A DNA stretch of 64,000 nucleotides from an uncultured Pelagibacteraceae bacterium (lineage in GTDB: Bacteria > Pseudomonadota > Alphaproteobacteria > Pelagibacterales > Pelagibacteraceae), in contig CABXWY010000001.1 in assembly GCA_902515985.1 (NCBI GenBank), positions 1-64,000 on the forward strand, read 5' to 3'. Under the pieces are notes generated by a model. That model was not told the origin of the DNA. It made no database searches and saw only the letters and a list, made by a program, of their open reading frames with translations. Position numbers and translations under genes: made by a program. Every line of letters begins with the position of its first letter. The stretch's first letter is position 1. Positions 1 to 64,000 of this stretch are shown here, one piece after another.

Positions 1-1
1 T

Positions 2-1417
2 GATTATGATGAAAAAGATTTTTCTAAGATTAAAGATAAATTAAAAAAACTTGAAGGTAAAACCTATTCTATAAATAAATTAAATAAAATAGCAAAAGAA
101 GTTGACAATTTAACTTATCGAAATGATTACGAGTTTATAAACGCTTCTTTTAAAGAGAAAATTATTGATCAAAATGAGATAGAACTTACATTTGAAATTA
201 AAGAATTTGAAAAAAGGTACCTTACTAAAGTTAATGTATTCGGAAACAATATTACGGAAGAAAAAGTTATAAGAGATAATCTGGAGGTGGATGAAGGAGA
301 CCCTTTCAATGATTTGCTTTTGGCTAAATCAATTAACAATTTAAAATCTTTAAATATATTTGGCAAAGTTGAATACGATCTAGTTACAGAAGATAATGAT
401 AAAAAAATATTAAATATAAGCGTCACTGAAAAACCAACTGGAGAAATTTTTGCATCTGCAGGGGCAGGGACTCAAGGAGGAACTATAGGTTTTGGTGTAA
501 CAGAAAATAATTTTATTGGAAAAAATATATCTTTAAATACGAATATAAGAATAAATGAAGAATCTGTAAAAGGATCATTTTCTGTGCTTAATCCTAATTG
601 GAATTATTCAGATAAAGCCTTGATAACATCAATCGAAAGTAGTGTAACTGATAGACTGACTGACTATGGTTATGAGACAAACAAGACTGGATTCTCATTA
701 GGTTCTGCATGGGAACAATATGATGATGTTAGATTTTCACCTACCATAAGAGCGTTTTATGAAAAATTAGATACTAATCAATCAGCTACAGCAAATTTAA
801 AGAAACAAGAAGGCGAATATTTTGACACATCTTTTAGTTATGGTTTAGATATGGATAAAAGAAATCAGAGGTTTCAAACTACATCTGGATATAGAAGTAG
901 ATTTAATCAATCTATTCCTCTTGTATCTGAGGACACAGCTTTTTTTAACAGTTATGAATTTACAACATTCAATCAAATATCAGATATGGTGACTAGATTA
1001 GCTATACAAGGTTCTGCAATTACTGCAGTTGGGGACGAAGATGTTAGAGTTTCCAAAAGATTATATGTACCATCAAAAAAATTAAGAGGATTTGAGTCTG
1101 GAAAAATTGGACCTAAAGACTCCGGGGATTTTATAGGTGGTAATTATACCGCAGTTTTAAACGCATCAACAACTCTACCAGAATTTGGAGCAAATTTAGA
1201 AACTATTGACTTTCAACTATTTTTAGACGCAGCTAATGTTTGGGGTGTTGACTACGATAGTTCGCTTGATAACTCGCATTTAAGATCCTCAGTTGGTTTT
1301 AGTGTAGATTGGTATACGATGGTTGGACCGTTAAATTTTTCGATTGCACAGCCGATCTCAAAAGCTAATACAGATAAAACAGAAACTGTAAGATTTAATA
1401 TTGGTACAACTTTCTAA
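2..1417 (+). CDS. bamA: Outer membrane protein assembly factor BamA (5' truncated by window edge)
   Basis: BamA is the Omp85-family outer-membrane beta-barrel that inserts other barrel proteins as the core of the Bam complex. The frame is open from base 2, so 471 residues of the C-terminal part are visible and the start lies outside the window. The first 145 or so residues look like POTRA repeats, with GNN and VTEKPTGEI-type strand ends. The rest alternates polar and aromatic residues as in a barrel, and it ends with the strand NIGTTF, whose terminal Phe is typical of outer-membrane barrels. A methionine at base 287 lies inside a POTRA domain and is not a start. The stop overlaps the next ATG (TAATG), so bamA and skp are translationally linked. 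Confidence 0.95.
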   Translation, partial: DYDEKDFSKIKDKLKKLEGKTYSINKLNKIAKEVDNLTYRNDYEFINASFKEKIIDQNEIELTFEIKEFEKRYLTKVNVFGNNITEEKVIRDNLEVDEGDPFNDLLLAKSINNLKSLNIFGKVEYDLVTEDNDKKILNISVTEKPTGEIFASAGAGTQGGTIGFGVTENNFIGKNISLNTNIRINEESVKGSFSVLNPNWNYSDKALITSIESSVTDRLTDYGYETNKTGFSLGSAWEQYDDVRFSPTIRAFYEKLDTNQSATANLKKQEGEYFDTSFSYGLDMDKRNQRFQTTSGYRSRFNQSIPLVSEDTAFFNSYEFTTFNQISDMVTRLAIQGSAITAVGDEDVRVSKRLYVPSKKLRGFESGKIGPKDSGDFIGGNYTAVLNASTTLPEFGANLETIDFQLFLDAANVWGVDYDSSLDNSHLRSSVGFSVDWYTMVGPLNFSIAQPISKANTDKTETVRFNIGTTF

Positions 1418-1938
1418 TGAAATTATTGAAACTAATAGTATTTTTTTTATTATTATTTTTAAGTTTTGAAAAAGTCTCTGGAGAGCAAATTGTTTATATT
1501 AATATGGAAAAAATTTTAATAGAGTCCGTAGCTGGTAAAAAAATTATAGACAAAATTTCAAAATCAAATGAAATTAACATAAATAAATTTAAGAAAATTG
1601 AAGAAGATTTAAAAAAGCAAGAAAAAGATTTAATTTCAAAAAAAAATGTAATAAGTGAGAATGAATTTAAATCAAAGTTAGAAAATCTCAAAAAACAAAT
1701 ATCTGAATATAGAAATAAAAGACAGAGCATCATTCAAGAAAGTACAAAAAAAAGAATTCAAGCTAGTGCAGAATTTTCTAATAAAATTAAACCTATATTG
1801 GGTGACTATGCAGCAAAAAATAATATTTCCATAATTGTACAAAAAAAAAATATTATTATGGGAAAAAAAGAATTAGATATTACTTTAGATATTCTTAAAA
1901 TAGTAGATGAAAAAATATCCCAAATAAAATTTGATTAA
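1417..1938 (+). CDS. skp: Periplasmic chaperone Skp/OmpH family
   Basis: Skp-like holdase that carries unfolded outer-membrane proteins across the periplasm to BamA. The 173-residue product starts with a signal peptide (Lys residues, a long Leu/Phe-rich core, then VSGEQ around residue 22). The strand VYINMEKIL, matching the family's N-terminal strand, follows. Residues about 45-130 are a Lys/Glu-rich helical hairpin suited to the tentacle coiled coil. The start overlaps the bamA stop by one base. The family is identified from signal peptide, coiled coil, length and position after bamA rather than from a catalytic motif. Confidence 0.88.
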   Translation: MKLLKLIVFFLLLFLSFEKVSGEQIVYINMEKILIESVAGKKIIDKISKSNEININKFKKIEEDLKKQEKDLISKKNVISENEFKSKLENLKKQISEYRNKRQSIIQESTKKRIQASAEFSNKIKPILGDYAAKNNISIIVQKKNIIMGKKELDITLDILKIVDEKISQIKFD

Positions 1939-1939
1939 T

Positions 1940-2389
1940 ATGTCAAATAAATTATCAAAAGCTGAAATCATTAATTTGCTTCCACATAGAGATCCGATGT
2001 TGCTTATTGATGAGCTTCTAGATATTGTTAATCTCAAATCAGCTAAAGCAATAGTTAATGTTAAAAAAAATAGTTTTTATGTACAGGGCCATTTTCCTGA
2101 TCAGCCCGTAATGCCGGGAGTATTAATTGTTGAAGCTTTTGGTCAAGCGGCAGCAGCTCTTACTGCTCACGGTATCGATAAATCTACTTATGAAAATAAA
2201 CTCGTTTTTTTAATGAGCGTTGAAAAAGCAAGATTTAGAAATCCAGTAATACCAGATTGTAAACTTGAATTGCAAATAGAGGCTATTAGATCTCATGGTA
2301 AAGTATGGAAGTATAAAGGTGAGGCTTTTGTAGAAGGGAAAAAAATGGCTGATGCTCAATGGTCTGCTACTATTGTTGATAGGAAATAA
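1940..2389 (+). CDS. fabZ: 3-hydroxyacyl-[ACP] dehydratase FabZ
   Basis: Dehydrates (3R)-hydroxyacyl-ACP in type II fatty-acid synthesis in the cytoplasm. It has the hot-dog fold hallmarks: PHRDPMLLID near residue 15, then GHFPDQPVMPGVL with catalytic His51, and VEAFGQ with catalytic Glu65. The 14-residue spacing matches the family. I chose the ATG at 1940 (149 residues, close to the usual 150) over an in-frame TTG at 1931 that would overlap skp. It sits between skp and lpxD. In many proteobacteria lpxD precedes fabZ, so the order here is swapped. Confidence 0.95.
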   Translation: MSNKLSKAEIINLLPHRDPMLLIDELLDIVNLKSAKAIVNVKKNSFYVQGHFPDQPVMPGVLIVEAFGQAAAALTAHGIDKSTYENKLVFLMSVEKARFRNPVIPDCKLELQIEAIRSHGKVWKYKGEAFVEGKKMADAQWSATIVDRK

Positions 2390-2417
2390 TTAGCAATAAA
2401 TCTTGATAAGCATTTAA

Positions 2418-2442
2418 AATAAGTTTTGATATTAAACTTATT
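2418..2442 (+). promoter_or_regulatory. Hairpin directly before the lpxD start codon
   Basis: A 9-bp perfect stem (AATAAGTTT at 2418-2426 with AAACTTATT at 2434-2442, loop TGATATT) ends two bases before the lpxD ATG at 2444. There is no clear Shine-Dalgarno sequence in this 54-base gap. The hairpin could affect translation initiation, but AT-rich sequence forms such stems by chance, so the role is only inferred. Confidence 0.35.
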
Positions 2443-2443
2443 A

Positions 2444-3421
2444 ATGGTTAATCCTTTTTTTAAAAGTACTGGTCCTCATAATATAAATTTTTTACTTAAG
2501 TCAATTAATTTAAAGAATTACAATTTTCCTGATGACCAAATTACTGATATTAAAGATCTTAATTCGTCTCAAAAAAGTGAAATAACTTTTTTTCATTCAA
2601 AAAAATATGCTGATTTGGTAAAAAAAACTAAAGCATCATATTGTCTAACATCTAAAAATTTTGAGTCATTTTTACCAAACAGTTGTAAGGCTATTATTTC
2701 AAACACAGTTTTATTACATACTGCCCAAATAACAAAAATTTTTTATCCAGACTCTATAACTGATGATTATGATAACACTGTAAAAGACATAGATGAGACA
2801 GAGTTTAAAGATAAAGTTAAATTTGGAAAAAATATTCTTATCGGTGAAAATGTAAAAATTGGTACTAATTTTTCAATCGGTCATAATTCAATCATAGAAA
2901 AAAATGTAGACATAGGTGACAATTGTTCTATAGGATCAAATGTAATTATTAGAAATTCATTAATTAAAAACAACGTTCATATTTTAGATGGTTGTGTGAT
3001 TGGAAAAAAAGGATTTGGTTTTTTTCCAAATAAAGACTCCAATATTAGGTATCCTCAAATAGGTATTGTAATAATTGAAGATAATGTAGAAATTGGTTGT
3101 GGATCTACAATTGATAGAGGTTCTCTTTCGAACACAATTATAGGAAAAAATACATATTTAGATAATCAAATACATATAGCTCACAATGTGAAAATAGGTG
3201 AGAATTGTATTATTGCAGGACAAGTAGGTTTTGCTGGAAGTTCTACTTTAGGAAATAATGTTATGATTGGAGGTCAGGCAGGTATTTCGGGTCATCTTAA
3301 AATTGGCAACAATGTACAAATAGGTGGTGGTAGCGGTATTATAAGGAATATTCCTGATAATTCTAAAGTAATGGGTTATCCAGCAAAAGATTTAAAAAAT
3401 TTTATAAAAGAAAATAAATGA
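2444..3421 (+). CDS. lpxD: UDP-3-O-(3-hydroxyacyl)glucosamine N-acyltransferase LpxD
   Basis: Third step of lipid A synthesis: transfers a hydroxyacyl chain from ACP to the 2-amino group of UDP-3-O-acylglucosamine. The N-terminal region (about residues 1-95) is the uridine-binding domain. From about residue 105 it is a left-handed parallel beta-helix of hexapeptide repeats such as IGENVKIG and IGNNVQIG. The catalytic His is in IHIAHN at about residue 247. I took the ATG at 2444 (325 residues) rather than the upstream in-frame TTG at 2426, which would lie in the preceding hairpin. Its stop overlaps the lpxA start (ATGA). Confidence 0.95.
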   Translation: MVNPFFKSTGPHNINFLLKSINLKNYNFPDDQITDIKDLNSSQKSEITFFHSKKYADLVKKTKASYCLTSKNFESFLPNSCKAIISNTVLLHTAQITKIFYPDSITDDYDNTVKDIDETEFKDKVKFGKNILIGENVKIGTNFSIGHNSIIEKNVDIGDNCSIGSNVIIRNSLIKNNVHILDGCVIGKKGFGFFPNKDSNIRYPQIGIVIIEDNVEIGCGSTIDRGSLSNTIIGKNTYLDNQIHIAHNVKIGENCIIAGQVGFAGSSTLGNNVMIGGQAGISGHLKIGNNVQIGGGSGIIRNIPDNSKVMGYPAKDLKNFIKENK

Positions 3422-4194
3422 TTGATAAAACAGCCATAATTAACAAAGATGCAAAAGTTCATTCAAGTGTTAAAGTTGGACCATATTCTATCGTAGGTCC
3501 AAATGTAGAAATTGGAGAAAATACAGAAATTCAATCACATGTAAGCATTACTGGAAATACTAAGATTGGAAAAGGGAATAAGATTTATCCATTTGTTTCA
3601 ATAAATGACCCGCAAGACTTAAAATATAATGGTGAAGAAACAAGTTTAGTTATCGGAGATAATAATAAAATAAGAGAATATGTAACCATAAATCCTGGAA
3701 CAATCGGCGGTGGAGGTAAAACTGTAATTGGAAATAATTGTTTATTAATGATTTCGTCTCACATAGCTCATGATTGCCAGGTTGGTAACAATGTCATTAT
3801 AGCAAACAATGTGCCTTTAGGAGGTCACGCTATTATTGAAGATAACGTAGTTATAGGTGGAAATTCTGCTGTTCAACAGTTTACAAGAATTGGTAAAATG
3901 GCAATGATTGGTGGAATGACAGGCGTCCTACACGATGTTATTCCTTTTGGATTATCAACAGGAAATAGAAACTCATTGCAAGGATTAAATCTAATAGGTT
4001 TGAGAAGAGCAAAATTTGAAAATAAGGATATTTTAGGTTTAAGTGAAGCCTATAAGGAGATTTTCGCTAATAAAAATATTAGCGAAAATATAAGTAGATT
4101 AAATGGATCATTTCACAAAAATCCATTAGTCAAAGAGGTAATTGAATTTATTACTAAGGATAAAAAAAGGTCTATTTGTACGCCATTTTCATAA
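3418..4194 (+). CDS. lpxA: UDP-N-acetylglucosamine acyltransferase LpxA
   Basis: First committed acyl transfer of lipid A synthesis (3-O-acylation of UDP-GlcNAc). The 258-residue length is close to the family norm of about 262. Hexapeptide repeats run from residue 3 to about 185. The conserved SSHIAHDCQVG segment carries the catalytic His at residue 118. A C-terminal helical domain begins near FGLSTGNRNSLQGLN, which is the conserved region before the helices. The start overlaps lpxD by four bases, and lpxI follows after one base. Confidence 0.96.
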   Translation: MIDKTAIINKDAKVHSSVKVGPYSIVGPNVEIGENTEIQSHVSITGNTKIGKGNKIYPFVSINDPQDLKYNGEETSLVIGDNNKIREYVTINPGTIGGGGKTVIGNNCLLMISSHIAHDCQVGNNVIIANNVPLGGHAIIEDNVVIGGNSAVQQFTRIGKMAMIGGMTGVLHDVIPFGLSTGNRNSLQGLNLIGLRRAKFENKDILGLSEAYKEIFANKNISENISRLNGSFHKNPLVKEVIEFITKDKKRSICTPFS

Positions 4195-4195
4195 G

Positions 4196-4990
4196 ATGAT
4201 AGGTTTAATTTTTGGTGATACAGATTTTCCAAATAAAATACTTAAGACTATTAGGAACAAAAAAATAAGGTATCTGATAATAGATTTATCTAAATCCAAG
4301 AAATTTAAAAAAGATAGTAAATCTTTTTCAGTTTCGATAGGTCAATTTGGTAAAATAATTAATATTCTTAAAGAAAATAGTTGTAGAAAAGTCTTATTTG
4401 CCGGGAAAGTTAAAAAACCAAACTTTTCTAAGTTAAAGTTAGACTTTAAAGGAATTTATTATATTCCAAGAATTATCAAAGCATCCAAGCTTGGAGATGC
4501 TGCAATTTTAAAAGAAATAATAAAAATTCTAACTCAAAATAAGATAAAAACTGAGAATTCTCTCAAATTTAATCCAGAGCTTACTTTTAAAAAGGGTAAC
4601 TATTCAAAGATTAAGCCCAATAATAAAGACCAATTAGATATTAAAAAGGCCATCAAAACATTAAATAATTTGAAACAGTATAATTATAGCCAAGGCGTAG
4701 TAGTGAGAAATAAAAAAGTGGTCTCTATAGAAGGAAGGGGTGGTACAAAAAAATTACTCGAAAAAAGTAAAAGTAAAAAATTTCGAAATCATGGTGTTTT
4801 AGTTAAGTTTCCAAAAAAAAAACAAGACCTCAGAGTTGATCTACCAACTATTGGATTAAAAACTTTACAACAAAGTAAGATAGCTGGATTAAAAGGCATT
4901 GTTGTAAAAGGTAAAAAACACGTGTTTTTAGATAAAAATAAATGTATCAGCTTTGCTAATAAAAATAAGATGTTTATCTCAGTAAAATGA
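4196..4990 (+). CDS. lpxI: UDP-2,3-diacylglucosamine pyrophosphatase LpxI (DUF1009 family)
   Basis: Hydrolyses UDP-2,3-diacylglucosamine to lipid X and UMP, replacing LpxH in alphaproteobacteria. The 264 residues show an N-terminal Rossmann-like half (MIGLIFGDTDFP, LFAGKVKKP) and a C-terminal half with YNYSQGVVVRNKKVVSIEG, a glycine-rich EGRGGTKKLL segment and VDLPTIGLKTLQQ, the conserved DUF1009 region. I chose the ATG at 4196, one base after the lpxA stop. An in-frame TTG at 4142 would overlap lpxA by 53 bases. The position between lpxA and lpxB is the standard alphaproteobacterial place for lpxI. Confidence 0.9.
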   Translation: MIGLIFGDTDFPNKILKTIRNKKIRYLIIDLSKSKKFKKDSKSFSVSIGQFGKIINILKENSCRKVLFAGKVKKPNFSKLKLDFKGIYYIPRIIKASKLGDAAILKEIIKILTQNKIKTENSLKFNPELTFKKGNYSKIKPNNKDQLDIKKAIKTLNNLKQYNYSQGVVVRNKKVVSIEGRGGTKKLLEKSKSKKFRNHGVLVKFPKKKQDLRVDLPTIGLKTLQQSKIAGLKGIVVKGKKHVFLDKNKCISFANKNKMFISVK

Positions 4991-6123
4991 AAAAAATTTT
5001 TGTACTAACTGGCGAACCTTCGGGAGATAAATTAGCATCAACTGTAGTTACTAAACTCAAACAAAATCATCCTGAAATAGAATATTTAAGTGTAGGAGGA
5101 TTTCATTTAAAAAAACTTGGTGTTAAATCAATATATGATCTTAAAGAAATAACTTATATTGGTTTTACTAGTGTCATTTTGAACTTATTTAAGATCAGAA
5201 ATAAAATAAATGAAACTGTAAAAAAAATAATTGAATTTAATCCAGATATTTTATTTAGCGTTGATAGTCCAGATTTTACCTTACGAGTGGCTGAAAAAGT
5301 TAAAAGTATAAATCCTAATATCAAAACAATACACTATGTTGCGCCTCAAGTATGGGTATGGAGAGAGGGAAGGGTTAAGAATTTTAAAAAGTTCTTAGAT
5401 CATGTTTTATTGCTATTTAATTTTGAAAAAAAATACTTTGATAAAGAAAGTATTAAGAATACTTTTGTTGGCCATCCTTTACTTGAAAATAAAGTAAATA
5501 TTAAAACAAACTTATCAAATTTAATTGATGTCAATAAAAAAATTATATCTGTATTTTCTGGAAGTCGAACATCTGAAACGAATATTCTTTTACCAATTTT
5601 ATTAGATTTTATTAAATTAATGAATGAAAAATTTAATGAATATAATTTTGTTTTTCATGCAACTGATCAAAATAAAGATCTTATAAAAGATGAGATTAAA
5701 AAAACAAACTTTAATAATGTTGAAGTGATATCAGACGAAAATATAAAATCAAAAATACTATCAGGTTCAGTATTTGCTGTTGCAAAATCTGGAACTGTTT
5801 CTCTTGAAATCTGTAATGCAAAAGTTCCATCTATCATAATTTATAAAATGAATTTTATTAATTTTCTTATTGTAAAGTTTTTAGTGAAGACTAAATTTGC
5901 AAATATAATTAATATTATTAACCAAAAAGAAATAATACCGGAATTAATTCAAAAAGAATGTAATTCAAAAGAAATTTTTAGATCTGTGGTATACTTTTTG
6001 AAAAATCCCGAGCTTATGAAAAAACAAGTCCTTGATGTAAATAATACTTTAAATGAAATTAGATCTAAAACTTCTTCATCTTCAGAGGCTTCAACAGTAG
6101 TTTCAAGCTATCTTAGCACTTAG
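4987..6123 (+). CDS. lpxB: Lipid-A-disaccharide synthase LpxB
   Basis: GT19 glycosyltransferase that joins UDP-diacylglucosamine and lipid X into the lipid A disaccharide at the inner membrane. The 378-residue protein carries TGEPSGDKLAS at the N terminus, YVAPQVWVWREGRVK in the middle, FVGHPLLE, and the SGSRTSE and AKSGTVSLE motifs of the C-terminal GT-B domain. It overlaps lpxI by four bases (ATGA). Its 3' end overlaps the convergent gltX by 21 bp, leaving no room for a terminator between them. Confidence 0.96.
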   Translation: MKKIFVLTGEPSGDKLASTVVTKLKQNHPEIEYLSVGGFHLKKLGVKSIYDLKEITYIGFTSVILNLFKIRNKINETVKKIIEFNPDILFSVDSPDFTLRVAEKVKSINPNIKTIHYVAPQVWVWREGRVKNFKKFLDHVLLLFNFEKKYFDKESIKNTFVGHPLLENKVNIKTNLSNLIDVNKKIISVFSGSRTSETNILLPILLDFIKLMNEKFNEYNFVFHATDQNKDLIKDEIKKTNFNNVEVISDENIKSKILSGSVFAVAKSGTVSLEICNAKVPSIIIYKMNFINFLIVKFLVKTKFANIINIINQKEIIPELIQKECNSKEIFRSVVYFLKNPELMKKQVLDVNNTLNEIRSKTSSSSEASTVVSSYLST

Positions 6124-7500
6124 TCTTTTTTGAACTTCTTCCTTTCCTAAGGATAAAATTATATCATAAATTCCTGGTCCAAACTTCGAACCAGTTAGAG
6201 CAATCCTTAACGGTTGTCCAACTCCCTTAAAATTTGTATCGTGAGATTTTATAAGTTTATTTAATATTGGCTCTAAAATCTCTCGAGAAGGCAGATCTAT
6301 TTTTTCGAATTGAGCACTAAAATCTGAAATTACTTTTCTTGCTTTATCATCAATTAATTTAACATCATCCTTATTAAAATTGACCTCATCTATTATAATA
6401 TATTGACCATTATTAAATATATCTTCCAAAGTTTTTGCTTTATTTTTTAAGAAAGTAAGTGATTTTTTGATCTTATCTTTTTTATCAGACTGAATTTCAT
6501 TTTTATATAATTTGCAATATTCAGTTAATTGATTGAATAAATCATTCTCATTAATATTCTTTATATAGTGTTCATTCATTGATAAAATTCTACTCATATC
6601 AAGTTTAGAAGGAGATTTACCGATGCCTTCTAAATTAAAAAATTTTATACTTTCCTCTAAAGTAAATATTTCTTTATCTTTATAAGACCATCCTAGTCTT
6701 AAAAGATAATTTCTAAGAGCATCCGGCATAATACCTATTTTAGAGTAATCGTCTAATGTAGAAGCTTGATCTCGCTTTGATAGTTTCTTTCCCTCTATTG
6801 TATGTATCAATGGTATGTGGGCAAATAATGGCAATTCCCATTTCATGGCTTGGTAAATTTGTATTTGTTTGAAGGTATTTATCTTATGATCATCACCTCT
6901 GATAATATGTGTCATATTCATTTGGTGATCATCCACTGATGCTGATAAATTATATGTAGGAGTTCCATCATTTCTTAAGATAACAAAATCTTCAATTGTA
7001 TTATTATCTATTTCAACATCACCTTGAACCAAATCTTTCAATACTGATGTTCCGTCAATCTTACTTTTAAATCTTATGACTGGTTTAATATTTTTGGGAG
7101 CATCTGTTTCATTTTTATCTCTCCATTTTCTATCATAAATATAAGGTATCTTTTTTTGTCTTGCTCTTTTTTTTTGCTCCTCTATTTCTTTACTTGAACA
7201 ATAGCATTTATATGCATGACCGTTTTTAAGTAGTTCATTTGCAACTTTTATATGATCTTGGATTTTATTTGATTGGATGTACTCTTCACCATCATAATCT
7301 ATACCGATCCATTTAAGCGATTGTATTATTTGATTTTTGTATTCGTCTTTAGACCTTTCCTTATCTGTATCTTCCACCCTTAAATAGAATTTACCGTTTT
7401 GATGTTTGGAATATAACCAATTAAATAATGCTGTTCTAACCCCACCAATATGCAATGGTCCTGTAGGTGATGGAGCAAATCTAGTTGCTACTTTTGACAT
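6103..7500 (-). CDS. gltX: Glutamyl-tRNA synthetase GltX
   Basis: Class I synthetase that charges tRNA-Glu in the cytoplasm. It has the HIGH-type motif in PSPTGPLHIGGVRTALFNW near residue 15 and the KMSKS-type motif in KKLSKRDQAS. A CYCS segment near residue 100 lies in the acceptor-binding region. 465 residues is normal for the family. The product ends in KEEVQKRLSAKIA, encoded in the 21-bp tail-to-tail overlap with lpxB. It lies downstream of lexA on the same strand with a 22-base gap and is probably the last gene of that transcript. Confidence 0.96.
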   Translation of the reverse strand: MSKVATRFAPSPTGPLHIGGVRTALFNWLYSKHQNGKFYLRVEDTDKERSKDEYKNQIIQSLKWIGIDYDGEEYIQSNKIQDHIKVANELLKNGHAYKCYCSSKEIEEQKKRARQKKIPYIYDRKWRDKNETDAPKNIKPVIRFKSKIDGTSVLKDLVQGDVEIDNNTIEDFVILRNDGTPTYNLSASVDDHQMNMTHIIRGDDHKINTFKQIQIYQAMKWELPLFAHIPLIHTIEGKKLSKRDQASTLDDYSKIGIMPDALRNYLLRLGWSYKDKEIFTLEESIKFFNLEGIGKSPSKLDMSRILSMNEHYIKNINENDLFNQLTEYCKLYKNEIQSDKKDKIKKSLTFLKNKAKTLEDIFNNGQYIIIDEVNFNKDDVKLIDDKARKVISDFSAQFEKIDLPSREILEPILNKLIKSHDTNFKGVGQPLRIALTGSKFGPGIYDIILSLGKEEVQKRLSAKIA

Positions 7501-7522
7501 TTTGAATTTTTAGACTATTTAT

Positions 7523-8200
7523 TTAGAAACTTCTATATAAAGATACAAGAACACCTTGAACTTTTACTCTATCTGGGCCAAATATTTTTGTTTCGTAGTT
7601 CCTATTTGCACTTTCGAGAGCCACTGTTTTACCTTTTCTTCTTATTCTTTTAAGCATTGCTTCATGGTCATCTATTAAAGCAACTACTATTTTTCCATTA
7701 TCAGCTGTATCTGTTTTTTTGATTACAACAGTATCTCCATCATTAATTCCCGCTTCAACCATTGAGTCACCTTGAACTTTTAATCCAAAATACTCACCTT
7801 TTTTTTCAATGTTTTCAGGCAAAGGAATTCTAGCAACTTCGTTCTGAATAGCTTCAACCGGTGTACCTGCTGCAATTTTACCTAAAACTGGTATTTCCGA
7901 CCCATTTTCGTTATCCACAGTTTCATCCAAACCTCCTTTTATTACGCTAGGAGAAAAGCTGTTATAAATATCGTTTGCTGATGCAGTTTCTGGCAATTTG
8001 ACAACTTCTAAAGCTCTTGCTTTATGAGCAAGTCTTTTTATGAAGCCTCTTTCCTCTAGAGCACTAATTAATCTATGTATTCCAGATTTAGACTTTAAAT
8101 TTAGAGATTCTTTCATTTCTTCATAGGATGGAGATATCCCAGAAGATCTCAACTTCTTGTTGATAAAAAGTAATAAGTTTTTTTGTTTTTTTGTGAGCAT
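7523..8200 (-). CDS. lexA: LexA SOS repressor
   Basis: Repressor of the DNA-damage response, inactivated by RecA-stimulated self-cleavage. The 225 residues include an N-terminal winged helix ([20 protein letters not shown], residues 34-53). The cleavage site is Ala111-Gly112 in [10 protein letters not shown]. The catalytic dyad is Ser146 in VQGDSM and Lys184 in AMLKRI. The insertion between the DNA-binding and protease parts (residues about 70-100) is long, as in other alphaproteobacterial LexA. An SOS box lies 25-39 bases upstream of the start codon, so autoregulation is likely. Confidence 0.95.
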
Positions 8201-8224
8201 AAGAACAAATATCGTACAAATGAT

Positions 8225-8239
8225 GTTCTACAAAAGTTC
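8225..8239 (-). promoter_or_regulatory. Alphaproteobacterial SOS box (LexA operator) upstream of lexA
   Basis: On the lexA strand the site reads GAACTTTTGTAGAAC, an exact GAAC-N7-GAAC direct repeat (GTTC-N7-GTTC on the plus strand), the known alphaproteobacterial LexA operator. It lies 24 bases before the lexA start codon. I found no equivalent site in the short leaders upstream of uvrA or ssb. Confidence 0.85.
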
Positions 8240-8288
8240 TTATAATTAAACAATAGCTAAAAAGTCACAAAAATTGCGATTTATTTGA

Positions 8289-9080
8289 CTAAAGAACTGA
8301 AAAAATAGAATTGTTATCTAAGTTCTTCAAAAGTGATTCACCAATTAAAAAAGTTTTAATTGAAGTATTTCTTTTCAAATCCAAAAGTTCCTCTTTGTTT
8401 TTAATACCACTTTCAGAAATAAGTGGCCCCTTATGATTTATTAAAACATTATGAATATCGTAAGTTGTAGTAATATTTGTTTCAAGTGTCTTTAAATTTC
8501 TATTGTTAATACCTATCAACGCCTCTTTAAATTTTAATGCTTTTTTAGCTTCTTCTACAGTATGAACCTCAACAATGATTGACATTTCATATTTTAAAGC
8601 TTCGTTATATAATTCATCTGCTAGGTTTTCTTTCACACCAGCTAAAATAATTAAGATAGCATCAGCACCATAGCTTTTAGCAAGCGGTATTTGAAATTTG
8701 TCAATAAAAAAATCTTTGCAAAGAATAGGTAGTCTAATTTTTTCTTTTATTTGACGTATATGATCGATTTTACCTAAAAAAAAATCTTCCTCTGTTAAAA
8801 CAGATAAGCATGTAGAATTATTCTTATAATATATATTCGCTATTTCTACTGGATTATAGTCATTAATTATTACACCAGCCGAAGGACTAGCTTTTTTTAT
8901 TTCGGCAATTATTGAAATTTTATTCTCATTTATATTGGTACTAATTTTTTCTTTAAAATTCAAATATGAATTATTTGCACTAATAAGATCTTTTAAATTA
9001 CTTAAATCAACAGTTTTTTTTAATTGGTTGATATAAACAGCTTTTTTTTTAATTATTTTTTCTAATATATTATCAGCCAT
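8289..9080 (-). CDS. trpC: Indole-3-glycerol phosphate synthase TrpC
   Basis: Ring-closing step of tryptophan synthesis, a (beta/alpha)8 barrel. Motifs in order along the 263 residues: IAEIKKASPSAGVI (catalytic Lys region), ILCKDFFID (catalytic Lys), IIVEVHTVEEA (catalytic Glu), IGINNRNLKTL, ISESGIKN and FLIGESLLK (phosphate binding). It overlaps the end of trpD by 8 bp. In many alphaproteobacteria moaC and moeA follow; here lexA comes next. Confidence 0.96.
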   Translation of the reverse strand: MADNILEKIIKKKAVYINQLKKTVDLSNLKDLISANNSYLNFKEKISTNINENKISIIAEIKKASPSAGVIINDYNPVEIANIYYKNNSTCLSVLTEEDFFLGKIDHIRQIKEKIRLPILCKDFFIDKFQIPLAKSYGADAILIILAGVKENLADELYNEALKYEMSIIVEVHTVEEAKKALKFKEALIGINNRNLKTLETNITTTYDIHNVLINHKGPLISESGIKNKEELLDLKRNTSIKTFLIGESLLKNLDNNSIFSVL

Positions 9081-10065
9081 TTTGTAATTTAATTAAATGA
9101 TTATAAGCAGAACCAGATTTTATAAAATTTCTAGCCGTATCATATGCTGATTTAAAGTTTTCGTATTTTCCAGATACTATTAATCCAGCAGCAGCATTTA
9201 AACTTACTGCTTTAGAAAAATCGTTATCAATACCTTTGAATATTTCTATTATTTTAGCCGAATTAAATTTTGCATCCTGACCAACTAGATTTTTAAAGTC
9301 TTCAGCACCTACATTTAACTCACATGGATCTATAATTATTTCAGAAATTTTTCCATCTTTTAACTGAACAATATTTGTTTTCTTATATGGAGAAATTTCG
9401 TCCAAACCATCTTCACTATTTACGATCCAGGCGAACTTTAAATTTAAATTTGATAATGCATTTGCAAATATTTTTAATAATTTTTTATCAAAAACACCGA
9501 CTACTTGACGATCTACTAAAGCAGGACTACTTAAGGGTCCAATCATATTAAAAATAGTTCTTTTTCCAATTTTTTTTCTAGTTGGACCTACAAATTTCAT
9601 AGCACTATGATAGTTGGGCGCAAACATAAATCCAAAATTATTTATATTTATTTGTTTCTCAACGTCGTTTGGTTCAAAATTTATATTAATTTTTAATTCT
9701 TCTAAAACGTCTCCAGATCCACATTTAGATGAAACTGCTTTATTTCCGTGTTTTGCTACTTTAACATTTAAACTTGAAAGCAAAAGTGCCGAAGCAGTAG
9801 AAATATTAAGTGTATTCATTCCATCTCCTCCTGTACCACAAGTATCAATACAATTTTCTACATTAACTCTTTTAGATTTTCCCCTAAGGACATATACTCC
9901 ACCTGCAATTTCATCTGAAACTTCACCTTTTGCAGATAGTAATGTCAAAAAATCGTAAATTTCTTGCTCTTCGGCTTTTCCATCCATTAATATCTCAAAC
10001 GCATCTTTACTTTCTTCAAAAGACAAATTTTGATTATTCTTTATTTTTTCAATGTAATTTTTCAT
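9073..10065 (-). CDS. trpD: Anthranilate phosphoribosyltransferase TrpD
   Basis: Transfers phosphoribose from PRPP to anthranilate. The 330-residue protein has the PRPP-binding DTCGTGGDGMNTLNIST loop, the KHGNKAVSSKCGSGDVLE segment, NYHSAMKFVGPTRKKIGKRT and NMIGPLSSP, all diagnostic of the family. It starts directly after the trpG stop with no gap and overlaps trpC by 8 bp, so translation through trpG-trpD-trpC is probably coupled. Confidence 0.96.
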   Translation of the reverse strand: MKNYIEKIKNNQNLSFEESKDAFEILMDGKAEEQEIYDFLTLLSAKGEVSDEIAGGVYVLRGKSKRVNVENCIDTCGTGGDGMNTLNISTASALLLSSLNVKVAKHGNKAVSSKCGSGDVLEELKININFEPNDVEKQININNFGFMFAPNYHSAMKFVGPTRKKIGKRTIFNMIGPLSSPALVDRQVVGVFDKKLLKIFANALSNLNLKFAWIVNSEDGLDEISPYKKTNIVQLKDGKISEIIIDPCELNVGAEDFKNLVGQDAKFNSAKIIEIFKGIDNDFSKAVSLNAAAGLIVSGKYENFKSAYDTARNFIKSGSAYNHLIKLQNG

Positions 10066-10638
10066 TTATTTTTTTAAATTTATAAAATTTTTTAAAATCT
10101 TAATTCCTATTTTGGTTTTAATACTTTCAGGATGAAATTGCACACCATGAACGTTGTATTTTTTATGCATAATACCCATTATAAGACCATCTTTTGTTTC
10201 GGCTGTTATTTTTAAATCTTTGGATAAAGTTTTTTTATCAACAATCAAACTATGATATCTTGTAGCTTCAAATTTTTTGGGCAGATTTTTCAAAATTCCT
10301 ATTTTATTTGATAGTATTTCACTTGTTTTTCCATGCATTAATTTTTTTGCTTGTATTATTCTAGATCCAAAAACTTGTCCTATTATTTGGTGCCCCAAGC
10401 ATACCCCAAAAATAGGAATTTTTTTATAAAGTGATTTAACAATTTTAAGACAATTACCAGCTTGGTTTGGATTACCTGGTCCCGGTGAAATAACAACTGC
10501 ATTATATTTTTTGTTTAATATTTGTTTTGCTGTAATTTTGTCATTTCTAATAACATCAACTTTTATTTTTAATGAAGATAAATAATGAAAGAGATTAAAG
10601 GTAAAACTATCATAGTTATCTATTAAAATTATTTTCAT
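10066..10638 (-). CDS. trpG: Anthranilate synthase glutamine amidotransferase subunit TrpG (PabA-like)
   Basis: Class I glutamine amidotransferase that supplies ammonia to TrpE. The 190 residues contain the catalytic triad: Cys80 in GVCLGHQ, and His169 and Glu171 in VQFHPES. MHGKTSEI and SPGPGNP are also conserved. It starts on the last base of trpE. If the genome has only one such subunit it may also serve p-aminobenzoate synthesis, which cannot be decided from this window. Confidence 0.94.
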   Translation of the reverse strand: MKIILIDNYDSFTFNLFHYLSSLKIKVDVIRNDKITAKQILNKKYNAVVISPGPGNPNQAGNCLKIVKSLYKKIPIFGVCLGHQIIGQVFGSRIIQAKKLMHGKTSEILSNKIGILKNLPKKFEATRYHSLIVDKKTLSKDLKITAETKDGLIMGIMHKKYNVHGVQFHPESIKTKIGIKILKNFINLKK

Positions 10639-12095
10639 TATATTAAAGCATTTATTAAAGCTTTAGCTTTATTGATTGTTTCCTCATATTCTTTATTTGG
10701 CTTGCTATCGGCCACAATTCCAGCACCTGCTTGAACATAAAATTTATTTTTTTTTGAAATAGCAGTTCTTAGAGCTATACAAGTATCAAAATCCCCATTG
10801 GCAGAAAAATAACCAATACCACCTGCGTAAACTTTTCTTTTTGATTTTTCTAATTTATCAATTATCTCCATAGCTCTAATTTTAGGAGCCCCCGAGACAG
10901 TACCAGCTGGGAATCCTGCAAGAAGTGAATTTAATTTAGAAAAACTCTTATTATGTTTACCCTCGACGTTAGATACAATATGCATAACATGCGAATATTT
11001 TTCTACTGAAAATTTTTCCGTTACCTTGATAGAGTTGATTTTAGAAACTTTTCCAACATCGTTTCTTCCTAAATCAAGTAGCATTAAATGTTCTGCTAGC
11101 TCTTTCTTATCCTTTAAAAGATCTTTTGCATAAAAATTATCTTGCTTTTTATTTTTACCTCTAGGACGTGTACCTGCTATAGGTCTTACAGTAACAGTAT
11201 TATCTCGCAATCTAACTAAAATTTCAGGACTAGCTCCTATGATTTGAAAATCTTTAAAATTAAAAAAAAACATAAATGGTGATGGGTTAGTAATTCTTAA
11301 TTTCTTATAAATTTCTAAAGGTTTTTTTGAAAGCTTAGCTTCAAATCTTTGACTTAAAACCACCTGAAATATGTCACCTATTTTAATATATTTTTTAGCT
11401 TTTTTAACCATGTTCATAAATTGTAATTTTGTTGTATTGGATTTTACACTAACTTTTTTTCTAATATTTTGTTCATTAAAAATAGTTGGTTTAATTTTTG
11501 ATTGATACATCATTGATTTAATTAGATTTTTAATATCATTATATTTTTTATTATAATCTTTAATTTTTTCGTCTTTAAAAACATTAATTATATAAAAAAT
11601 TTTCTTTTTTAAGTTGTCATGAATAATTAAAACTGTCGGCCTTAACAGTCTTACATCTGGCATCATCAAATCATTATTACATTTATTTGGTATTTTTTCT
11701 AAGTATCTAATTATATCATAAGAAAAGTATCCTGAGATCAGTGAACATATAGCAGGGAGGCCACTAGGTGTTTTGAATTTAAAATTTTCTAAAATATTTT
11801 CGATTATATCTTTAGGATTTCCTTTAATTGAAATTTTTTTTTCATTTTCAATTTTAAATGATTTACTATCATTAAATTCCCAAACTTTATCTGGCTTTTT
11901 TCCAAAGATCGTATACCGGCCTTTTATGGTTCCTTTTTCAACAGACTCAAAAATAAAACTATTTTTTTCTAATAAAAAATTATTAATTAAATTCAATATT
12001 TCTTTGTCGTCCTTTATTCTCTTTTCAACATATAAAATTTGATTAATTTTTTTTTTATGTTGAAACTTAAATTGTTTAAAGCTTCTATTTAACAT
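10638..12095 (-). CDS. trpE: Anthranilate synthase component I TrpE
   Basis: Converts chorismate to anthranilate using ammonia from TrpG. The 485-residue protein shows the chorismate-binding signature: PSPFMFFF, IAGTRPRGKNKKQD, LLDLGRNDVGKVS, AGFPAGTVSGAPKIRAMEII and AGAGIVADSKP. An ESVEKGTIKGRYTIFG stretch near the N terminus corresponds to the tryptophan feedback region, favouring TrpE over PabB. The start overlaps the stop of the ppiD-like gene by one base. That leaves no trp leader or attenuator directly upstream of trpE. Confidence 0.95.
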   Translation of the reverse strand: MLNRSFKQFKFQHKKKINQILYVEKRIKDDKEILNLINNFLLEKNSFIFESVEKGTIKGRYTIFGKKPDKVWEFNDSKSFKIENEKKISIKGNPKDIIENILENFKFKTPSGLPAICSLISGYFSYDIIRYLEKIPNKCNNDLMMPDVRLLRPTVLIIHDNLKKKIFYIINVFKDEKIKDYNKKYNDIKNLIKSMMYQSKIKPTIFNEQNIRKKVSVKSNTTKLQFMNMVKKAKKYIKIGDIFQVVLSQRFEAKLSKKPLEIYKKLRITNPSPFMFFFNFKDFQIIGASPEILVRLRDNTVTVRPIAGTRPRGKNKKQDNFYAKDLLKDKKELAEHLMLLDLGRNDVGKVSKINSIKVTEKFSVEKYSHVMHIVSNVEGKHNKSFSKLNSLLAGFPAGTVSGAPKIRAMEIIDKLEKSKRKVYAGGIGYFSANGDFDTCIALRTAISKKNKFYVQAGAGIVADSKPNKEYEETINKAKALINALI

Positions 12096-13522
12096 TATCT
12101 AAAATAATTTTTTACTCTTTCTAAAGTTTTTTCATTAATTTTAATATCATATTTTGAATTTAAGTGTGAATCATATGATTGTAATATTTTTTTTTTGATT
12201 TCATTGTTTGACTCTAGAAGGTAAATATTTTTTAATTCGCTATCCTTAGAAATATTACTAATTCTTTGATCTATAATTCTTAATAAATAAATATTTTTTT
12301 CACTATCTGCAACTAAAGCAAAACTTTTTTCAGGCAGAGAATAAACAAGTTCAATTGAATCAGAACTAAATTTTTTTATATCTTTACTAGAATCTAATAA
12401 GAGTTTTTCAATTTTAGTATTTTCTGTGGCAATTTTTTTAAAATCACTTTCTTGAAATTTACCTTCATTTATCAGTTTTAATATTTTTTTATTATATTCA
12501 AATTTATTTTTGTTAAAAAGAAAATTTCTGATTTCATTTTCAAAACCCACATCATTTAAACCTGGTACTTTAGTAGCAATATTTTGAATTTTATAAATAA
12601 CGAAATAATCGCCCTCATCAATTATTCCAAAGTTTTCATCATTCCTTGCATTATAAATTTTTGCGTCTAATTCAGTGTTCTCAGAATTTAAAGTAATTTT
12701 ATTTCTAGAAATACTTTTCAAGTTATAAAAATTAACAATGTCATTGAAATTAGTGTTGTTTAATAATTTTGACTCTATTTCATCTATTTTATCAAAAAAC
12801 TCATTATTATACTCGTTTAGTCCTATTAGATTCTGAGGTGTAACCTTACTATACGTAAAATCTATGTAATCTCTTTTAAGTTTTTCTTGATTTTCATTTA
12901 TATAATTTTGAATATCTTCAGTTGTCAGTTGCTCTTTCTTTAAATAAATTTCTTCTAGATTAATAAACTCAACATTAATTTTTTTAGTATCTTCAATATA
13001 AATCTTATCAATCAGAAAACTTGGCGACTTAATTCCTCCACCTAAATAATTGAACAATTCTTCTTGAAATTCGTTTTCTTTAAAATTTTTTTCATATTCA
13101 TTTGCATTTAAATTGTTAGAAATTAAAAACTTTTCGTATTCTGTTCTAGAAAATTTTTGGTTATCATCCAAGAAATTTACATTTGTTTTAATTTTTTCAG
13201 CAAGCATTTTGTCTGATATCACTAAGTTTGCCCCTTTAATTTCAAGTTCTATTAATTTGTTGGATATTAATCTACCAAGTATCTCCTCGAGAATATTTTC
13301 ATCAATTTTATCTTTGATTAAATTTTGATTAATATTTAATTTATTAATATGATCAATAAAGTCCTCTGTTGAAATATTTTCATTATTTATTTTTGCTAAT
13401 GAATTGGTATTACCACTAGTAAATACATCACCCATACCCCAAAAAACAAAAGGTATAGCAACAATAAACAAGAAAATTTTAGCTGTAACTGTTTTTGAAA
13501 AATTTCTAATACTATTTAACAT
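12095..13522 (-). CDS. ppiD: PpiD/SurA_N-type inner-membrane periplasmic chaperone, probably without PPIase domain
   Basis: The N terminus (IRNFSKTVTAKIFLFIVAIP, hydrophobic segment about residues 12-32, then FWGMGDVFTSGNTNSLAKINNENISTEDF) matches the PpiD/SurA_N family of membrane-anchored chaperones that act beside the Sec translocon. The protein has 475 residues against about 620 for full PpiD. I cannot find a recognisable parvulin core such as an SxxxxAxxGG-type segment, so chaperone function without isomerase activity is likely. It heads the trpEGDC run and is divergent from tpiA across 59 bases, as in other alphaproteobacteria. Its promoter probably also drives the trp genes. Confidence 0.82.
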   Translation of the reverse strand: MLNSIRNFSKTVTAKIFLFIVAIPFVFWGMGDVFTSGNTNSLAKINNENISTEDFIDHINKLNINQNLIKDKIDENILEEILGRLISNKLIELEIKGANLVISDKMLAEKIKTNVNFLDDNQKFSRTEYEKFLISNNLNANEYEKNFKENEFQEELFNYLGGGIKSPSFLIDKIYIEDTKKINVEFINLEEIYLKKEQLTTEDIQNYINENQEKLKRDYIDFTYSKVTPQNLIGLNEYNNEFFDKIDEIESKLLNNTNFNDIVNFYNLKSISRNKITLNSENTELDAKIYNARNDENFGIIDEGDYFVIYKIQNIATKVPGLNDVGFENEIRNFLFNKNKFEYNKKILKLINEGKFQESDFKKIATENTKIEKLLLDSSKDIKKFSSDSIELVYSLPEKSFALVADSEKNIYLLRIIDQRISNISKDSELKNIYLLESNNEIKKKILQSYDSHLNSKYDIKINEKTLERVKNYFR

Positions 13523-13581
13523 GGTCTTTTTTTTAAATTATTGATCTATAAATGACAAACCTATAGATTAAATAACTAAAT

Positions 13582-14337
13582 ATGACAAATAAATTAAGAT
13601 ATTTTGTTGCAAATTGGAAAATGTATGGTCATTTAAGATCCCTAAATTCCTTGAATAAAGTTATAAATTTTAGAAAAAAAAATAAAAAGGCAAAGAATTT
13701 AAAAATTATCTACTGTCCACCTTTTACTCTTCTTCACGCATTTGTTCAAAAGTTTAAGAACTCAAATATTAAAACAGGCGCACAAAATTGTAGTTTCTTA
13801 TCTTCTTTTGGACCACCAACTGGGTCTATTAATGCCTCAATGATAAAGTCTTTAAAGTGTGATTATGTTATTCTTGGGCATTCAGAAAAAAGAGCCAAAG
13901 GCGAAAATGATAAAATTATAAATAAAAAAATATCATCAGCTTTAAAAAATAATTTAAAGGTAATTTTTTGCATCGGCGAAACAATTTTACAAAAAAGAAA
14001 AAAAATGACAAAAAAAATCTTACTTAATCAACTCAATAAAGGGCTTCATAAGATTAAAAAAAAAGAAAATATCTTAATAGCTTACGAACCAGTATGGTCA
14101 ATTGGCACGGGCCTTGTTCCAAAATGTGAAGATTTAAATCGTGTTATTTCTTTTATAAAAATATTTTTAAGAAATAAAATGAAATTTAAAAATCCTAAAG
14201 TCTTATATGGAGGTTCAGTAAGCCCACAGAATATATCTCTACTAAGAAAAGTGCTAAATCTAGATGGATTTTTGGTAGGTGGATCATCCCAAAATAGTAA
14301 AAAATTTATTGATATAATAAAAAAAACGTTTATTTAA
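13582..14337 (+). CDS. tpiA: Triosephosphate isomerase TpiA
   Basis: Interconverts dihydroxyacetone phosphate and glyceraldehyde-3-phosphate. The 251 residues have NWKMYG (catalytic Lys), VILGHSEKR with catalytic His100, AYEPVWSIGTG with catalytic Glu169 and LYGGSV for phosphate binding. It begins the tpiA-secG-pyrG-kdsA-eno run, divergent from the ppiD-like gene. The protein is strongly lysine-rich, as expected at this base composition. Confidence 0.96.
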   Translation: MTNKLRYFVANWKMYGHLRSLNSLNKVINFRKKNKKAKNLKIIYCPPFTLLHAFVQKFKNSNIKTGAQNCSFLSSFGPPTGSINASMIKSLKCDYVILGHSEKRAKGENDKIINKKISSALKNNLKVIFCIGETILQKRKKMTKKILLNQLNKGLHKIKKKENILIAYEPVWSIGTGLVPKCEDLNRVISFIKIFLRNKMKFKNPKVLYGGSVSPQNISLLRKVLNLDGFLVGGSSQNSKKFIDIIKKTFI

Positions 14338-14342
14338 ATCGC

Positions 14343-14645
14343 ATGGAAAATATTTTATTATTAGTAAATGTCGTACTTGCTGTAATACTAATAATAGTAA
14401 TTTTATTGCAGAAATCTGAAGGTGGCGCACTAGGTATAGGTGTTTCCCAAGAAAGTTATATGTTCTCAAGAACAGCAGGTGATTTTCTAACCAAAGTAAC
14501 TGCTGTTATAGCCACATTATTCATTATTTGCAGTCTTTCACTAACAATCATTTCAAGAGGGGATATAGCTACAGAGTCTTCTGTAATTGATAAAATAGAG
14601 GAAAGTTCAGGAGAAGTTCCAAAGATACCAGAAAATAACAATTAA
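14343..14645 (+). CDS. secG: Preprotein translocase subunit SecG
   Basis: Accessory subunit of the SecYEG channel. The 100-residue product has two hydrophobic segments (about residues 2-21 and 50-72) joined by the conserved cytoplasmic loop LLQKSEGGALGIG and a FSRTAGDFLTK stretch. The tail is acidic and short. It starts five bases after tpiA, and its position between tpiA and pyrG is conserved in alphaproteobacteria. Confidence 0.93.
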   Translation: MENILLLVNVVLAVILIIVILLQKSEGGALGIGVSQESYMFSRTAGDFLTKVTAVIATLFIICSLSLTIISRGDIATESSVIDKIEESSGEVPKIPENNN

Positions 14646-14685
14646 GTATTTTCATTTTTCAAAAAATTCGCTATAACATAATTCC

Positions 14686-16299
14686 ATGGCGCGATACATA
14701 TTCGTAACTGGCGGCGTGGTTTCATCCTTAGGCAAAGGTTTATCATCAGCATCTCTTGCTTATTTATTAAAATCTCAGGGCTATAAAGTGCGATTAAGAA
14801 AAATGGATCCTTATTTAAATGTAGACCCTGGTACCATGAGTCCTTTTCAGCATGGTGAAGTTTTTGTTACTGATGATGGTGCTGAAACTGATTTAGACTT
14901 AGGTCATTACGAAAGGTTCTCAAATATATCTGCTAAAAAGACTGATAATATTACTACTGGTAAAATTTATAGTGATATCATTAGAAAGGAAAGAAAAGGA
15001 AAATATTTAGGCAAGACGGTTCAGGTTATACCCCATGTGACAGATAGAATTAAAGAATTTATAAAAGGTGATATTACAAATGAAGATTTTGTAATTTGTG
15101 AAATTGGAGGAACTGTAGGTGACATAGAAAGCTTGCCATTTGTTGAAGCAATCAGACAATTTTCAAATGATGTAGGAAAAAATAGAAGTTTATTTATACA
15201 TTTAACTCTTGTCCCATTTTTAAAATCATCTGATGAAATTAAAACTAAACCGACCCAACATTCTGTTAAAGATCTTAGGAGTTTAGGTATACAACCGGAT
15301 ATAGTTATTTGTAGGTCACAAAAATCAATCCCAATAGATCAAAGAAAAAAAATATCCTTATTCTGCAATGTATCAATCGATAATGTTATCGAAACTGTGG
15401 ATGTAAGAACTATTTATGAAGCGCCAATTAGTTTTTATAAAGAAAAATTAAATAAGCAAGTATTAAAATATTTTAATATTAAACCAAAAAAAAGTGCAAA
15501 TTTGATACCATGGAAAAAAATTACCAATACAGTTTTAAATTCTAAAAAAGAGGTAAATATCGCAATAATTGGAAAATATGTTAATTTAAAAGATGCTTAT
15601 AAGTCTCTGGATGAAGCATTAATTCATGGAGGTATTTCTAATAAGGTAAAAGTTAATTTATTAAGATTAGAATCAGATAATTTAAAATCGAAACATGTTA
15701 AAAAACTACTTAAAAATGTAACTGGAATACTTATACCTGGAGGTTTTGGAAAAAGGGGCACTGAAGGAAAAATAGCTGCAATTAATTACGCTAGAGTAAA
15801 TAAAATTCCATTTTTTGGAATATGTTTTGGGATGCAGATGGCAATAATCGAATTTGCGAGAAACAAGCTAAATATTAAAAAAGCAGGCTCAACAGAATTA
15901 GATAAAAAATGTTTTCCAGTAATTGGTTTAATGAATGAATGGAACAAAGATGGAAAAATAATTAAAGGTACAAATAAAGAATTAGGCGGCACTATGAGGT
16001 TAGGTCTTTATAAAGCAAAATTAAGACATAATTCTCTAGTAAGAAAAATATATAAATCAAGTAATATAAACGAACGACATAGACACAGATACGAAGTGAA
16101 TAGACATTTACAAAGTAAGTTTGAAGACAAAGGTATGATTTTTTCGGGCATGTCTCCTAATAATGATTTGCCAGAGATAATTGAACTAAAGAATCATCCT
16201 TGGTTTATAGGTGTTCAATTTCATCCAGAATTTAAATCTAGACCTTTAAACCCTCATCCTTTATTCTCATCTTTTATTAAGGCTGCAAAATCAAAATAA
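14686..16299 (+). CDS. pyrG: CTP synthase PyrG
   Basis: Aminates UTP to CTP using glutamine. The N-terminal synthetase domain begins with FVTGGVVSSLGKGLSSAS and contains MDPYLNVDPGTMSPFQHGEV. The C-terminal glutaminase domain has IPGGFGKRGTEGK, the nucleophile Cys380 in FGICFGMQMA and the His-Glu pair in GVQFHPEFKSRP. 537 residues is normal. The stop and the kdsA start overlap by one base. Confidence 0.97.
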   Translation: MARYIFVTGGVVSSLGKGLSSASLAYLLKSQGYKVRLRKMDPYLNVDPGTMSPFQHGEVFVTDDGAETDLDLGHYERFSNISAKKTDNITTGKIYSDIIRKERKGKYLGKTVQVIPHVTDRIKEFIKGDITNEDFVICEIGGTVGDIESLPFVEAIRQFSNDVGKNRSLFIHLTLVPFLKSSDEIKTKPTQHSVKDLRSLGIQPDIVICRSQKSIPIDQRKKISLFCNVSIDNVIETVDVRTIYEAPISFYKEKLNKQVLKYFNIKPKKSANLIPWKKITNTVLNSKKEVNIAIIGKYVNLKDAYKSLDEALIHGGISNKVKVNLLRLESDNLKSKHVKKLLKNVTGILIPGGFGKRGTEGKIAAINYARVNKIPFFGICFGMQMAIIEFARNKLNIKKAGSTELDKKCFPVIGLMNEWNKDGKIIKGTNKELGGTMRLGLYKAKLRHNSLVRKIYKSSNINERHRHRYEVNRHLQSKFEDKGMIFSGMSPNNDLPEIIELKNHPWFIGVQFHPEFKSRPLNPHPLFSSFIKAAKSK

Positions 16300-17126
16300 T
16301 GGAAAACAAAACTATCAACTGTAACGGTATCAAAATATCTAATAATAGTTCACTAACTCTTATTTCAGGTCCGTGCCAGTTAGAAACAGAACAGCATGCC
16401 ATAGATATGGCTGGAAAAATTAAAGAAATCACCGATAAATTTGGTATTGGTTTTATTTATAAAACTTCTTTCGATAAAGCAAATCGGACTAGCTTAGCTG
16501 GTAAAAGAGGAGCTGGTTTAGATAAATCTTTACCTGTGTTTGATAAAATTAAAAAGGATTTAAAAATTCCAGTACTAACAGATGTGCATAGTGAGGAACA
16601 ATGCTCATTAGTATCTAAACATGTAGATATAATTCAAATTCCAGCATTTCTTTGTCGTCAAACAGATCTTTTAATTTCAGCCGCAAAAACAAATAAAATT
16701 ATTAATGTTAAAAAGGGTCAATTTTTAGCTCCTTGGGATATGGCTAATGTAACAAAAAAAATTTCTGAAACAGGAAATGATAATATTTTAGTAACAGAGA
16801 GAGGTGCAAGTTTTGGTTATAATACTTTAGTATCAGATATGAGAGCATTGCCAATTATGTCAAAGTTAGGATATCCTGTTATTTTTGATGCAACACATTC
16901 AGTGCAACAACCTGGAGGAATGGGCGACAGTAGTGGAGGTCAAAGAGAATTTATAGAATATTTATCAAGAGCAGCTGTTGCTGTTGGTGTAGCAGGAGTT
17001 TTTATAGAAACTCATCAAGATCCTGACAACGCACCCTCAGATGGACCAAATATGTTACCTATCAATAAATTAGATCAATTACTAAACCAATTGTGTGAGA
17101 TAGATAAACTTATAAAAGGTAAATGA
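16299..17126 (+). CDS. kdsA: 3-deoxy-8-phosphooctulonate synthase KdsA
   Basis: Condenses phosphoenolpyruvate with arabinose-5-phosphate to make KDO-8-phosphate for the lipopolysaccharide core. The 275 residues include ISGPCQLE, YKTSFDKANRTS, PVLTDVHSEEQC, IQIPAFLCRQTDLL, VKKGQFLAPWDM and VFIETHQDPDNAPSDGPNM, all family hallmarks. It complements the lipid A genes at the start of the window. The eno start overlaps its stop by four bases. Confidence 0.97.
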   Translation: MENKTINCNGIKISNNSSLTLISGPCQLETEQHAIDMAGKIKEITDKFGIGFIYKTSFDKANRTSLAGKRGAGLDKSLPVFDKIKKDLKIPVLTDVHSEEQCSLVSKHVDIIQIPAFLCRQTDLLISAAKTNKIINVKKGQFLAPWDMANVTKKISETGNDNILVTERGASFGYNTLVSDMRALPIMSKLGYPVIFDATHSVQQPGGMGDSSGGQREFIEYLSRAAVAVGVAGVFIETHQDPDNAPSDGPNMLPINKLDQLLNQLCEIDKLIKGK

Positions 17127-18376
17127 GCAAAATCACAAGAGTTAAAGCCAGACAAGTATTTGATAGCAGAGGCAACCCAACAATCGAGGCGGAAGTATTT
17201 AGCAAGCAATTAAGTTGCAAAGCTATTTGCCCATCTGGCGCATCAACAGGAACATATGAAGCTCATGAGAAAAGAGACAAAAAAAATAAAAAATATTTAG
17301 GTAGAAGTGTTTTTACTCCAATCAAAATTATAAATTCAACAATATCAAAAAAATTATTATATAAAAATGTTCATAATCAGGAACTAATTGACTCAATCTT
17401 AATTAATTTAGATGGCACAAAAAATAAAACAAAAATAGGTGCAAATGCTATATTAGCAGTATCTATGGCTGTTAAAAAACTTTCATCTAAAATTAAAAAA
17501 ATTCCTCTATATAAAAATTTTTTAGTAAAAAATAATTTTAAACTACCTTATCCAATGATGAACATAATAAATGGCGGTGCTCATGCAAATAACAAATTAA
17601 GAATTCAAGAGTTTATGATACGCCCAGACAGTGCAAAAAGCTTTACTGAGGCTGTAAGAATGTGTTTTTTGGTAATACAGAGTCTAAAAAAAATAATTTC
17701 CCAAAAAGGAATGTCAATTTCAGTTGGTGATGAAGGTGGATTTGCACCAATGATATCAAGCAATGAGGAAGCATTAAAACTTATTATAAAATCTATAGAA
17801 ATGGCTGGTTTTAAAAATGGTAAACAAATATCAATTTGTTTGGATGTGGCTGCCAATGAATTGTACAAAAAAAATAAATATTCAATTCATTCAAGCAAAT
17901 ACATCAGCATAAATAAAACAATTCAAAAATATCTTAAATTAATCAAAAAATTTAAAATCAAATCAATAGAGGATCCGTTTGCTGAAAATGATTGGTTGGC
18001 ATGGAGTAAATTTAAAAAAGCTTCAAAAAAATTACAGATAGTTGGAGATGATTTATATGTTACCAATTTAGAAAGACTTAAAAAAGGTTTTTTGAATGAG
18101 TCCTCTAATTCAATACTTATAAAACTTAACCAAATTGGTACAGTATCCGAGACACTAGATGTTATAAGATTTGCGAAAAATATAGGATATGAGACAATTA
18201 TTTCTCATAGATCAGGAGATAGTGAAGATACCTTTATTGCTGACCTGGCTGTTGGCACTAATTCAAATCAAATAAAAACAGGATCTCTATCTAGGTCAGA
18301 AAGAGTTTCTAAGTATAATCAGCTATTAAGAATAGAAGAAGATTTATTAGCAAAAGCCAAAATGAATACGTTATGA
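17123..18376 (+). CDS. eno: Enolase
   Basis: Glycolytic 2-phosphoglycerate dehydratase. Motifs along the 417 residues: RQVFDSRGNPTIEAEV, PSGASTGTYEAHEKRD, VGDEGGFAP, SIEDPFAENDW, VGDDLYVTN, ILIKLNQIGTVSETL, ISHRSGDSEDTFIADLAVG and TGSLSRSERVSKYNQLLRIEE. Magnesium ligands and the catalytic Lys region (LIKLNQ) are present. It is slightly shorter than the usual 425-430 residues. It overlaps kdsA and ftsB by four bases each. Confidence 0.97.
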   Translation: MSKITRVKARQVFDSRGNPTIEAEVFSKQLSCKAICPSGASTGTYEAHEKRDKKNKKYLGRSVFTPIKIINSTISKKLLYKNVHNQELIDSILINLDGTKNKTKIGANAILAVSMAVKKLSSKIKKIPLYKNFLVKNNFKLPYPMMNIINGGAHANNKLRIQEFMIRPDSAKSFTEAVRMCFLVIQSLKKIISQKGMSISVGDEGGFAPMISSNEEALKLIIKSIEMAGFKNGKQISICLDVAANELYKKNKYSIHSSKYISINKTIQKYLKLIKKFKIKSIEDPFAENDWLAWSKFKKASKKLQIVGDDLYVTNLERLKKGFLNESSNSILIKLNQIGTVSETLDVIRFAKNIGYETIISHRSGDSEDTFIADLAVGTNSNQIKTGSLSRSERVSKYNQLLRIEEDLLAKAKMNTL

Positions 18377-18681
18377 GTATATTTTTAAAATTAAAAGAAA
18401 ATTTTAAAATAATTATTTTAACTATACTTTTTTTGTATATCTTAATTAATTTATTTGGTGGTCAAAGGGGTTTGTTTTCTTATATTGAAAATAGAGAGAT
18501 TTTAAAAAATTTACAAATTGAAGAAAATGAAATCCAAAAAAAAATTAAAGATGTTGAATTAAAAAATACACTTCTTAGTGAAAAACTTGATTACGATTAT
18601 ATTGATATGCTTATTAGAGACAAATTGATGCTTGGTAAAAAAGGTGAAACAACATATATAATCGTTGATAATGAAGGTTAG
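18373..18681 (+). CDS. ftsB: Septum formation initiator FtsB (DivIC family)
   Basis: Small bitopic division protein that bridges FtsL and FtsQ in the divisome. The 102-residue product has a short cytoplasmic N terminus, one membrane segment (about residues 13-28), a GGQRGL juxtamembrane motif and a coiled-coil stretch (about residues 32-70) ending in [18 protein letters not shown], the typical FtsB C-terminal pattern. Its position between eno and lipA replaces the usual eno-ftsB-pyruvate dehydrogenase arrangement. Confidence 0.88.
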
Positions 18682-19618
18682 ACATCCAGAAAAAGTAAAT
18701 AAACCAATTAATCCAATTAAAAGAAAACCAGAGTGGATTAAATCTAAAATTATTAATAGTAAAGAGTTTTTCAAAACCAAGAGTCTAATAAATACAAGCA
18801 AATTAGTAACAGTTTGTCAGGAAGCAAACTGCCCAAATATAACTGAATGTTGGAGTAAAAAACATGCAACGTTTATGATTATGGGAGATACATGCACAAG
18901 AGCGTGTGCATTTTGTGATGTTAGCACTGGCAAACCACAACCTTTGGACTCTTTCGAGCCATTTAAAATATCTAATGCTGTTAAAAAATTAAACCTAAAT
19001 CACGTAGTAATTACTTCTGTGGATAGAGATGATTTACCTGATGGAGGTTCAAAACATTTTTATGATGTAATTGTTGCTACCAAAAAATTAAATCCTAGTA
19101 CATCTGTTGAAGTCCTAACTCCCGATTTCTTAAGAAAAGGAGATGCATATAAAAAAATTATAGACGCATGTCCAGATGTTTTTAATCATAACATCGAAAC
19201 AGTTCCTAGCCTTTATAGAAAAGTTAGACCTGGAGCTAGATATTTTTCATCTTTAGAACTTTTAAAAAAAATAAAAGAAATAAATAAAAACATTTTTACA
19301 AAATCTGGAATAATGATTGGTTTAGGTGAAAAAAAAGACGAAGTTTTACAAGTAATGGACGATCTTATTTCTGCTAAAGTTGATTTTTTAACCATAGGTC
19401 AATATCTTCAACCTTCTCCTAAACATCATCCTTTGGAAAAATATTATCATCCAGACGAATTTAAAGAACTTGGTGAAATTGCCAAATCTAAAGGATTTTT
19501 ACTAGTATCTTCTACACCTCTGACTAGATCCTCTTATCATGCAGATGAAGATTTTAAAAAATTAAAAAACCAAAGATTAAATGCAAATGCCACAAGCATC
19601 CGTCAAAAGATTAATTGA
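18671..19618 (+). CDS. lipA: Lipoyl synthase LipA
   Basis: Radical-SAM enzyme that inserts two sulfurs into octanoyl groups on lipoyl domains. The auxiliary cluster ligands are Cys49, Cys54 and Cys60 ([12 protein letters not shown]). The radical-SAM cluster ligands are Cys75, Cys79 and Cys82 (CTRACAFC). The C-terminal RSSY motif, whose Ser ligates the auxiliary cluster, is present. I chose the ATG at 18671 (315 residues) over the TTG at 18665; either overlaps ftsB. Other alphaproteobacteria usually carry pyruvate dehydrogenase genes between ftsB and lipA, which are absent here. Confidence 0.96.
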
Positions 19619-20036
19619 AATTGAAAAAAAAAACCTAATTGATTTAGTTTTAGACATAGAAAAGTATCCAAATTTCATTCCATATTGTATTGATTCAAAA
19701 GTTTTTGAACAATCTGATAAAGGAGATGTAATTTTGATTATTGCTGATTTGACGATAGGAAAAGGTATTTTTAAGGATACTTATAAGAGTGATGTTAGAT
19801 ACAATAAAAAAGACGACACAATATTTGTTACTAATATTGATGGACCACTTAAACATTTAGAAAATAAGTGGAATTTTATTCAAAAAGGAAATATGACCGA
19901 AGTTTCGTTTGATGTAGATTTCGAACTTAAAAATAAATTTTTAAATATTTTAATGACAAAATCATTTACATATGGGCTAAATAAAATTGCTGATGCTTTT
20001 CAAAAAAGAGCAGAAGAATTATTTGGTAATACTTAA
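19587..20036 (+). CDS. RatA/COQ10-type START-domain protein (ubiquinone-binding)
   Basis: Member of the aromatic-rich polyketide cyclase-like family (COQ10/RatA). The COQ10 branch binds ubiquinone and assists its delivery in respiration; E. coli RatA was described as a ribosome-association toxin. The conserved start ([30 protein letters not shown]) and the ending [22 protein letters not shown] fit the family. The ATG at 19587 (149 residues, MPQAS) fits better than the ATG six bases upstream, but both are possible. It overlaps lipA by 32 bases and the convergent pncC by 18 bases. In lipA neighbourhoods the COQ10-like role is more likely than toxicity. Confidence 0.85.
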
Positions 20037-20492
20037 AATCAAGTTTAAAGTCTTATTAACAGTAGCTTTTTGAATTGAATTTCTTTTTTTATTTTTAAAA
20101 AGGTATTTTTTAATAAATATTTGATTATTTTTTATCAAACCTACATAGACTAGACCAACAGGCTTTTCTTTTGTCCCACCGTTAGGTCCAGCAACACCCG
20201 TTATAGATACAGAAATATTAGTTTTGCTTATTCTATTTAAGTTTTTAACCATAGATGCACATGTTTCGAAGCTTACAGCTCCATGATTTTTTATTGTTTT
20301 CTCCGGGACTCTTAAAATATTGATCTTTGCTTGATTAGAATAAGTGACTAATCCCATAGTAAAAATTTTAGAAGAACCACTTACTTTAGTTATGCAGCTT
20401 GAAAGCAAACCCCCAGTACATGACTCTGCAAAAGAAATTTTTAGTTTTTTTTTTTTTAATAATCTTACGATTTTTTCTGAAAGTTTTTTCAT
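20019..20492 (-). CDS. pncC: Nicotinamide-nucleotide amidohydrolase PncC (CinA C-terminal domain)
   Basis: Deamidates nicotinamide mononucleotide to nicotinate mononucleotide, recycling NMN. The 157-residue protein corresponds to the CinA C-terminal domain alone: FAESCTGGLLSSCIT, VTYSNQAKINIL, VSITGVAGPNGGTKEKPVGLVYVG. I chose the ATG at 20492, which overlaps the pgpA stop (ATGA). A TTG at 20546 would extend it into pgpA. Its 3' end overlaps the convergent RatA-family gene by 18 bp. ispDF-pgpA-cinA is a conserved alphaproteobacterial order. Confidence 0.93.
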   Translation of the reverse strand: MKKLSEKIVRLLKKKKLKISFAESCTGGLLSSCITKVSGSSKIFTMGLVTYSNQAKINILRVPEKTIKNHGAVSFETCASMVKNLNRISKTNISVSITGVAGPNGGTKEKPVGLVYVGLIKNNQIFIKKYLFKNKKRNSIQKATVNKTLNLILSITK

Positions 20493-20983
20493 GAGCTTAA
20501 AACCATATAAAGTACAAGGACACCTACTACATATAAACCAGCGCAAATATCATCCATAATTACACCAAAACTATTTTTAAAATTTTTATCATAATAGCTC
20601 ACAGGGTAGGGCTTTGTGATGTCAAAAATTCTAAATAAAATGAACATTATAAAATAAAAAGTTAAAACACTATTTATTTCTTTAACGCCTTGGTGCGCAA
20701 TTTCGTAAAGACATATTGGAATTGATTGACCAATAAATTCATCTATTACTATTTCTTTTGGGTCTTTATCATCAATATTTTTGATATAAATGTTTACTAA
20801 ATAAAGTGAGGCAAAAAATACTATTATAACACCAATTAAAACTATATCAGGTGAAATATACAATATATGAAATAAAAAAAACAAAAAAATTGTTGTTACT
20901 AAAGATGCTATACTACCAGGTATTTTGCTAAATTTTCCGATACCAAATAAAGAAACAAATAAATAAATTAATTTTTCAATCAT
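20489..20983 (-). CDS. pgpA: Phosphatidylglycerophosphatase A PgpA
   Basis: Inner-membrane phosphatase that makes phosphatidylglycerol from its phosphate. The 164 residues contain GIGKFSKIPGSIASLV near residue 15, DPKEIVIDEFIGQSIP (conserved acidic motif), and RIFDITKPYPVSYYDKNFKNSFGVIMDDICAGLY, split across the C-terminal active-site region. Four hydrophobic segments are visible. It overlaps ispDF by 8 bp and pncC by 4 bp. Confidence 0.94.
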   Translation of the reverse strand: MIEKLIYLFVSLFGIGKFSKIPGSIASLVTTIFLFFLFHILYISPDIVLIGVIIVFFASLYLVNIYIKNIDDKDPKEIVIDEFIGQSIPICLYEIAHQGVKEINSVLTFYFIMFILFRIFDITKPYPVSYYDKNFKNSFGVIMDDICAGLYVVGVLVLYMVLSS

Positions 20984-22082
20984 TGTTTGAAACTGAGGTG
21001 ATTACTTCGCACGCAATAGCTTTTTCTTTTCCTATTAATCCAAGTTTTTCAGTCGTTTTTCCTTTTATATTTATTCTATTTAATGGTATTTCGCAAATAT
21101 CAGAAATAGATTTAATAATTTTTTTTTTATATGTAGAAATTTTTGGTGTTTGTGTAATTATGTTTATGTCAAGGTTATTAACGAAAAAATTTTTTTCTTT
21201 AATTTCATTTATAACTTTTCTTAAAAGTATTGTAGATCTTATATTTTTAAATTTTTTATTATTATCAGAAAATTTTTGACCTATATCTCCCTTTCTGCAA
21301 GCGCCTAGAATTGCATCGGTTATAGCATGCAATAAAGGATCTCCATCTGAATGTCCTAGAGTACCTAAATTAGATTTTATTTTAACTCCACCTAAATAAA
21401 GATCTCTTCCTGGTACTAATCTATGAACATCAAAGCCTAGACCGTAAGAGCTATAAATACACTTAATATCATTTAAATATGTAATTTTATTATTATTTAT
21501 TTCCCCTTTAATAAACTTAATTTTACTATTATTTTTTATAAATAGAGAGGCCTCATCTTGAACTTTATCTTTATTTGCAATTGCAAACTTTATTAATTTT
21601 TTAATTTTAAATCCTTGAGGCGTTTGAGTTAAATACGCTTTTTTTCTTTCCAAGTTATAAGTAAAATTTTTGTAATTATATTTAATTGAGTCATTAGAGT
21701 TAATATAAGGTACAACAGCATTATTTTTTTTTAAACTAGATAGAATTTTTTTAATAAGATTTAATGTAAAATTTGGCCTTGCAGCATCATGTATAAGGAC
21801 ATTCTTACTTTTTAATTTTTTAGCAAATTTTAAAGCTATTAAAGATGAATCGCTTCTTTCATTCCCCCCTTTTAAAATTTTGATTTTTGATAGATATTTA
21901 TTTTTCACATGTGATTTATTGTTTGTTACTAAAATAATATGTTTAAAAAGCTTAGATTCTAAGATCCTATCTATAGAATGCTCTAAAATTGGTTTGTTTT
22001 TATAAGATATATATTGTTTAGGAGTATTAGATTTAAACCTTTTGCTTTGTCCTGCTGCTAGTATTATAAAACAGTTATTCAT
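20976..22082 (-). CDS. ispDF: Bifunctional IspD/IspF (MEP pathway)
   Basis: Fusion of two non-consecutive MEP-pathway enzymes. Residues about 1-212 are IspD (AAGQSKRFKSNTPKQY nucleotide-binding loop, LIHDAARPNF, YLTQTPQGF). Residues about 213-368 are IspF (GLGFDVHRL metal ligands, LGHSDGDPLLHAITDAILGA, DINIITQTPKI, IKGKTTEKLGLIG). The fusion is common in alphaproteobacteria. It is divergent from ntrY with only 36 bases between the two start codons. Confidence 0.96.
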   Translation of the reverse strand: MNNCFIILAAGQSKRFKSNTPKQYISYKNKPILEHSIDRILESKLFKHIILVTNNKSHVKNKYLSKIKILKGGNERSDSSLIALKFAKKLKSKNVLIHDAARPNFTLNLIKKILSSLKKNNAVVPYINSNDSIKYNYKNFTYNLERKKAYLTQTPQGFKIKKLIKFAIANKDKVQDEASLFIKNNSKIKFIKGEINNNKITYLNDIKCIYSSYGLGFDVHRLVPGRDLYLGGVKIKSNLGTLGHSDGDPLLHAITDAILGACRKGDIGQKFSDNNKKFKNIRSTILLRKVINEIKEKNFFVNNLDINIITQTPKISTYKKKIIKSISDICEIPLNRINIKGKTTEKLGLIGKEKAIACEVITSVSNND

Positions 22083-22118
22083 GTCGGTATATATATAGGA
22101 TAATGAAATTATTACACA

Positions 22119-23894
22119 ATGGTTGAATTTATCAAAAAAAATATATTAATTATATTCATCTTTCTTATCACATTATTTGTAGGTTTTATCACTTTTTTAA
22201 CGTTTATAGATAAGAGCTTTATTGAGTTGAATGATACAAACCTACAATATCTATTATTAGGTAATATTATTTTATTAATTTTCTTTTTTATTTACGTTTT
22301 TATAGAAATTAAAAAATCAATTAAAAGTGAAATTGATGTTGAGGGGTCTAGGTCAAACAAAAAATATATAACTTTCTTCGCCTTATTTACTTTGATTCCA
22401 TCAATTTTAATTTCTATATTCTCACTTTTTCTATTTTCATTTGCATTAGAAAAATACTTTGATAAAAAAATAACTACTGCCGTAAATAATTCATACGAAC
22501 TTGCCAAAAATTATGTTCAAGATGTAAGAAATAAAATTGAAAGTGATATAGTTATGATCTCTTTTGATATAAATAAAAGTGGAAATTTTTATAAAAGCGA
22601 TCCAATTGATTTTAAAAAATTTTTACTAAATCAGAAAATTTTACGTAATGTAGACGAAATTCATATTATTAATAATAAAAAAAAAATTATAATGTCAACT
22701 CTGACTGATTTAAATAAGTTTGTTCCTCCTGAAAAAGAAGCGTTTGAACTAGTTATGAAGGACGAAAGACCTCTTAAAATAATAAATGCTTTAGAAAATA
22801 AATCTGCCGCTATACTCAAGTTACCAAATTATAAAAATACTTACGTGTATATTATAAAATATCTTAAAGAAGATATTTCTAAATATTTAACTGAGTCACA
22901 AGAAGCTCTCAATTTCTACTATACTGTAGAAGATAAAAGGACTGGAATTCAAATTTCATTTATTTTAATTTATCTAATTATTGTTTCTTTAATGCTTTTT
23001 TTAAGTGTTTCGATAGCAATTAGATTTTCATCACGATTTTTTAGATCAATTAATAATTTAATCAATGCTTCAATGAATATAGGTAAAGGATATTTGAACA
23101 CCAAGGTTCCTGAAATTAAAACTGACAAAGAAATCGAGGCTTTAAACAAAAATTTTAATCTAATGATAGAGCGATTAAAAACTCAACAAGATAAACTATT
23201 ACTTGCAGAACGTCATGAAGCTTGGGAAAATGTTGCAAGAAAACTAGCTCACGAAATTAAAAACCCTTTGACTCCAATACAGCTTATTATAGACAGATTT
23301 AACTCTAAATTTTCAATTTTAATGAATGAAAATGATAAATCTAATTTTAATGAAAATTTAAAAATTATAAATAAACAAATTAAACAGATAGAAAATTTGA
23401 TAAATGAGTTTTCTGACTTTGCAAGAATGCCGAAGCCAATTTTAAAAAAACACGATATTGTTAAAATTATAAATGAAAATATACTTTTGATGAACGAATT
23501 TGATAGAACAGTAAAAATAAATTTTAAATCAGATGATGAATTTTTATATATTAATTGTGACTCTGAGCAATTTAATAGAATTTTTACAAATCTATTTAAA
23601 AATTCTATAGAGAGTTTGAACGAAAAATTAACAAAAAACCCTGATTTTTTGAAGAAAATTGATATAGAAATTTTAAAAAAAGATGATTATATACAAATTA
23701 TCATTAAAGATAATGGCATTGGATTTAGTACTAAAAATATAAATGATTTACTTAAACCCTATTTTACAACAAAACGTGATGGCACTGGTTTAGGCCTCCC
23801 TATAGTAAATAAAATTATTAATGATCATAATGGTACATTAAAACTTTTTGAAAGCAAACTTGGAGCTGAAATTAAAATAAATTTACCAAATTAA
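22119..23894 (+). CDS. ntrY: Sensor histidine kinase NtrY
   Basis: Membrane sensor of the NtrYX two-component pair, linked in alphaproteobacteria to nitrogen and redox control. Order in the 591 residues: membrane segments at about 9-30, 42-62 and 83-105, an extracytoplasmic sensor region to about 280, another membrane segment at about 285-308, a HAMP domain, then the phosphorylated His378 in LAHEIKNPLTPIQL. The ATPase domain follows (NLFKNSIESL, IIKDNGIGF, TTKRDGTGLGLPIV). It is shorter than typical NtrY (about 750 residues). No ntrB-ntrC pair precedes it, unlike in many relatives. Confidence 0.93.
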   Translation: MVEFIKKNILIIFIFLITLFVGFITFLTFIDKSFIELNDTNLQYLLLGNIILLIFFFIYVFIEIKKSIKSEIDVEGSRSNKKYITFFALFTLIPSILISIFSLFLFSFALEKYFDKKITTAVNNSYELAKNYVQDVRNKIESDIVMISFDINKSGNFYKSDPIDFKKFLLNQKILRNVDEIHIINNKKKIIMSTLTDLNKFVPPEKEAFELVMKDERPLKIINALENKSAAILKLPNYKNTYVYIIKYLKEDISKYLTESQEALNFYYTVEDKRTGIQISFILIYLIIVSLMLFLSVSIAIRFSSRFFRSINNLINASMNIGKGYLNTKVPEIKTDKEIEALNKNFNLMIERLKTQQDKLLLAERHEAWENVARKLAHEIKNPLTPIQLIIDRFNSKFSILMNENDKSNFNENLKIINKQIKQIENLINEFSDFARMPKPILKKHDIVKIINENILLMNEFDRTVKINFKSDDEFLYINCDSEQFNRIFTNLFKNSIESLNEKLTKNPDFLKKIDIEILKKDDYIQIIIKDNGIGFSTKNINDLLKPYFTTKRDGTGLGLPIVNKIINDHNGTLKLFESKLGAEIKINLPN

Positions 23895-23895
23895 A

Positions 23896-25251
23896 ATGTC
23901 TACCGAAATATTAATTATTGATGATAATCCTGATATCAGAAATATTTTAAATGACCTAATTTCAGATGCAGGTTATAAAACTCGAGTAGCTGCTAATTAC
24001 AACCAGGCATTAAAAGAAATTGATAAGAAACTTCCTGAAGTTGCTATAATTGATGTTAAGCTAGATAAGGGCGATAATGATGGAATAGAACTTTTAAACC
24101 ATATTAAACAAAAAAATAAAGATATTCCTGTTATAATTATTTCTGGTCATGCTAATATAGAAATGGCAGTAAAATCATTAAAGTCCGGAGCTTTTGAGTT
24201 TATACAAAAACCTTTTGATAAAGATAGATTAATGAATTTTGTTAAAAGAGCATCAGAGAATTATAATCTTTTAAAGCAAAATAAATATCTTGAAACAAAG
24301 CTGTTTCATTCATTTGATTTAATTGGATCAAGTAATAATATTAACAAAATAAATGAACAAATAGAAAAAGTATCAACAACCGAATCTAGAGTTTTTATAT
24401 GCGGTCCAACAGGATCAGGTAAAGAACTAATCGCAAGGAAAATTCATAAAAATTCAAATAGAAAAAACAAACCATTTATAATTCTAAATGGTGCTTTATT
24501 AGATGTTAGAAAATATGAGCTAGAACTTTTTGGTGAAGAAAAAAAAGATGGTTCTATTTCATATGGTGCTTTAGAAAAATCGTCTACAGGAATCTTATTA
24601 ATTGATGAGGTATCTGAAATACCTTTAGAAACACAATCGAAAATTTTAAGGGTTTTAACTGATCAAAAATTTAAAAGAATTAATGGAAATCATGACATAA
24701 AAGTTGATGTTAGAATTATATGTTCTACCTCTAGAGATATTAATAATGAAATATTGCAAGGTAACTTTAGAGAAGATTTATTTCATAGGCTTAATGTATT
24801 TCAAATAAATATAGAACCTTTGAGTAAAAGAGCTCAGGATATTCCTTTATTAATTAAATATTTTTCTAATAAAATTGCTGAAAATTATAATTTAAAAAAA
24901 TTTGAAATTGATCCAAATAATCATAATCTAATTGACTATGCCTGGCCTGGAAATGTTAGAGAGCTCAGAAACTTAATAGAGAGAATAGCTATTCTTTCAC
25001 CTGAAAGTCCCGAAAAAATATTTAATATTATAAAAGAATCATTAAAAATTAATGATTTAGAAGAAGCATTTCATGAAAAATCTTTCTCAAGACCATTAAA
25101 AGAGGCTAGAGAAAATTTTGAAAAAGAGTATTTATCCTCACAATTAAAAAAATTCGGTGGGAATGTTTCAAAAATGGCAAAATTTATTGGCATGGAAAGA
25201 TCAGCGCTACATAGAAAATTAAAAGGACTTAACATCAAAGATCTTAATTAA
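23896..25251 (+). CDS. ntrX: Response regulator NtrX, lacking the GAFTGA motif
   Basis: Receiver (residues 1-120, acceptor Asp53 in IIDVKLDKG), AAA+ domain (Walker A GPTGSGKE, Walker B GILLIDEVSE) and Fis-type helix-turn-helix (NVSKMAKFIGMERSALHRKL at the C terminus). Where sigma-54 activators carry GAFTGA after the ELFG motif, this protein has ELFGEEKKDGSISYGALE, so contact with sigma-54 is unlikely. It probably acts through sigma-70 promoters. 451 residues is about normal. It starts two bases after ntrY. Confidence 0.93.
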   Translation: MSTEILIIDDNPDIRNILNDLISDAGYKTRVAANYNQALKEIDKKLPEVAIIDVKLDKGDNDGIELLNHIKQKNKDIPVIIISGHANIEMAVKSLKSGAFEFIQKPFDKDRLMNFVKRASENYNLLKQNKYLETKLFHSFDLIGSSNNINKINEQIEKVSTTESRVFICGPTGSGKELIARKIHKNSNRKNKPFIILNGALLDVRKYELELFGEEKKDGSISYGALEKSSTGILLIDEVSEIPLETQSKILRVLTDQKFKRINGNHDIKVDVRIICSTSRDINNEILQGNFREDLFHRLNVFQINIEPLSKRAQDIPLLIKYFSNKIAENYNLKKFEIDPNNHNLIDYAWPGNVRELRNLIERIAILSPESPEKIFNIIKESLKINDLEEAFHEKSFSRPLKEARENFEKEYLSSQLKKFGGNVSKMAKFIGMERSALHRKLKGLNIKDLN

Positions 25252-26624
25252 TGAATATTATTATTTGTGGTGCAGGAAGAGTTGGATTTACAATAGCCAA
25301 GTTACTTAGCGAACAGAACCATTCAATTACTGTTGTTGATCAATCTAGTGAAGATATACAAAAAATTAAAGACTCCTTAGACGTAAATGCAATTGTGGGA
25401 AAAGCTACATACCCATCTATTTTGGAGAAGGCTAACGGAAGTGATGCCGATATGATTATTGCAGTAACTAGAAACGACGAAATCAATATGTTGATCTGTC
25501 AAATTGCATATACAACATTCAAGATATCAAAAAAAATAGCAAGGATAAGATCTCAAAATTATTTAGAGCCAAAATTTACAAAATTATATAATAAGGAAAA
25601 TCTTCCGATTGATGTTATAATCTCTCCTGAACTTGAAATTGCAAAATCATTACAGAGAAAACTTGAAGCGCCTGGCGCTCTTGATAATATCCCATTTGCC
25701 GAAAATAAAATAAGACTTCTCGAAATTCTAATTAATGAAGACTGTCCTATTAAAAATATAAAATTAAACGAACTAACAAAAAAATTTCCTGACTTAGAAG
25801 CTAATATTTTAGGTGTTATTAGAAAAGAAAAATTTAAAATTTTAAAAAAAAATAATGTTTTAGAGAAAGATGATAAAGCTTATGTGATTATTAATTCCTC
25901 ACAAATGGCAAAAACGCTTATTGCTTTTGGGCATAATGAAAAAATTTCGAGCAAAATATTGATTATTGGTGGTGGTAATATTGGATTTAACTTAGCAAAA
26001 AGAATAGAAGAAACTTTTGATTCAGCACGGATAAAAATTATTGAGAAAAATAAAGAGAGAGCAGAGTTTATTGCAAATGAATTGAATAATTCAATAATTA
26101 TAAATGGTGACGCATTAGACGAAGATGTTTTAGCTGAAGCAAATTTAGATGAAATCGAAACAGTTTTAGCTTTGACTAATGACGATGAAGATAACTTAAT
26201 GGTAAGTGTACTTGTTGAAAAATTTTCAAAAAATAAAAAGACGATCGCATTAACTAATAAATCAAATTATTCTCTGCTTCAATCTTCTTTAAAAATAGAT
26301 GATTTAATTGATCCGAGGATGAGCACAGTATCTAGTATACTAAAGCACGTTCATAAAGGTACAATTGAAACTGCGTATAGTATTTTAAATGGAGAATATG
26401 AAGTAATAGAGGCAGATATAATAGAAACCTCTGAATTAATAAATAAGGAGTTAAAAAACGCCAATATACCAGATGAAATTAGAATTGGGGCTATCTTAAG
26501 AGGAGAAGATATTATAATACCTCGTTCAAATTATACTTTTCAAAAAAATGATAAAGTAGTTTTACTGGTTAAAAATGATCAGATCGCACTAGTTGAGAAT
26601 ATGTTTCGTATCATCGCTACTTAA
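25251..26624 (+). CDS. trkA: Trk potassium uptake regulator TrkA
   Basis: Peripheral NAD-binding regulator of the Trk potassium channel. The 457 residues form two RCK halves, each with a Rossmann motif: IIICGAGRVGFTIAKLL at the start and ILIIGGGNIGFNLAKRI around residue 235. Each half is followed by a TrkA-C domain. It shares one base with ntrX and one with trkH. The ntrX-trkA adjacency is common in alphaproteobacteria. Confidence 0.95.
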   Translation: MNIIICGAGRVGFTIAKLLSEQNHSITVVDQSSEDIQKIKDSLDVNAIVGKATYPSILEKANGSDADMIIAVTRNDEINMLICQIAYTTFKISKKIARIRSQNYLEPKFTKLYNKENLPIDVIISPELEIAKSLQRKLEAPGALDNIPFAENKIRLLEILINEDCPIKNIKLNELTKKFPDLEANILGVIRKEKFKILKKNNVLEKDDKAYVIINSSQMAKTLIAFGHNEKISSKILIIGGGNIGFNLAKRIEETFDSARIKIIEKNKERAEFIANELNNSIIINGDALDEDVLAEANLDEIETVLALTNDDEDNLMVSVLVEKFSKNKKTIALTNKSNYSLLQSSLKIDDLIDPRMSTVSSILKHVHKGTIETAYSILNGEYEVIEADIIETSELINKELKNANIPDEIRIGAILRGEDIIIPRSNYTFQKNDKVVLLVKNDQIALVENMFRIIAT

Positions 26625-28030
26625 TGGTTAATTTTAGCATTTATTATTTAAGATTCTTTAATATTTTGATAGCTTGTTTATGTTTTTTAAACATTCTTTA
26701 TTCTTACTATTTTGATTTATATTTGAATGTAGATAGTTATTTTTACACTCTTTTAATATCAATCATTCCCATATTGAGTTTCTTTTTTATAAAAAAAAAG
26801 GAAGCCAAGATAAGTATTTATACGAAAATAATATCAGTAATTATAGGATACTTTTCTTTACCTATATTAATAGCTCTTCCTTATTATTTAAGTATTTATA
26901 ATATAACATTTTTAAATGCTTATTTTGAAGCTGTGTCTGGATTTACATCAACTGGTTTTACTGTATTTGATAATATTAAACACCTTGATGAAAGCTTGAT
27001 ATTGTGGCGATCGTCATCACAATGGCTAGGAGGACTATATTTTTTATTCTCCATAATTTTATTGATCGACATATTTGATGATAACTTAAAAAAAACTTTA
27101 ACAAATTATTTAGCCTTTAATTCTGCAGAAATTCTAAAACAATCACTCAAAATATTTATATTTTACTCATTATTAACTATAATAATATTTATAATTCTAA
27201 ACATATTTGATTTTAGATCGTTTATATCATTTAACTTATCAATGACCTTGATTGCTTCTGGGGGTTTTTTACCAGTTAATAATCTAGAATCAATTCTAAA
27301 TACACAAACTAAAATAATAGTTTTTTCTTTTTTAATGTTAGTATCTTTTTTTAGTCTATTTTTTTTTTACAATTTATTAAACTATAAAAAAAGAGTATCT
27401 AAATTTATTCAAGAGGATATTTATTTAATTATATATTTAATAATTATAGTTTTTAGTTTTTTTGTATTAGTTGATAAAAATATTAATTTTTCAGTAATTT
27501 TTTTATCTATTGCTAGCAGTGTTTCAAATATAGGTGTATCATTAAAAAATAGTCCAGATTATTTATCTTTTGTTTTTTTAATTTTAATAATTATTGGAGG
27601 CTCATTTTTTTCAACAAGCTCAGGCTTGAGATTTCTAAAAATTTTTTCTCTATTTAAATTTTCTATTAATGAAATAATATCAAATGCTAAGCCAAAAAAT
27701 GTCTTTATAAATAAGTTATGGTTTTCAGATAAAATTATGGATAATTCTGACTTTTATAAATATTTTCTTTCTATACTAGTATTTATTATTTCTTTAGTTT
27801 TTTTATCAAGTATTATTTCAATACTAGGCCTAGATTTGGAAAATTCATTTAAACTATCTACTTTAACTTTAATGAACACGGTTAATTCCCATATGACTGA
27901 ATTAAATAGTCTTGATTTTGAAAAACTAGGTTATACTACAAAATATTTTTTAATATTGTTTATGATTATCGGAAGAGTTGAATTACTGTCATTTCTCATT
28001 ATATATAAAAAATTCTTTTTTAAAAATTAG
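26624..28030 (+). CDS. trkH: Trk-type potassium channel TrkH
   Basis: Membrane subunit for potassium uptake. The 468-residue protein is almost entirely hydrophobic, with four M1-P-M2 units. Filter-loop segments include SGFTSTGFTVF, LIASGGFLPV and SNIGVSL. The fourth loop reads NTVNSHMTEL, and I do not see the usual filter glycine there. The end FMIIGRVELLSFLIIY matches the conserved GRLE-type C-terminal helix. It is translationally coupled to trkA and is followed by tRNA-Arg 25 bases downstream. Confidence 0.92.
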   Translation: MVNFSIYYLRFFNILIACLCFLNILYSYYFDLYLNVDSYFYTLLISIIPILSFFFIKKKEAKISIYTKIISVIIGYFSLPILIALPYYLSIYNITFLNAYFEAVSGFTSTGFTVFDNIKHLDESLILWRSSSQWLGGLYFLFSIILLIDIFDDNLKKTLTNYLAFNSAEILKQSLKIFIFYSLLTIIIFIILNIFDFRSFISFNLSMTLIASGGFLPVNNLESILNTQTKIIVFSFLMLVSFFSLFFFYNLLNYKKRVSKFIQEDIYLIIYLIIIVFSFFVLVDKNINFSVIFLSIASSVSNIGVSLKNSPDYLSFVFLILIIIGGSFFSTSSGLRFLKIFSLFKFSINEIISNAKPKNVFINKLWFSDKIMDNSDFYKYFLSILVFIISLVFLSSIISILGLDLENSFKLSTLTLMNTVNSHMTELNSLDFEKLGYTTKYFLILFMIIGRVELLSFLIIYKKFFFKN

Positions 28031-28055
28031 TTTGATTATATAAGTATATAACGTT

Positions 28056-28132
28056 GCGCCCTTAGCTCAGTTGGATAGAGCAACGGTTTTCTAAACCGTG
28101 GGTCGGAGGTTCGAATCCTTCAGGGCGCGCCA
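28056..28132 (+). tRNA. tRNA-Arg (anticodon TCT)
   Basis: Full cloverleaf: acceptor GCGCCCT/AGGGCGC, D stem GCTC/GAGC, anticodon stem ACGGT/ACCGT with anticodon TCT at 28090-28092, T stem and TTCGAAT loop, discriminator G and an encoded CCA. Reads AGA, the dominant arginine codon in this AT-rich genome. It sits between trkH and a lone glycosyltransferase gene. Confidence 0.95.
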
Positions 28133-28142
28133 GAAATTCTAA

Positions 28143-29285
28143 ATGAAAAAAAAAATTTTATATTGGTCTCCTTTTTTGTCAAATGTAGGAACGGTTAAAT
28201 CAACTTTAAACTCAGCAACCGCATTATCAAAGTATAGTAAAGCTGATTTAGATGTTGGTTTAATTAATGTTTGTGGTGAATGGGACAAATTTAAAGATGA
28301 GATCGATAATAGCAATATAAGTTTAATAAAACTTAATTTTAGCTATATTAATTATTTGCCAAAAAAAGGATACTTTCAAAGCAGATTTTCTTATATTTTA
28401 ATTTTTCTTTTATCATTTTTTCCATTTATAAAATTATTATATAAACATAAGCCAGATTTTTTAATAATACATCTTATTACTTCTCTTCCATTATTTATTA
28501 ACTATCTTTTTAATCCTAAGGTAAAACTAATTCTTAGAATATCTGGTTTACCTAAATTAAATATTGTAAGAAAATTATTTTGGAAAATTACAACAAATAA
28601 AATTTTTAAAATTACATGTCCATCAATTGAATTATTAAATGATATTAAAAAAAAGAATTTTTTAAATGAATCAAAGATTTTATTTTTACCAGACGCAATA
28701 ATTAATGTAAAAAAATTTGTTAATTTAAAAAATATTAAAATTGAAAAACCAAATAATAGAGATTTTTTTTTATCTGTTGGTAGAATGACCAAACAAAAAA
28801 ACTTTAAATATTTAATAAATGAAATGTCTGAATTTTTTAAAAAAAATAAAAATTTTGATTTGTATATTGTTGGAGATGGTGAAGAAAAAAAAGATCTTCA
28901 AAATTTAATAGATAGAAGAAAATTAAATAATAGAATTTTTTTAATTAACCACACTAGTAATGTTTACTCTTACATGAAAAATTCTTCTCTGTTAATTTTA
29001 TCTTCTTTATGGGAGGATCCGGGATTTGTAATTATAGAAGCTGCATTGTGTAATTTATCAATTTTGTCGTCTAATTGCTCTAATGGTCCAAAAGAATTTC
29101 TTTTAAATGGTGATGCTGGAAATTTATTCGAGTCTAATAAAGAAGGTGCTTTATGTGAAGCCCTTGAAAAGTATGATAACAATGATTTTATAAAAAGAGT
29201 TAAAGCGAAGAAAAATTCTTTAAAATATACAAAATTCAGACATTTTAAAAAATTGAGTTTTGTATTGTTTAACAATTCATTATAA
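28143..29285 (+). CDS. GT4-like (GT-B) glycosyltransferase
   Basis: Probable family 4 glycosyltransferase acting on a cell-surface glycan; donor and acceptor are unknown. The 380 residues begin with WSPFLSNVGTVKSTLNSA, a typical N-terminal loop. A membrane-associated stretch lies around residues 80-120. The C-terminal nucleotide-sugar domain carries FLSVGRMTKQKNFKYLI, LYIVGDGEEKKDL, and LLILSSLWEDPGFVIIEA followed by SNCSNGPKEFL, the E-x7-E region. It stands alone behind tRNA-Arg with no other glycan genes beside it. It is more Lys/Asn/Phe-rich than neighbouring genes, which could indicate faster evolution or transfer. Confidence 0.85.
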   Translation: MKKKILYWSPFLSNVGTVKSTLNSATALSKYSKADLDVGLINVCGEWDKFKDEIDNSNISLIKLNFSYINYLPKKGYFQSRFSYILIFLLSFFPFIKLLYKHKPDFLIIHLITSLPLFINYLFNPKVKLILRISGLPKLNIVRKLFWKITTNKIFKITCPSIELLNDIKKKNFLNESKILFLPDAIINVKKFVNLKNIKIEKPNNRDFFLSVGRMTKQKNFKYLINEMSEFFKKNKNFDLYIVGDGEEKKDLQNLIDRRKLNNRIFLINHTSNVYSYMKNSSLLILSSLWEDPGFVIIEAALCNLSILSSNCSNGPKEFLLNGDAGNLFESNKEGALCEALEKYDNNDFIKRVKAKKNSLKYTKFRHFKKLSFVLFNNSL

Positions 29286-29388
29286 ATCCAGTCAATTTGA
29301 GTTTTTTAATAAAAATTATTAAAAAAATATGCAAAAAAGCAATAATTTTATTATTGATGGGTGTTATAGATCGTGCTTTACTCATTAA

Positions 29389-29410
29389 AATTCAAAAGTA
29401 ATTTTGAATT
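29389..29410 (+). promoter_or_regulatory. Hairpin with GTAA tetraloop in the aapJ leader
   Basis: AATTCAAAA (29389-29397) and TTTTGAATT (29402-29410) form a perfect 9-bp stem around GTAA, a GNRA-type loop as RNA. It ends 38 bases before the aapJ start. It overlaps the following palindrome by two bases, so the two structures could compete. The role is unknown. Confidence 0.4.
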
Positions 29411-29426
29411 ATTTGTTAACAAATAA
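29409..29426. promoter_or_regulatory. 18-bp perfect palindrome upstream of aapJ (candidate operator)
   Basis: The sequence TTATTTGTTAACAAATAA equals its own reverse complement with no spacer. It lies 22 bases before the aapJ ATG, between the likely promoter and the ribosome binding site AGAGGAAG. A dimeric repressor site is a plausible reading. A chance palindrome of this size is possible somewhere in 64 kb of AT-rich DNA but is less likely in this 163-base leader. Confidence 0.45.
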
Positions 29427-29448
29427 ACTAAAAACAAAGAGGAAGAAT

Positions 29449-30489
29449 ATGTTTAACGTTATAAGAAAATTGACTTCTTTCGCTGCAATGGTTGCTGTTC
29501 TGTTTGTATTTACAACAGAAACTATGGCTGCAAAGAAATCTAAAACACTTAAAAACACTCAAAAAAAAGGGTTTGTTAGATGTGGTGTTTCACAAGGTCT
29601 TCCAGGATTTTCTAATGCTGATGCATCAGGAAATTGGACTGGTATCGACGTTGATGTATGTAGAGCAGTAGCTGCAGCAGTGCTAGGTGATGCAAACAAA
29701 GTTAAGTTTACTCCACTAAGTGCTAAAGAAAGATTTACAGCTTTAACATCAGGTGAAATAGATATCCTATCAAGAAATACTACTTGGACACTTTCTAGAG
29801 ATGCAGATATCGGGCTTACTTTCGTAGGCGTGAACTTTTACGACGGTCAAGGTTTCATGGTTAGAAAAAGCTCAGGTATAACTTCTACTAGTCAGTTCAA
29901 AAATGGTATTTCTGCTTGTACAAACATTGGTACAACAACAGAGCTTAATATGAGAGATTTCTTTAATTCAAGAGGAATTTCTTACGAGCCAGTAGCTTTT
30001 GAAAAAGCTGACGAAGTTGTTGCTGCTTATGATGCGGGTAGATGTGATACTTACACAACTGATAAATCAGGTTTAGCAGCTCAAAGAACTAAAATGAAAA
30101 ACCCAGATGAACACATTGTATTACCAGAAACTATTTCTAAAGAACCTTTAGGACCAGTTGTAAGACAAGGTGATGCTGTTTGGGAAGACATTGTAAGATG
30201 GTCTTTGAACACTATGATCGAAGCTGAGGAGTATGGAATCACTTCATCAAATGCAGACTCAATGAAAACTTCAGACAATCCACAAATCAAAAGACTTGTT
30301 GGTGCTGAGGGTGAAATGGGCGCAGCGTTTGGCCTAGATAATGACTGGAATTTAAGAATTATTAAGCAAGTAGGAAACTACGGTGAAAGCTATAAGAGAA
30401 ACATAGCTGATACTGGAATTTTACCTGACAGAGGTCCAAACCAACTTTGGACTAAAGGTGGAATTTTATACGTACCACCAGCAAGATAA
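29449..30489 (+). CDS. aapJ: General L-amino acid ABC transporter, periplasmic binding protein AapJ
   Basis: Periplasmic substrate-binding protein (SBP_bac_3) of the general amino-acid transporter. The ATG at 29449 has a good ribosome binding site (AGAGGAAG). It gives 346 residues with a signal peptide (FNVIRKLTSFAAMVAVLFVF, then TMAAKKS). The mature part has KGFVRCGVSQGLPGFS, GIDVDVCRAVAAAVLGD, LSRNTTWTLSRDADIG and the C-terminal DRGPNQLWTKGG, matching AapJ. Codon use is less AT-extreme than its neighbours, as expected for a very highly expressed gene. A strong terminator follows, so most transcripts probably cover only this gene. Confidence 0.96.
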   Translation: MFNVIRKLTSFAAMVAVLFVFTTETMAAKKSKTLKNTQKKGFVRCGVSQGLPGFSNADASGNWTGIDVDVCRAVAAAVLGDANKVKFTPLSAKERFTALTSGEIDILSRNTTWTLSRDADIGLTFVGVNFYDGQGFMVRKSSGITSTSQFKNGISACTNIGTTTELNMRDFFNSRGISYEPVAFEKADEVVAAYDAGRCDTYTTDKSGLAAQRTKMKNPDEHIVLPETISKEPLGPVVRQGDAVWEDIVRWSLNTMIEAEEYGITSSNADSMKTSDNPQIKRLVGAEGEMGAAFGLDNDWNLRIIKQVGNYGESYKRNIADTGILPDRGPNQLWTKGGILYVPPAR

Positions 30490-30510
30490 TTTTTGATTTA
30501 AAAACTTTAA

Positions 30511-30540
30511 AAAGGGCTAGATTTTTCTAGCCCTTTTTTT
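30511..30540 (+). terminator. Intrinsic terminator between aapJ and aapQ
   Basis: Perfect 10-bp stem AAAGGGCTAG (30511-30520) with CTAGCCCTTT (30527-30536), six-base loop, and a run of T after it. It lies 22 bases after the aapJ stop and before aapQ on the same strand. It should terminate most transcripts and let a minority continue, giving excess binding protein over permease. Confidence 0.9.
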
Positions 30541-30555
30541 TATATTTACCCTTTA

Positions 30556-31707
30556 ATGAATAATAAGATTAAAAGATATATACCACAAATTCTAACGTTA
30601 CTTTTTGTTATTGGTTTACTTGGATTTTTTACATTTAATGCTCAAGTTAACATGGATAATAGGGGTATTGATTTTGGTTTTGGCTTTCTAAACCAAGAGT
30701 CTTCATTTGATGTTCAATTTTCATTGATTGAATATAGTGGCTCTCATTCTTATGCTAGAGCTTATTTAGTAGGTTTATTAAATACACTTTTGGTATCATT
30801 TATTAGTATCATTTTTTGCACCATTTTAGGCGTAATTATAGGTGTCTCTCGACTATCTTCAAATTTTCTAATTAGAAATTCTGCTGCATGGTATGTAGAA
30901 TTTTTTAGGAATATCCCTTTACTATTACAAATATTTTTTTGGTATTACGCAGCTTTAAGAGCATTACCTCTACCAGAAAAGGCAGCACCATGGTTCGGTG
31001 TTACATACATGACTATCAAGGGTTACTATATACCCTCATTTATTTGGAATAATTTTGATATTTTTTTATATTCAATTTTGGCAGTTATAATTAGTATATT
31101 TTTTATAAGCTCTTACGCAAAAAAACTTAGAGAAACTAGTGGTAAACAAATACCACTTTTCTTTATATCTCTTGGTTTATTAATAGTCTTACCAGCAATA
31201 TCTTTTTTAATTGGTGGTGTTTCATTAGATTTTGAAATTCCAGTACTAAAAAAGCTGTCACTAACATCTTATACTTATGAAGGTGGTATAGGCCTACCAC
31301 CAGAGTTAATAGCTCTTGTTTTGGCATTATCACTATATACGTCAACTTTCATAGCTGAATGCGTGCGAGCAGGTATACAAGGCGTAAGCAAAGGGCAAAA
31401 AGAGGCTGCCGCATCCGTGGGTTTAACATCAAATCAAATTTTAAAGTTGGTAATTATGCCTCAAGCATTAAGAATAATAATTCCACCTACAACTAATCAA
31501 TATCTTAATTTAACAAAAAATTCATCATTAGCAGCAGCAATTGCTTATCCAGATTTAGTGCTTGTTTTTGCAGGTACAGCTTTAATGCAAACAGGTAAAG
31601 CTATCGAAATTGTTTCAATTACAATGTTAACATATTTATCCATAAGTCTTGCAATAGCTGCATTAATGAATTGGTACAATAAGAAGATAGAGATTAAAGA
31701 AAAATAA
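30556..31707 (+). CDS. aapQ: General L-amino acid ABC transporter permease AapQ
   Basis: Inner-membrane permease of the amino-acid importer. The 383 residues have a long N-terminal region typical of AapQ, then the permease core with YVEFFRNIPLLLQIFFWYYA and the ATPase-contact loop EAAASVGLTSNQILKLVIMP, followed by ALRIIIPPTTNQYLNLTKNSS. About eight membrane segments are visible. It follows the terminator by 15 bases and overlaps aapM by one base. Confidence 0.95.
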   Translation: MNNKIKRYIPQILTLLFVIGLLGFFTFNAQVNMDNRGIDFGFGFLNQESSFDVQFSLIEYSGSHSYARAYLVGLLNTLLVSFISIIFCTILGVIIGVSRLSSNFLIRNSAAWYVEFFRNIPLLLQIFFWYYAALRALPLPEKAAPWFGVTYMTIKGYYIPSFIWNNFDIFLYSILAVIISIFFISSYAKKLRETSGKQIPLFFISLGLLIVLPAISFLIGGVSLDFEIPVLKKLSLTSYTYEGGIGLPPELIALVLALSLYTSTFIAECVRAGIQGVSKGQKEAAASVGLTSNQILKLVIMPQALRIIIPPTTNQYLNLTKNSSLAAAIAYPDLVLVFAGTALMQTGKAIEIVSITMLTYLSISLAIAALMNWYNKKIEIKEK

Positions 31708-32975
31708 TGATTAATACTTTAATAGATAAAAAAAACAGCAACTATTACTACTATTTATTAGCGGGAATATTTTTATTTTCTATCAGTATTTTAGATGTTG
31801 TTCTTTACTCATTTTTCAAAATTAATTTAACAATTTTTTTACCTGATATCTTAGGTTTATTTTTACCTTTAATAATTGGTTTTGCAGGACTTCATTTAAT
31901 ACGAATTGAGTACAGTGGAATTAAAACTATAGATTTAATTAATAAAAATATTAATACAAATAATTTCAACGCATTTCTAACTCTATTAATTATTTTTGCA
32001 ATTGTTAAAGCAGCTCCACCATCATTGAGTTGGATGATATTTGATGCAAATATATCAGGTGACTCGAAAGAAGCATGCACTGGAACAGGGGCTTGTTGGA
32101 CTTATGTTAAAGTTTGGTTTAGAAGATTTATGTATGGTATGTACCCTAATGATCTGCATTGGAGAATAAATACAGCTTTCATACTTGTAATCGGTCTTGG
32201 ATTTTTCGGATTTTTTTTAAAAGACAGTTTAAAAAAATATCTTGCTCTTTACTATGTAATAATTTACCCAATCATTGCATTTTTAGTAATTTACTATTTA
32301 ATTTCTGGTGGTGCTTTTGGTTTAGTTTGGGTCGAAACAGGTGCATGGGGAGGACTATCATTAACATTTATTGTTTCCTTCTTTTGTTTGATTTTTTGTT
32401 TTCCTTTAGGAATGATTTTAGCATTAGGAAGAAGATCTAATTTGCCGATGATTAGATACATATCTGTTGGTTATATTGAATTTTGGAGAGGTGTACCATT
32501 AATTACAGTTTTATTTATGTCATCTGTTATGTTTCCAATGTTTTTACCAGAAGATTTTTTCATGGATAAATTAGTAAGAGTGATAATCGCAATAACTTTA
32601 TTCGAAGGTGCGTATTGTGCGGAAGCCATTAGAGGTGGTCTACAGTCATTACCTAGAGGTCAATACGATGCAGCAAAATCTTTAGGAATGGGATATTGGA
32701 AAATGCATATTTTTGTAATTTTACCCCAAGCATTAAAATTAGTTATACCAGGAATATGCAATACATTTCTTGCATTAGTAAAAGATACACCATTAATTTT
32801 TGTAGTTGGTTTAGCTGAAATAGCAGGAATGTTAGCTTTAGCTAAAACAAATCCTAAATGGCTCGGTTTTGCAATGGAGGGATATATATTTGCTGCAATA
32901 ATTTTTTGGATAATTTGCTATGCAATGAGTAAATATAGTTATAACCTTGAAAACAAATATAAAACAGAGAGATAA
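31707..32975 (+). CDS. aapM: General L-amino acid ABC transporter permease AapM
   Basis: Second permease of the importer, pairing with AapQ. The 422 residues carry the permease core late in the protein: IEFWRGVPLITVLFMSSVMFP, FEGAYCAEAIRGGLQSLPRG, the coupling loop DAAKSLGMGYWKMHIFVILP and FLALVKDTPLIFVVGL. A periplasmic loop with ACTGTGACWTYVKVWFRRF resembles the AapM signature. It starts on the last base of aapQ. Confidence 0.95.
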   Translation: MINTLIDKKNSNYYYYLLAGIFLFSISILDVVLYSFFKINLTIFLPDILGLFLPLIIGFAGLHLIRIEYSGIKTIDLINKNINTNNFNAFLTLLIIFAIVKAAPPSLSWMIFDANISGDSKEACTGTGACWTYVKVWFRRFMYGMYPNDLHWRINTAFILVIGLGFFGFFLKDSLKKYLALYYVIIYPIIAFLVIYYLISGGAFGLVWVETGAWGGLSLTFIVSFFCLIFCFPLGMILALGRRSNLPMIRYISVGYIEFWRGVPLITVLFMSSVMFPMFLPEDFFMDKLVRVIIAITLFEGAYCAEAIRGGLQSLPRGQYDAAKSLGMGYWKMHIFVILPQALKLVIPGICNTFLALVKDTPLIFVVGLAEIAGMLALAKTNPKWLGFAMEGYIFAAIIFWIICYAMSKYSYNLENKYKTER

Positions 32976-32978
32976 TAA

Positions 32979-33713
32979 ATGTCTGAACCAATAATAAAAA
33001 TTGAAAATGTAAATAAATGGTTCGGTGATTTTCAAGTTTTAAAAGATATAAATCTTGATGTTGGTGCTAAACAGAAAATTGTAGTGTGTGGACCGTCAGG
33101 ATCAGGTAAATCTACATTAATAAGATGTATTAATAGATTAGAAGAACACCAAAAAGGCTCAATAATTGTTGATGGTACTGAGTTATCAGAAAACACTAAA
33201 AATATAGAGCAGGTAAGAGCAGAGGTTGGAATGGTATTTCAACAGTTTAATCTTTTTCCACATTTATCTATTTTAGATAATTGTACTCTTGCACCAATTT
33301 GGGTTAAAAAAATGCCTAAAAAGGAAGCTGAAGAGCTTGCAATGAAACAACTAACTCAAGTTCAAATCTCAGATCAGGCAAACAAATTTCCTGGACAATT
33401 ATCTGGTGGTCAACAGCAAAGATGTGCAATTGCTAGAGCATTGTGTATGCAGCCAAAAATAATGTTATTCGATGAACCAACATCTGCATTGGATCCCGAG
33501 ATGATAAAAGAGGTGCTAGATGCTATGGTAAATCTTGCAAAGGGTGGAATGACGATGATTGTAGTAACTCATGAAATGGGTTTTGCTAAAGAAGTAGCTG
33601 ATGAAGTTATTTTTATGGATGAAGGAATGATAGTAGAAAAATCTGAAACCAAAGAGTTTTTTGCTAACCCAAAAAGTGACAGAACCAAGCTATTTTTAAG
33701 TCAAATTTTATAA
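32979..33713 (+). CDS. aapP: General L-amino acid ABC transporter ATPase AapP
   Basis: ATP-hydrolysing subunit of the importer at the cytoplasmic face. In 244 residues: Walker [14 protein letters not shown] near residue 37, Q-loop [15 protein letters not shown] signature [15 protein letters not shown], Walker [16 protein letters not shown] and the H-loop VVTHEM. It belongs to the polar amino-acid (GlnQ-like) class. It begins three bases after aapM and ends the operon. Confidence 0.97.
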
Positions 33714-33756
33714 TCAGTCTAAGTTTGTTTACCTTATTTATAAATGTAATTTAGTG

Positions 33757-33795
33757 TTTTTTAGCTACTGTCAAGTCAATTAATAGGCTAAAAAA
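33757..33795. terminator. Inverted repeat downstream of aapP, possible terminator
   Basis: TTTTTTAGC (33757-33765) and GCTAAAAAA (33787-33795) can pair across a 21-base loop. A-rich and T-rich flanks could let it act in either direction. It lies 44 bases after the aapP stop and 67 bases before the XRE regulator. The large loop and few G-C pairs make it a weak candidate. Confidence 0.3.
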
Positions 33796-33861
33796 AAAAT
33801 ATTTTAGGGCTTGCATAAACCCTCAGGATAGAGTTCAATAATTCTTTTAAGAGGGGTCTTA

Positions 33862-34233
33862 ATGGAAGAAAATTTTAATAAACACTTGGGCAACAAGCTT
33901 AAACTAAGAAGATTAGCACTAGGCTTAACGCAGACAAAAGTAGCAAAAGCAATAAATGTTACTTTTCAACAAATTCAAAAGTATGAAAAGGGTACTAATG
34001 GGGTAAGTTCTATAAGATTACTTCAGCTATCTAATTATCTTAAAGTACCAATTAACTACTTTTTTGAGGATTATTCAGAGTACGCGATAAATGCAGAAAA
34101 AATAAAAGAAAATCATATGAATGTTAATTATAATTTTCTTTTAAAACTTTATTCAGAATTAACGCAAGATCAAAAGTTAAAATTTGGTAAAAATCTGCAA
34201 GTAGCTCACGCTGGAATATCTAAAACAGGCTGA
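33862..34233 (+). CDS. XRE-family helix-turn-helix transcriptional regulator
   Basis: DNA-binding regulator of 123 residues. Residues about 10-65 form an XRE helix-turn-helix (LGNKLKLRRLALGLTQTKVA, then NVTFQQIQKYEKGTNGVS and RLLQLSNYLKVPINYFFE). This is the pattern of a common alphaproteobacterial regulator family of about 130 residues. The tail is helical, with no recognisable ligand domain. It stands alone between the aap operon and the PQQ dehydrogenase, which is 68 bases downstream on the same strand. Its targets cannot be told from sequence. Confidence 0.87.
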   Translation: MEENFNKHLGNKLKLRRLALGLTQTKVAKAINVTFQQIQKYEKGTNGVSSIRLLQLSNYLKVPINYFFEDYSEYAINAEKIKENHMNVNYNFLLKLYSELTQDQKLKFGKNLQVAHAGISKTG

Positions 34234-34301
34234 GACTAGATAACTAGTTTTAATTTAGTTAATAATATTTAATTTAAATCATATCTGTATAATTTAAATT
34301 A

Positions 34302-36350
34302 ATGAAAATTCTAAAATATATACTTTTAACTATCTTTATAACTGTACTATTTGCACTAGCAGCCATTGTCTATGATTTAGCTTATTATGATACTTCATAT
34401 GTTAACAGAAGTTCTTTAACTTTTAGTAAACAAAATCTTAATAGCAAAAAAATAAAAAAGTTTTATTCCCATATAGAAAAAATTCCATATAAACTTGGAT
34501 ACATCTTTCTTGATAGTCATAAAGAATTTTGGCAAATAGAAGATTCAGTTCAAAGAGATAATTTGCAACTTTTAAAAATTATACCTGGTAAAAAAGATAA
34601 TTTTAAACAGGGAACAAAAATTGAGGATATTGAAAAAAATTACTCAAATTGGTTTAGAAGTCATGGCGGATATTCAAATATACGTTTTTCTAGCCTCGAT
34701 ACAATAAACAGATCTAATGTGCAAAATTTGGAGGTTGCCTGGATTTATAATTCTAAAGATAACAAAAAGAGTATACAAGCAAATCCAGTTGTAAAAGATG
34801 GTTTAGTATACTTTCCGACACCTGGAAATTTTATAGTTTGCTTAGACGCAAAATCGGGCAAGGAAATTTGGAAATACAAAGTTAAAAGAGGTTTTCAGGC
34901 AGCAAAAAGAGGTCTTCTTTTATGGCAAGATAAAAAAAACGATTTTTTGAGACTTATTTTTACTAACGATGATCAATTAATTACCCTTAATGCTAAAACA
35001 GGTAAACCAATAAATGAATTTGGAAAAAATGGTATTATAAAAATAGGTTCTTCACCAACTACACCCACAATAATTGATGAACAAATTGTTATTGGATCAG
35101 TCGTACCCTCTGTAGAAGTTTATGATGTCTATACAGGTAAACTTAAATGGAAATATTATCTTAGAAAAATAAACAATGATTTAGTGAACTCTAGAGATTT
35201 TAAAGGGGGTTCTCCCTGGGGAGGTATATCTTCTGATAATCAAAATGGTATTTTATTTCTTACAACTGGTAATGCAGCTCCTTATTTTGTTGGAATTCAA
35301 AGACCAGGCAAAAATCTATATGCAGATAGTGTAATTGCATTTGATGTAAGAAATAAAAAAATTAAATGGTTTTTTCAGGAAACTTGTCATGATTTATGGA
35401 ATAATGATATTGCAGGACCTCCAATATTAACAACCATTAATAAGTACGGAAAGAGAATAGATGTTGTTGTGGCAGTCTCAAAAACTGGCAATACATTAAT
35501 ATTAGACAGAAATACTGGTGAACCGATATTTGATTTTATAAAGAAAAAAGCACCAGTCTCAAAATTACCTGGTCAAAGAACTTGTGAATATCAACCATCT
35601 TTACAACTACCGGAACCTTTTTCTAGAAATGAATTTAAATTAGAACATGTTACTAATAAATCTTTAGAAGATAAAAATCATGTAATGAATCAATTAAATT
35701 CTTCCAATTATGGTTTTTATCCAACATTTGAAGTAGATAAATTTACAGTTTCATATAATTTATGGGGAGGAGCACAATGGCCTGGTGCATCAATCGATCC
35801 AGATAAAAATATTCTTTACGTGACATCACACGATTTACCAACGAAATTTAAAGTTTTTAGTTCTTTTGATATTAATAAAAATTTAGAATTTAAAACAAAT
35901 GTTTTAAATATAGGAAAAAATAATAAACTGGATGATCTCGAAGGATACCCGGGAATTAAACCACCATGGGGAAGTCTAACAGCGCTAAATTTAAACAGTG
36001 GAAAAATAATTTGGCAAGTTCCTTTAGGGTATTTTGATGAACTTAAAAAAAGAGGTTTAAAAGATACAGGCACTGCAAACTTTGGCGGTGCAACAGCAAC
36101 AGCAGGTAATTTAGTATTTGCAGGCGGTACTTTAGATAAATTGATTAGAGCTTTTGATTCTGAAAGTGGGGAAGTTCTTTGGTCTTATAAGTTACCATAT
36201 ATAGGATCTGCGCCACCTACTGTTTATGAAGTTAATGGAGAACAATTTGTAATAATTCCAGCTACTGGCGGTATGAGTTTAGCAAGAATTTATCCAGACT
36301 TAGTAGAACAAGGAGATGCATTTGTAGCTTTTAAGCTTAAAAAAAATTAG
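34302..36350 (+). CDS. Membrane-anchored PQQ-dependent dehydrogenase (glucose-dehydrogenase-like)
   Basis: Quinoprotein oxidoreductase that would oxidise a sugar or alcohol in the periplasm and pass electrons to the respiratory chain. The 682 residues start with one membrane segment (residues about 5-25). From about 125 they form the eight-bladed propeller with tryptophan-docking repeats such as LDAKSGKEIWKYK, SGKIIWQVPLGY and SESGEVLWSYKLP. An HDLWNNDIAGPP segment corresponds to the active-site HDLWD-type motif. I do not see the vicinal Cys-Cys of methanol dehydrogenases, which favours the glucose-dehydrogenase side. The usual five-helix N-terminal membrane domain of Gcd is missing. Substrate is unknown, and no PQQ synthesis genes are in the window. 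Confidence 0.87.
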   Translation: MKILKYILLTIFITVLFALAAIVYDLAYYDTSYVNRSSLTFSKQNLNSKKIKKFYSHIEKIPYKLGYIFLDSHKEFWQIEDSVQRDNLQLLKIIPGKKDNFKQGTKIEDIEKNYSNWFRSHGGYSNIRFSSLDTINRSNVQNLEVAWIYNSKDNKKSIQANPVVKDGLVYFPTPGNFIVCLDAKSGKEIWKYKVKRGFQAAKRGLLLWQDKKNDFLRLIFTNDDQLITLNAKTGKPINEFGKNGIIKIGSSPTTPTIIDEQIVIGSVVPSVEVYDVYTGKLKWKYYLRKINNDLVNSRDFKGGSPWGGISSDNQNGILFLTTGNAAPYFVGIQRPGKNLYADSVIAFDVRNKKIKWFFQETCHDLWNNDIAGPPILTTINKYGKRIDVVVAVSKTGNTLILDRNTGEPIFDFIKKKAPVSKLPGQRTCEYQPSLQLPEPFSRNEFKLEHVTNKSLEDKNHVMNQLNSSNYGFYPTFEVDKFTVSYNLWGGAQWPGASIDPDKNILYVTSHDLPTKFKVFSSFDINKNLEFKTNVLNIGKNNKLDDLEGYPGIKPPWGSLTALNLNSGKIIWQVPLGYFDELKKRGLKDTGTANFGGATATAGNLVFAGGTLDKLIRAFDSESGEVLWSYKLPYIGSAPPTVYEVNGEQFVIIPATGGMSLARIYPDLVEQGDAFVAFKLKKN

Positions 36351-36426
36351 TGGCTCCTCGGGCAGGACTCGAACCTGCGACCAATTGATTAACAGTCAAC
36401 TGCTCTACCAACTGAGCTACCGAGGA
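36351..36426 (-). tRNA. tRNA-Asn (anticodon GTT)
   Basis: Read on the minus strand: acceptor TCCTCGG with CCGAGGA, D stem GCTC/GAGC, anticodon GTT (complement at 36391-36393), T arm GCAGG-TTCGAGT-CCTGC, discriminator G and encoded CCA. The CCA abuts the stop codon of the PQQ dehydrogenase with no gap. Confidence 0.95.
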
Positions 36427-36476
36427 ATGTAAAGTTCAGAATTTACTTTTTTTTAAATGTAAAACAACTACTTTTT

Positions 36477-36550
36477 TGGAGGTAACGCCCGGAATCGAAC
36501 CGGGATACAAGGATTTGCAATCCTCTGCGTAACCATTCCGCCACGTTACC
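36477..36550 (-). tRNA. tRNA-Cys (anticodon GCA)
   Basis: Read on the minus strand: acceptor GGTAACG/CGTTACC, anticodon stem GAGGA/TCCTT with anticodon GCA (complement at 36516-36518), T arm CCCGG-TTCGATT-CCGGG, discriminator T and encoded CCA. It lies 50 bases upstream of tRNA-Asn and the two are probably cotranscribed. Confidence 0.95.
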
Positions 36551-36654
36551 ATTATTCGTTTTATATTATGCTTATAGTAAATAGTCCCTCAAATTCAATC
36601 TTAATTTGATCATTGTTAATTACGTTTATTAAATTATAAACTACAAATCAGCTT

Positions 36655-39273
36655 ATGAGCTCAGATAAATATATTCATACCCAGGTAGAAAACAAAATAT
36701 ACGCTTATTGGGAAAAGAAAAATTTGTTCAAACCAAAGAAAAATAAAAAGCAATTTTCAATAGTTATACCACCACCAAATGTTACCGGAAGTCTTCATAT
36801 GGGACATGCTTTAAATAATACAATTCAAGATTTACTTACAAGATTTCACCGAATGAATAATTACGAAACTCTATGGCAACCAGGAACTGATCATGCCGGT
36901 ATTGCTACCCAGGCTTTAGTTGAGAAGAAATTAGCGAAAGAAAATATTAATAAACAGGATTTAGGAAGAGAGAAATTTATCAATAAAGTATGGGAGTGGA
37001 AGAATGAGTATGGCGACATAATAATTAATCAGCTAAAAAAATTAGGTTGTTCGTGCGACTGGTCAAGAAATGCTTTTACTATGGATGAAAATCTTTCAAA
37101 ATCTGTAATAAAAGTTTTTGTTGAGATGTATAACAAAGGATTAATTTATAAATCCAGAAAACTTGTTAATTGGGATACAGTTTTAAAAACAGCAATTTCA
37201 GATTTAGAGGTAGATCAAAGAGAAGTAAATTCAAAATTGTATTATATTAAATATCCAATAGAGGATACTGAAGACTTTATTACTATAGCCACAACCAGAC
37301 CAGAAACGATGTTGGGGGATACTGCTGTTGCTGTTCATCCTAAGGATAAAAGATTTAAAAAATATTTAGGGAAAAATGTAATTTTACCACTCACAACAAG
37401 AAAAGTTAAAATTATAGCTGACGAATATGCTGATCCTGAACAAGGCACAGGTGCTGTTAAAATTACCCCAGCTCATGATTTTAATGACTATGATGTTGGA
37501 AAAAGAAATAAATTAGAAATAATAAATATTTTTACTAATGACGGAAAAATAAATAATAATGCCCCTAGCGTCTATCAAGGCCTAGATAGATTTGAGGCAA
37601 GAAAAAGAATTTTAAATGATTTAGGTGATCTATTTATTAAAGAGGAAAAAATTAAAAATAAAGTTCCATACGGTGATAGATCTAATTCAGTTATTGAACC
37701 TTACTTAACTGATCAATGGTTTGCAGATGCAAAAAAATTATCAGTAAAGGCAAAAAAAGTAGTTAAAAATAAAAAAACTAGTTTTTTCCCAGCAAATTGG
37801 TCAAAGACTTATTTTCAGTGGATGAACAATATTGAACCATGGTGTATTTCAAGACAACTGTGGTGGGGTCATCAAATACCTGCGTGGTACACACCTGATA
37901 AAAAAATTATAGTCGCTTCAAATGAGAGCGAAGCGAAAAAAATTGCAAAAAAGAAATATAAAAAAAATATTGATCTTAAAAGAGATCCTGATGTTCTTGA
38001 TACTTGGTTTTCATCTGGCCTTTGGGCTTTTGCGACTTTAGGTTGGCCTAAAAAAAATGAATATTTAAAAAAATTTTATCCTACATCAGTTCTTGTAACT
38101 GGATTTGATATTATCTTTTTTTGGGTTGCTCGTATGATTATGTTTGGAACGGAATTTCTCAATAAAGAACCATTTAAAAATATTTATGTTCATGCACTTG
38201 TTCGAGATGAAAAAGGTCAGAAAATGTCTAAATCAAAAGGAAATGTTATTGATCCATTAGAACTCATAGAAAAATATAGTGCAGACGCTTTACGTTTCAC
38301 TTTATTATCAATGGCCTCGCCAGGTAGAGATGTTAAATTATCTGAAGATAGGGTTAAAGGTAACAGAAACTTTTTAAATAAACTTTGGAATGTAAATAAT
38401 TTTTTATTGCATAATAAATGTATCATTAAAAATACAAAAAAAGCTCCAAAAGCAACATTGAATATAAATAGATGGATTTATTCAGAATTAATAAGGAATA
38501 AGCAATTAATAGAGAAAAATATAAAAGATTACAGATTTGATGAGGCTTCCCGAAATGTTTACCAATTTGTTTGGCACTCATATTGTGACTGGTATTTAGA
38601 ACTAACTAAAACCATTTTTAATTCTGGTAAAAAAGGTGACATTAAAGAAACGAAAGAAATCGCAAGTTTCGTATTTAAAGAGATATTAGTTCTTTTACAT
38701 CCCTTTATACCATTTATAACAGAAGAAATTTGGCTAAACAACAAATTGGATAATAATAGCAAAGATTATCTGATGTACTCCAATTGGATAGGAGATAAAG
38801 CCAAGAAACAAAGTTTTGATGATGTTGAGAAAATCATTAATTTTATCACAGAAATTAGGTCTTTTAAAAATGAACTGGGTGTAAGTCCTGGTTCATTTAT
38901 TGAAATATCTTTCTCAAATGTTGACAAAAAAAATAAAACTTTCTTTAATAAAAATGACCTTGTGCTTAAAAGATTGGGACGTATATCAAGTTTCCTTGAA
39001 ATAGATAAAGCGAAACCATCTGCCTCTTTAGTTATTAAAGGCAATGTATTTAAGATTTACTTTGATGAAAAAATTGATTTAAATTTGATTAAAAATAATC
39101 TTTTAAGCAAACAATCAAAATATCAAGCTGAAATGGACAAAATATCATCAAGAATAAATAATAAAGACTTTGTAAAACGTGCACCAAAACATATTGTTGA
39201 ACAAGAAAAAAGTAATTATACTAATTTAGAAAATGATATAAAAAAAATATCAGCAACTGTAAAAAATTTATAA
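36655..39273 (+). CDS. valS: Valyl-tRNA synthetase ValS
   Basis: Class I synthetase for tRNA-Val with editing of threonine. The 872 residues show the HIGH motif in [17 protein letters not shown] near residue 45, editing-domain [17 protein letters not shown], the KMSKS motif in [16 protein letters not shown], an anticodon-binding domain ([15 protein letters not shown]) and a C-terminal coiled-coil arm. The length is slightly short of the usual 880-950. The stop overlaps the ilvD start by one base. Confidence 0.97.
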
Positions 39274-40991
39274 TGCCAAAATTTAATAAAAAAAAATTAC
39301 CAAGTAGACATACCTCATTAGGTCCAGATAAAGCACCACAAAGATCTTTTTACTATGCAATGGACCTTACAGAAAAAGATGTTGCAAAACCTTTTGTCGG
39401 TGTTGTTTCAACTTGGAATGAAGCAGCCCCATGTAATATTGCTCTTATGAGACAAGCACAATCTGTTAAAAAAGGTGTCCATCAAGCAGGCGGTACACCT
39501 AGAGAATTTTGCACTATTACTGTTACAGATGGTATAGCAATGGGTCACGAAGGTATGAAATCATCATTGATTTCAAGAGATGTAATTGCAGATTCCACTG
39601 AATTAACAGTCAGAGGACATTGTTATGATGCACTAGTCGGTGTAGCTGGTTGCGATAAATCATTACCAGGTTTGATGATGGCTATGGTTCGATTAAATGT
39701 TCCAAGTGTTTTTATTTATGGTGGATCCATTCTACCAGGAAGATTTAATGGTAAAGACGTAACTGTAGTCGATGTATTTGAAGGTGTTGGTAAATTTTCT
39801 GCAGGCAAAATGTCAGCTCATGCTTTAAGAAAATTAGAATTAAAAGCTTGTCCAAGTGCAGGTGCTTGTGGTGGTCAATTTACTGCAAATACTATGGCCT
39901 GCGTATCTGAAGCAATTGGATTAGCATTACCATATTCAGCTGGTACTCCAGCTCCCTATACCCAAAGAGATTCTTATGCTTTGAAAAGTGGTAAAGCTGT
40001 TATGAGTTTATTAGAAAAAAAAATTAGACCAAGAGATATTGTTACAAAGAAATCTTTAGAAAATGCAGCCACTATTGTTGCTGCAACAGGTGGATCTACT
40101 AATGCTGCATTACATTTACCAGCACTTGCAAATGAGGCTGGAATTAAATTTGATTTAATGGATGTTGCAAGAATATTTAAAAAAACACCTTATCTAGCTG
40201 ATCTTAAACCAGGTGGAAAGTATGTAGCTAAAGATATGTGGAAAGCAGGTGGTGTTCCAATGTTATTGAAAACACTTTTAGATGGTGGATACATCCATGG
40301 TGATTGCATGACTGTTACAGGTAAAACTATGAGACAAAATTTAAAAAATGTTAAGTTTAACAAAAATCAAAAAGTTATGAGGACATATAATCAACCATTA
40401 TCTCCAGATGGAGGTGTAGTTGGATTAAAAGGAAATTTAGCACCTGATGGAGCTATTGTTAAAGTAGCTGGTTTAAAAAGATTACAATTTACTGGTAAGG
40501 CTAGATGTTTTGATACAGAAGAAGCTGCTTACAAAGCTGTTAAAAATAAAAAGTATAAAGATGGTGATATCATTATAATTAGATACGAAGGTCCTAAAGG
40601 TGGTCCAGGTATGAGAGAAATGCTTCAAACCACAGGAGCAATATATGGACAAGGGAAGGGTGAAAAAGTTGCACTAATTACAGATGGAAGATTTTCAGGA
40701 GCGACAAGAGGATTTTGCATTGGACATGTTGGGCCAGAAGCATCAGTTGGAGGACCAATAGCTCTATTAAGAAATGGAGATATTATTGATCTAGATGCTA
40801 AGAAAGGAACAATAAATGTCCGTTTGTCTAAAAAAGAATTAGCAAAAAGACGAAAAAAATGGAAACCAAAGAAGATTAATTTTGGTAACGGGACACTTTG
40901 GAAGTACGCGCAAACTGTTGGACCAGCATACCTTGGAGCGCCTACGCATCCAGGTGCAAAAGAAGAAGTCAGGACATACGCAGATATTTAA
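39273..40991 (+). CDS. ilvD: Dihydroxy-acid dehydratase IlvD
   Basis: Iron-sulfur dehydratase of branched-chain amino-acid synthesis. The 572 residues include [31 protein letters not shown] (cluster Cys), [19 protein letters not shown] (cluster Cys), [15 protein letters not shown] and the C-terminal [17 protein letters not shown]. Codon use is less extreme than in flanking genes, suggesting high expression. Valine supply and valine charging (valS) are thus neighbours. The stop overlaps the manC start (TAATG). Confidence 0.96.
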
Positions 40992-42196
40992 TGAAAATAA
41001 GACCTGTTATTTTATGTGGTGGAGCTGGTACTAGGCTCTGGCCCAAAGTATCAAAACATCAAGCAAAACAATTTATTGATTTTGGCGGTTGGACACTAAT
41101 TAACAAAACCTTTGAGAGAATTAAAAATAATATCTACGATTATCCCATCATCAGCACAAATGCTAAGTATATTAAAGAAGTTAAAAAGGCTTTAAAAAAA
41201 AGTAAAATAAAAAAATTTAAGATTGTTTTAGAACCGGCAAAAAAAAATACAGCCCCAGCTATATTAACTTCGGCACTAATAAAAGACATCCCAAACAATC
41301 AGCCTTTGATGTATTTTACTGCAGATCACTTAATTGAAAATCCAAGTAAATTAAATAGAGAAATAAAAAAAAATAAATCCAATCTTGATAATAAAAATGT
41401 ATTTATTTTTGGCATTAAACCAACTAACCCATCTAGTGAATACGGATATTTTTTAACCAAAAAAGATAAAAAAAATACTAATAAAGTCACAAGATTTATT
41501 GAAAAACCAAAGCCTGCAAAAGCAAAGCAAGTTATTAAAAAAAAGGGATACTGGAATTCTGGAATGTTCTTTTTAAGAAAAGACTCAATCATTAATAATT
41601 TTAAAAAATTTCAACCAAAAACTTACAAAAATTGTTTAGCATCAGTTCATAAGTCAAAATATCGAAATAACATATATTATCTAAATAAATCTTCATTCAT
41701 TAAGTCAATTGAAAAATCTTTTGATTATGCAATTTTAGAAAAAACAAAAAATATAAATGCGATTAAATTGGATATTCCATGGTCTGATTTAGGAAGCTGG
41801 AAAGAAATCTGTAAAATGTATGGAAAAAAAAAATCTAAATATTTTAAAAAGAAAAATGTTTTTTATAGACCATGGGGTAGCTATACAAATTTATATAATG
41901 GTAAAAATTTTTTAATAAAGGAATTGTATGTTAAATCTAAGGGTATCTTAAGTCTCCAAAAGCATTTTCATAGATCAGAACACTGGCTAGTTACTCAAGG
42001 CAAACCTAAAATAACATTAAATAAAAAGGTATTTTATAAAAAAGTAAATGAAGCTACATTCATTCCACTAGGTGCTATTCATAGAATTGAAAATCCTTTT
42101 AAAAAGCCTGTTAAAATTATTGAAGCGCAACTTGGTTCAATATTAAAGGAAACCGATATTGTGAGATACCAAGATATTTATGGTAGAATAAAATAG
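40991..42196 (+). CDS. manC: Mannose-1-phosphate guanylyltransferase ManC/AlgA-type with cupin tail
   Basis: Makes GDP-mannose for surface glycans. In 401 residues: the nucleotidyltransferase domain (VILCGGAGTRLWPKVSKHQA, YFTADHLIEN, FIEKPKPAKAKQ, GYWNSGMFF) to about residue 260, then a cupin domain of the type II mannose-6-phosphate isomerase family (RPWGSYTN, LSLQKHFHRSEHWLV, FIPLGAIHRIENP). It is shorter than usual (about 470), so isomerase activity is uncertain. An in-frame upstream start at 40898 lies inside ilvD and is rejected. A second copy of its last 16 residues occurs 450 bases downstream. Confidence 0.9.
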   Translation: MKIRPVILCGGAGTRLWPKVSKHQAKQFIDFGGWTLINKTFERIKNNIYDYPIISTNAKYIKEVKKALKKSKIKKFKIVLEPAKKNTAPAILTSALIKDIPNNQPLMYFTADHLIENPSKLNREIKKNKSNLDNKNVFIFGIKPTNPSSEYGYFLTKKDKKNTNKVTRFIEKPKPAKAKQVIKKKGYWNSGMFFLRKDSIINNFKKFQPKTYKNCLASVHKSKYRNNIYYLNKSSFIKSIEKSFDYAILEKTKNINAIKLDIPWSDLGSWKEICKMYGKKKSKYFKKKNVFYRPWGSYTNLYNGKNFLIKELYVKSKGILSLQKHFHRSEHWLVTQGKPKITLNKKVFYKKVNEATFIPLGAIHRIENPFKKPVKIIEAQLGSILKETDIVRYQDIYGRIK

Positions 42197-42197
42197 T

Positions 42198-42536
42198 ATG
42201 AGTATTTCATCTGGTTATATTTATTTAATTTTAGCTGTTGTGCTGGGAATTGCTGCAAATGGATTCTTAAAAACTACTAATGGTTTTACTACCATGTTGC
42301 CTACAATTTTTTGTGCTATTTCAATTCTACTTTGTTTATTCTGTCTGTCTAAAGCTATGAATACTATACCCGTTGGATTTACATACGCAACTTACGGAGG
42401 ATTAACCATTACTGCTGTAACCATTTTTGGAATTTTAAAATATAATCAATTGCCCAATATTTATGGAACAATAGGTATAATTCTAATAATTATAGGTGTG
42501 ATACTAGTAAACTATTTAGGAAAAGTAAGTTCTTAA
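42198..42536 (+). CDS. SMR-type small membrane transporter lacking the conserved TM1 glutamate
   Basis: Four-helix membrane protein of the small multidrug resistance superfamily, 112 residues. The second half matches the family well (AMNTIPVGFTYATYGGLTIT, GTIGIILIIIGVILVNYL). In helix 1 the sequence is LAVVLGIAANGFLKTTNGFT. Aligned by LK and GFT to EmrE, the membrane-embedded Glu14 position falls on Gly17. Proton-coupled drug export is therefore doubtful. A non-antiporter role, for example a lipid-carrier flippase subunit like ArnE/ArnF, is conceivable next to manC but unproven. It starts one base after manC. Confidence 0.82.
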   Translation: MSISSGYIYLILAVVLGIAANGFLKTTNGFTTMLPTIFCAISILLCLFCLSKAMNTIPVGFTYATYGGLTITAVTIFGILKYNQLPNIYGTIGIILIIIGVILVNYLGKVSS

Positions 42537-42579
42537 AAGGTTTTAACAAATCTGTAACATTTAAATGAGATAATTTTAT

Positions 42580-42660
42580 ATGGAACTATTAACATTTGTT
42601 TTGTTAATCATAATAGCTATTTTGTTATTTTTTCTTTTAAAAAAAAAGAAATTGATATAG
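42580..42660 (+). CDS. Possible 26-residue membrane microprotein
   Basis: ATG-initiated frame encoding a 20-residue hydrophobic helix followed by LKKKKLI. No clear ribosome binding site. Its end overlaps the manC tail remnant in another frame. It may be a chance frame in AT-rich sequence. Confidence 0.2.
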   Translation: MELLTFVLLIIIAILLFFLLKKKKLI

Positions 42661-42695
42661 CTAGGTATCAAGAAATATATGGCCGTATTAAATAA
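42645..42695 (+). pseudogene. 3' tail remnant of a second manC-like gene
   Basis: In frame, this stretch reads KEIDIARYQEIYGRIK then stop. The intact manC at 42145-42196 ends KETDIVRYQDIYGRIK then stop: 13 of 16 residues identical. Most codon differences are synonymous (for example AGA/AGG, TAC/TAT, GGT/GGC, AGA/CGT), so the copy diverged while still coding, not as a fresh duplication. Nothing upstream in frame resembles ManC. It looks like the end of a resident gene whose body was lost or replaced. Confidence 0.75.
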
Positions 42696-42718
42696 TTAAT
42701 ACGATCACAAAAATATAT

Positions 42719-43684
42719 TTAAAACCAATTGTTTGGTATTATTACATAGTGTATTGCAAGCACTATACCTACTGAAACAGTTAAGCCGAATACCATTTTT
42801 AGGAAATCTTTTCCAATTAATGGAAAGACGTAACCTAACTTATATTCTTTGTTCATGCTAGCTATAGCAAGTTCTCTTCCACATAATAAACCAACAAAAA
42901 CCCATGTTGTAGACATAGGTAAATCGTTTAGTTCTTTAAAGTAGAATAAGACACCAGCATAAATTACATTAATAATTGTTGCTGATCTTGCGTATCTTGT
43001 TCCTGTTTTTTCAAGAACGACTTTTTGAATTGGTCCACCTTGAATGTAGAAAATATAAAATAATAGAGCTGTAAAGTAACCCATTACAATTAAGAGTAAT
43101 GTTAAGTCTAATTGTCTAGGAAGATATACTGCAATATTAGCCACGTCGTGAGATAACCAAACCCACCATAACCAACCTGAAGAGATCCAAACAGCATTTC
43201 TCCAGAAGCCTACCCATTTTTCGTCTACTTCATCAAATTTTTCATTAATGAATTTAGAAACACCTATCCAGGCGATGTAAGCAACCATTGCAGCTAAACC
43301 ATAACCAACAACGCTTTTCATAAGCATTTTTTCAAGCACAACCGTTGAGGCAAATGCTGAAAGAACTAAAAAGGTAGTTGAAACTGGTATTCCAATTCTA
43401 GTTAATAATAATAGTATTGCAGGCGCTACTGCGTGATACCATTGAATTTCTTGATAAGGTATTCTAGTTAATCTTCCATAAGATATATCACCATCATACG
43501 AATACCATCCCCATGCTAACGCAATAATCATTACAGCTGATGCAGATCCTGCAAGTGTATACCATTTAAACCACTTCTTTTTTGAGGCAATAAATGTACC
43601 TAGTGTTTGAATTGAGTCGTTAGCGATTACGCTATAACCGGCAAGGGCAAAGCCTATAACCGTGTAAATTAAAGTCATATTCAT
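42719..43684 (-). CDS. PiT-like inorganic phosphate/anion permease (divergent)
   Basis: Polytopic membrane protein of 321 residues with about eight to nine hydrophobic segments. Two inverted signature-like segments recall the phosphate permease family PF01384: GYSVIANDSIQTLGTFIAS near residue 16 (compare GANDxxNxxGT) and DLPMSTTWVFVGLLCGRELA near residue 255 (compare PVSTTHxxVG). GIPVSTTFLVLSAFAST in the middle is a further PxSTT element. It is shorter and more divergent than PitA, so the substrate could be phosphate or another anion. A strong ribosome binding site (AAGGAG) precedes the ATG. Expression may respond to phosphate, but no box could be verified. Confidence 0.72.
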   Translation of the reverse strand: MNMTLIYTVIGFALAGYSVIANDSIQTLGTFIASKKKWFKWYTLAGSASAVMIIALAWGWYSYDGDISYGRLTRIPYQEIQWYHAVAPAILLLLTRIGIPVSTTFLVLSAFASTVVLEKMLMKSVVGYGLAAMVAYIAWIGVSKFINEKFDEVDEKWVGFWRNAVWISSGWLWWVWLSHDVANIAVYLPRQLDLTLLLIVMGYFTALLFYIFYIQGGPIQKVVLEKTGTRYARSATIINVIYAGVLFYFKELNDLPMSTTWVFVGLLCGRELAIASMNKEYKLGYVFPLIGKDFLKMVFGLTVSVGIVLAIHYVIIPNNWF

Positions 43685-43876
43685 TTTTTTCTCCTTTATA
43701 TTATTGTTTTCGGTTCCTATCGATTCATGACTTAAGATCTATGTAATGTGATAATAAAAAAAATACTATTAAAGAATAAATTAATATCAGAATCTAGGTG
43801 AGGATTCGACAACTAATAAACTATTAAGTACTGATGTCTACTTTAAAATATTTTTTTATTCTAAAAAAAGTTGTAT

Positions 43877-44527
43877 TTATTTAATTAATTTTTTAATAAA
43901 ATATACAGCTATTAGAGCCCCTAAAAATTCAGCTAAAATATATGTAGGCGTATTCAAATAATTAATTCCCGTAAAAGAATCAGTAAAAGTTCTAGCTATT
44001 GAAACAGCTGGATTTGCAAAAGATGTTGATGATGTGAACCAATAACCAGCCATAATATATGTTGCAACACTAGCAGCTATTATTATTTTGCCATCTTTTT
44101 GAGTAGCAAAAATAATAAAAATTAAACCAAAAGTAGCAATTATTTCAGATAAGAAAATATGTAAGCCATCTCTATTTTTTGTCGATAACTCAAGAATATC
44201 GTGTTCAAAAAAAACATTAGCCAACATAACACCAACCAAACAACCAAGTATTTGGGCAGGAATATAAATGATCAGAAGTTTTCCATTGATTTTTTTTCTT
44301 AAAAACATTGATAAACTCACAAAAGGATTAAAATGTGCACCTGAAATATTTGCAAAAGCAGTTATTAAGACGAATAGGCCAGCACCAGTTGCGAGTGTAT
44401 TAGCTGTTAATCTCAAAGCATTATCATTTGTTAGATTTTCAGCCATTATTCCAGACCCAACAATAACCATTACTAAAAAGCTACTTCCAATAAATTCACC
44501 TAGAAATATTCTGTTATTATTTTTCAT
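43877..44527 (-). CDS. Aquaporin-family channel (AqpS-like) with NPF in the first NPA box
   Basis: MIP-family channel, 216 residues, six membrane segments. The first NPA box is altered (GAHFNPFVSL, Asn67-Pro68-Phe69). The second is intact (ANPAVSIAR, residues 171-179). It overlaps arsC by 11 bp on the same strand. In Sinorhizobium an aquaporin (AqpS) next to arsC lets arsenite, made by ArsC, leave the cell, and that role is the best inference here. A general glycerol or small-solute channel is the alternative. Confidence 0.85.
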   Translation of the reverse strand: MKNNNRIFLGEFIGSSFLVMVIVGSGIMAENLTNDNALRLTANTLATGAGLFVLITAFANISGAHFNPFVSLSMFLRKKINGKLLIIYIPAQILGCLVGVMLANVFFEHDILELSTKNRDGLHIFLSEIIATFGLIFIIFATQKDGKIIIAASVATYIMAGYWFTSSTSFANPAVSIARTFTDSFTGINYLNTPTYILAEFLGALIAVYFIKKLIK

Positions 44528-44948
44528 TTAGAATCCAATTTTTAATTCTTTTATCAATATTATTAAAAGTATCAGTAATTGTCTGAAATTTTTCATCCTC
44601 ATTTATGTTATTAAGTTTTGTTACTGGGTCTTCAATATTCCAATGAATGATTTGATTTTTCTTAGGCCAAATAGGGCACAGCTCATTGTTAGCATTATTA
44701 CATACAGTAATAACATGATCAATTTTTATTTCTCCATCAATAAACATACTAAAATTTTTAGACGAGTAGTCTTGAAGATTAAATCCTTTATTGTTTAAAT
44801 AACGTTTTATATCTTTATTAATTTCGCCAGAAGGGTTACTACCAGCACTGTAAGCTTTAAATTTATCGTTATATTTATTATTAACTATAGATTCAGCAAT
44901 GATACTTCTTGCAGAGTTTCCTGTACAAACAAACAATATATTTTCCAC
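44517..44948 (-). CDS. arsC: Arsenate reductase, low-molecular-weight phosphatase type
   Basis: Reduces arsenate to arsenite, probably with thioredoxin. The 143 residues have the phosphatase P-loop CTGNSARS (Cys8 to Arg14) and a Cys83/Cys91 pair in VCNNANNELCP, completing the Cys triad of thioredoxin-coupled ArsC. The HWNIEDPV loop supplies the catalytic Asp-Pro. The paired cysteines favour arsenate reductase over tyrosine phosphatase. It shares one base with the small membrane protein upstream and overlaps the aquaporin gene downstream. Confidence 0.9.
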   Translation of the reverse strand: MENILFVCTGNSARSIIAESIVNNKYNDKFKAYSAGSNPSGEINKDIKRYLNNKGFNLQDYSSKNFSMFIDGEIKIDHVITVCNNANNELCPIWPKKNQIIHWNIEDPVTKLNNINEDEKFQTITDTFNNIDKRIKNWILNEK

Positions 44949-45169
44949 TATATAATAATCTTATAAATTCCTATTAAGAACAATGGTATTTGTAGTCCAA
45001 AGTTTGTAAGAATAGCCTTATCTTTGCTGATAAATCCAGCGACAGTCCATCCAACAACCCCTAATCCATGAAAGTAAATATTAATGGGGTAGATGTTTAA
45101 GTTTGTAAGTAATATTCCGGTTAATACAAGGAATGTACTGATCCATTTTAAGTATTTTTTTAAAAACAT
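44948..45169 (-). CDS. Small membrane protein upstream of arsC (unknown function)
   Basis: 73 residues with three hydrophobic segments (about 9-26, 33-47, 55-72) and short charged ends (MFLKKYLKW; GFISKDKAIL). I do not recognise a characterised family. It overlaps arsC by one base (stop/start) and has a reasonable ribosome binding site (AGGAG) before the ATG, so it is probably a real first gene of an operon with arsC and the aquaporin. A link to arsenic handling is only by position. Confidence 0.7.
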   Translation of the reverse strand: MFLKKYLKWISTFLVLTGILLTNLNIYPINIYFHGLGVVGWTVAGFISKDKAILTNFGLQIPLFLIGIYKIII

Positions 45170-45261
45170 TTTACTCCTTTTGTTTCTTATATTTAGTTTT
45201 TAAAGATTTTATTAAATAATAATCTAGCAAAGAATATAAATAGTGGTACAAATATAAATAA

Positions 45262-46260
45262 ATGTCCACAGTTCCACTTTCATTAGACCAAATATACGAT
45301 CTTGCCTTTAACACACTTAAAGCCAATGGTTGTGATGATGAAAACGCAAAAATTCTAAGTACTTTAATTACAAATGCGGAAAGAGATGGATCAATGTCTC
45401 ATGGATTGTTTAGACTTCCTGCTTATGTATCAGGTTTAAAAAGTGGAAAGATTAATGGGAAGGGTAGACCTGAAATCAAAAAAATATCATCAAGCGTGAT
45501 AAAAGTTGATGGTAAAAATTGTTTAGCTCCTATGGTACTAAATAAAAGTATTCCAGATCTAATTGCTGCAGCAAAAGAAAATGGAGTAGCTGTACTTGCC
45601 ATAACTAATTCGCATCACATGGCAGCCATGTGGCCTGAAACAGAAATGATTGCTGAACAAGGTTTGGTCGCTTTTGCATGTACATCGTATAAACCTGCTG
45701 TAGCTCCCGCAGGAGCAAAAAAACCTTTATTTGGTACGAACCCAATTTCATTTGCTTGGCCAAGACCTGGGATGACACCAGTTGTTTATGATATGGCAAC
45801 TGCATCAATGGCAATGGGAGAAGTGCAAGTTGCTAAAAGAGAAGGTCATAAAGTTCCGTTAGGTACAGGATTGAGTAAACAGGGAAAAGAAACTACAGAT
45901 CCGGCTGAGATTGCTGATGGAGGAGTTCTTTTACCTTTCGGTGGTTACAAAGGATCAGGTATCGCTATGATGGTAGAGTTACTAGCTGGAGCTTTAGTAG
46001 GTGATAACTTTAGTTATGAAACAGCTGCAAAAGATAACAACGATGGTGGCCCACCTAGTGGCGGTGAATTTATATTAGCAATGTCACCTGACAAAATATC
46101 TGAGAAAAATTGGAAAGATCATTCAAATAACTTTTTTGAAAAGATGAAAGGTTTAGAGGGAGTAAGATTACCAGGTGAAAGACGTCATAAAAATAGATTA
46201 GATAAAGGTCCTAGAAATATAAATGAGGACTTAGTAAAAAAAATTAAATCTTTAAGCTAA
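45262..46260 (+). CDS. Ldh_2-family NAD(P)-dependent oxidoreductase
   Basis: Member of the malate/L-lactate dehydrogenase family YlbC/DpkA type (332 residues), distinct from the classical Rossmann dehydrogenases. Conserved elements: DGSMSHGLFRLPAYV (catalytic His47), VLAITNSHHMAAMWPETEMI, FGTNPISFAWPRPG, VVYDMATASMAMGEV and LLPFGGYKGSGIAMMVELLAG. The HHMAAMWP segment recalls piperideine/pyrroline-2-carboxylate reductases, so a cyclic imino acid from lysine or hydroxyproline breakdown is a candidate substrate. Malate, ureidoglycolate or sulfolactate cannot be excluded. It is divergent from the arsC operon and its 3' end overlaps xthA by 9 bp. Confidence 0.87.
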   Translation: MSTVPLSLDQIYDLAFNTLKANGCDDENAKILSTLITNAERDGSMSHGLFRLPAYVSGLKSGKINGKGRPEIKKISSSVIKVDGKNCLAPMVLNKSIPDLIAAAKENGVAVLAITNSHHMAAMWPETEMIAEQGLVAFACTSYKPAVAPAGAKKPLFGTNPISFAWPRPGMTPVVYDMATASMAMGEVQVAKREGHKVPLGTGLSKQGKETTDPAEIADGGVLLPFGGYKGSGIAMMVELLAGALVGDNFSYETAAKDNNDGGPPSGGEFILAMSPDKISEKNWKDHSNNFFEKMKGLEGVRLPGERRHKNRLDKGPRNINEDLVKKIKSLS

Positions 46261-47028
46261 TTCTATCTCAATAGGCGTGTGATCTGACGGTTTTTCTTTT
46301 CCACGTGGTGTCTTATTAATACTTACATTTTTTAAAATATTTATAAGTGAATTTGATAATAGAAAATGGTCTATGCGCATCCCATTATTTTTTTGCCATG
46401 CACCTCTCATATAATCCCAAAATGTGTAACCTTCAGTATCTGGATATTTATGTCTATAACTATCAACATAACCCATGTTTAATATTTCCCTATATTTTTT
46501 TCTTATTTCCAATCTAAATAACGCATCATCTTCAAAACTTTTTGCATTATAAACATCTTCTGCTGCAGGAATGATATTAAAATCACCCGATAGAATAATA
46601 TTTTCGTTTTTCTGACCTAATTTTTTAAGTACCTTTGTAAGATCATTTAACCATTTTTTTTTATAATCATATTTTTCTGTATCTACTGGATTTCCATTTG
46701 GGGTATAAATATTTATGACCAATATTTTTCTTTTTTTAAATTCAAACTCCGCAGATATTGTTCTTGCCTGTTTAAGTTTATCCTTGATTATATCAGTACT
46801 TACGTTTTCTAATTTTTTTTTGGAAATAATAGCTACTCCATTATAGCTTTTTTGACCAAATACATAACTATGATAACCTAAATCCTCAAACTCACTAAAA
46901 GGGAAATTTTTTTCTTCCGTTTTGATCTCTTGCATTAAAAGAATATTTGGTGAAAACTTATTAAGATAATCTTTTATATTTTCAATTCTTGCTCTTACAG
47001 AGTTAACATTCCAAGAGCTGATTTTCAT
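46252..47028 (-). CDS. xthA: Exodeoxyribonuclease III XthA
   Basis: AP endonuclease and 3'-exonuclease of base-excision repair. Starting at the ATG of MKISSWNVNSVRAR, 258 residues carry MQEIKTEE (metal-binding Glu), YTPNG, LSGDFNIIP, MRIDHFLLS and KPSDHTPIEIEL (catalytic Asp-His). A TTG-type upstream start at 47058 lies inside erpA and is rejected. The start overlaps the erpA stop by one base. Confidence 0.95.
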   Translation of the reverse strand: MKISSWNVNSVRARIENIKDYLNKFSPNILLMQEIKTEEKNFPFSEFEDLGYHSYVFGQKSYNGVAIISKKKLENVSTDIIKDKLKQARTISAEFEFKKRKILVINIYTPNGNPVDTEKYDYKKKWLNDLTKVLKKLGQKNENIILSGDFNIIPAAEDVYNAKSFEDDALFRLEIRKKYREILNMGYVDSYRHKYPDTEGYTFWDYMRGAWQKNNGMRIDHFLLSNSLINILKNVSINKTPRGKEKPSDHTPIEIELA

Positions 47029-47345
47029 TAAAGAGAGAAAGAAACACCACAGCCACAAGAAGATTTACTTTGTGGATTTGTGATTTTAAATGATTCACCG
47101 ATTAATTCAGACACATAATCAACTTCTGACCCGTTTAAAAGTTCTGCTGATTTTTTGTCTATCAAGACATTATTAAATACAATGTCATCTTGTTCTGCTT
47201 TGTTGTCAAAAGAGAAATCATACTGAAAGCCTGAACATCCACCACCTTTAATAGCGATTCTAAAAAAAGATCCTTTTGCTTTTTCTACAAGAAGATTATT
47301 TATCTGTTTTATAGCTTTATCTGTAAATTTAATTTCTTTATTCAT
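47028..47345 (-). CDS. erpA: Iron-sulfur cluster insertion protein (HesB/IscA family, ErpA-like)
   Basis: A-type carrier that delivers iron-sulfur clusters to apoproteins. The 105 residues have IKGGGCSGFQYDFSFD with the first Cys and SSCGCGVSFSL with the paired C-terminal Cys, the three ligands of the family. It precedes xthA on the same strand and is divergent from dgt across 50 bases, a conserved alphaproteobacterial arrangement. The choice of ErpA over IscA/SufA rests on context. Confidence 0.92.
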   Translation of the reverse strand: MNKEIKFTDKAIKQINNLLVEKAKGSFFRIAIKGGGCSGFQYDFSFDNKAEQDDIVFNNVLIDKKSAELLNGSEVDYVSELIGESFKITNPQSKSSCGCGVSFSL

Positions 47346-47395
47346 ATATAATCACTGTTATTACTAATATAATATTTTTTTTCTAATTTTAAAGT

Positions 47396-48514
47396 ATGAA
47401 AAATTTCATAAAACTTGGCCAATTTAAAAGTAATGGGCGTTTATTGTTTGAGCCTGTCAACAAACTTAGAACACCATTCCAAAGAGATAGGGATAGAATA
47501 ATTCATAGTGAGGCATTTAGACGATTAAAGCACAAAACACAGGTCTTTGTTAATACAGATGGAGACCATTTTAGAACAAGAATTACACATTCAATTGAGG
47601 TTTCTCAAATTGCAAGGACAATATCGAAATATCTACATTTAAATGAGGAACTAACAGAGACACTAAGTCTTGCTCATGATTTAGGTCATACACCGTTCGG
47701 ACATGCTGGCGAAGATGCTTTAAATGAATGTATGATTAAATATGGTGGATTCGATCACAATATTCAAACTTTAAGAATTGTTATGTTTTTGGAAAATAAA
47801 TATTTAAAATTCAAAGGTCTTAATTTAACCGTTGAAACTTTAGACGGTCTAATAAAACACAATGGTCCAATTAAAAATAAATTAAAACTTGATAAATTAG
47901 TTGGACTTAATAACCTTAAAAATAAAATAAATCTAAATACATACCCATCTATCGAGGCACAAATTGCAGCTATAGCAGATGATATAGCTTATAATAATCA
48001 TGACATTCAAGATGGTATTAAAGCAAAAATTTTCAATCTAAATGAATTATTGGAAATTGATTTTTTTAGACAAATACACAAAAAGTATAAGTCAATGATA
48101 AAAAAAGATAATCTGCAAATAGTTTTAAATCAAATAATAAGAGACTCGATAAATTTGATGGTCAGGGATATTATAGACAATACTATTCTTAATATTAAAA
48201 AAAATAAAATTACATCTAAGAGTAAAATCTATAAGCACGATGCTGTATTAGTAGATTTTTCAAAAAATTATAAAATAATAATTAATGAAATAAGGTCATT
48301 TTTAAGAATCACTATGTACAATAATAAGAAAGTTTTATCCAAAAATAACCAAGGAAAGAAAATAATTAAAAAATTGTTTAATAAAATTCAAAAAAAACCT
48401 AGTTTATTTATAAGCAATCTTAATAATAAATCTGATAAACAAAGAGCTATTGCAGATTTTATATCAGGTATGACTGATAGATATGCAATAAGTGTATATA
48501 AAAAAATAAAATGA
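47396..48514 (+). CDS. dgt: Deoxyguanosinetriphosphate triphosphohydrolase-like protein (HD domain)
   Basis: Hydrolyses dNTPs to nucleoside and triphosphate. The N-terminal signature FQRDRDRIIHSEAFRRLKHK is followed by the HD metal site: RTRITHSIEVSQIAR, LAHDLGHTPFGHAGEDAL and IAAIADDIAYNNHDI. 372 residues fits the short dGTPase-like class of alphaproteobacteria. It opens the dgt-argS-nagZ-scpAB-tatABC-serS run and its stop overlaps argS by four bases. Confidence 0.93.
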   Translation: MKNFIKLGQFKSNGRLLFEPVNKLRTPFQRDRDRIIHSEAFRRLKHKTQVFVNTDGDHFRTRITHSIEVSQIARTISKYLHLNEELTETLSLAHDLGHTPFGHAGEDALNECMIKYGGFDHNIQTLRIVMFLENKYLKFKGLNLTVETLDGLIKHNGPIKNKLKLDKLVGLNNLKNKINLNTYPSIEAQIAAIADDIAYNNHDIQDGIKAKIFNLNELLEIDFFRQIHKKYKSMIKKDNLQIVLNQIIRDSINLMVRDIIDNTILNIKKNKITSKSKIYKHDAVLVDFSKNYKIIINEIRSFLRITMYNNKKVLSKNNQGKKIIKKLFNKIQKKPSLFISNLNNKSDKQRAIADFISGMTDRYAISVYKKIK

Positions 48515-50244
48515 ATATATTTCAAACTTACCAGAAAATAATTAAAGACCTAGTTTTAGATATTAATAAAAATGGAAAAATTGAAATTCCAGAAAATCTA
48601 GACTCTATTGGTGTGGATATACCACCAAATCAGTTTAAGTCACATATATCAACAAATGTTGCAATGATCCTATCTAAAATAAATAAAACTAACCCTATGG
48701 ATCTTGCAAAAAAAATTGAAACTGAATTAGCAAAGGTAGACCAAAGTATTGAAAAAATCGATATTGTAAAGCCTGGATTTATAAACATCACTTTTAAAAA
48801 TATTTTTTGGAACCAATTTATCCAAGAGGTAATAAATGAGAAATATGAATATGGTTCTAGCTCATCAAATAATAAAAAAAGTTATTTCTTAGAATTTGTT
48901 TCTGCCAATCCTACTGGACCCCTTCACGTAGGTCACTGTAGAGGTGCTGTATCTGGTGATGTATTAGCTAATATTTTAAAATTTAATAAACACAAAGTTC
49001 ATAAAGAATATTATGTAAATGATTATGGAAATCAAATAATCAATTTTACTAAGTCAGTTTATTTGCGTATTAAAGAGCAAATTGATAATAAGCCTTATCC
49101 TAAAGATCAAGAGGATTTATATCCTGGCGAGTACATTATCCAAATAGCCAAAAATATTATAAATGATAATAAAGATTTAAATTTTGATAGTTTCGATGAA
49201 ATATCAGAAAAATTAACAATTTTATCAGTCAATGAATCAATAAAAATAATTAAATCAAATCTAGAAAACATAGGAATAGTTCATGATAAATTTCAAAGTG
49301 AAAGAGAAATTGTAAATAATAATGAGGTTCAAAAAACTATTGATAAATTAATTAAAAATAAATTCGTATATAATGGAAAAATTAAAGCTCCAGAAGGGGA
49401 AGATAAAGACAAATGGGTTGAAAGAGAACAACTTTTATTTAGATCAACTGATTTTGGTGATGACAAAGATAGAGCACTTCAAAAGTCCGATAATAGTTGG
49501 ACTTACTTTGCAGGTGATGTTGCTTATCATGAAAATAAATTAAATAGAAATTACGACACATATATTAATATTTTAGGTGCAGATCATGCTGGTTATATAA
49601 AAAGAATTACCGCGTCTGTTGAGGCCCTATCAGGTGAGAAAAATAAATTAATCTGTAAAGTAAGTCAGTTAGTTAAATTAATTAAAGATGGCAAGCCATT
49701 TAAAATGTCAAAAAGAAAAGGCGATTATATAACGGTCGAGGATCTAATTAGCGAGGTTGGCAAAGATGCAACAAGATTTATTATGTTAAATAGAAGTAGC
49801 GATGCTGAGATAGATTTTGATTTTGATAAAGTCAAAGAAAAGTCAAAAGATAATCCATTATATTATGTACAATATTGTTACGCTAGAATTTGTTCAGTAT
49901 TTAGACATATCAATAAAGATATTAATGAAGATATAAAAATAGAAAAATATAATTTTAACTTTAGTTCAGAAGATATTAGCATTTATAAAAAAATATCAGA
50001 ATGGCCAAAATGCATTGAAATTTCTTCAAAAAAACTAGAACCCCATAGAGTACCAACATATCTTTATGAGCTTTCATCATTATTTCATTCATATTGGAAT
50101 ATGGGAAAAGAAGATAAAACCAAAAGATTTATTAGTGAAGATAAAAAAATTTCACATGAAAAGCTAGTTTTGTTAAAATCTGTATCAAACACAATTAAAA
50201 CAGGAATGAACTTAGTTGGTGTTAGTACACCTGATAAAATGTAA
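48511..50244 (+). CDS. argS: Arginyl-tRNA synthetase ArgS
   Basis: Class I synthetase for tRNA-Arg. The 577 residues show an N-terminal Arg-N domain, the HIGH motif in SANPTGPLHVGHCRGAV, the KMSK motif in KPFKMSKRKGDYITVEDL and the DALR anticodon-binding domain (NPLYYVQYCYARI to HSYWNMGKEDKTKRF). The length is normal. It is translationally coupled to dgt (ATGA) and to the small membrane ORF downstream (TAATG). Confidence 0.97.
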   Translation: MNIFQTYQKIIKDLVLDINKNGKIEIPENLDSIGVDIPPNQFKSHISTNVAMILSKINKTNPMDLAKKIETELAKVDQSIEKIDIVKPGFINITFKNIFWNQFIQEVINEKYEYGSSSSNNKKSYFLEFVSANPTGPLHVGHCRGAVSGDVLANILKFNKHKVHKEYYVNDYGNQIINFTKSVYLRIKEQIDNKPYPKDQEDLYPGEYIIQIAKNIINDNKDLNFDSFDEISEKLTILSVNESIKIIKSNLENIGIVHDKFQSEREIVNNNEVQKTIDKLIKNKFVYNGKIKAPEGEDKDKWVEREQLLFRSTDFGDDKDRALQKSDNSWTYFAGDVAYHENKLNRNYDTYINILGADHAGYIKRITASVEALSGEKNKLICKVSQLVKLIKDGKPFKMSKRKGDYITVEDLISEVGKDATRFIMLNRSSDAEIDFDFDKVKEKSKDNPLYYVQYCYARICSVFRHINKDINEDIKIEKYNFNFSSEDISIYKKISEWPKCIEISSKKLEPHRVPTYLYELSSLFHSYWNMGKEDKTKRFISEDKKISHEKLVLLKSVSNTIKTGMNLVGVSTPDKM

Positions 50245-50501
50245 TGTTTAAAGAAATAAAATATTTAATCTATCTAATCGTTATAGTATTTTTTTTTATT
50301 TTCTCAATTAAATACTATATCTCTGATGACTATAAAAAAAAATATTTTAGAGGATTAGAGTCTCATCAAAATAAAATTCTTAAATATGCAAAAAACTTGC
50401 CAGTGTTAAATAATGATACTGATAAAATTATTACTTATGTAGATAACAATAATGCTTCAAAAAAAAAATATAAATTTTGGGAACTTTTAGATAATGATTA
50501 G
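50244..50501 (+). CDS. Small membrane protein between argS and nagZ
   Basis: 85 residues: one membrane helix at about residues 7-25, then a charged, Lys-rich segment ending KYKFWELLDND. No recognised domain. In many alphaproteobacteria this slot holds a SPOR-domain protein with one N-terminal membrane helix. This ORF could be a shrunken relative that kept only the anchor, but no SPOR motif is visible. Overlaps at both ends (one base with argS, eight with nagZ) support it as a real gene. Confidence 0.7.
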   Translation: MFKEIKYLIYLIVIVFFFIFSIKYYISDDYKKKYFRGLESHQNKILKYAKNLPVLNNDTDKIITYVDNNNASKKKYKFWELLDND

Positions 50502-51444
50502 TCAAAGAAGATCCTTCATAGTTGGCATTAAGGGTTATAAATTAACTCAAAACGAAATTTCATTTTTAAAAAAATACAAACCCTGGGGTATAATTCTTTT
50601 TTCAAGAAATATTAAAAATATTAATCAAACTAGATTACTAACAAAAGAGATTCAGTCAATTTTCCATGATGAGCATTATCCAATATCGATTGATCAAGAA
50701 GGTGGGGTTATTTCGAGGTTAGGAAATATTCTAAACACTAAACTTTTTACATCATCTTATTACGAACAATTATTTAAAAAGGATAATAAAAACTTTGAAA
50801 CATATGTAAAAATATATGTAGATCAAATTTCTTATTTATTAAAAATGTTAGGAATAAATTTAAATAACACCCCTGTTCTCGACCTAAAAAGAAAATTTTC
50901 AAATAAAATTATAAAAAGTAGAGCTTTTTCAGAAAATCCTAGGGTTGTTAGTAAAATAGGGGACATATTCATAAAAAATTACCAACGAAATGGAATATCT
51001 TGTGTTATCAAGCACATACCTGGTCATGGACTTACAAGATCAGATAGCCATTTTAAAACTCCAAATGTAAGTCATAGCCTCAAATATTTAGAAAAAAATG
51101 ATTTCTTACCATTCAAAAGAAAGAAGGTAATCTTTGCTATGACGGCTCATGTTATATTCAAATCAATAGACCCGTATAATGTAGCAACCCATTCAAAGAA
51201 GGTTATTAAGCTCATTAGAAATAAAATGAAATTTAACAATGTTTTAATTACAGATGATATTTCAATGAAAGCTTTGAAGTACTCAATAAAAGATAGTACG
51301 ATAAAATCATTTAACGCAGGTTGTAATATAGTTTTACATTGCAACGGTAAATTGTCTGAAATGATTGAAGTTGCAAAAAACTCACCGAAATTAAATAATT
51401 TTTTGATGAAAAAAACAAAAGAATTTTATAAGCTGGTTATTTAG
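50494..51444 (+). CDS. nagZ: Beta-N-acetylhexosaminidase NagZ (GH3)
   Basis: Removes N-acetylglucosamine from anhydromuropeptides in cell-wall recycling. The 316 residues have PISIDQEGGVISRL, CVIKHIPGHGLTRSDSHFKTP (catalytic His of the mobile loop) and VLITDDISMKAL with the nucleophile Asp. Glycine-rich phosphate loops of GH3 are retained. Slightly short compared with about 340. It abuts scpA with no gap. Confidence 0.94.
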   Translation: MISQRRSFIVGIKGYKLTQNEISFLKKYKPWGIILFSRNIKNINQTRLLTKEIQSIFHDEHYPISIDQEGGVISRLGNILNTKLFTSSYYEQLFKKDNKNFETYVKIYVDQISYLLKMLGINLNNTPVLDLKRKFSNKIIKSRAFSENPRVVSKIGDIFIKNYQRNGISCVIKHIPGHGLTRSDSHFKTPNVSHSLKYLEKNDFLPFKRKKVIFAMTAHVIFKSIDPYNVATHSKKVIKLIRNKMKFNNVLITDDISMKALKYSIKDSTIKSFNAGCNIVLHCNGKLSEMIEVAKNSPKLNNFLMKKTKEFYKLVI

Positions 51445-52182
51445 ATGTTAGAAAATGATAAATCACAATTTAATGTGAATCTTGCCGACTTTAGTGGGTC
51501 CTTAGATGTGCTATTAGACTTAGCAAAGTCTCAAAAAGTTAATTTGGAGAATATATCGATTACAAAGTTAGCAGATCAATTCCACGATTTTATTATAAAT
51601 TCAAAAGATCTTAATTTAGAACTTGCATCAGAATATTTGTTAATGGCAACTTGGCTAGCTTATTTAAAATCTAAATTACTTTTACCAGAAAGTGATGAAG
51701 AAGAGTTTAAAGCACTTGAAGTTGCTGAAAAATTAAAATTACAACTAAAAAAATTAGAACTTATTAGATTGCTTTCTGACCAAATGTTAAAAAGAAAAAG
51801 ATTGGGTAAAGATGTTTTCTTAAGAGGTGTAAAAGGACAAATTCGATCTATTTATAGTTCAAAATATTCTCTCTCTTTATTTGAATTACTTAAAACATAC
51901 GCAACTATTATAATGACAAAAGACTTTCAAAGAATAAATATACCAAAGTTACCAGTTTTCACGACTGAAGAAGGTATAAACCAAATAAGAAAATTTTTAG
52001 GTAAATTGAACGAGTGGAAGAATATTGATGAACTAGTTCCTGCTAATTTTATTAACAAAAAATTAAATAGAACAGGAAAAGCAGGAATTTTTGCTGGCTC
52101 TTTGGAACTTGTAAAAGAAGGGGAATTGAAAATTAAGCAAGATAAACTTTTTAGCGATATCTATATAAGAGAGAATAAATGA
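51445..52182 (+). CDS. scpA: Segregation and condensation protein ScpA
   Basis: Kleisin subunit that bridges the SMC heads in chromosome condensation. The N-terminal domain (FNVNLADFSGSLDVLLDLAK, NLELASEYLLMATWLAYLKS) and a C-terminal winged helix are recognisable in 245 residues. The linker is Lys/Glu-rich. It starts immediately after the nagZ stop and overlaps scpB by four bases. Confidence 0.95.
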   Translation: MLENDKSQFNVNLADFSGSLDVLLDLAKSQKVNLENISITKLADQFHDFIINSKDLNLELASEYLLMATWLAYLKSKLLLPESDEEEFKALEVAEKLKLQLKKLELIRLLSDQMLKRKRLGKDVFLRGVKGQIRSIYSSKYSLSLFELLKTYATIIMTKDFQRINIPKLPVFTTEEGINQIRKFLGKLNEWKNIDELVPANFINKKLNRTGKAGIFAGSLELVKEGELKIKQDKLFSDIYIRENK

Positions 52183-52871
52183 AAAAAGAAAACAAAAATA
52201 ACGTAGTTAACTTTCCTAATAATTCCATAAACGGTGAAAGAGAAGTAGAAGCAATTTTATTTGCAGCAGCCGAGCCACTTGATTTAGATACAATAGAAGC
52301 TAAAGTTAAAAAAAACGTAAATGTTAAAAAAATTTTAGAAAAACTCAAGCATACTTACTCAAATAGAGGAATTAACCTCGTTTGTATTTCTAACAAATGG
52401 TCATTTAGGACAGCACAAAATCTTTCTAAATTAATGTCTCAAGAAAAAACAGTAGAAAAAAAATTATCAAAGGCAGCTGTTGAAACACTGTCAATTATTG
52501 TTTACCACCAGCCTGTCACAAGAGCTGAAATTGAAGAAATCAGAGGAGTAGCATTTGGTACCAACACACTTGAAATATTAATGGAGCTTAATTGGGTTAA
52601 GCCACAAGGTCGAAAAAATGTTCCAGGCAAGCCAATACAGTACGGTACAACAGATGACTTTTTGAGTCATTTTAACTTACAAAAATTAAGTGATTTACCC
52701 ACAGTTGATGAACTTGGATCTGCAGGTTTAATTGATTCAAGCTCTATAGATGCATCTGTTTTTGGAACTGGCAAGTTTTATAAAGAGAAGCAAGATGAGA
52801 AGAAAGAAAATATTTATTCAAATATTGATGAAATGCTTGGTAGCACTTTAAAAGAGAAAGATAGTGACTAA
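52179..52871 (+). CDS. scpB: Segregation and condensation protein ScpB
   Basis: Winged-helix partner of ScpA. Core motifs in 230 residues: EVEAILFAAAEPLDLDTIEA, KAAVETLSIIVYHQPVTRAE, IEEIRGVAFGTNTLEILM, and GRKNVPGKPIQYGTTDDFL. The C-terminal tail is charged and variable. It is translationally coupled to scpA (ATGA), matching their complex. Confidence 0.95.
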   Translation: MKKENKNNVVNFPNNSINGEREVEAILFAAAEPLDLDTIEAKVKKNVNVKKILEKLKHTYSNRGINLVCISNKWSFRTAQNLSKLMSQEKTVEKKLSKAAVETLSIIVYHQPVTRAEIEEIRGVAFGTNTLEILMELNWVKPQGRKNVPGKPIQYGTTDDFLSHFNLQKLSDLPTVDELGSAGLIDSSSIDASVFGTGKFYKEKQDEKKENIYSNIDEMLGSTLKEKDSD

Positions 52872-52914
52872 AATTGCTCTTTCAAATTAAACATAAAGGA
52901 TATATAAAATACTT

Positions 52915-53115
52915 ATGAGCATAGGATTTTGGCAAATAGCAATTGTAGTTATTTTAGTAGTTTTACTTTTTGGACGAGGTAAAATATCTAGTTTGATGGG
53001 CGACGTTGCCAAAGGTATTAAAAGTTTCAAAAAAGGAATGGCTACAGACGTTACTGATGATAGCCAGACTAAAAATATCTCTGAAAATAATCAAGACTCA
53101 GATAAAAAAGAGTAA
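52915..53115 (+). CDS. tatA: Sec-independent translocase subunit TatA
   Basis: Pore-forming subunit for export of folded proteins. 66 residues: a short N-terminal membrane helix ([17 protein letters not shown]), the [20 protein letters not shown] hinge and amphipathic helix, and a polar tail. It is followed five bases later by tatB. Confidence 0.95.
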
Positions 53116-53120
53116 AATTG

Positions 53121-53345
53121 ATGCCACAAATAGGCTGGTTAGAAATTCTAGTTATTGTATCAATAGCTATCATTGTTATTGGTCCTAAAGATTTTCCTAT
53201 AATGTTAAAAAAAGTTGGATCTTGGATTGGTTCAGCAAAAAGATATTTTAGCAATATACAAGATGAAATTACCACACTTGAAACAGAAGATTACACTGTT
53301 GAAAAAGATGAAAAGAAAAGTTTAGAAAAAAATGAAACAAAATGA
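53121..53345 (+). CDS. tatB: Sec-independent translocase subunit TatB
   Basis: Twin-arginine receptor partner of TatC. 74 residues from the ATG at 53121: IGWLEILVIVSIAIIVIGPK membrane helix, then FPIMLKKVGSWIGSAKRYFS amphipathic helix; the Glu in helix 1 and the GPKDFP hinge are typical of TatB. A TTG three bases upstream is less likely. The tail is very short compared with most TatB (100-170 residues). It overlaps tatC by 14 bp. Confidence 0.93.
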   Translation: MPQIGWLEILVIVSIAIIVIGPKDFPIMLKKVGSWIGSAKRYFSNIQDEITTLETEDYTVEKDEKKSLEKNETK

Positions 53346-54102
53346 TGAAAAAATAAGTTTTATTAGCCATCTTACCGAGTTAAGAAAAAGATTAATACAT
53401 TGCTTAATTTTTCTTTTCTCATTATTTGCAATTAGTTATTTTTTTTCTGAATATATATACGGATTTTTAGTAGAGCCTTATGCAAATGCAGTCAAAAATG
53501 ATGGTATAGAAAGAAGATTAATATTTACAGCTCTTCAAGAGACTTTTTTAACCTATTTAAAAGTCTCTTTTTTTGCAGCTTTTTTTCTAACATGTCCATT
53601 TATATTAATTCAAATCTGGAAATTCATAGCACCAGGATTATATGAGCATGAAAAATCTGCCATAATACCCTACCTAGTTTTAACACCAATTCTTTTTCTC
53701 TTGGGGGGAATGTTGGTTTATTATTTAATAATGCCACTAGCTATTAAATTTTTTCTTTCTTTTGAGAGTGCGGGATTATCGACAAATTTACCAATTCAAC
53801 TTGAGGCAAAAGTAAATGAGTATTTATCATTAGTAATGAAATTAATTTTTGCTTTTGGAATAAGTTTTCAGCTACCTGTAGTTTTGAGTTTACTAGCAAG
53901 AATAGGTTTTATTGATGCTAAATTTCTTAAACAAAGAAGAAAGTATGTAGTAGTTATTATATTTGCTGCAGCTGCACTGTTAACTCCACCAGATCCTATT
54001 ACACAAATTGGTTTAGCTGTACCTTTATTAATTTTATATGAATTATCAATTTTTTCAGTAAGTTTAATTGAAAAAAAAATTAAAGAAAAAGAGCATGCAT
54101 AA
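53332..54102 (+). CDS. tatC: Sec-independent translocase subunit TatC
   Basis: Six-helix receptor for twin-arginine signal peptides. The 256 residues begin ISFISHLTELRKRLIHCLI, the signal-binding N terminus. They continue with FFAAFFLTCPFILIQIWKFI, APGLYEHEK, FAFGISFQLPVVLSLL and LLTPPDPITQIGLAVPL. It follows tatA and tatB in the conserved order and overlaps serS by 8 bp. Confidence 0.97.
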   Translation: MKQNDEKISFISHLTELRKRLIHCLIFLFSLFAISYFFSEYIYGFLVEPYANAVKNDGIERRLIFTALQETFLTYLKVSFFAAFFLTCPFILIQIWKFIAPGLYEHEKSAIIPYLVLTPILFLLGGMLVYYLIMPLAIKFFLSFESAGLSTNLPIQLEAKVNEYLSLVMKLIFAFGISFQLPVVLSLLARIGFIDAKFLKQRRKYVVVIIFAAAALLTPPDPITQIGLAVPLLILYELSIFSVSLIEKKIKEKEHA

Positions 54103-55354
54103 TATTAAAGATATTAAATCGAATTTAGAAGTTTTTATAAAAGGTATTTCTAAACGAAATTTTAAAATTGATGAAAATTTATTATTATCTTTAGATAATA
54201 AAAATCGTGATTTAATTCAAAAAAAAGAAAAATTAGAACAAGAAAAAAAAATTATTTCAAAAGGAGGTGATAAATCATTATTTGAAAAATCAAAAAAATT
54301 ATCTAGTGAAATCGAACAAATTTCATCTGAACAGTTAAAGATCAAGAATGAATTGGACAGTTTTTTATCCAATATTCCTAATTTACCATTAGATGACGTT
54401 CCTGAAGGTAAAGATGAAAGTCATAATTCAGAAATTGAAAAAAAAGGTAAAATACCAGAATTTAAATTTAAGCCAAAATCCCATAGTGAACTAGGCGATA
54501 ACTTAAAAATGATTGACTTTGATTTAGCAACAAAAACATCAGGATCTAGATTTGTATTTTTAAAAAATAACTTAGCTTTACTCGAAAGAGCCCTATCTAA
54601 TTTTATGATAGATAAACATACGAATGAAAATGGTTATACTGAGATATCTCCACCCTTAATTGCATCTGAAAGCACCATGTATGGTACTGGACAATTACCA
54701 AAATTTATTGACGATCAATTTGAACTTAAACTAGATGATAAAGCTGAAAAAAAATTCTTAATCCCAACAGCGGAAGTTATATTAACAAATATAGTTAGGG
54801 ATAAAATTTTAAATATAAATGAGTTACCATTAAGATTTGTTGCATCAACTCCTTGTTTTAGAAAAGAAGCTGGTAGTTATGGCAAGGATACAAAAGGAAT
54901 GATAAGGCAACATCAATTCTATAAAGTAGAACTAGTAAGTATTGTTGAAATAGAAAATTGCAAAAATGAATTAGAAAGAATGACAAATTGTGCTACTGGA
55001 ATTTTAGATGCATTAGAATTACCATATAGAAAAGTTGTTTTATGTACTGGGGATATGGGTTTTAGTGCTGAGAAAACTTATGATATTGAAGTATGGATAC
55101 CATCGGAAAATAAATATAGAGAAATTTCTAGTTGTTCTTCCTGTGGATCTTTTCAAGCTCGAAGAATGAAAGCTAGATACAAAAATGATACAAAGCAAAC
55201 TTTATTTGTTGGAACTCTTAATGGTAGTGGATTGGCTGTAGGTCGTACTTTAATTGCAATATTGGAAAACTATCAACAAGAAGACGGTACTATAAAAATC
55301 CCCAAAGTTCTTATCCCTTATATGAAAAATTTGGATAAAATTTCAATCAAATAG
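54095..55354 (+). CDS. serS: Seryl-tRNA synthetase SerS
   Basis: Class II synthetase for tRNA-Ser. From the ATG at 54095, 419 residues: an N-terminal coiled-coil arm (about 25-100), motif 2 in RFVASTPCFRKEAGSYGKDT followed by GMIRQHQFYKVELVS, and motif 3 in NGSGLAVGRTLIAILENYQ. A TTG start at 54068 would add nine Lys-rich residues inside tatC and is less likely. In other alphaproteobacteria surE and pcm usually follow; here yajC does. Confidence 0.96.
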   Translation: MHNIKDIKSNLEVFIKGISKRNFKIDENLLLSLDNKNRDLIQKKEKLEQEKKIISKGGDKSLFEKSKKLSSEIEQISSEQLKIKNELDSFLSNIPNLPLDDVPEGKDESHNSEIEKKGKIPEFKFKPKSHSELGDNLKMIDFDLATKTSGSRFVFLKNNLALLERALSNFMIDKHTNENGYTEISPPLIASESTMYGTGQLPKFIDDQFELKLDDKAEKKFLIPTAEVILTNIVRDKILNINELPLRFVASTPCFRKEAGSYGKDTKGMIRQHQFYKVELVSIVEIENCKNELERMTNCATGILDALELPYRKVVLCTGDMGFSAEKTYDIEVWIPSENKYREISSCSSCGSFQARRMKARYKNDTKQTLFVGTLNGSGLAVGRTLIAILENYQQEDGTIKIPKVLIPYMKNLDKISIK

Positions 55355-55398
55355 AAGTTGTTTTCAAATATCAATTAGTATAAATAGTAATAAAAATT

Positions 55399-55686
55399 AT
55401 GTCTAACTCTGGAATTGGTCAATTTATACCTTTAATACTTATATTTGTAATATTTTATTTTTTCTTAATACGTCCTCAACAAAAAAAAGCAAAAGACCAT
55501 AAATTAATGGTTGAAAACTTAAAGAGAGGGGACAAAATTATTACATCTGGTGGTATTGTCGGTAAAGTTGATCGTATTATAGACAATGAAAAAGTAGAAG
55601 TTGAAATCGCTGATAATGTAAAAGTTGAAGTAGTAAGATTAACTGGCATTCAGGCACTTATTACTACTCAAGAAGTTAAAAAATAA
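55399..55686 (+). CDS. yajC: Preprotein translocase accessory subunit YajC
   Basis: Small membrane partner of SecDF. In 95 residues: a single membrane helix (FIPLILIFVIFYFFLIRPQQ), QQKKAKDHKLMVENLKRGD, and ITSGGIVGKVDRI, the family signature. It lies 14 bases before secD on the same strand. Confidence 0.96.
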   Translation: MSNSGIGQFIPLILIFVIFYFFLIRPQQKKAKDHKLMVENLKRGDKIITSGGIVGKVDRIIDNEKVEVEIADNVKVEVVRLTGIQALITTQEVKK

Positions 55687-55700
55687 GTTTTAAAAATAAA

Positions 55701-57257
55701 GTGCTCAAATTTTCTAAATTAAATATTTTAACGACTACATTATTATCCATTTTGGTGATTTTTTTTACAATATCAAATTTTACTACTTTTGATGATGAAT
55801 ATTTAAATAAAAAAATCAATTTAGGTTTAGATTTGCAAGGTGGATCATATCTTTTACTCAAAATTGATAATGATCCAGTAGTTATAAAAGAGCTACAGAA
55901 TAAGGCTATTTCAATTAAAACATTTTTTAAAGAACAAAAAATCAATATCTACAATATTAAGGTAACTGATGAAAAAAAAATAATTTTTTCTATAAATAAG
56001 AAAGATATAGAAAAAGTTAATGAACTCCTCAATGATAAGGATGGAACAGTAAATCCATATTTTGATCAGTTTAAATCATTTCAATTTGATGTCACTAATC
56101 AAAGTGAAAATTTTAATATATTATTTTCAAAGTATGGACTAATTAGATTAAAAACATCTTCATTAGATCAAGCAATCGAAATTGTAAGAAGAAGAGTTGA
56201 TGAAGTTGGAACAAATGAGCCAAATATTTTAAAAAGAGGTAACGATAGAATTTTGGTAGAATTACCTGGTTTAGATGATCCTATGCGTATAAAAAATTTA
56301 CTAGGCAAGACTGCAAATTTGTCTTTTAGATTTGTAACTCAAGCTAGTGAAGAAACTTTTGGTTCAGAAGAGCTTGAATTCGAAGATGGTTCTGAAGTCG
56401 CGAGAGTAAGTAAACGTATTATAGTAAGTGGTGAAAATCTCGTAGATGCTCAACCTCGTATGGATAATCAAACTAATGAGACTGTAGTAACTTTTGATTT
56501 CGACAGACTGGGTGCAAAAAGGTTTGGTAGAGCCACTTCAAAAGGAGTTGGCAAAAGATTAGCCATAGTACTTGATGGAAAAGTGATTAGCGCACCAGTT
56601 ATTCAAGAGGCTATAGTTGCCGGTTCAGGACAAATTTCAGGCGATTTTACATTTCAATCTGCTACTGATCTGGCTTTATTATTAAGATCTGGAGCATTGC
56701 CTGCACCATTAGAGATTATTGAAGAAAGAACAGTAGGTCCAGGCTTAGGTCAAGACTCTATCAGATCAGGATTGCTAGCGTTAATTATAGGTTTTGTTTT
56801 GGTAATCTCATTTATGATGATCAAATATAGAATATTTGGAATTATAGCTAACACTGCATTGATATTAAATTTATTTTTTTTAGTAGGTATACTAACTCTT
56901 TTTGAAGCAACTTTGACTTTACCTGGTATAGCTGGAATTATTTTAACTGTTGGTATGGCTGTAGATGCAAATGTTTTAATTTTTGAGAGAATTAAAGAAG
57001 AGGTTAGAAACGAAAAAAATCAAATCATAGCTTTTGATGCAGGTTACAATAAATCAAGAAATGCTGTATTAGATGCAAACATTACAACACTAATTGCAGC
57101 TATTATTTTATTTTTTCTTGGTTCTGGACCCATTAAAGGTTTCGCTGTGACTCTAGGAATTGGAATATTTACAACCTTATTTTCAGTTTATTTTATAGCT
57201 AGACTGTTAACGTCTCTGTATGTAATTAAAAATAAAAACAAAGAGCAATTAATATAA
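55701..57257 (+). CDS. secD: Protein translocase subunit SecD
   Basis: RND-type membrane protein that uses the proton gradient to pull proteins through SecYEG. The 518-residue product starts with GTG. It has LGLDLQGGSYLLL near residue 35, a periplasmic domain with the RRRVDEVGTNEPNI segment and VELPGLDDPMRIKNLLGKTA, and membrane helices with LPGIAGIILTVGMAVDANVL and FERIKEEVRNEK. Shorter than E. coli SecD (615). It overlaps secF by one base. Confidence 0.96.
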   Translation: MLKFSKLNILTTTLLSILVIFFTISNFTTFDDEYLNKKINLGLDLQGGSYLLLKIDNDPVVIKELQNKAISIKTFFKEQKINIYNIKVTDEKKIIFSINKKDIEKVNELLNDKDGTVNPYFDQFKSFQFDVTNQSENFNILFSKYGLIRLKTSSLDQAIEIVRRRVDEVGTNEPNILKRGNDRILVELPGLDDPMRIKNLLGKTANLSFRFVTQASEETFGSEELEFEDGSEVARVSKRIIVSGENLVDAQPRMDNQTNETVVTFDFDRLGAKRFGRATSKGVGKRLAIVLDGKVISAPVIQEAIVAGSGQISGDFTFQSATDLALLLRSGALPAPLEIIEERTVGPGLGQDSIRSGLLALIIGFVLVISFMMIKYRIFGIIANTALILNLFFLVGILTLFEATLTLPGIAGIILTVGMAVDANVLIFERIKEEVRNEKNQIIAFDAGYNKSRNAVLDANITTLIAAIILFFLGSGPIKGFAVTLGIGIFTTLFSVYFIARLLTSLYVIKNKNKEQLI

Positions 57258-58150
57258 TGAATTTAAATATTAATTTTAATAAATATTATAAATTATTTAA
57301 TATTATATCTATCATTTTAGTAGTTTTATCTATCCTTTCAATATTAGTTAAAGGTTTAAATTATGGTGTAGATTTTAAGGGCGGCACACTTATTGAATTG
57401 AGAATAAATGATAATCAAACTAATATTTCAACATTGAGAAGTGCATTTAATAATATGAATCTTGGCGACGTTGCAATTAAAAATTTTGGAAATGACAATG
57501 ATTTCTTAATAAAATTTGTTAAAAAGGAAAAAGATAAAAACTTAATACAAAACATAAAAAAAGATCTTACAAAAATCATAGGTTCAGTATTTGAATTTAG
57601 AAGAGTCGAGAGTGTTGGACCTAAAGTAAGTGCTGAACTTCTTAACAAAGGATTGATAGCTATTGCCGCTTCGTTAGGCGCAATGCTTTTTTATATATGG
57701 ATAAGATTTGAGTGGCAATTTAGTTTAGGTGCCATAATCGCATTATTTCATGATGTAATATTAACAATCGGTATATTTTCATTATTTAGTATTGAAATAA
57801 ACTTATCTATTGTGGCTGCATTGCTTACCATAGTAGGTTATTCAATGAATGATACAGTTGTAATTTTTGATAGAGTAAGAGAAAATTTAAAAAAGCATCT
57901 AAGTATAAAAATCTTTGAATTAACAAATTTATCTATTAACGAAACTCTTTCTAGAACAATAATTACTTCTGCAACCACAATGCTCGCATTACTTTCAATT
58001 TTTATTTTTGGTGGTGAAATATTAAAGGGCTTTTCATTAGCTATGATTTTAGGAGTAGTTTTTGGTACTTATTCTTCAATATACATCGCTAATCCTACAT
58101 TAGTATATTTAAAAGTTTCTTATAGAACGGTAGTTAAAGAAGAAAAGTAA
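57257..58150 (+). CDS. secF: Protein translocase subunit SecF
   Basis: Partner of SecD. 297 residues with GLNYGVDFKGGTLIELRI, FRRVESVGPKVSAELL, ALLTIVGYSMNDTVVIFDRV and RENLKKH, all conserved. Its stop (TAA) is directly followed by the stop codon of the convergent PuuD-like gene, with no base between them. Confidence 0.96.
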   Translation: MNLNINFNKYYKLFNIISIILVVLSILSILVKGLNYGVDFKGGTLIELRINDNQTNISTLRSAFNNMNLGDVAIKNFGNDNDFLIKFVKKEKDKNLIQNIKKDLTKIIGSVFEFRRVESVGPKVSAELLNKGLIAIAASLGAMLFYIWIRFEWQFSLGAIIALFHDVILTIGIFSLFSIEINLSIVAALLTIVGYSMNDTVVIFDRVRENLKKHLSIKIFELTNLSINETLSRTIITSATTMLALLSIFIFGGEILKGFSLAMILGVVFGTYSSIYIANPTLVYLKVSYRTVVKEEK

Positions 58151-58753
58151 TTAATAAAGATTTTGCGCCGCCACCATTGTTAAAAGCATTGGTAATGAAA
58201 GAAGCGTATTAGTTCTTGAAAATAGCATTGCAGTTTTAGCAGACTTAGCTTTTAGATCTGGATCACACTCAACAATTCCCAAAGCTCTTTTTTGATTAGG
58301 CCAAATAACAAACCAAACATTAAAGGCCATTATTACTCCTAACCACATTCCAATACCTATGGCTGTATTTCTACCTCCTCCTGAACCTATTCCTAAAGTC
58401 ATTGATTCATGAAGGTATCCATTTAACCATCCTAATATTAGACCTGAAATTATCGTGGCGAGAGCGGCCCATCTGAAATAAAATAATGCTGCAGGGGCTA
58501 TAACTTTACCAATAGCAGGCTTTTGTTCATCTGGGATTTTAGGCATATTTGGAATTTGAACAAAATTAAAATACCAAAGTAAACCAATCCACATAATTCC
58601 AACTACAACATGAATATATCTTAATAACCAGCTCCAAAAAATTCTATCAATATCAAAACCCTCATTATTGAAAAATAATCCTAAAAATAAAAGTATGCTT
58701 ATTGCTAAAGATGTATGAATTGTTTTTGGTAGTGATGTTAAAATTTTACCCAT
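58151..58753 (-). CDS. PuuD-like (urate oxidase N-terminal domain) membrane protein
   Basis: Polytopic membrane protein of 200 residues matching the membrane domain of PuuD-type urate hydroxylases (PF06181, Urate_ox_N). Conserved pieces are RYIHVVVGIMWIGLLWYFNF (with a His in the membrane), PAALFYFRWAALATIISGL and NVWFVIWPNQKRALG. The cytochrome c domain found in full PuuD is missing, and no purine genes adjoin. Urate oxidation is therefore doubtful; an unassigned haem- or quinone-linked membrane role is possible. It faces secF tail to tail. Confidence 0.78.
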   Translation of the reverse strand: MGKILTSLPKTIHTSLAISILLFLGLFFNNEGFDIDRIFWSWLLRYIHVVVGIMWIGLLWYFNFVQIPNMPKIPDEQKPAIGKVIAPAALFYFRWAALATIISGLILGWLNGYLHESMTLGIGSGGGRNTAIGIGMWLGVIMAFNVWFVIWPNQKRALGIVECDPDLKAKSAKTAMLFSRTNTLLSLPMLLTMVAAQNLY

Positions 58754-58784
58754 AACTATATTCTATCATATCAAAAACCAGATA

Positions 58785-61661
58785 TTAAGCGATTTTTTTA
58801 GTTTTATTCAATAAAAGGTCTTTTAAGAATTGGCCAGTATAACTATCTTTTATTTTAACAATATCCTCGGGTTTACCCTCTGCGATAATATTTCCACCCT
58901 TTACACCACCATCTGGACCCATATCAATAATGTGGTCAGCAGTCTTTATAACATCTAAATTATGCTCAATCACAACAACTGTATTACCTGTAGCTACAAA
59001 TGTATGTAAAATTTCTAAAAGTTTTTTAATATCATGCTGATGTAAACCAGTTGTGGGTTCATCTAAAATATATATTGTTCTCCCAGTAGAGCGTTTTGAT
59101 AGTTCTTTAGCTAATTTTATTCTTTGTGCTTCACCACCGGACAATGTTGTCGCTTGTTGGCCTATTTTAATATAGCCTAATCCAACTTTTTTCAATGTAA
59201 GTAATTTTGATCTTATAGATGGTATATTTTCAAAATAATCACATCCTTCATCAACTGTCATATTTAACACATCAGCTATACTTTTGTCTTTAAATTTGAT
59301 TTCTAAAGTTTCCCTATTATATCTACTACCCTTACATTCATCGCAAGTTATGTAAACATCAGGTAAAAAGTGCATTTCGTAAGTAATAACACCGTCTCCT
59401 TCACAAGCTTCACATCGACCACCTTTTACATTAAATGAAAATCTTCCTGGCTTATAACCTCTACTTTTAGATTCTGGTAAACCAGTAAACCAATCCCTTA
59501 TTGGTCCAAACGCTGCTGTATAAGTTGCTGGATTTGATCTAGGTGTTCTACCTATAGGTGATTGGTCGATATTTATTATTTTATCAACTAATTCTACGCC
59601 TTTAAAGCTTTTAAAAGGCATTGGTATTTTTCTAGTTTTGTTATTATTTAAACTCAAATTTAAAGCGTTATATAAAGTTTGAAGTATTAAAGTTGACTTT
59701 CCACTTCCTGATACACCTGTAACACAAGTAAAGCACCCAAACGGAATTTTTAAATTAATATTTTTTAAATTATTTCCTGTAGCACCACCAACTTCTAAAA
59801 ATCTACCATTTTTTGCAAGTTTTCTATTTTTAGGTATGGGTATGAAACGTTTGTTAGAAAGATATTTACCAGTAATACTATTCTCATTGGTTAAAATTTT
59901 TTTATATTCTCCCTCTGCAATTATTTCACCTCCTTTACTTCCAGCTTCAGGACCAAGATCTATTATATGATCAGCGTTTTCCATTGTCTCAGTATCATGC
60001 TCAACAACTATTACAGTGTTGCCTAAATCTCTTAGTCTTTTCAAAGCATTAATTAATTTCACATTATCTTTTTGATGAAGACCGATTGATGGTTCATCTA
60101 ACACATATAAAACACCTGTAAGTCCTGAACCAATTTGTGATGCAAGTCGTATTCTCTGAGACTCTCCACCAGAAAGAGTTCCAGACTCTCTAGACAATGT
60201 TAAATAATCTAATCCAACATTCATTAAGAAACTCAATCTTTCATTGATTTCTTTTAAAATATGCTGAGCTATTTTTTGTTCTTTGATATTTAAATAGATT
60301 TTAAGCTCATTAAACCATTTTTGAGCCTCGATTATAGATTTATTTGTAATTTCACTGATATGAGAATTATTAATTTTAACACAAAGGGCTTCCTCCTTAA
60401 GTCTATTACCTTTACATACTTCGCACTTTGTGTCTGATTGATATTGAGCTATTTCTTCTCTTTTCCAATCACTATCAGTTTCTAAATATCTTCTCTCTAA
60501 ATTATTAATGACTCCTTCAAAAGTTTTTTTGTGAGAGTATTTCTCATAACCATCATCATATGAAAACTTTATCTCTTCGTCATCAGAACCATATAATATA
60601 ATTTCTCTTATTTTTTTTGGAATTTTTTGCCATTTTTCGTTTAATGAAAAATTATAATGCTTTGCTAAAGAGGACAATGTTTGAGCATAATAAAGAGATG
60701 AAGATTTTGACCATGGCTCTATTGCACCATCAGCGATAGTTTTTCTCTCATTAGGTACCACTAGGTTAGGATCTACATTTAGCTTTATACCTATACCTTC
60801 ACATTCTTCACAAGCTCCATATGGACTGTTAAATGAAAATAGGCGTGGCTCAATTTCTTCAATTGTAAATCCACTTTCAGGACAAGCGAACTTAGATGAA
60901 AATATTAATTTTTCAGTTTTTCTAAATTTTTTAGGTAAAGTTTCATTTTCATATTCAACGAATAAAAGACCGTTTGAAAGATTTATAGCCACTTCTATAC
61001 CTTCAGCTAATCTGTTTCCTAGGGATGAATTTAATACAATTCTATCTATAAGAACATATATGTCGTGTTTAACTTTTTTGTTTAATTCAGGAACCTTATC
61101 AATTTCATATAAAGTGCCATCAACTTTAATTTTTCTAAAACCTCTTCTCTTATAACCAAGTATATCTTTTTTATATTCTCCTTTTCTTCCTCTGACTACT
61201 GGTGAATAAAGATAAATGGTGCTTTTCTTAGGTAGTTCTTTTATTTTGTCAACCATTTGAGTTATAGTTTGAGATTCAATTTTTTTTCCAGTAAACGGAG
61301 AGTAAGGAACTCCAATTCTTGCATAAAGAACTCTCATGTAATCATATATCTCCGTAACAGTTGCTACTGTTGATCTCGGATTTTTTGATGTATTTTTCTG
61401 TTCAATAGATATGGCAGGGCTTAAACCCTCTATAAGATCAACGTTTGGCTTTTTCATTTTATCTAAAAATTGTCTAGCGTAAGCAGATAAGCTTTCAACA
61501 TATCTTCTTTGTCCTTCTGCATAAATTGTATCAAATGCTAGAGATGATTTTCCCGACCCCGATAGTCCCGTAATAACTATAAATTTATCTTTAGGTATAG
61601 TTAAGGATATATTTTTTAAGTTATGTTCTTTTGCGCCTTTAATAACTATGTTTTTGAGCAT
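58785..61661 (-). CDS. uvrA: Excinuclease ABC subunit UvrA
   Basis: Damage-recognition ATPase of nucleotide-excision repair. I chose the ATG of [20 protein letters not shown] (958 residues), matching the family start; a TTG at 61682 adds seven residues. Two ABC modules: Walker [10 protein letters not shown] and GVSGSGKST, signatures [12 protein letters not shown] and [12 protein letters not shown]. The second zinc finger is intact (CEACEGDG and CDECKG). In the first, CPESG replaces CPxC, a variation seen in other alphaproteobacteria. It is divergent from ssb across 92 bases. No SOS box was found there. Confidence 0.96.
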
Positions 61662-61753
61662 AATTTTTGTTGCTTTCACCAAATAAAATTAATAATCACT
61701 CCTATACTATGATATAAATATAAAAAGATAATTTATATCTTCACTAAAATATT

Positions 61754-62206
61754 ATGGCAGGAAGCTTAAATAAAGTATTATTAATTGGCCGTTTAGGCGC
61801 AGACCCGGAAATCAAGCAAATGGTGAACGGTAAAAGCGTAGCAAGATTAAGCCTTGCAACCAGTCAATCTTGGAAAGATAAAAATACAGGCGAAAAAAAA
61901 GAGAAAACTGAATGGCACCGTATAGTTGTCTTTAATGAGGGTTTAGTGAATGTTGTGCAACAATACTTAAAAAAAGGTGCCCAAATTTATGTTGAAGGTC
62001 AAATAAGCACAAGAAAGTGGAAGGACGAGCAATCTGGACAAGATAAATATTCTACTGAAATATTAATCCAGGGATATAATTCATCTTTAACTATGCTTGG
62101 CGGCAATAATCAGAATAATAATATTTCTTCACAAGATAATAGCAAAACAATTGAAGACGCTTCTCAAGATATTTCTAAAGATCTTGATGATGATATTCCT
62201 TTTTAG
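61754..62206 (+). CDS. ssb: Single-stranded DNA-binding protein Ssb
   Basis: Coats single-stranded DNA and recruits repair proteins. 150 residues: OB fold ([57 protein letters not shown]), a short Asn/Gln-rich linker and the acidic tip DLDDDIPF that binds partners. It is five bases upstream of gyrA. Confidence 0.97.
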
Positions 62207-62211
62207 TTTCT

Positions 62212-64000
62212 ATGCAAAAAATTGAGAATCCAAAAGTTTCTAACGTAAAATCAATAGCAATGTATGATGAAATGAGTTCATCATATTTATCATATGCAAT
62301 GAGTGTTATTGTAAGCAGAGCACTTCCAGATGTACGAGATGGACTTAAACCAGTTCACAGAAGAATATTATATGCCATGTACAAAGGTGGATTTGATTGG
62401 ACAAAACAATTTAGAAAGTCTGCTCGTATAGTTGGTGATGTAATCGGTAAGTACCATCCACATGGGGACCAAGCTGTATACGACGCTCTTGTAAGAATGG
62501 TCCAAGAATTTTCAATGAGCTTACCTTTGATAGATGGACAAGGTAATTTTGGATCTATTGATGGAGATCCTCCAGCTGCAATGAGGTACACTGAAACTAA
62601 ATTATCAAAAATATCACAATATTTAATTGAAGATATTGAAAAAAATACTGTAAATTTTAAAAGTAATTATGATGAAACTGAAAATGAGCCAGTAGTATTA
62701 CCTGCTCAATATCCTAATTTATTAGTTAATGGAGCTGGTGGTATTGCCGTAGGAATGGCAACAAGCATACCACCACATAATTTAGGTGAGATTATAAACG
62801 GCACGTTAGCATTAATTGAAAACAAAGATATCAAGTTAAATGAATTAATGAAGCATATACCAGGGCCAGATTTCCCCACTGGCGGCACAATTATAGGAAA
62901 AAATATTATTAAAGAAGGTTATAAAATTGGAAGGGGATCTTTTAAAATAAGAGGCAATATCAATATAGAGCAAAGAAAAAATGGTAAAGAAAGAATTGTT
63001 ATTACATCAATTCCATATCAGGTAAATAAATCAACTCTTAATGAAAGAATAGTAGAACTTGTAAGAGATAAAAAAATCGAGGGAATAAGTGACATTAGAG
63101 ATGAGTCTAATAGAGAGGGGATTAGAGTATCTATTGATCTAAGAAGAGGCGTGGAGCCAGAGACTGTAAAAAGACAACTTTATAAATTTACATCAATTGA
63201 AAGTTCTTTTGGTTTTAATACGTTGGCAATAGTAAATAAAAAACCACAAACATGTTCGTTAAAAGATTTTTTAGAAAATTTTTTATCATTTAGAGAAGAT
63301 GTTGTTGTTAAAAGAACTAAATATGATTTAAATAAAGCTGAAGAAAGAGCTCATATACTAATTGGTCTCACTGTATCAATTGAAAATTTAGATAAAATTA
63401 TAAAAATAATTAGAACTTCCAAAAGTCCAGATGATGCACGTAATCATTTATTAAAAAATAAATGGAAAATAAATAAAGCTTCTAAATTTATTAAACTTAT
63501 TGAAAATAAAAAAAGCTCAGGCTCATATACGTTGACATTAAACCAAGTCAATTCTATTTTAGAATTAAGATTACAGAAGTTGACAGCACTAGGCATTCAA
63601 GAAATTGAATTAGAAATAAATAAATTATCAGAATTAATTGTTCAATTCAAAAAAATTATAAATTCAAAGAAAGAATTAATGAGAATTATCAGTAGCGAGC
63701 TTATAAATATAAAAGATAAATATGCAGAACCTAGAAGAACCAAAATAATTGATGCAGTTTTAAATTATGATATTGAAGAAACAATTCAAAAAGAATCTGT
63801 TTTAATAACTGTTACTTTACAAGGATATATTAAAAGAAGCTCCCTAAGTAATGTAAAAAAACAAAAAAGAGGAGGAAAGGGTAAATCAGGAATTAAAACA
63901 AGAAACGAGGACTCTGTTGTTCAGACACTTTCAGTTAATACTCATACGCCAGTACTTTTTTTCTCTACTGAGGGCTTAGTATACAGAGTAAAAGCATGGA
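62212..64000 (+). CDS. gyrA: DNA gyrase subunit A (3' end beyond the window)
   Basis: Breakage-reunion subunit of gyrase. The first 596 codons are open to the window edge. Visible: [37 protein letters not shown], catalytic Tyr126 in PAAMRYTE, and the GyrA box QKRGGKG at 63862-63882, which separates GyrA from ParC. At the position of E. coli Ser83 the residue is Gln87; the Asp87 equivalent is kept (Asp91). In many relatives this gene also follows ssb. Confidence 0.96.

Follow-up and report, generated by a model that had tools for sequence, protein, structure and literature searches.

An orphan manC 3' end beside a PiT-like phosphate transporter gene is a probable scar of module exchange that recurs in SAR11 genomes

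The window analyzed here, a stretch of 64,000 nucleotides, comes from a genome of 27 contigs that is 87.6% complete, and its named relatives are uncultured Pelagibacteraceae (SAR11). The locus begins on the forward strand with the left-flanking ilvD (an open reading frame at 39273 to 40991; Pfam ILVD_EDD), followed by a complete manC encoding mannose-1-phosphate guanylyltransferase/isomerase (40991 to 42196; Pfam NTP_transferase and MannoseP_isomer), the start of which was picked by reading, as the list of open reading frames has a TTG further upstream. On the same strand are an SMR-family small transporter gene (42198 to 42536; Pfam Multi_Drug_Res, 7.4e-17), a phoR remnant (phoR', 42580 to 42660) consisting of about 22 first phoR codons (42580 to 42645) that run into manC sequence, and an orphan manC 3' tail of 16 codons and stop (manC', 42645 to 42695) recognized by a profile match. 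A terminator-like hairpin found by stem score (42678 to 42709, no strand assigned) has its left arm in the last codons of the tail. The reverse strand then carries a PiT-like phosphate transporter gene with weak PHO4 similarity (42719 to 43684), an aquaporin gene of the MIP family (43877 to 44527; Pfam MIP, 2.6e-27), an ArsC-like gene of the LMW-phosphatase family (44517 to 44948; Pfam LMWPc, 2.8e-18; TIGR02691 at an E value of 2.9e-20, under the curated cutoff), and a 73-amino-acid DUF6552 gene (44948 to 45169) that gene order, the identity profile, and Pfam mark as common to Pst-type and PiT-type loci. By its family matches, the ArsC-like product is a probable arsenate reductase. Pfam searches of the PiT block, which found MIP and LMWPc and left the PiT-like gene without a match at 0.001, detected no integrase, and the tRNA gene nearest to the block lies at 36477 to 36550. 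Upstream of phoR', positions 42537 to 42579 read TTTTAACAAATCTGTAACATTT, which we take to resemble a Pho box; with phoR-phoB gone from the locus, it would be an orphan promoter.

The likeness of the tail to manC is above chance. The sequence KEIDIARYQEIYGRIK, closed by a stop codon, lies 449 bp behind the end of complete manC and reads K-E-I-D-I-A-R-Y-Q-E-I-Y-G-R-I-K-stop, with 13 of 16 residues the same as in KETDIVRYQDIYGRIK of the complete gene; the two sets of codons differ by eight silent changes and three residue changes (T to I, V to A, and D to E). Against a profile built from the C-terminal 60 residues of ManC, the tail scored 15.8 bits (E = 0.00017 in the searched set) in a match ending at the last column, while the best of 35 matches in the reverse-strand control reached 2.2 bits and the best forward match other than an end piece reached 3.8 bits. 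The same junction is present in five further genomes, G282, G119, G288, AG-404-J20 (J20), and AH-326-M11 (M11), so it is not an assembly error, and an artifact of one assembly is ruled out by its presence in six genomes. The initial annotation, made from the letters of the window, had picked out this second manC end behind manC-SMR and had stated that nothing ManC-like precedes it; both observations hold, the latter for the window in the same reading frame. It had missed that 42580 to 42644 are the start of phoR.

The residues I, A, and E found at the three changed positions of the tail occur at those positions in none of 105 ManC ends (29 distinct), and upstream of its hairpin-forming last codons the tail has decayed. 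Among 77 distinct 3' flanks of the PiT-like gene, 65 gave a stem score of 18 or more, and in the other 12 the hairpin was weak or absent. Where manC directly adjoins the PiT-like gene, the left arm of the hairpin is the GGCCGT(A/G)TTAA of manC's last codons. Read on the strand of the PiT-like gene, the stem usually includes a G-U pair, as against A-C on the opposite strand, an asymmetry suggesting that the hairpin serves PiT transcripts; in the window, one mismatch costs it one pair. We regard the hairpin as a candidate terminator, and the end of manC' was probably kept because its last codons form half of this structure.

The origin of phoR' was evident from genomes with an intact gene in the same place. 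In G009, the order is ilvD-manC-SMR-phoR-pstSCAB-phoU-phoB, followed by the DUF6552 gene and a dehydrogenase gene as in the window. G009 ManC is 98% identical to that of the window, the gene behind its SMR gene is intact and opens with the same MELLTFVLLIIIAILLFFLLKK, and window positions 42580 to 42645 are identical to its start, up to 42645. In G075, the intact homologue has TIGR02966 as its best model, at 287.6 bits against (and below) a cutoff of 334.2, and the G075 homologues of the G009 proteins match PhoR, PstS, PstC, PhoU, and PhoB models, with the PhoR and PstS homologues under and PstC, PhoU, and PhoB over the NCBIfam cutoffs. Given the gene order of G009 and the model matches of the G075 homologues, 42580 to 42645 is a truncated phoR. 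The phoR' of G288 looks like the phoR of G288's own background.

Alignment of gene starts, shared words, and the limits of matches in relatives place the left junction at 42639 to 42650, where nine A residues are followed by GAAA. Pst-type (SMR-phoR) genomes mostly match the window up to 42645, and genomes with a single manC directly before the PiT-like gene mostly match it from 42644 or 42645. On the phoR side the join reads CTTTTAAAAAAAGAAA (longer stretch, CTTTTAAAAAAAGAAAG), on the manC side it is commonly TTTTAAAAGAAA, and the product has nine A residues (window and M11) or ten (G282, G119, G288, and J20) followed by GAAATTGAT. Since these counts of nine or ten exceed those of both parents (seven and usually four), later slippage would have to be assumed as well. 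Of 84 distinct manC ends compared with the phoR tract at the K-E codons, 50 have 8 or 9 exact bases in common with it and the remaining 34 fewer than 8; 8 or more bases were shared with the tract by 6% of random 24-nucleotide manC windows, and random phoR-manC pairings had 8 or more exact bases across a join at a frequency below 0.001. The right border falls in the DUF6552 gene, which both parents have; identity changes over near 45.0 kb, and the breakpoint lies at about 44.95 to 45.05 kb.

No exact donor of the tail was found among the genomes surveyed. The full manC end closest in sequence to the tail, that of G273, where manC lies immediately before the PiT-like gene, reads RETDIV, is 90% identical to the tail over 42 nucleotides, and has one mismatch to a partly degenerate 33-nucleotide search pattern, being three bases off the window's own tail there; at the join it shares only five bases (AGAAA) with phoR. 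The expectation in the initial annotation that relatives would have a single manC ending in the remnant's codons was approached in G273 to within those three bases.

Identity per kilobase along the window, computed against 16 chosen genomes, separated the block from its flanks. G009 was 94 to 100% identical to the window at about 40 to 42.65 kb and again at about 44.95 to 47 kb and mostly 77 to 88% identical beyond (lowest bin, 71%), and the PiT block is missing from G009 between these two high-identity flanks. G288 was over 99% identical to the window at 42.65 to 44.95 kb and 68 to 84% identical outside, apart from the short phoR' stretch, and J20, visible only from 41.5 to 45.2 kb, had a G288-like pattern with 74 to 83% identity outside the block. 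Within the block, differences from the window numbered 7 in 1908 bases for G282 and, over 2302 bases, 12 for G119, 9 for G288, 7 for J20, and 17 for M11. The right flank at 45 to 47 kb was 97 to 99% identical per kilobase to Pst-type G009 and, where present, 72 to 78% identical to PiT-type G046, G096, G252, G035, and G137. The 40- to 41-kb bin (ilvD) was 96% identical to G009 and G026. The segment from the 3' end of ilvD through manC (40 to 42.2 kb) is itself recently shared, with 96 to 98% identity in G009, G026, and G282; elsewhere, identities of IlvD and ManC are decoupled, as in G075 (IlvD, 98%; ManC, 83%).

Trees of 28 manC and 23 PiT genes, all hand-picked and with J20 and G119 lacking a complete manC, grouped the carriers differently. 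In the manC tree, the window, G282, M11, G009, and G026 formed one clade (100/100) and G288, G378, G137, and G143 another (100/100), so the four carriers with a complete manC are spread over two separate clades. In the PiT tree, all six junction carriers formed one clade (99/99), and the window and J20 genes are identical over 963 bases. A PiT tree in which G288, J20, and G137 were held together was rejected (P = 3e-5), and one holding together the window, G282, M11, and G119 gave a P value of 0.041 with a log-likelihood gap of 2.9; the matching approximately unbiased (AU) test for manC gave a P value of only 0.049 despite a log-likelihood gap of 632. By trees and identities, the piece shared most recently is the PiT block rather than manC-SMR. 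The occurrence of one left junction in two manC backgrounds may reflect a single event that homologous recombination then spread, or two events at the same position.

The recurrence of manC tails was surveyed in 102 genomes, a nonrandom set made up largely of genomes with the best PiT matches, to which Pst-type, lipid-module, and SMR genomes were added by hand, and which leaves out loci L001 to L030 and those after L149. In 80 genomes, the stretch covered showed the PiT-like gene together with a manC 3' end; manC was counted when a match reached its 3' end, with the 5' side sometimes cut. The two genes were adjacent in 41 of the 80, an arrangement that the initial annotation had anticipated in relatives; a separate manC tail was present in 12, six of them with the junction of the window, and 27 had cargo between manC and PiT with no tail by profile, a class that includes G137, where the hairpin and a few codons of the tail can still be made out by eye. 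In a further 9 genomes, the stretch retrieved did not include a manC 3' end, and a tail was found in 3 of 13 loci without PiT. Full-length counterparts of the tail thus exist, and the relatives do not all carry the same short tail in this place.

Nine other surveyed genomes have manC tails of about 10 to 59 codons behind other cargo. By profile, orphan manC ends flush with the stop codon comprise 59 codons in G143, 29 in G260, and 19 in G029 (about 16 codons by its join). Tails of 12 codons occur in G003, G061, G195, G208, and AG-337-D17, and a 10-codon tail in G128 scored 3.7 bits, no higher than the best non-end match (3.8 bits), and rests on its position before PiT. The modules to the right of manC are Pst/PhoRB, PiT-MIP-LMWPc, or a diacylglycerol kinase (DGK)-phosphoesterase-glycosyltransferase set. 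In G029, the same phoR start and the same A-tract (CTTTTAAAA...GAAA) are joined to a common KETDIV-type manC end that is directly followed by the diacylglycerol kinase (lipid kinase) module; the breakpoint at phoR codon 22 has thus served two modules or more. In G143, the break in phoR lies deeper in the gene, at TTAAATAAAAA, ahead of the same module, and the join has an 11-base microhomology with several similar manC genes; the full 11-base word is missing from the best match (L045) and present in the next ones (L047, L095, and L065). G026 carries the diacylglycerol kinase module directly behind a complete manC, which explains why a manC end can come along with a module that is imported. These similar scars in relatives suggest that swaps recur at the manC 3' end.

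Other features of these loci were recorded along the way. The G143 locus (L138) has at 4342 to 4776, in manC-forward orientation, an in-frame 144-amino-acid fusion of about the first 85 residues of PhoR and the last 59 or so of ManC, ending at manC's stop codon. In L062, L074, L075, L121, and their relatives, a 110-amino-acid gene lies between manC and the 12-codon tail, with its end abutting the tail; it had no NCBIfam match at 0.001 and is presumably dgkA-like. The SMR gene is often directly beside PiT with no phoR piece seen between them (L077, L082, L083, L085, and L086, and likewise L114, L116, L127, and L133), sometimes several kilobases from manC, and may be traveling cargo in its own right.

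The initial annotation had proposed a swap site for surface-sugar genes; the genes exchanged here concern phosphate and probably arsenate instead. Among the matches listed for 101 genomes, PstC was found in 53, the PiT-like gene in at least 23, both in none, and neither in 25 (Fisher's exact test, 9.6e-10), counts that derive from a search with a 70-residue N-terminal piece of PstC and from PiT calls read by eye from DNA search matches, with many of the genomes incomplete. In 22 chosen genomes, a set overlapping the first, PstC was present in 8, none of them with PiT among the matches listed, and in 0 of the 14 PiT genomes, that of the window included. The window's PiT-like protein scored 11.2 bits against Pfam PHO4 (PF01384; E = 0.18), short of the gathering score of 33.7 bits, and all 21 members of its family that were scanned, itself among them, matched PHO4 at E values of up to 10 (best, 2.3e-7). 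Its AlphaFold model was weak (pLDDT, 66), Foldseek returned no solved structure at E values of 0.001 or less, and phmmer against the PDB found nothing at E values of up to 1. We therefore treat the protein as a weak PHO4 relative, a putative divergent branch of the family whose role in phosphate transport is presumed from that similarity.

The portions of earlier reports available to us place these genes in a wider pattern. Of offshore SAR11 genomes, only 55% carry pstSCAB-phoU-phoBR, the rest apparently relying on pitA (PMC12636525), and pst-phoBR has been placed in a flexible island of SAR11 (PMC7318151). The ArsC-aquaporin pair (LMWPc_ArsC and AqpS) is found in most Ia.3 strains, with ArsC commoner where phosphate is low (PMC6426599).

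The simplest reading, and one we consider quite probable, is that a PiT block, marked by the manC tail it brought along, replaced the Pst/PhoRB operon in a G009-like haplotype, because the G009 flanks match, the block is shared at over 99% identity, and the trees agree. The ancestor would have had the present order of G009, ilvD-manC-SMR-phoR-pstSCAB-phoU-phoB followed by the DUF6552 gene, and the donor would have been a PiT-type relative carrying a manC 3' end, PiT, aquaporin, the ArsC-like gene, and the DUF6552 gene. The right crossover would have been homologous, in or near the DUF6552 gene, and the left join illegitimate, formed where an A-rich microhomology links phoR codon ~22 to a position ~16 codons before the stop of the donor manC. 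Such an exchange, perhaps through transformation-like uptake, would have removed phoR to phoB, added the 2.3-kb PiT/aquaporin/ArsC-like block, and left two orphan gene ends, phoR' and manC', the latter at the left edge of the imported block.

The strongest competitor is the reading originally proposed, in which a foreign manC with the SMR gene (and, as now seen, the phoR start) entered a resident manC-PiT locus and the scar is the resident manC 3' end. It would leave an identical left junction, its resident type is that of 41 of 80 relatives, and manC is very mosaic, as in the decoupled identities of G075. Yet under this reading the right flank should look PiT-type, and it is 97 to 99% identical to Pst-type G009 and 72 to 78% identical to the PiT-type genomes compared; the most recently shared piece is, moreover, the PiT block. 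We consider this alternative unlikely. The part of the original proposal that called the tail a recombination scar at manC stands, and the part that made manC plus SMR the newcomer is not supported, given 94 to 100% identity to G009 on both sides and a PiT block shared at over 99%.

Deletion in place from an ancestor with manC-SMR-phoR-pst...-manC2-PiT, removing phoR to near the end of manC2, would give the same join if it occurred between microhomologies, and is very improbable on several grounds. No genome with two good manC genes was found among 101 searched (73 with matches), where second manC matches were 31 to 33% identical in G060 and G029 and, in G018, overlapping fragments of a single broken gene; Pst and PiT occur together in none of the 101 genomes among the matches listed; and the block is far more alike between genomes than its flanks. 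The broken manC of G018 lies at 1021 to 2212 of contig C2, with three TAA reported for each of its two overlapping matched pieces.

A functional tail, whether as a 38-residue chimeric phoR'-manC' membrane peptide or as part of a conserved small gene, seems slightly less probable still. Ten A residues put the fusion in frame in G282, G119, and J20, and G143 has its 144-amino-acid in-frame open reading frame; the in-frame fusion, however, follows from shared L-K-E codons, and three residues of the tail are absent from 105 ManC ends. The frame is broken in three of the six carriers, by nine A residues in the window, where it ends at a stop at 42660 after 26 codons, and in M11, and in G288 by the loss of a single base close to the start; the tail does not belong to a conserved small gene. 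An integrative element targeting the manC 3' end, which would call for an integrase and a fixed att repeat, was rejected, as no integrase was detected in the block and tail length varies from about 10 to 59 codons. Amplification chimeras join at short repeats, and some carriers may be single-cell genomes, which we take isolate names such as AG-404-J20 and AH-326-M11 to indicate though some titles say MAG, yet the same junction in six genomes and two manC/SMR backgrounds makes a chimeric assembly or amplification artifact a negligible prospect.

SAR11 is one of the most abundant groups of marine bacteria and is known to recombine frequently. The combination of one homologous and one microhomology border is that of homology-facilitated illegitimate recombination, known from natural transformation. 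The event proposed here resembles this process in having one homologous side, one microhomology join, and replaced recipient DNA, and differs in being read from sequence alone, in uncultured cells. As no exact donor was found among the genomes surveyed, its microhomology is an approximate one, of 8 to 9 bases with most manC ends and 5 with the nearest. The locus also resembles replacement flexible genomic islands, which in the parts of the HIMB59 and SAR11 reports available (PMC10734472 and PMC7318151) hold alternative phosphate genes at one chromosomal position. As in such islands, relatives have alternative gene sets at the same site, and no integrase, tRNA, or insertion sequence (IS) was detected at the borders; for the HIMB59 phosphate islands, which have no IS or tRNA at their borders, homologous recombination was proposed (PMC10734472). 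Unlike them, the block here is homologous at its right border only, and its left border joins the nonhomologous phoR and manC. The exchanged sets in this case are Pst/PhoRB and PiT-aquaporin-ArsC-like, and in their available parts, the descriptions of those islands (PMC10734472 and PMC7318151) include no scar like manC' that gives the direction of a swap. Whereas the consulted part of the work on pitA-only offshore SAR11 (PMC12636525) concerns gene content, the window provides the locus and its junctions. The gene pair is that of the SAR11 LMWPc_ArsC and AqpS, but, in contrast to the pair as described in the accessible text (PMC6426599), it moves here with the PiT-like gene as one block replacing Pst/PhoRB. 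Among the titles and abstract openings listed on SAR11 or Pelagibacter phosphate islands and recombination, none concerned manC tails or such junctions. Variability of phosphate genes in SAR11 is already published; the junction fossils, their reuse, and the direction they give appear to be new.

The manC tail is thus a genuine mark of module exchange, one that recurs and carries a likely direction. Beyond this, we tentatively suggest, as an idea with somewhat less than even prospects, that the manC 3' end could be a reusable "socket" for phosphate-economy modules in SAR11, in which modules would carry an abutting manC end, joins would form on a few A-rich microhomologies, the tail would supply half of a terminator, illegitimate imports would leave directional fossils, and strategies would switch in single steps. 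Tail length together with the joined gene gives a countable marker of how often swaps occur, and makes it testable whether illegitimate joins, besides homologous ones, feed gene exchange in streamlined genomes. The locus illustrates how a genome could change its phosphate state, Pst versus PiT, in one recombination with a likely direction. If the socket reading is true, Pst/PhoRB, PiT with arsenate handling, and lipid renovation would switch in single steps across SAR11 lineages.
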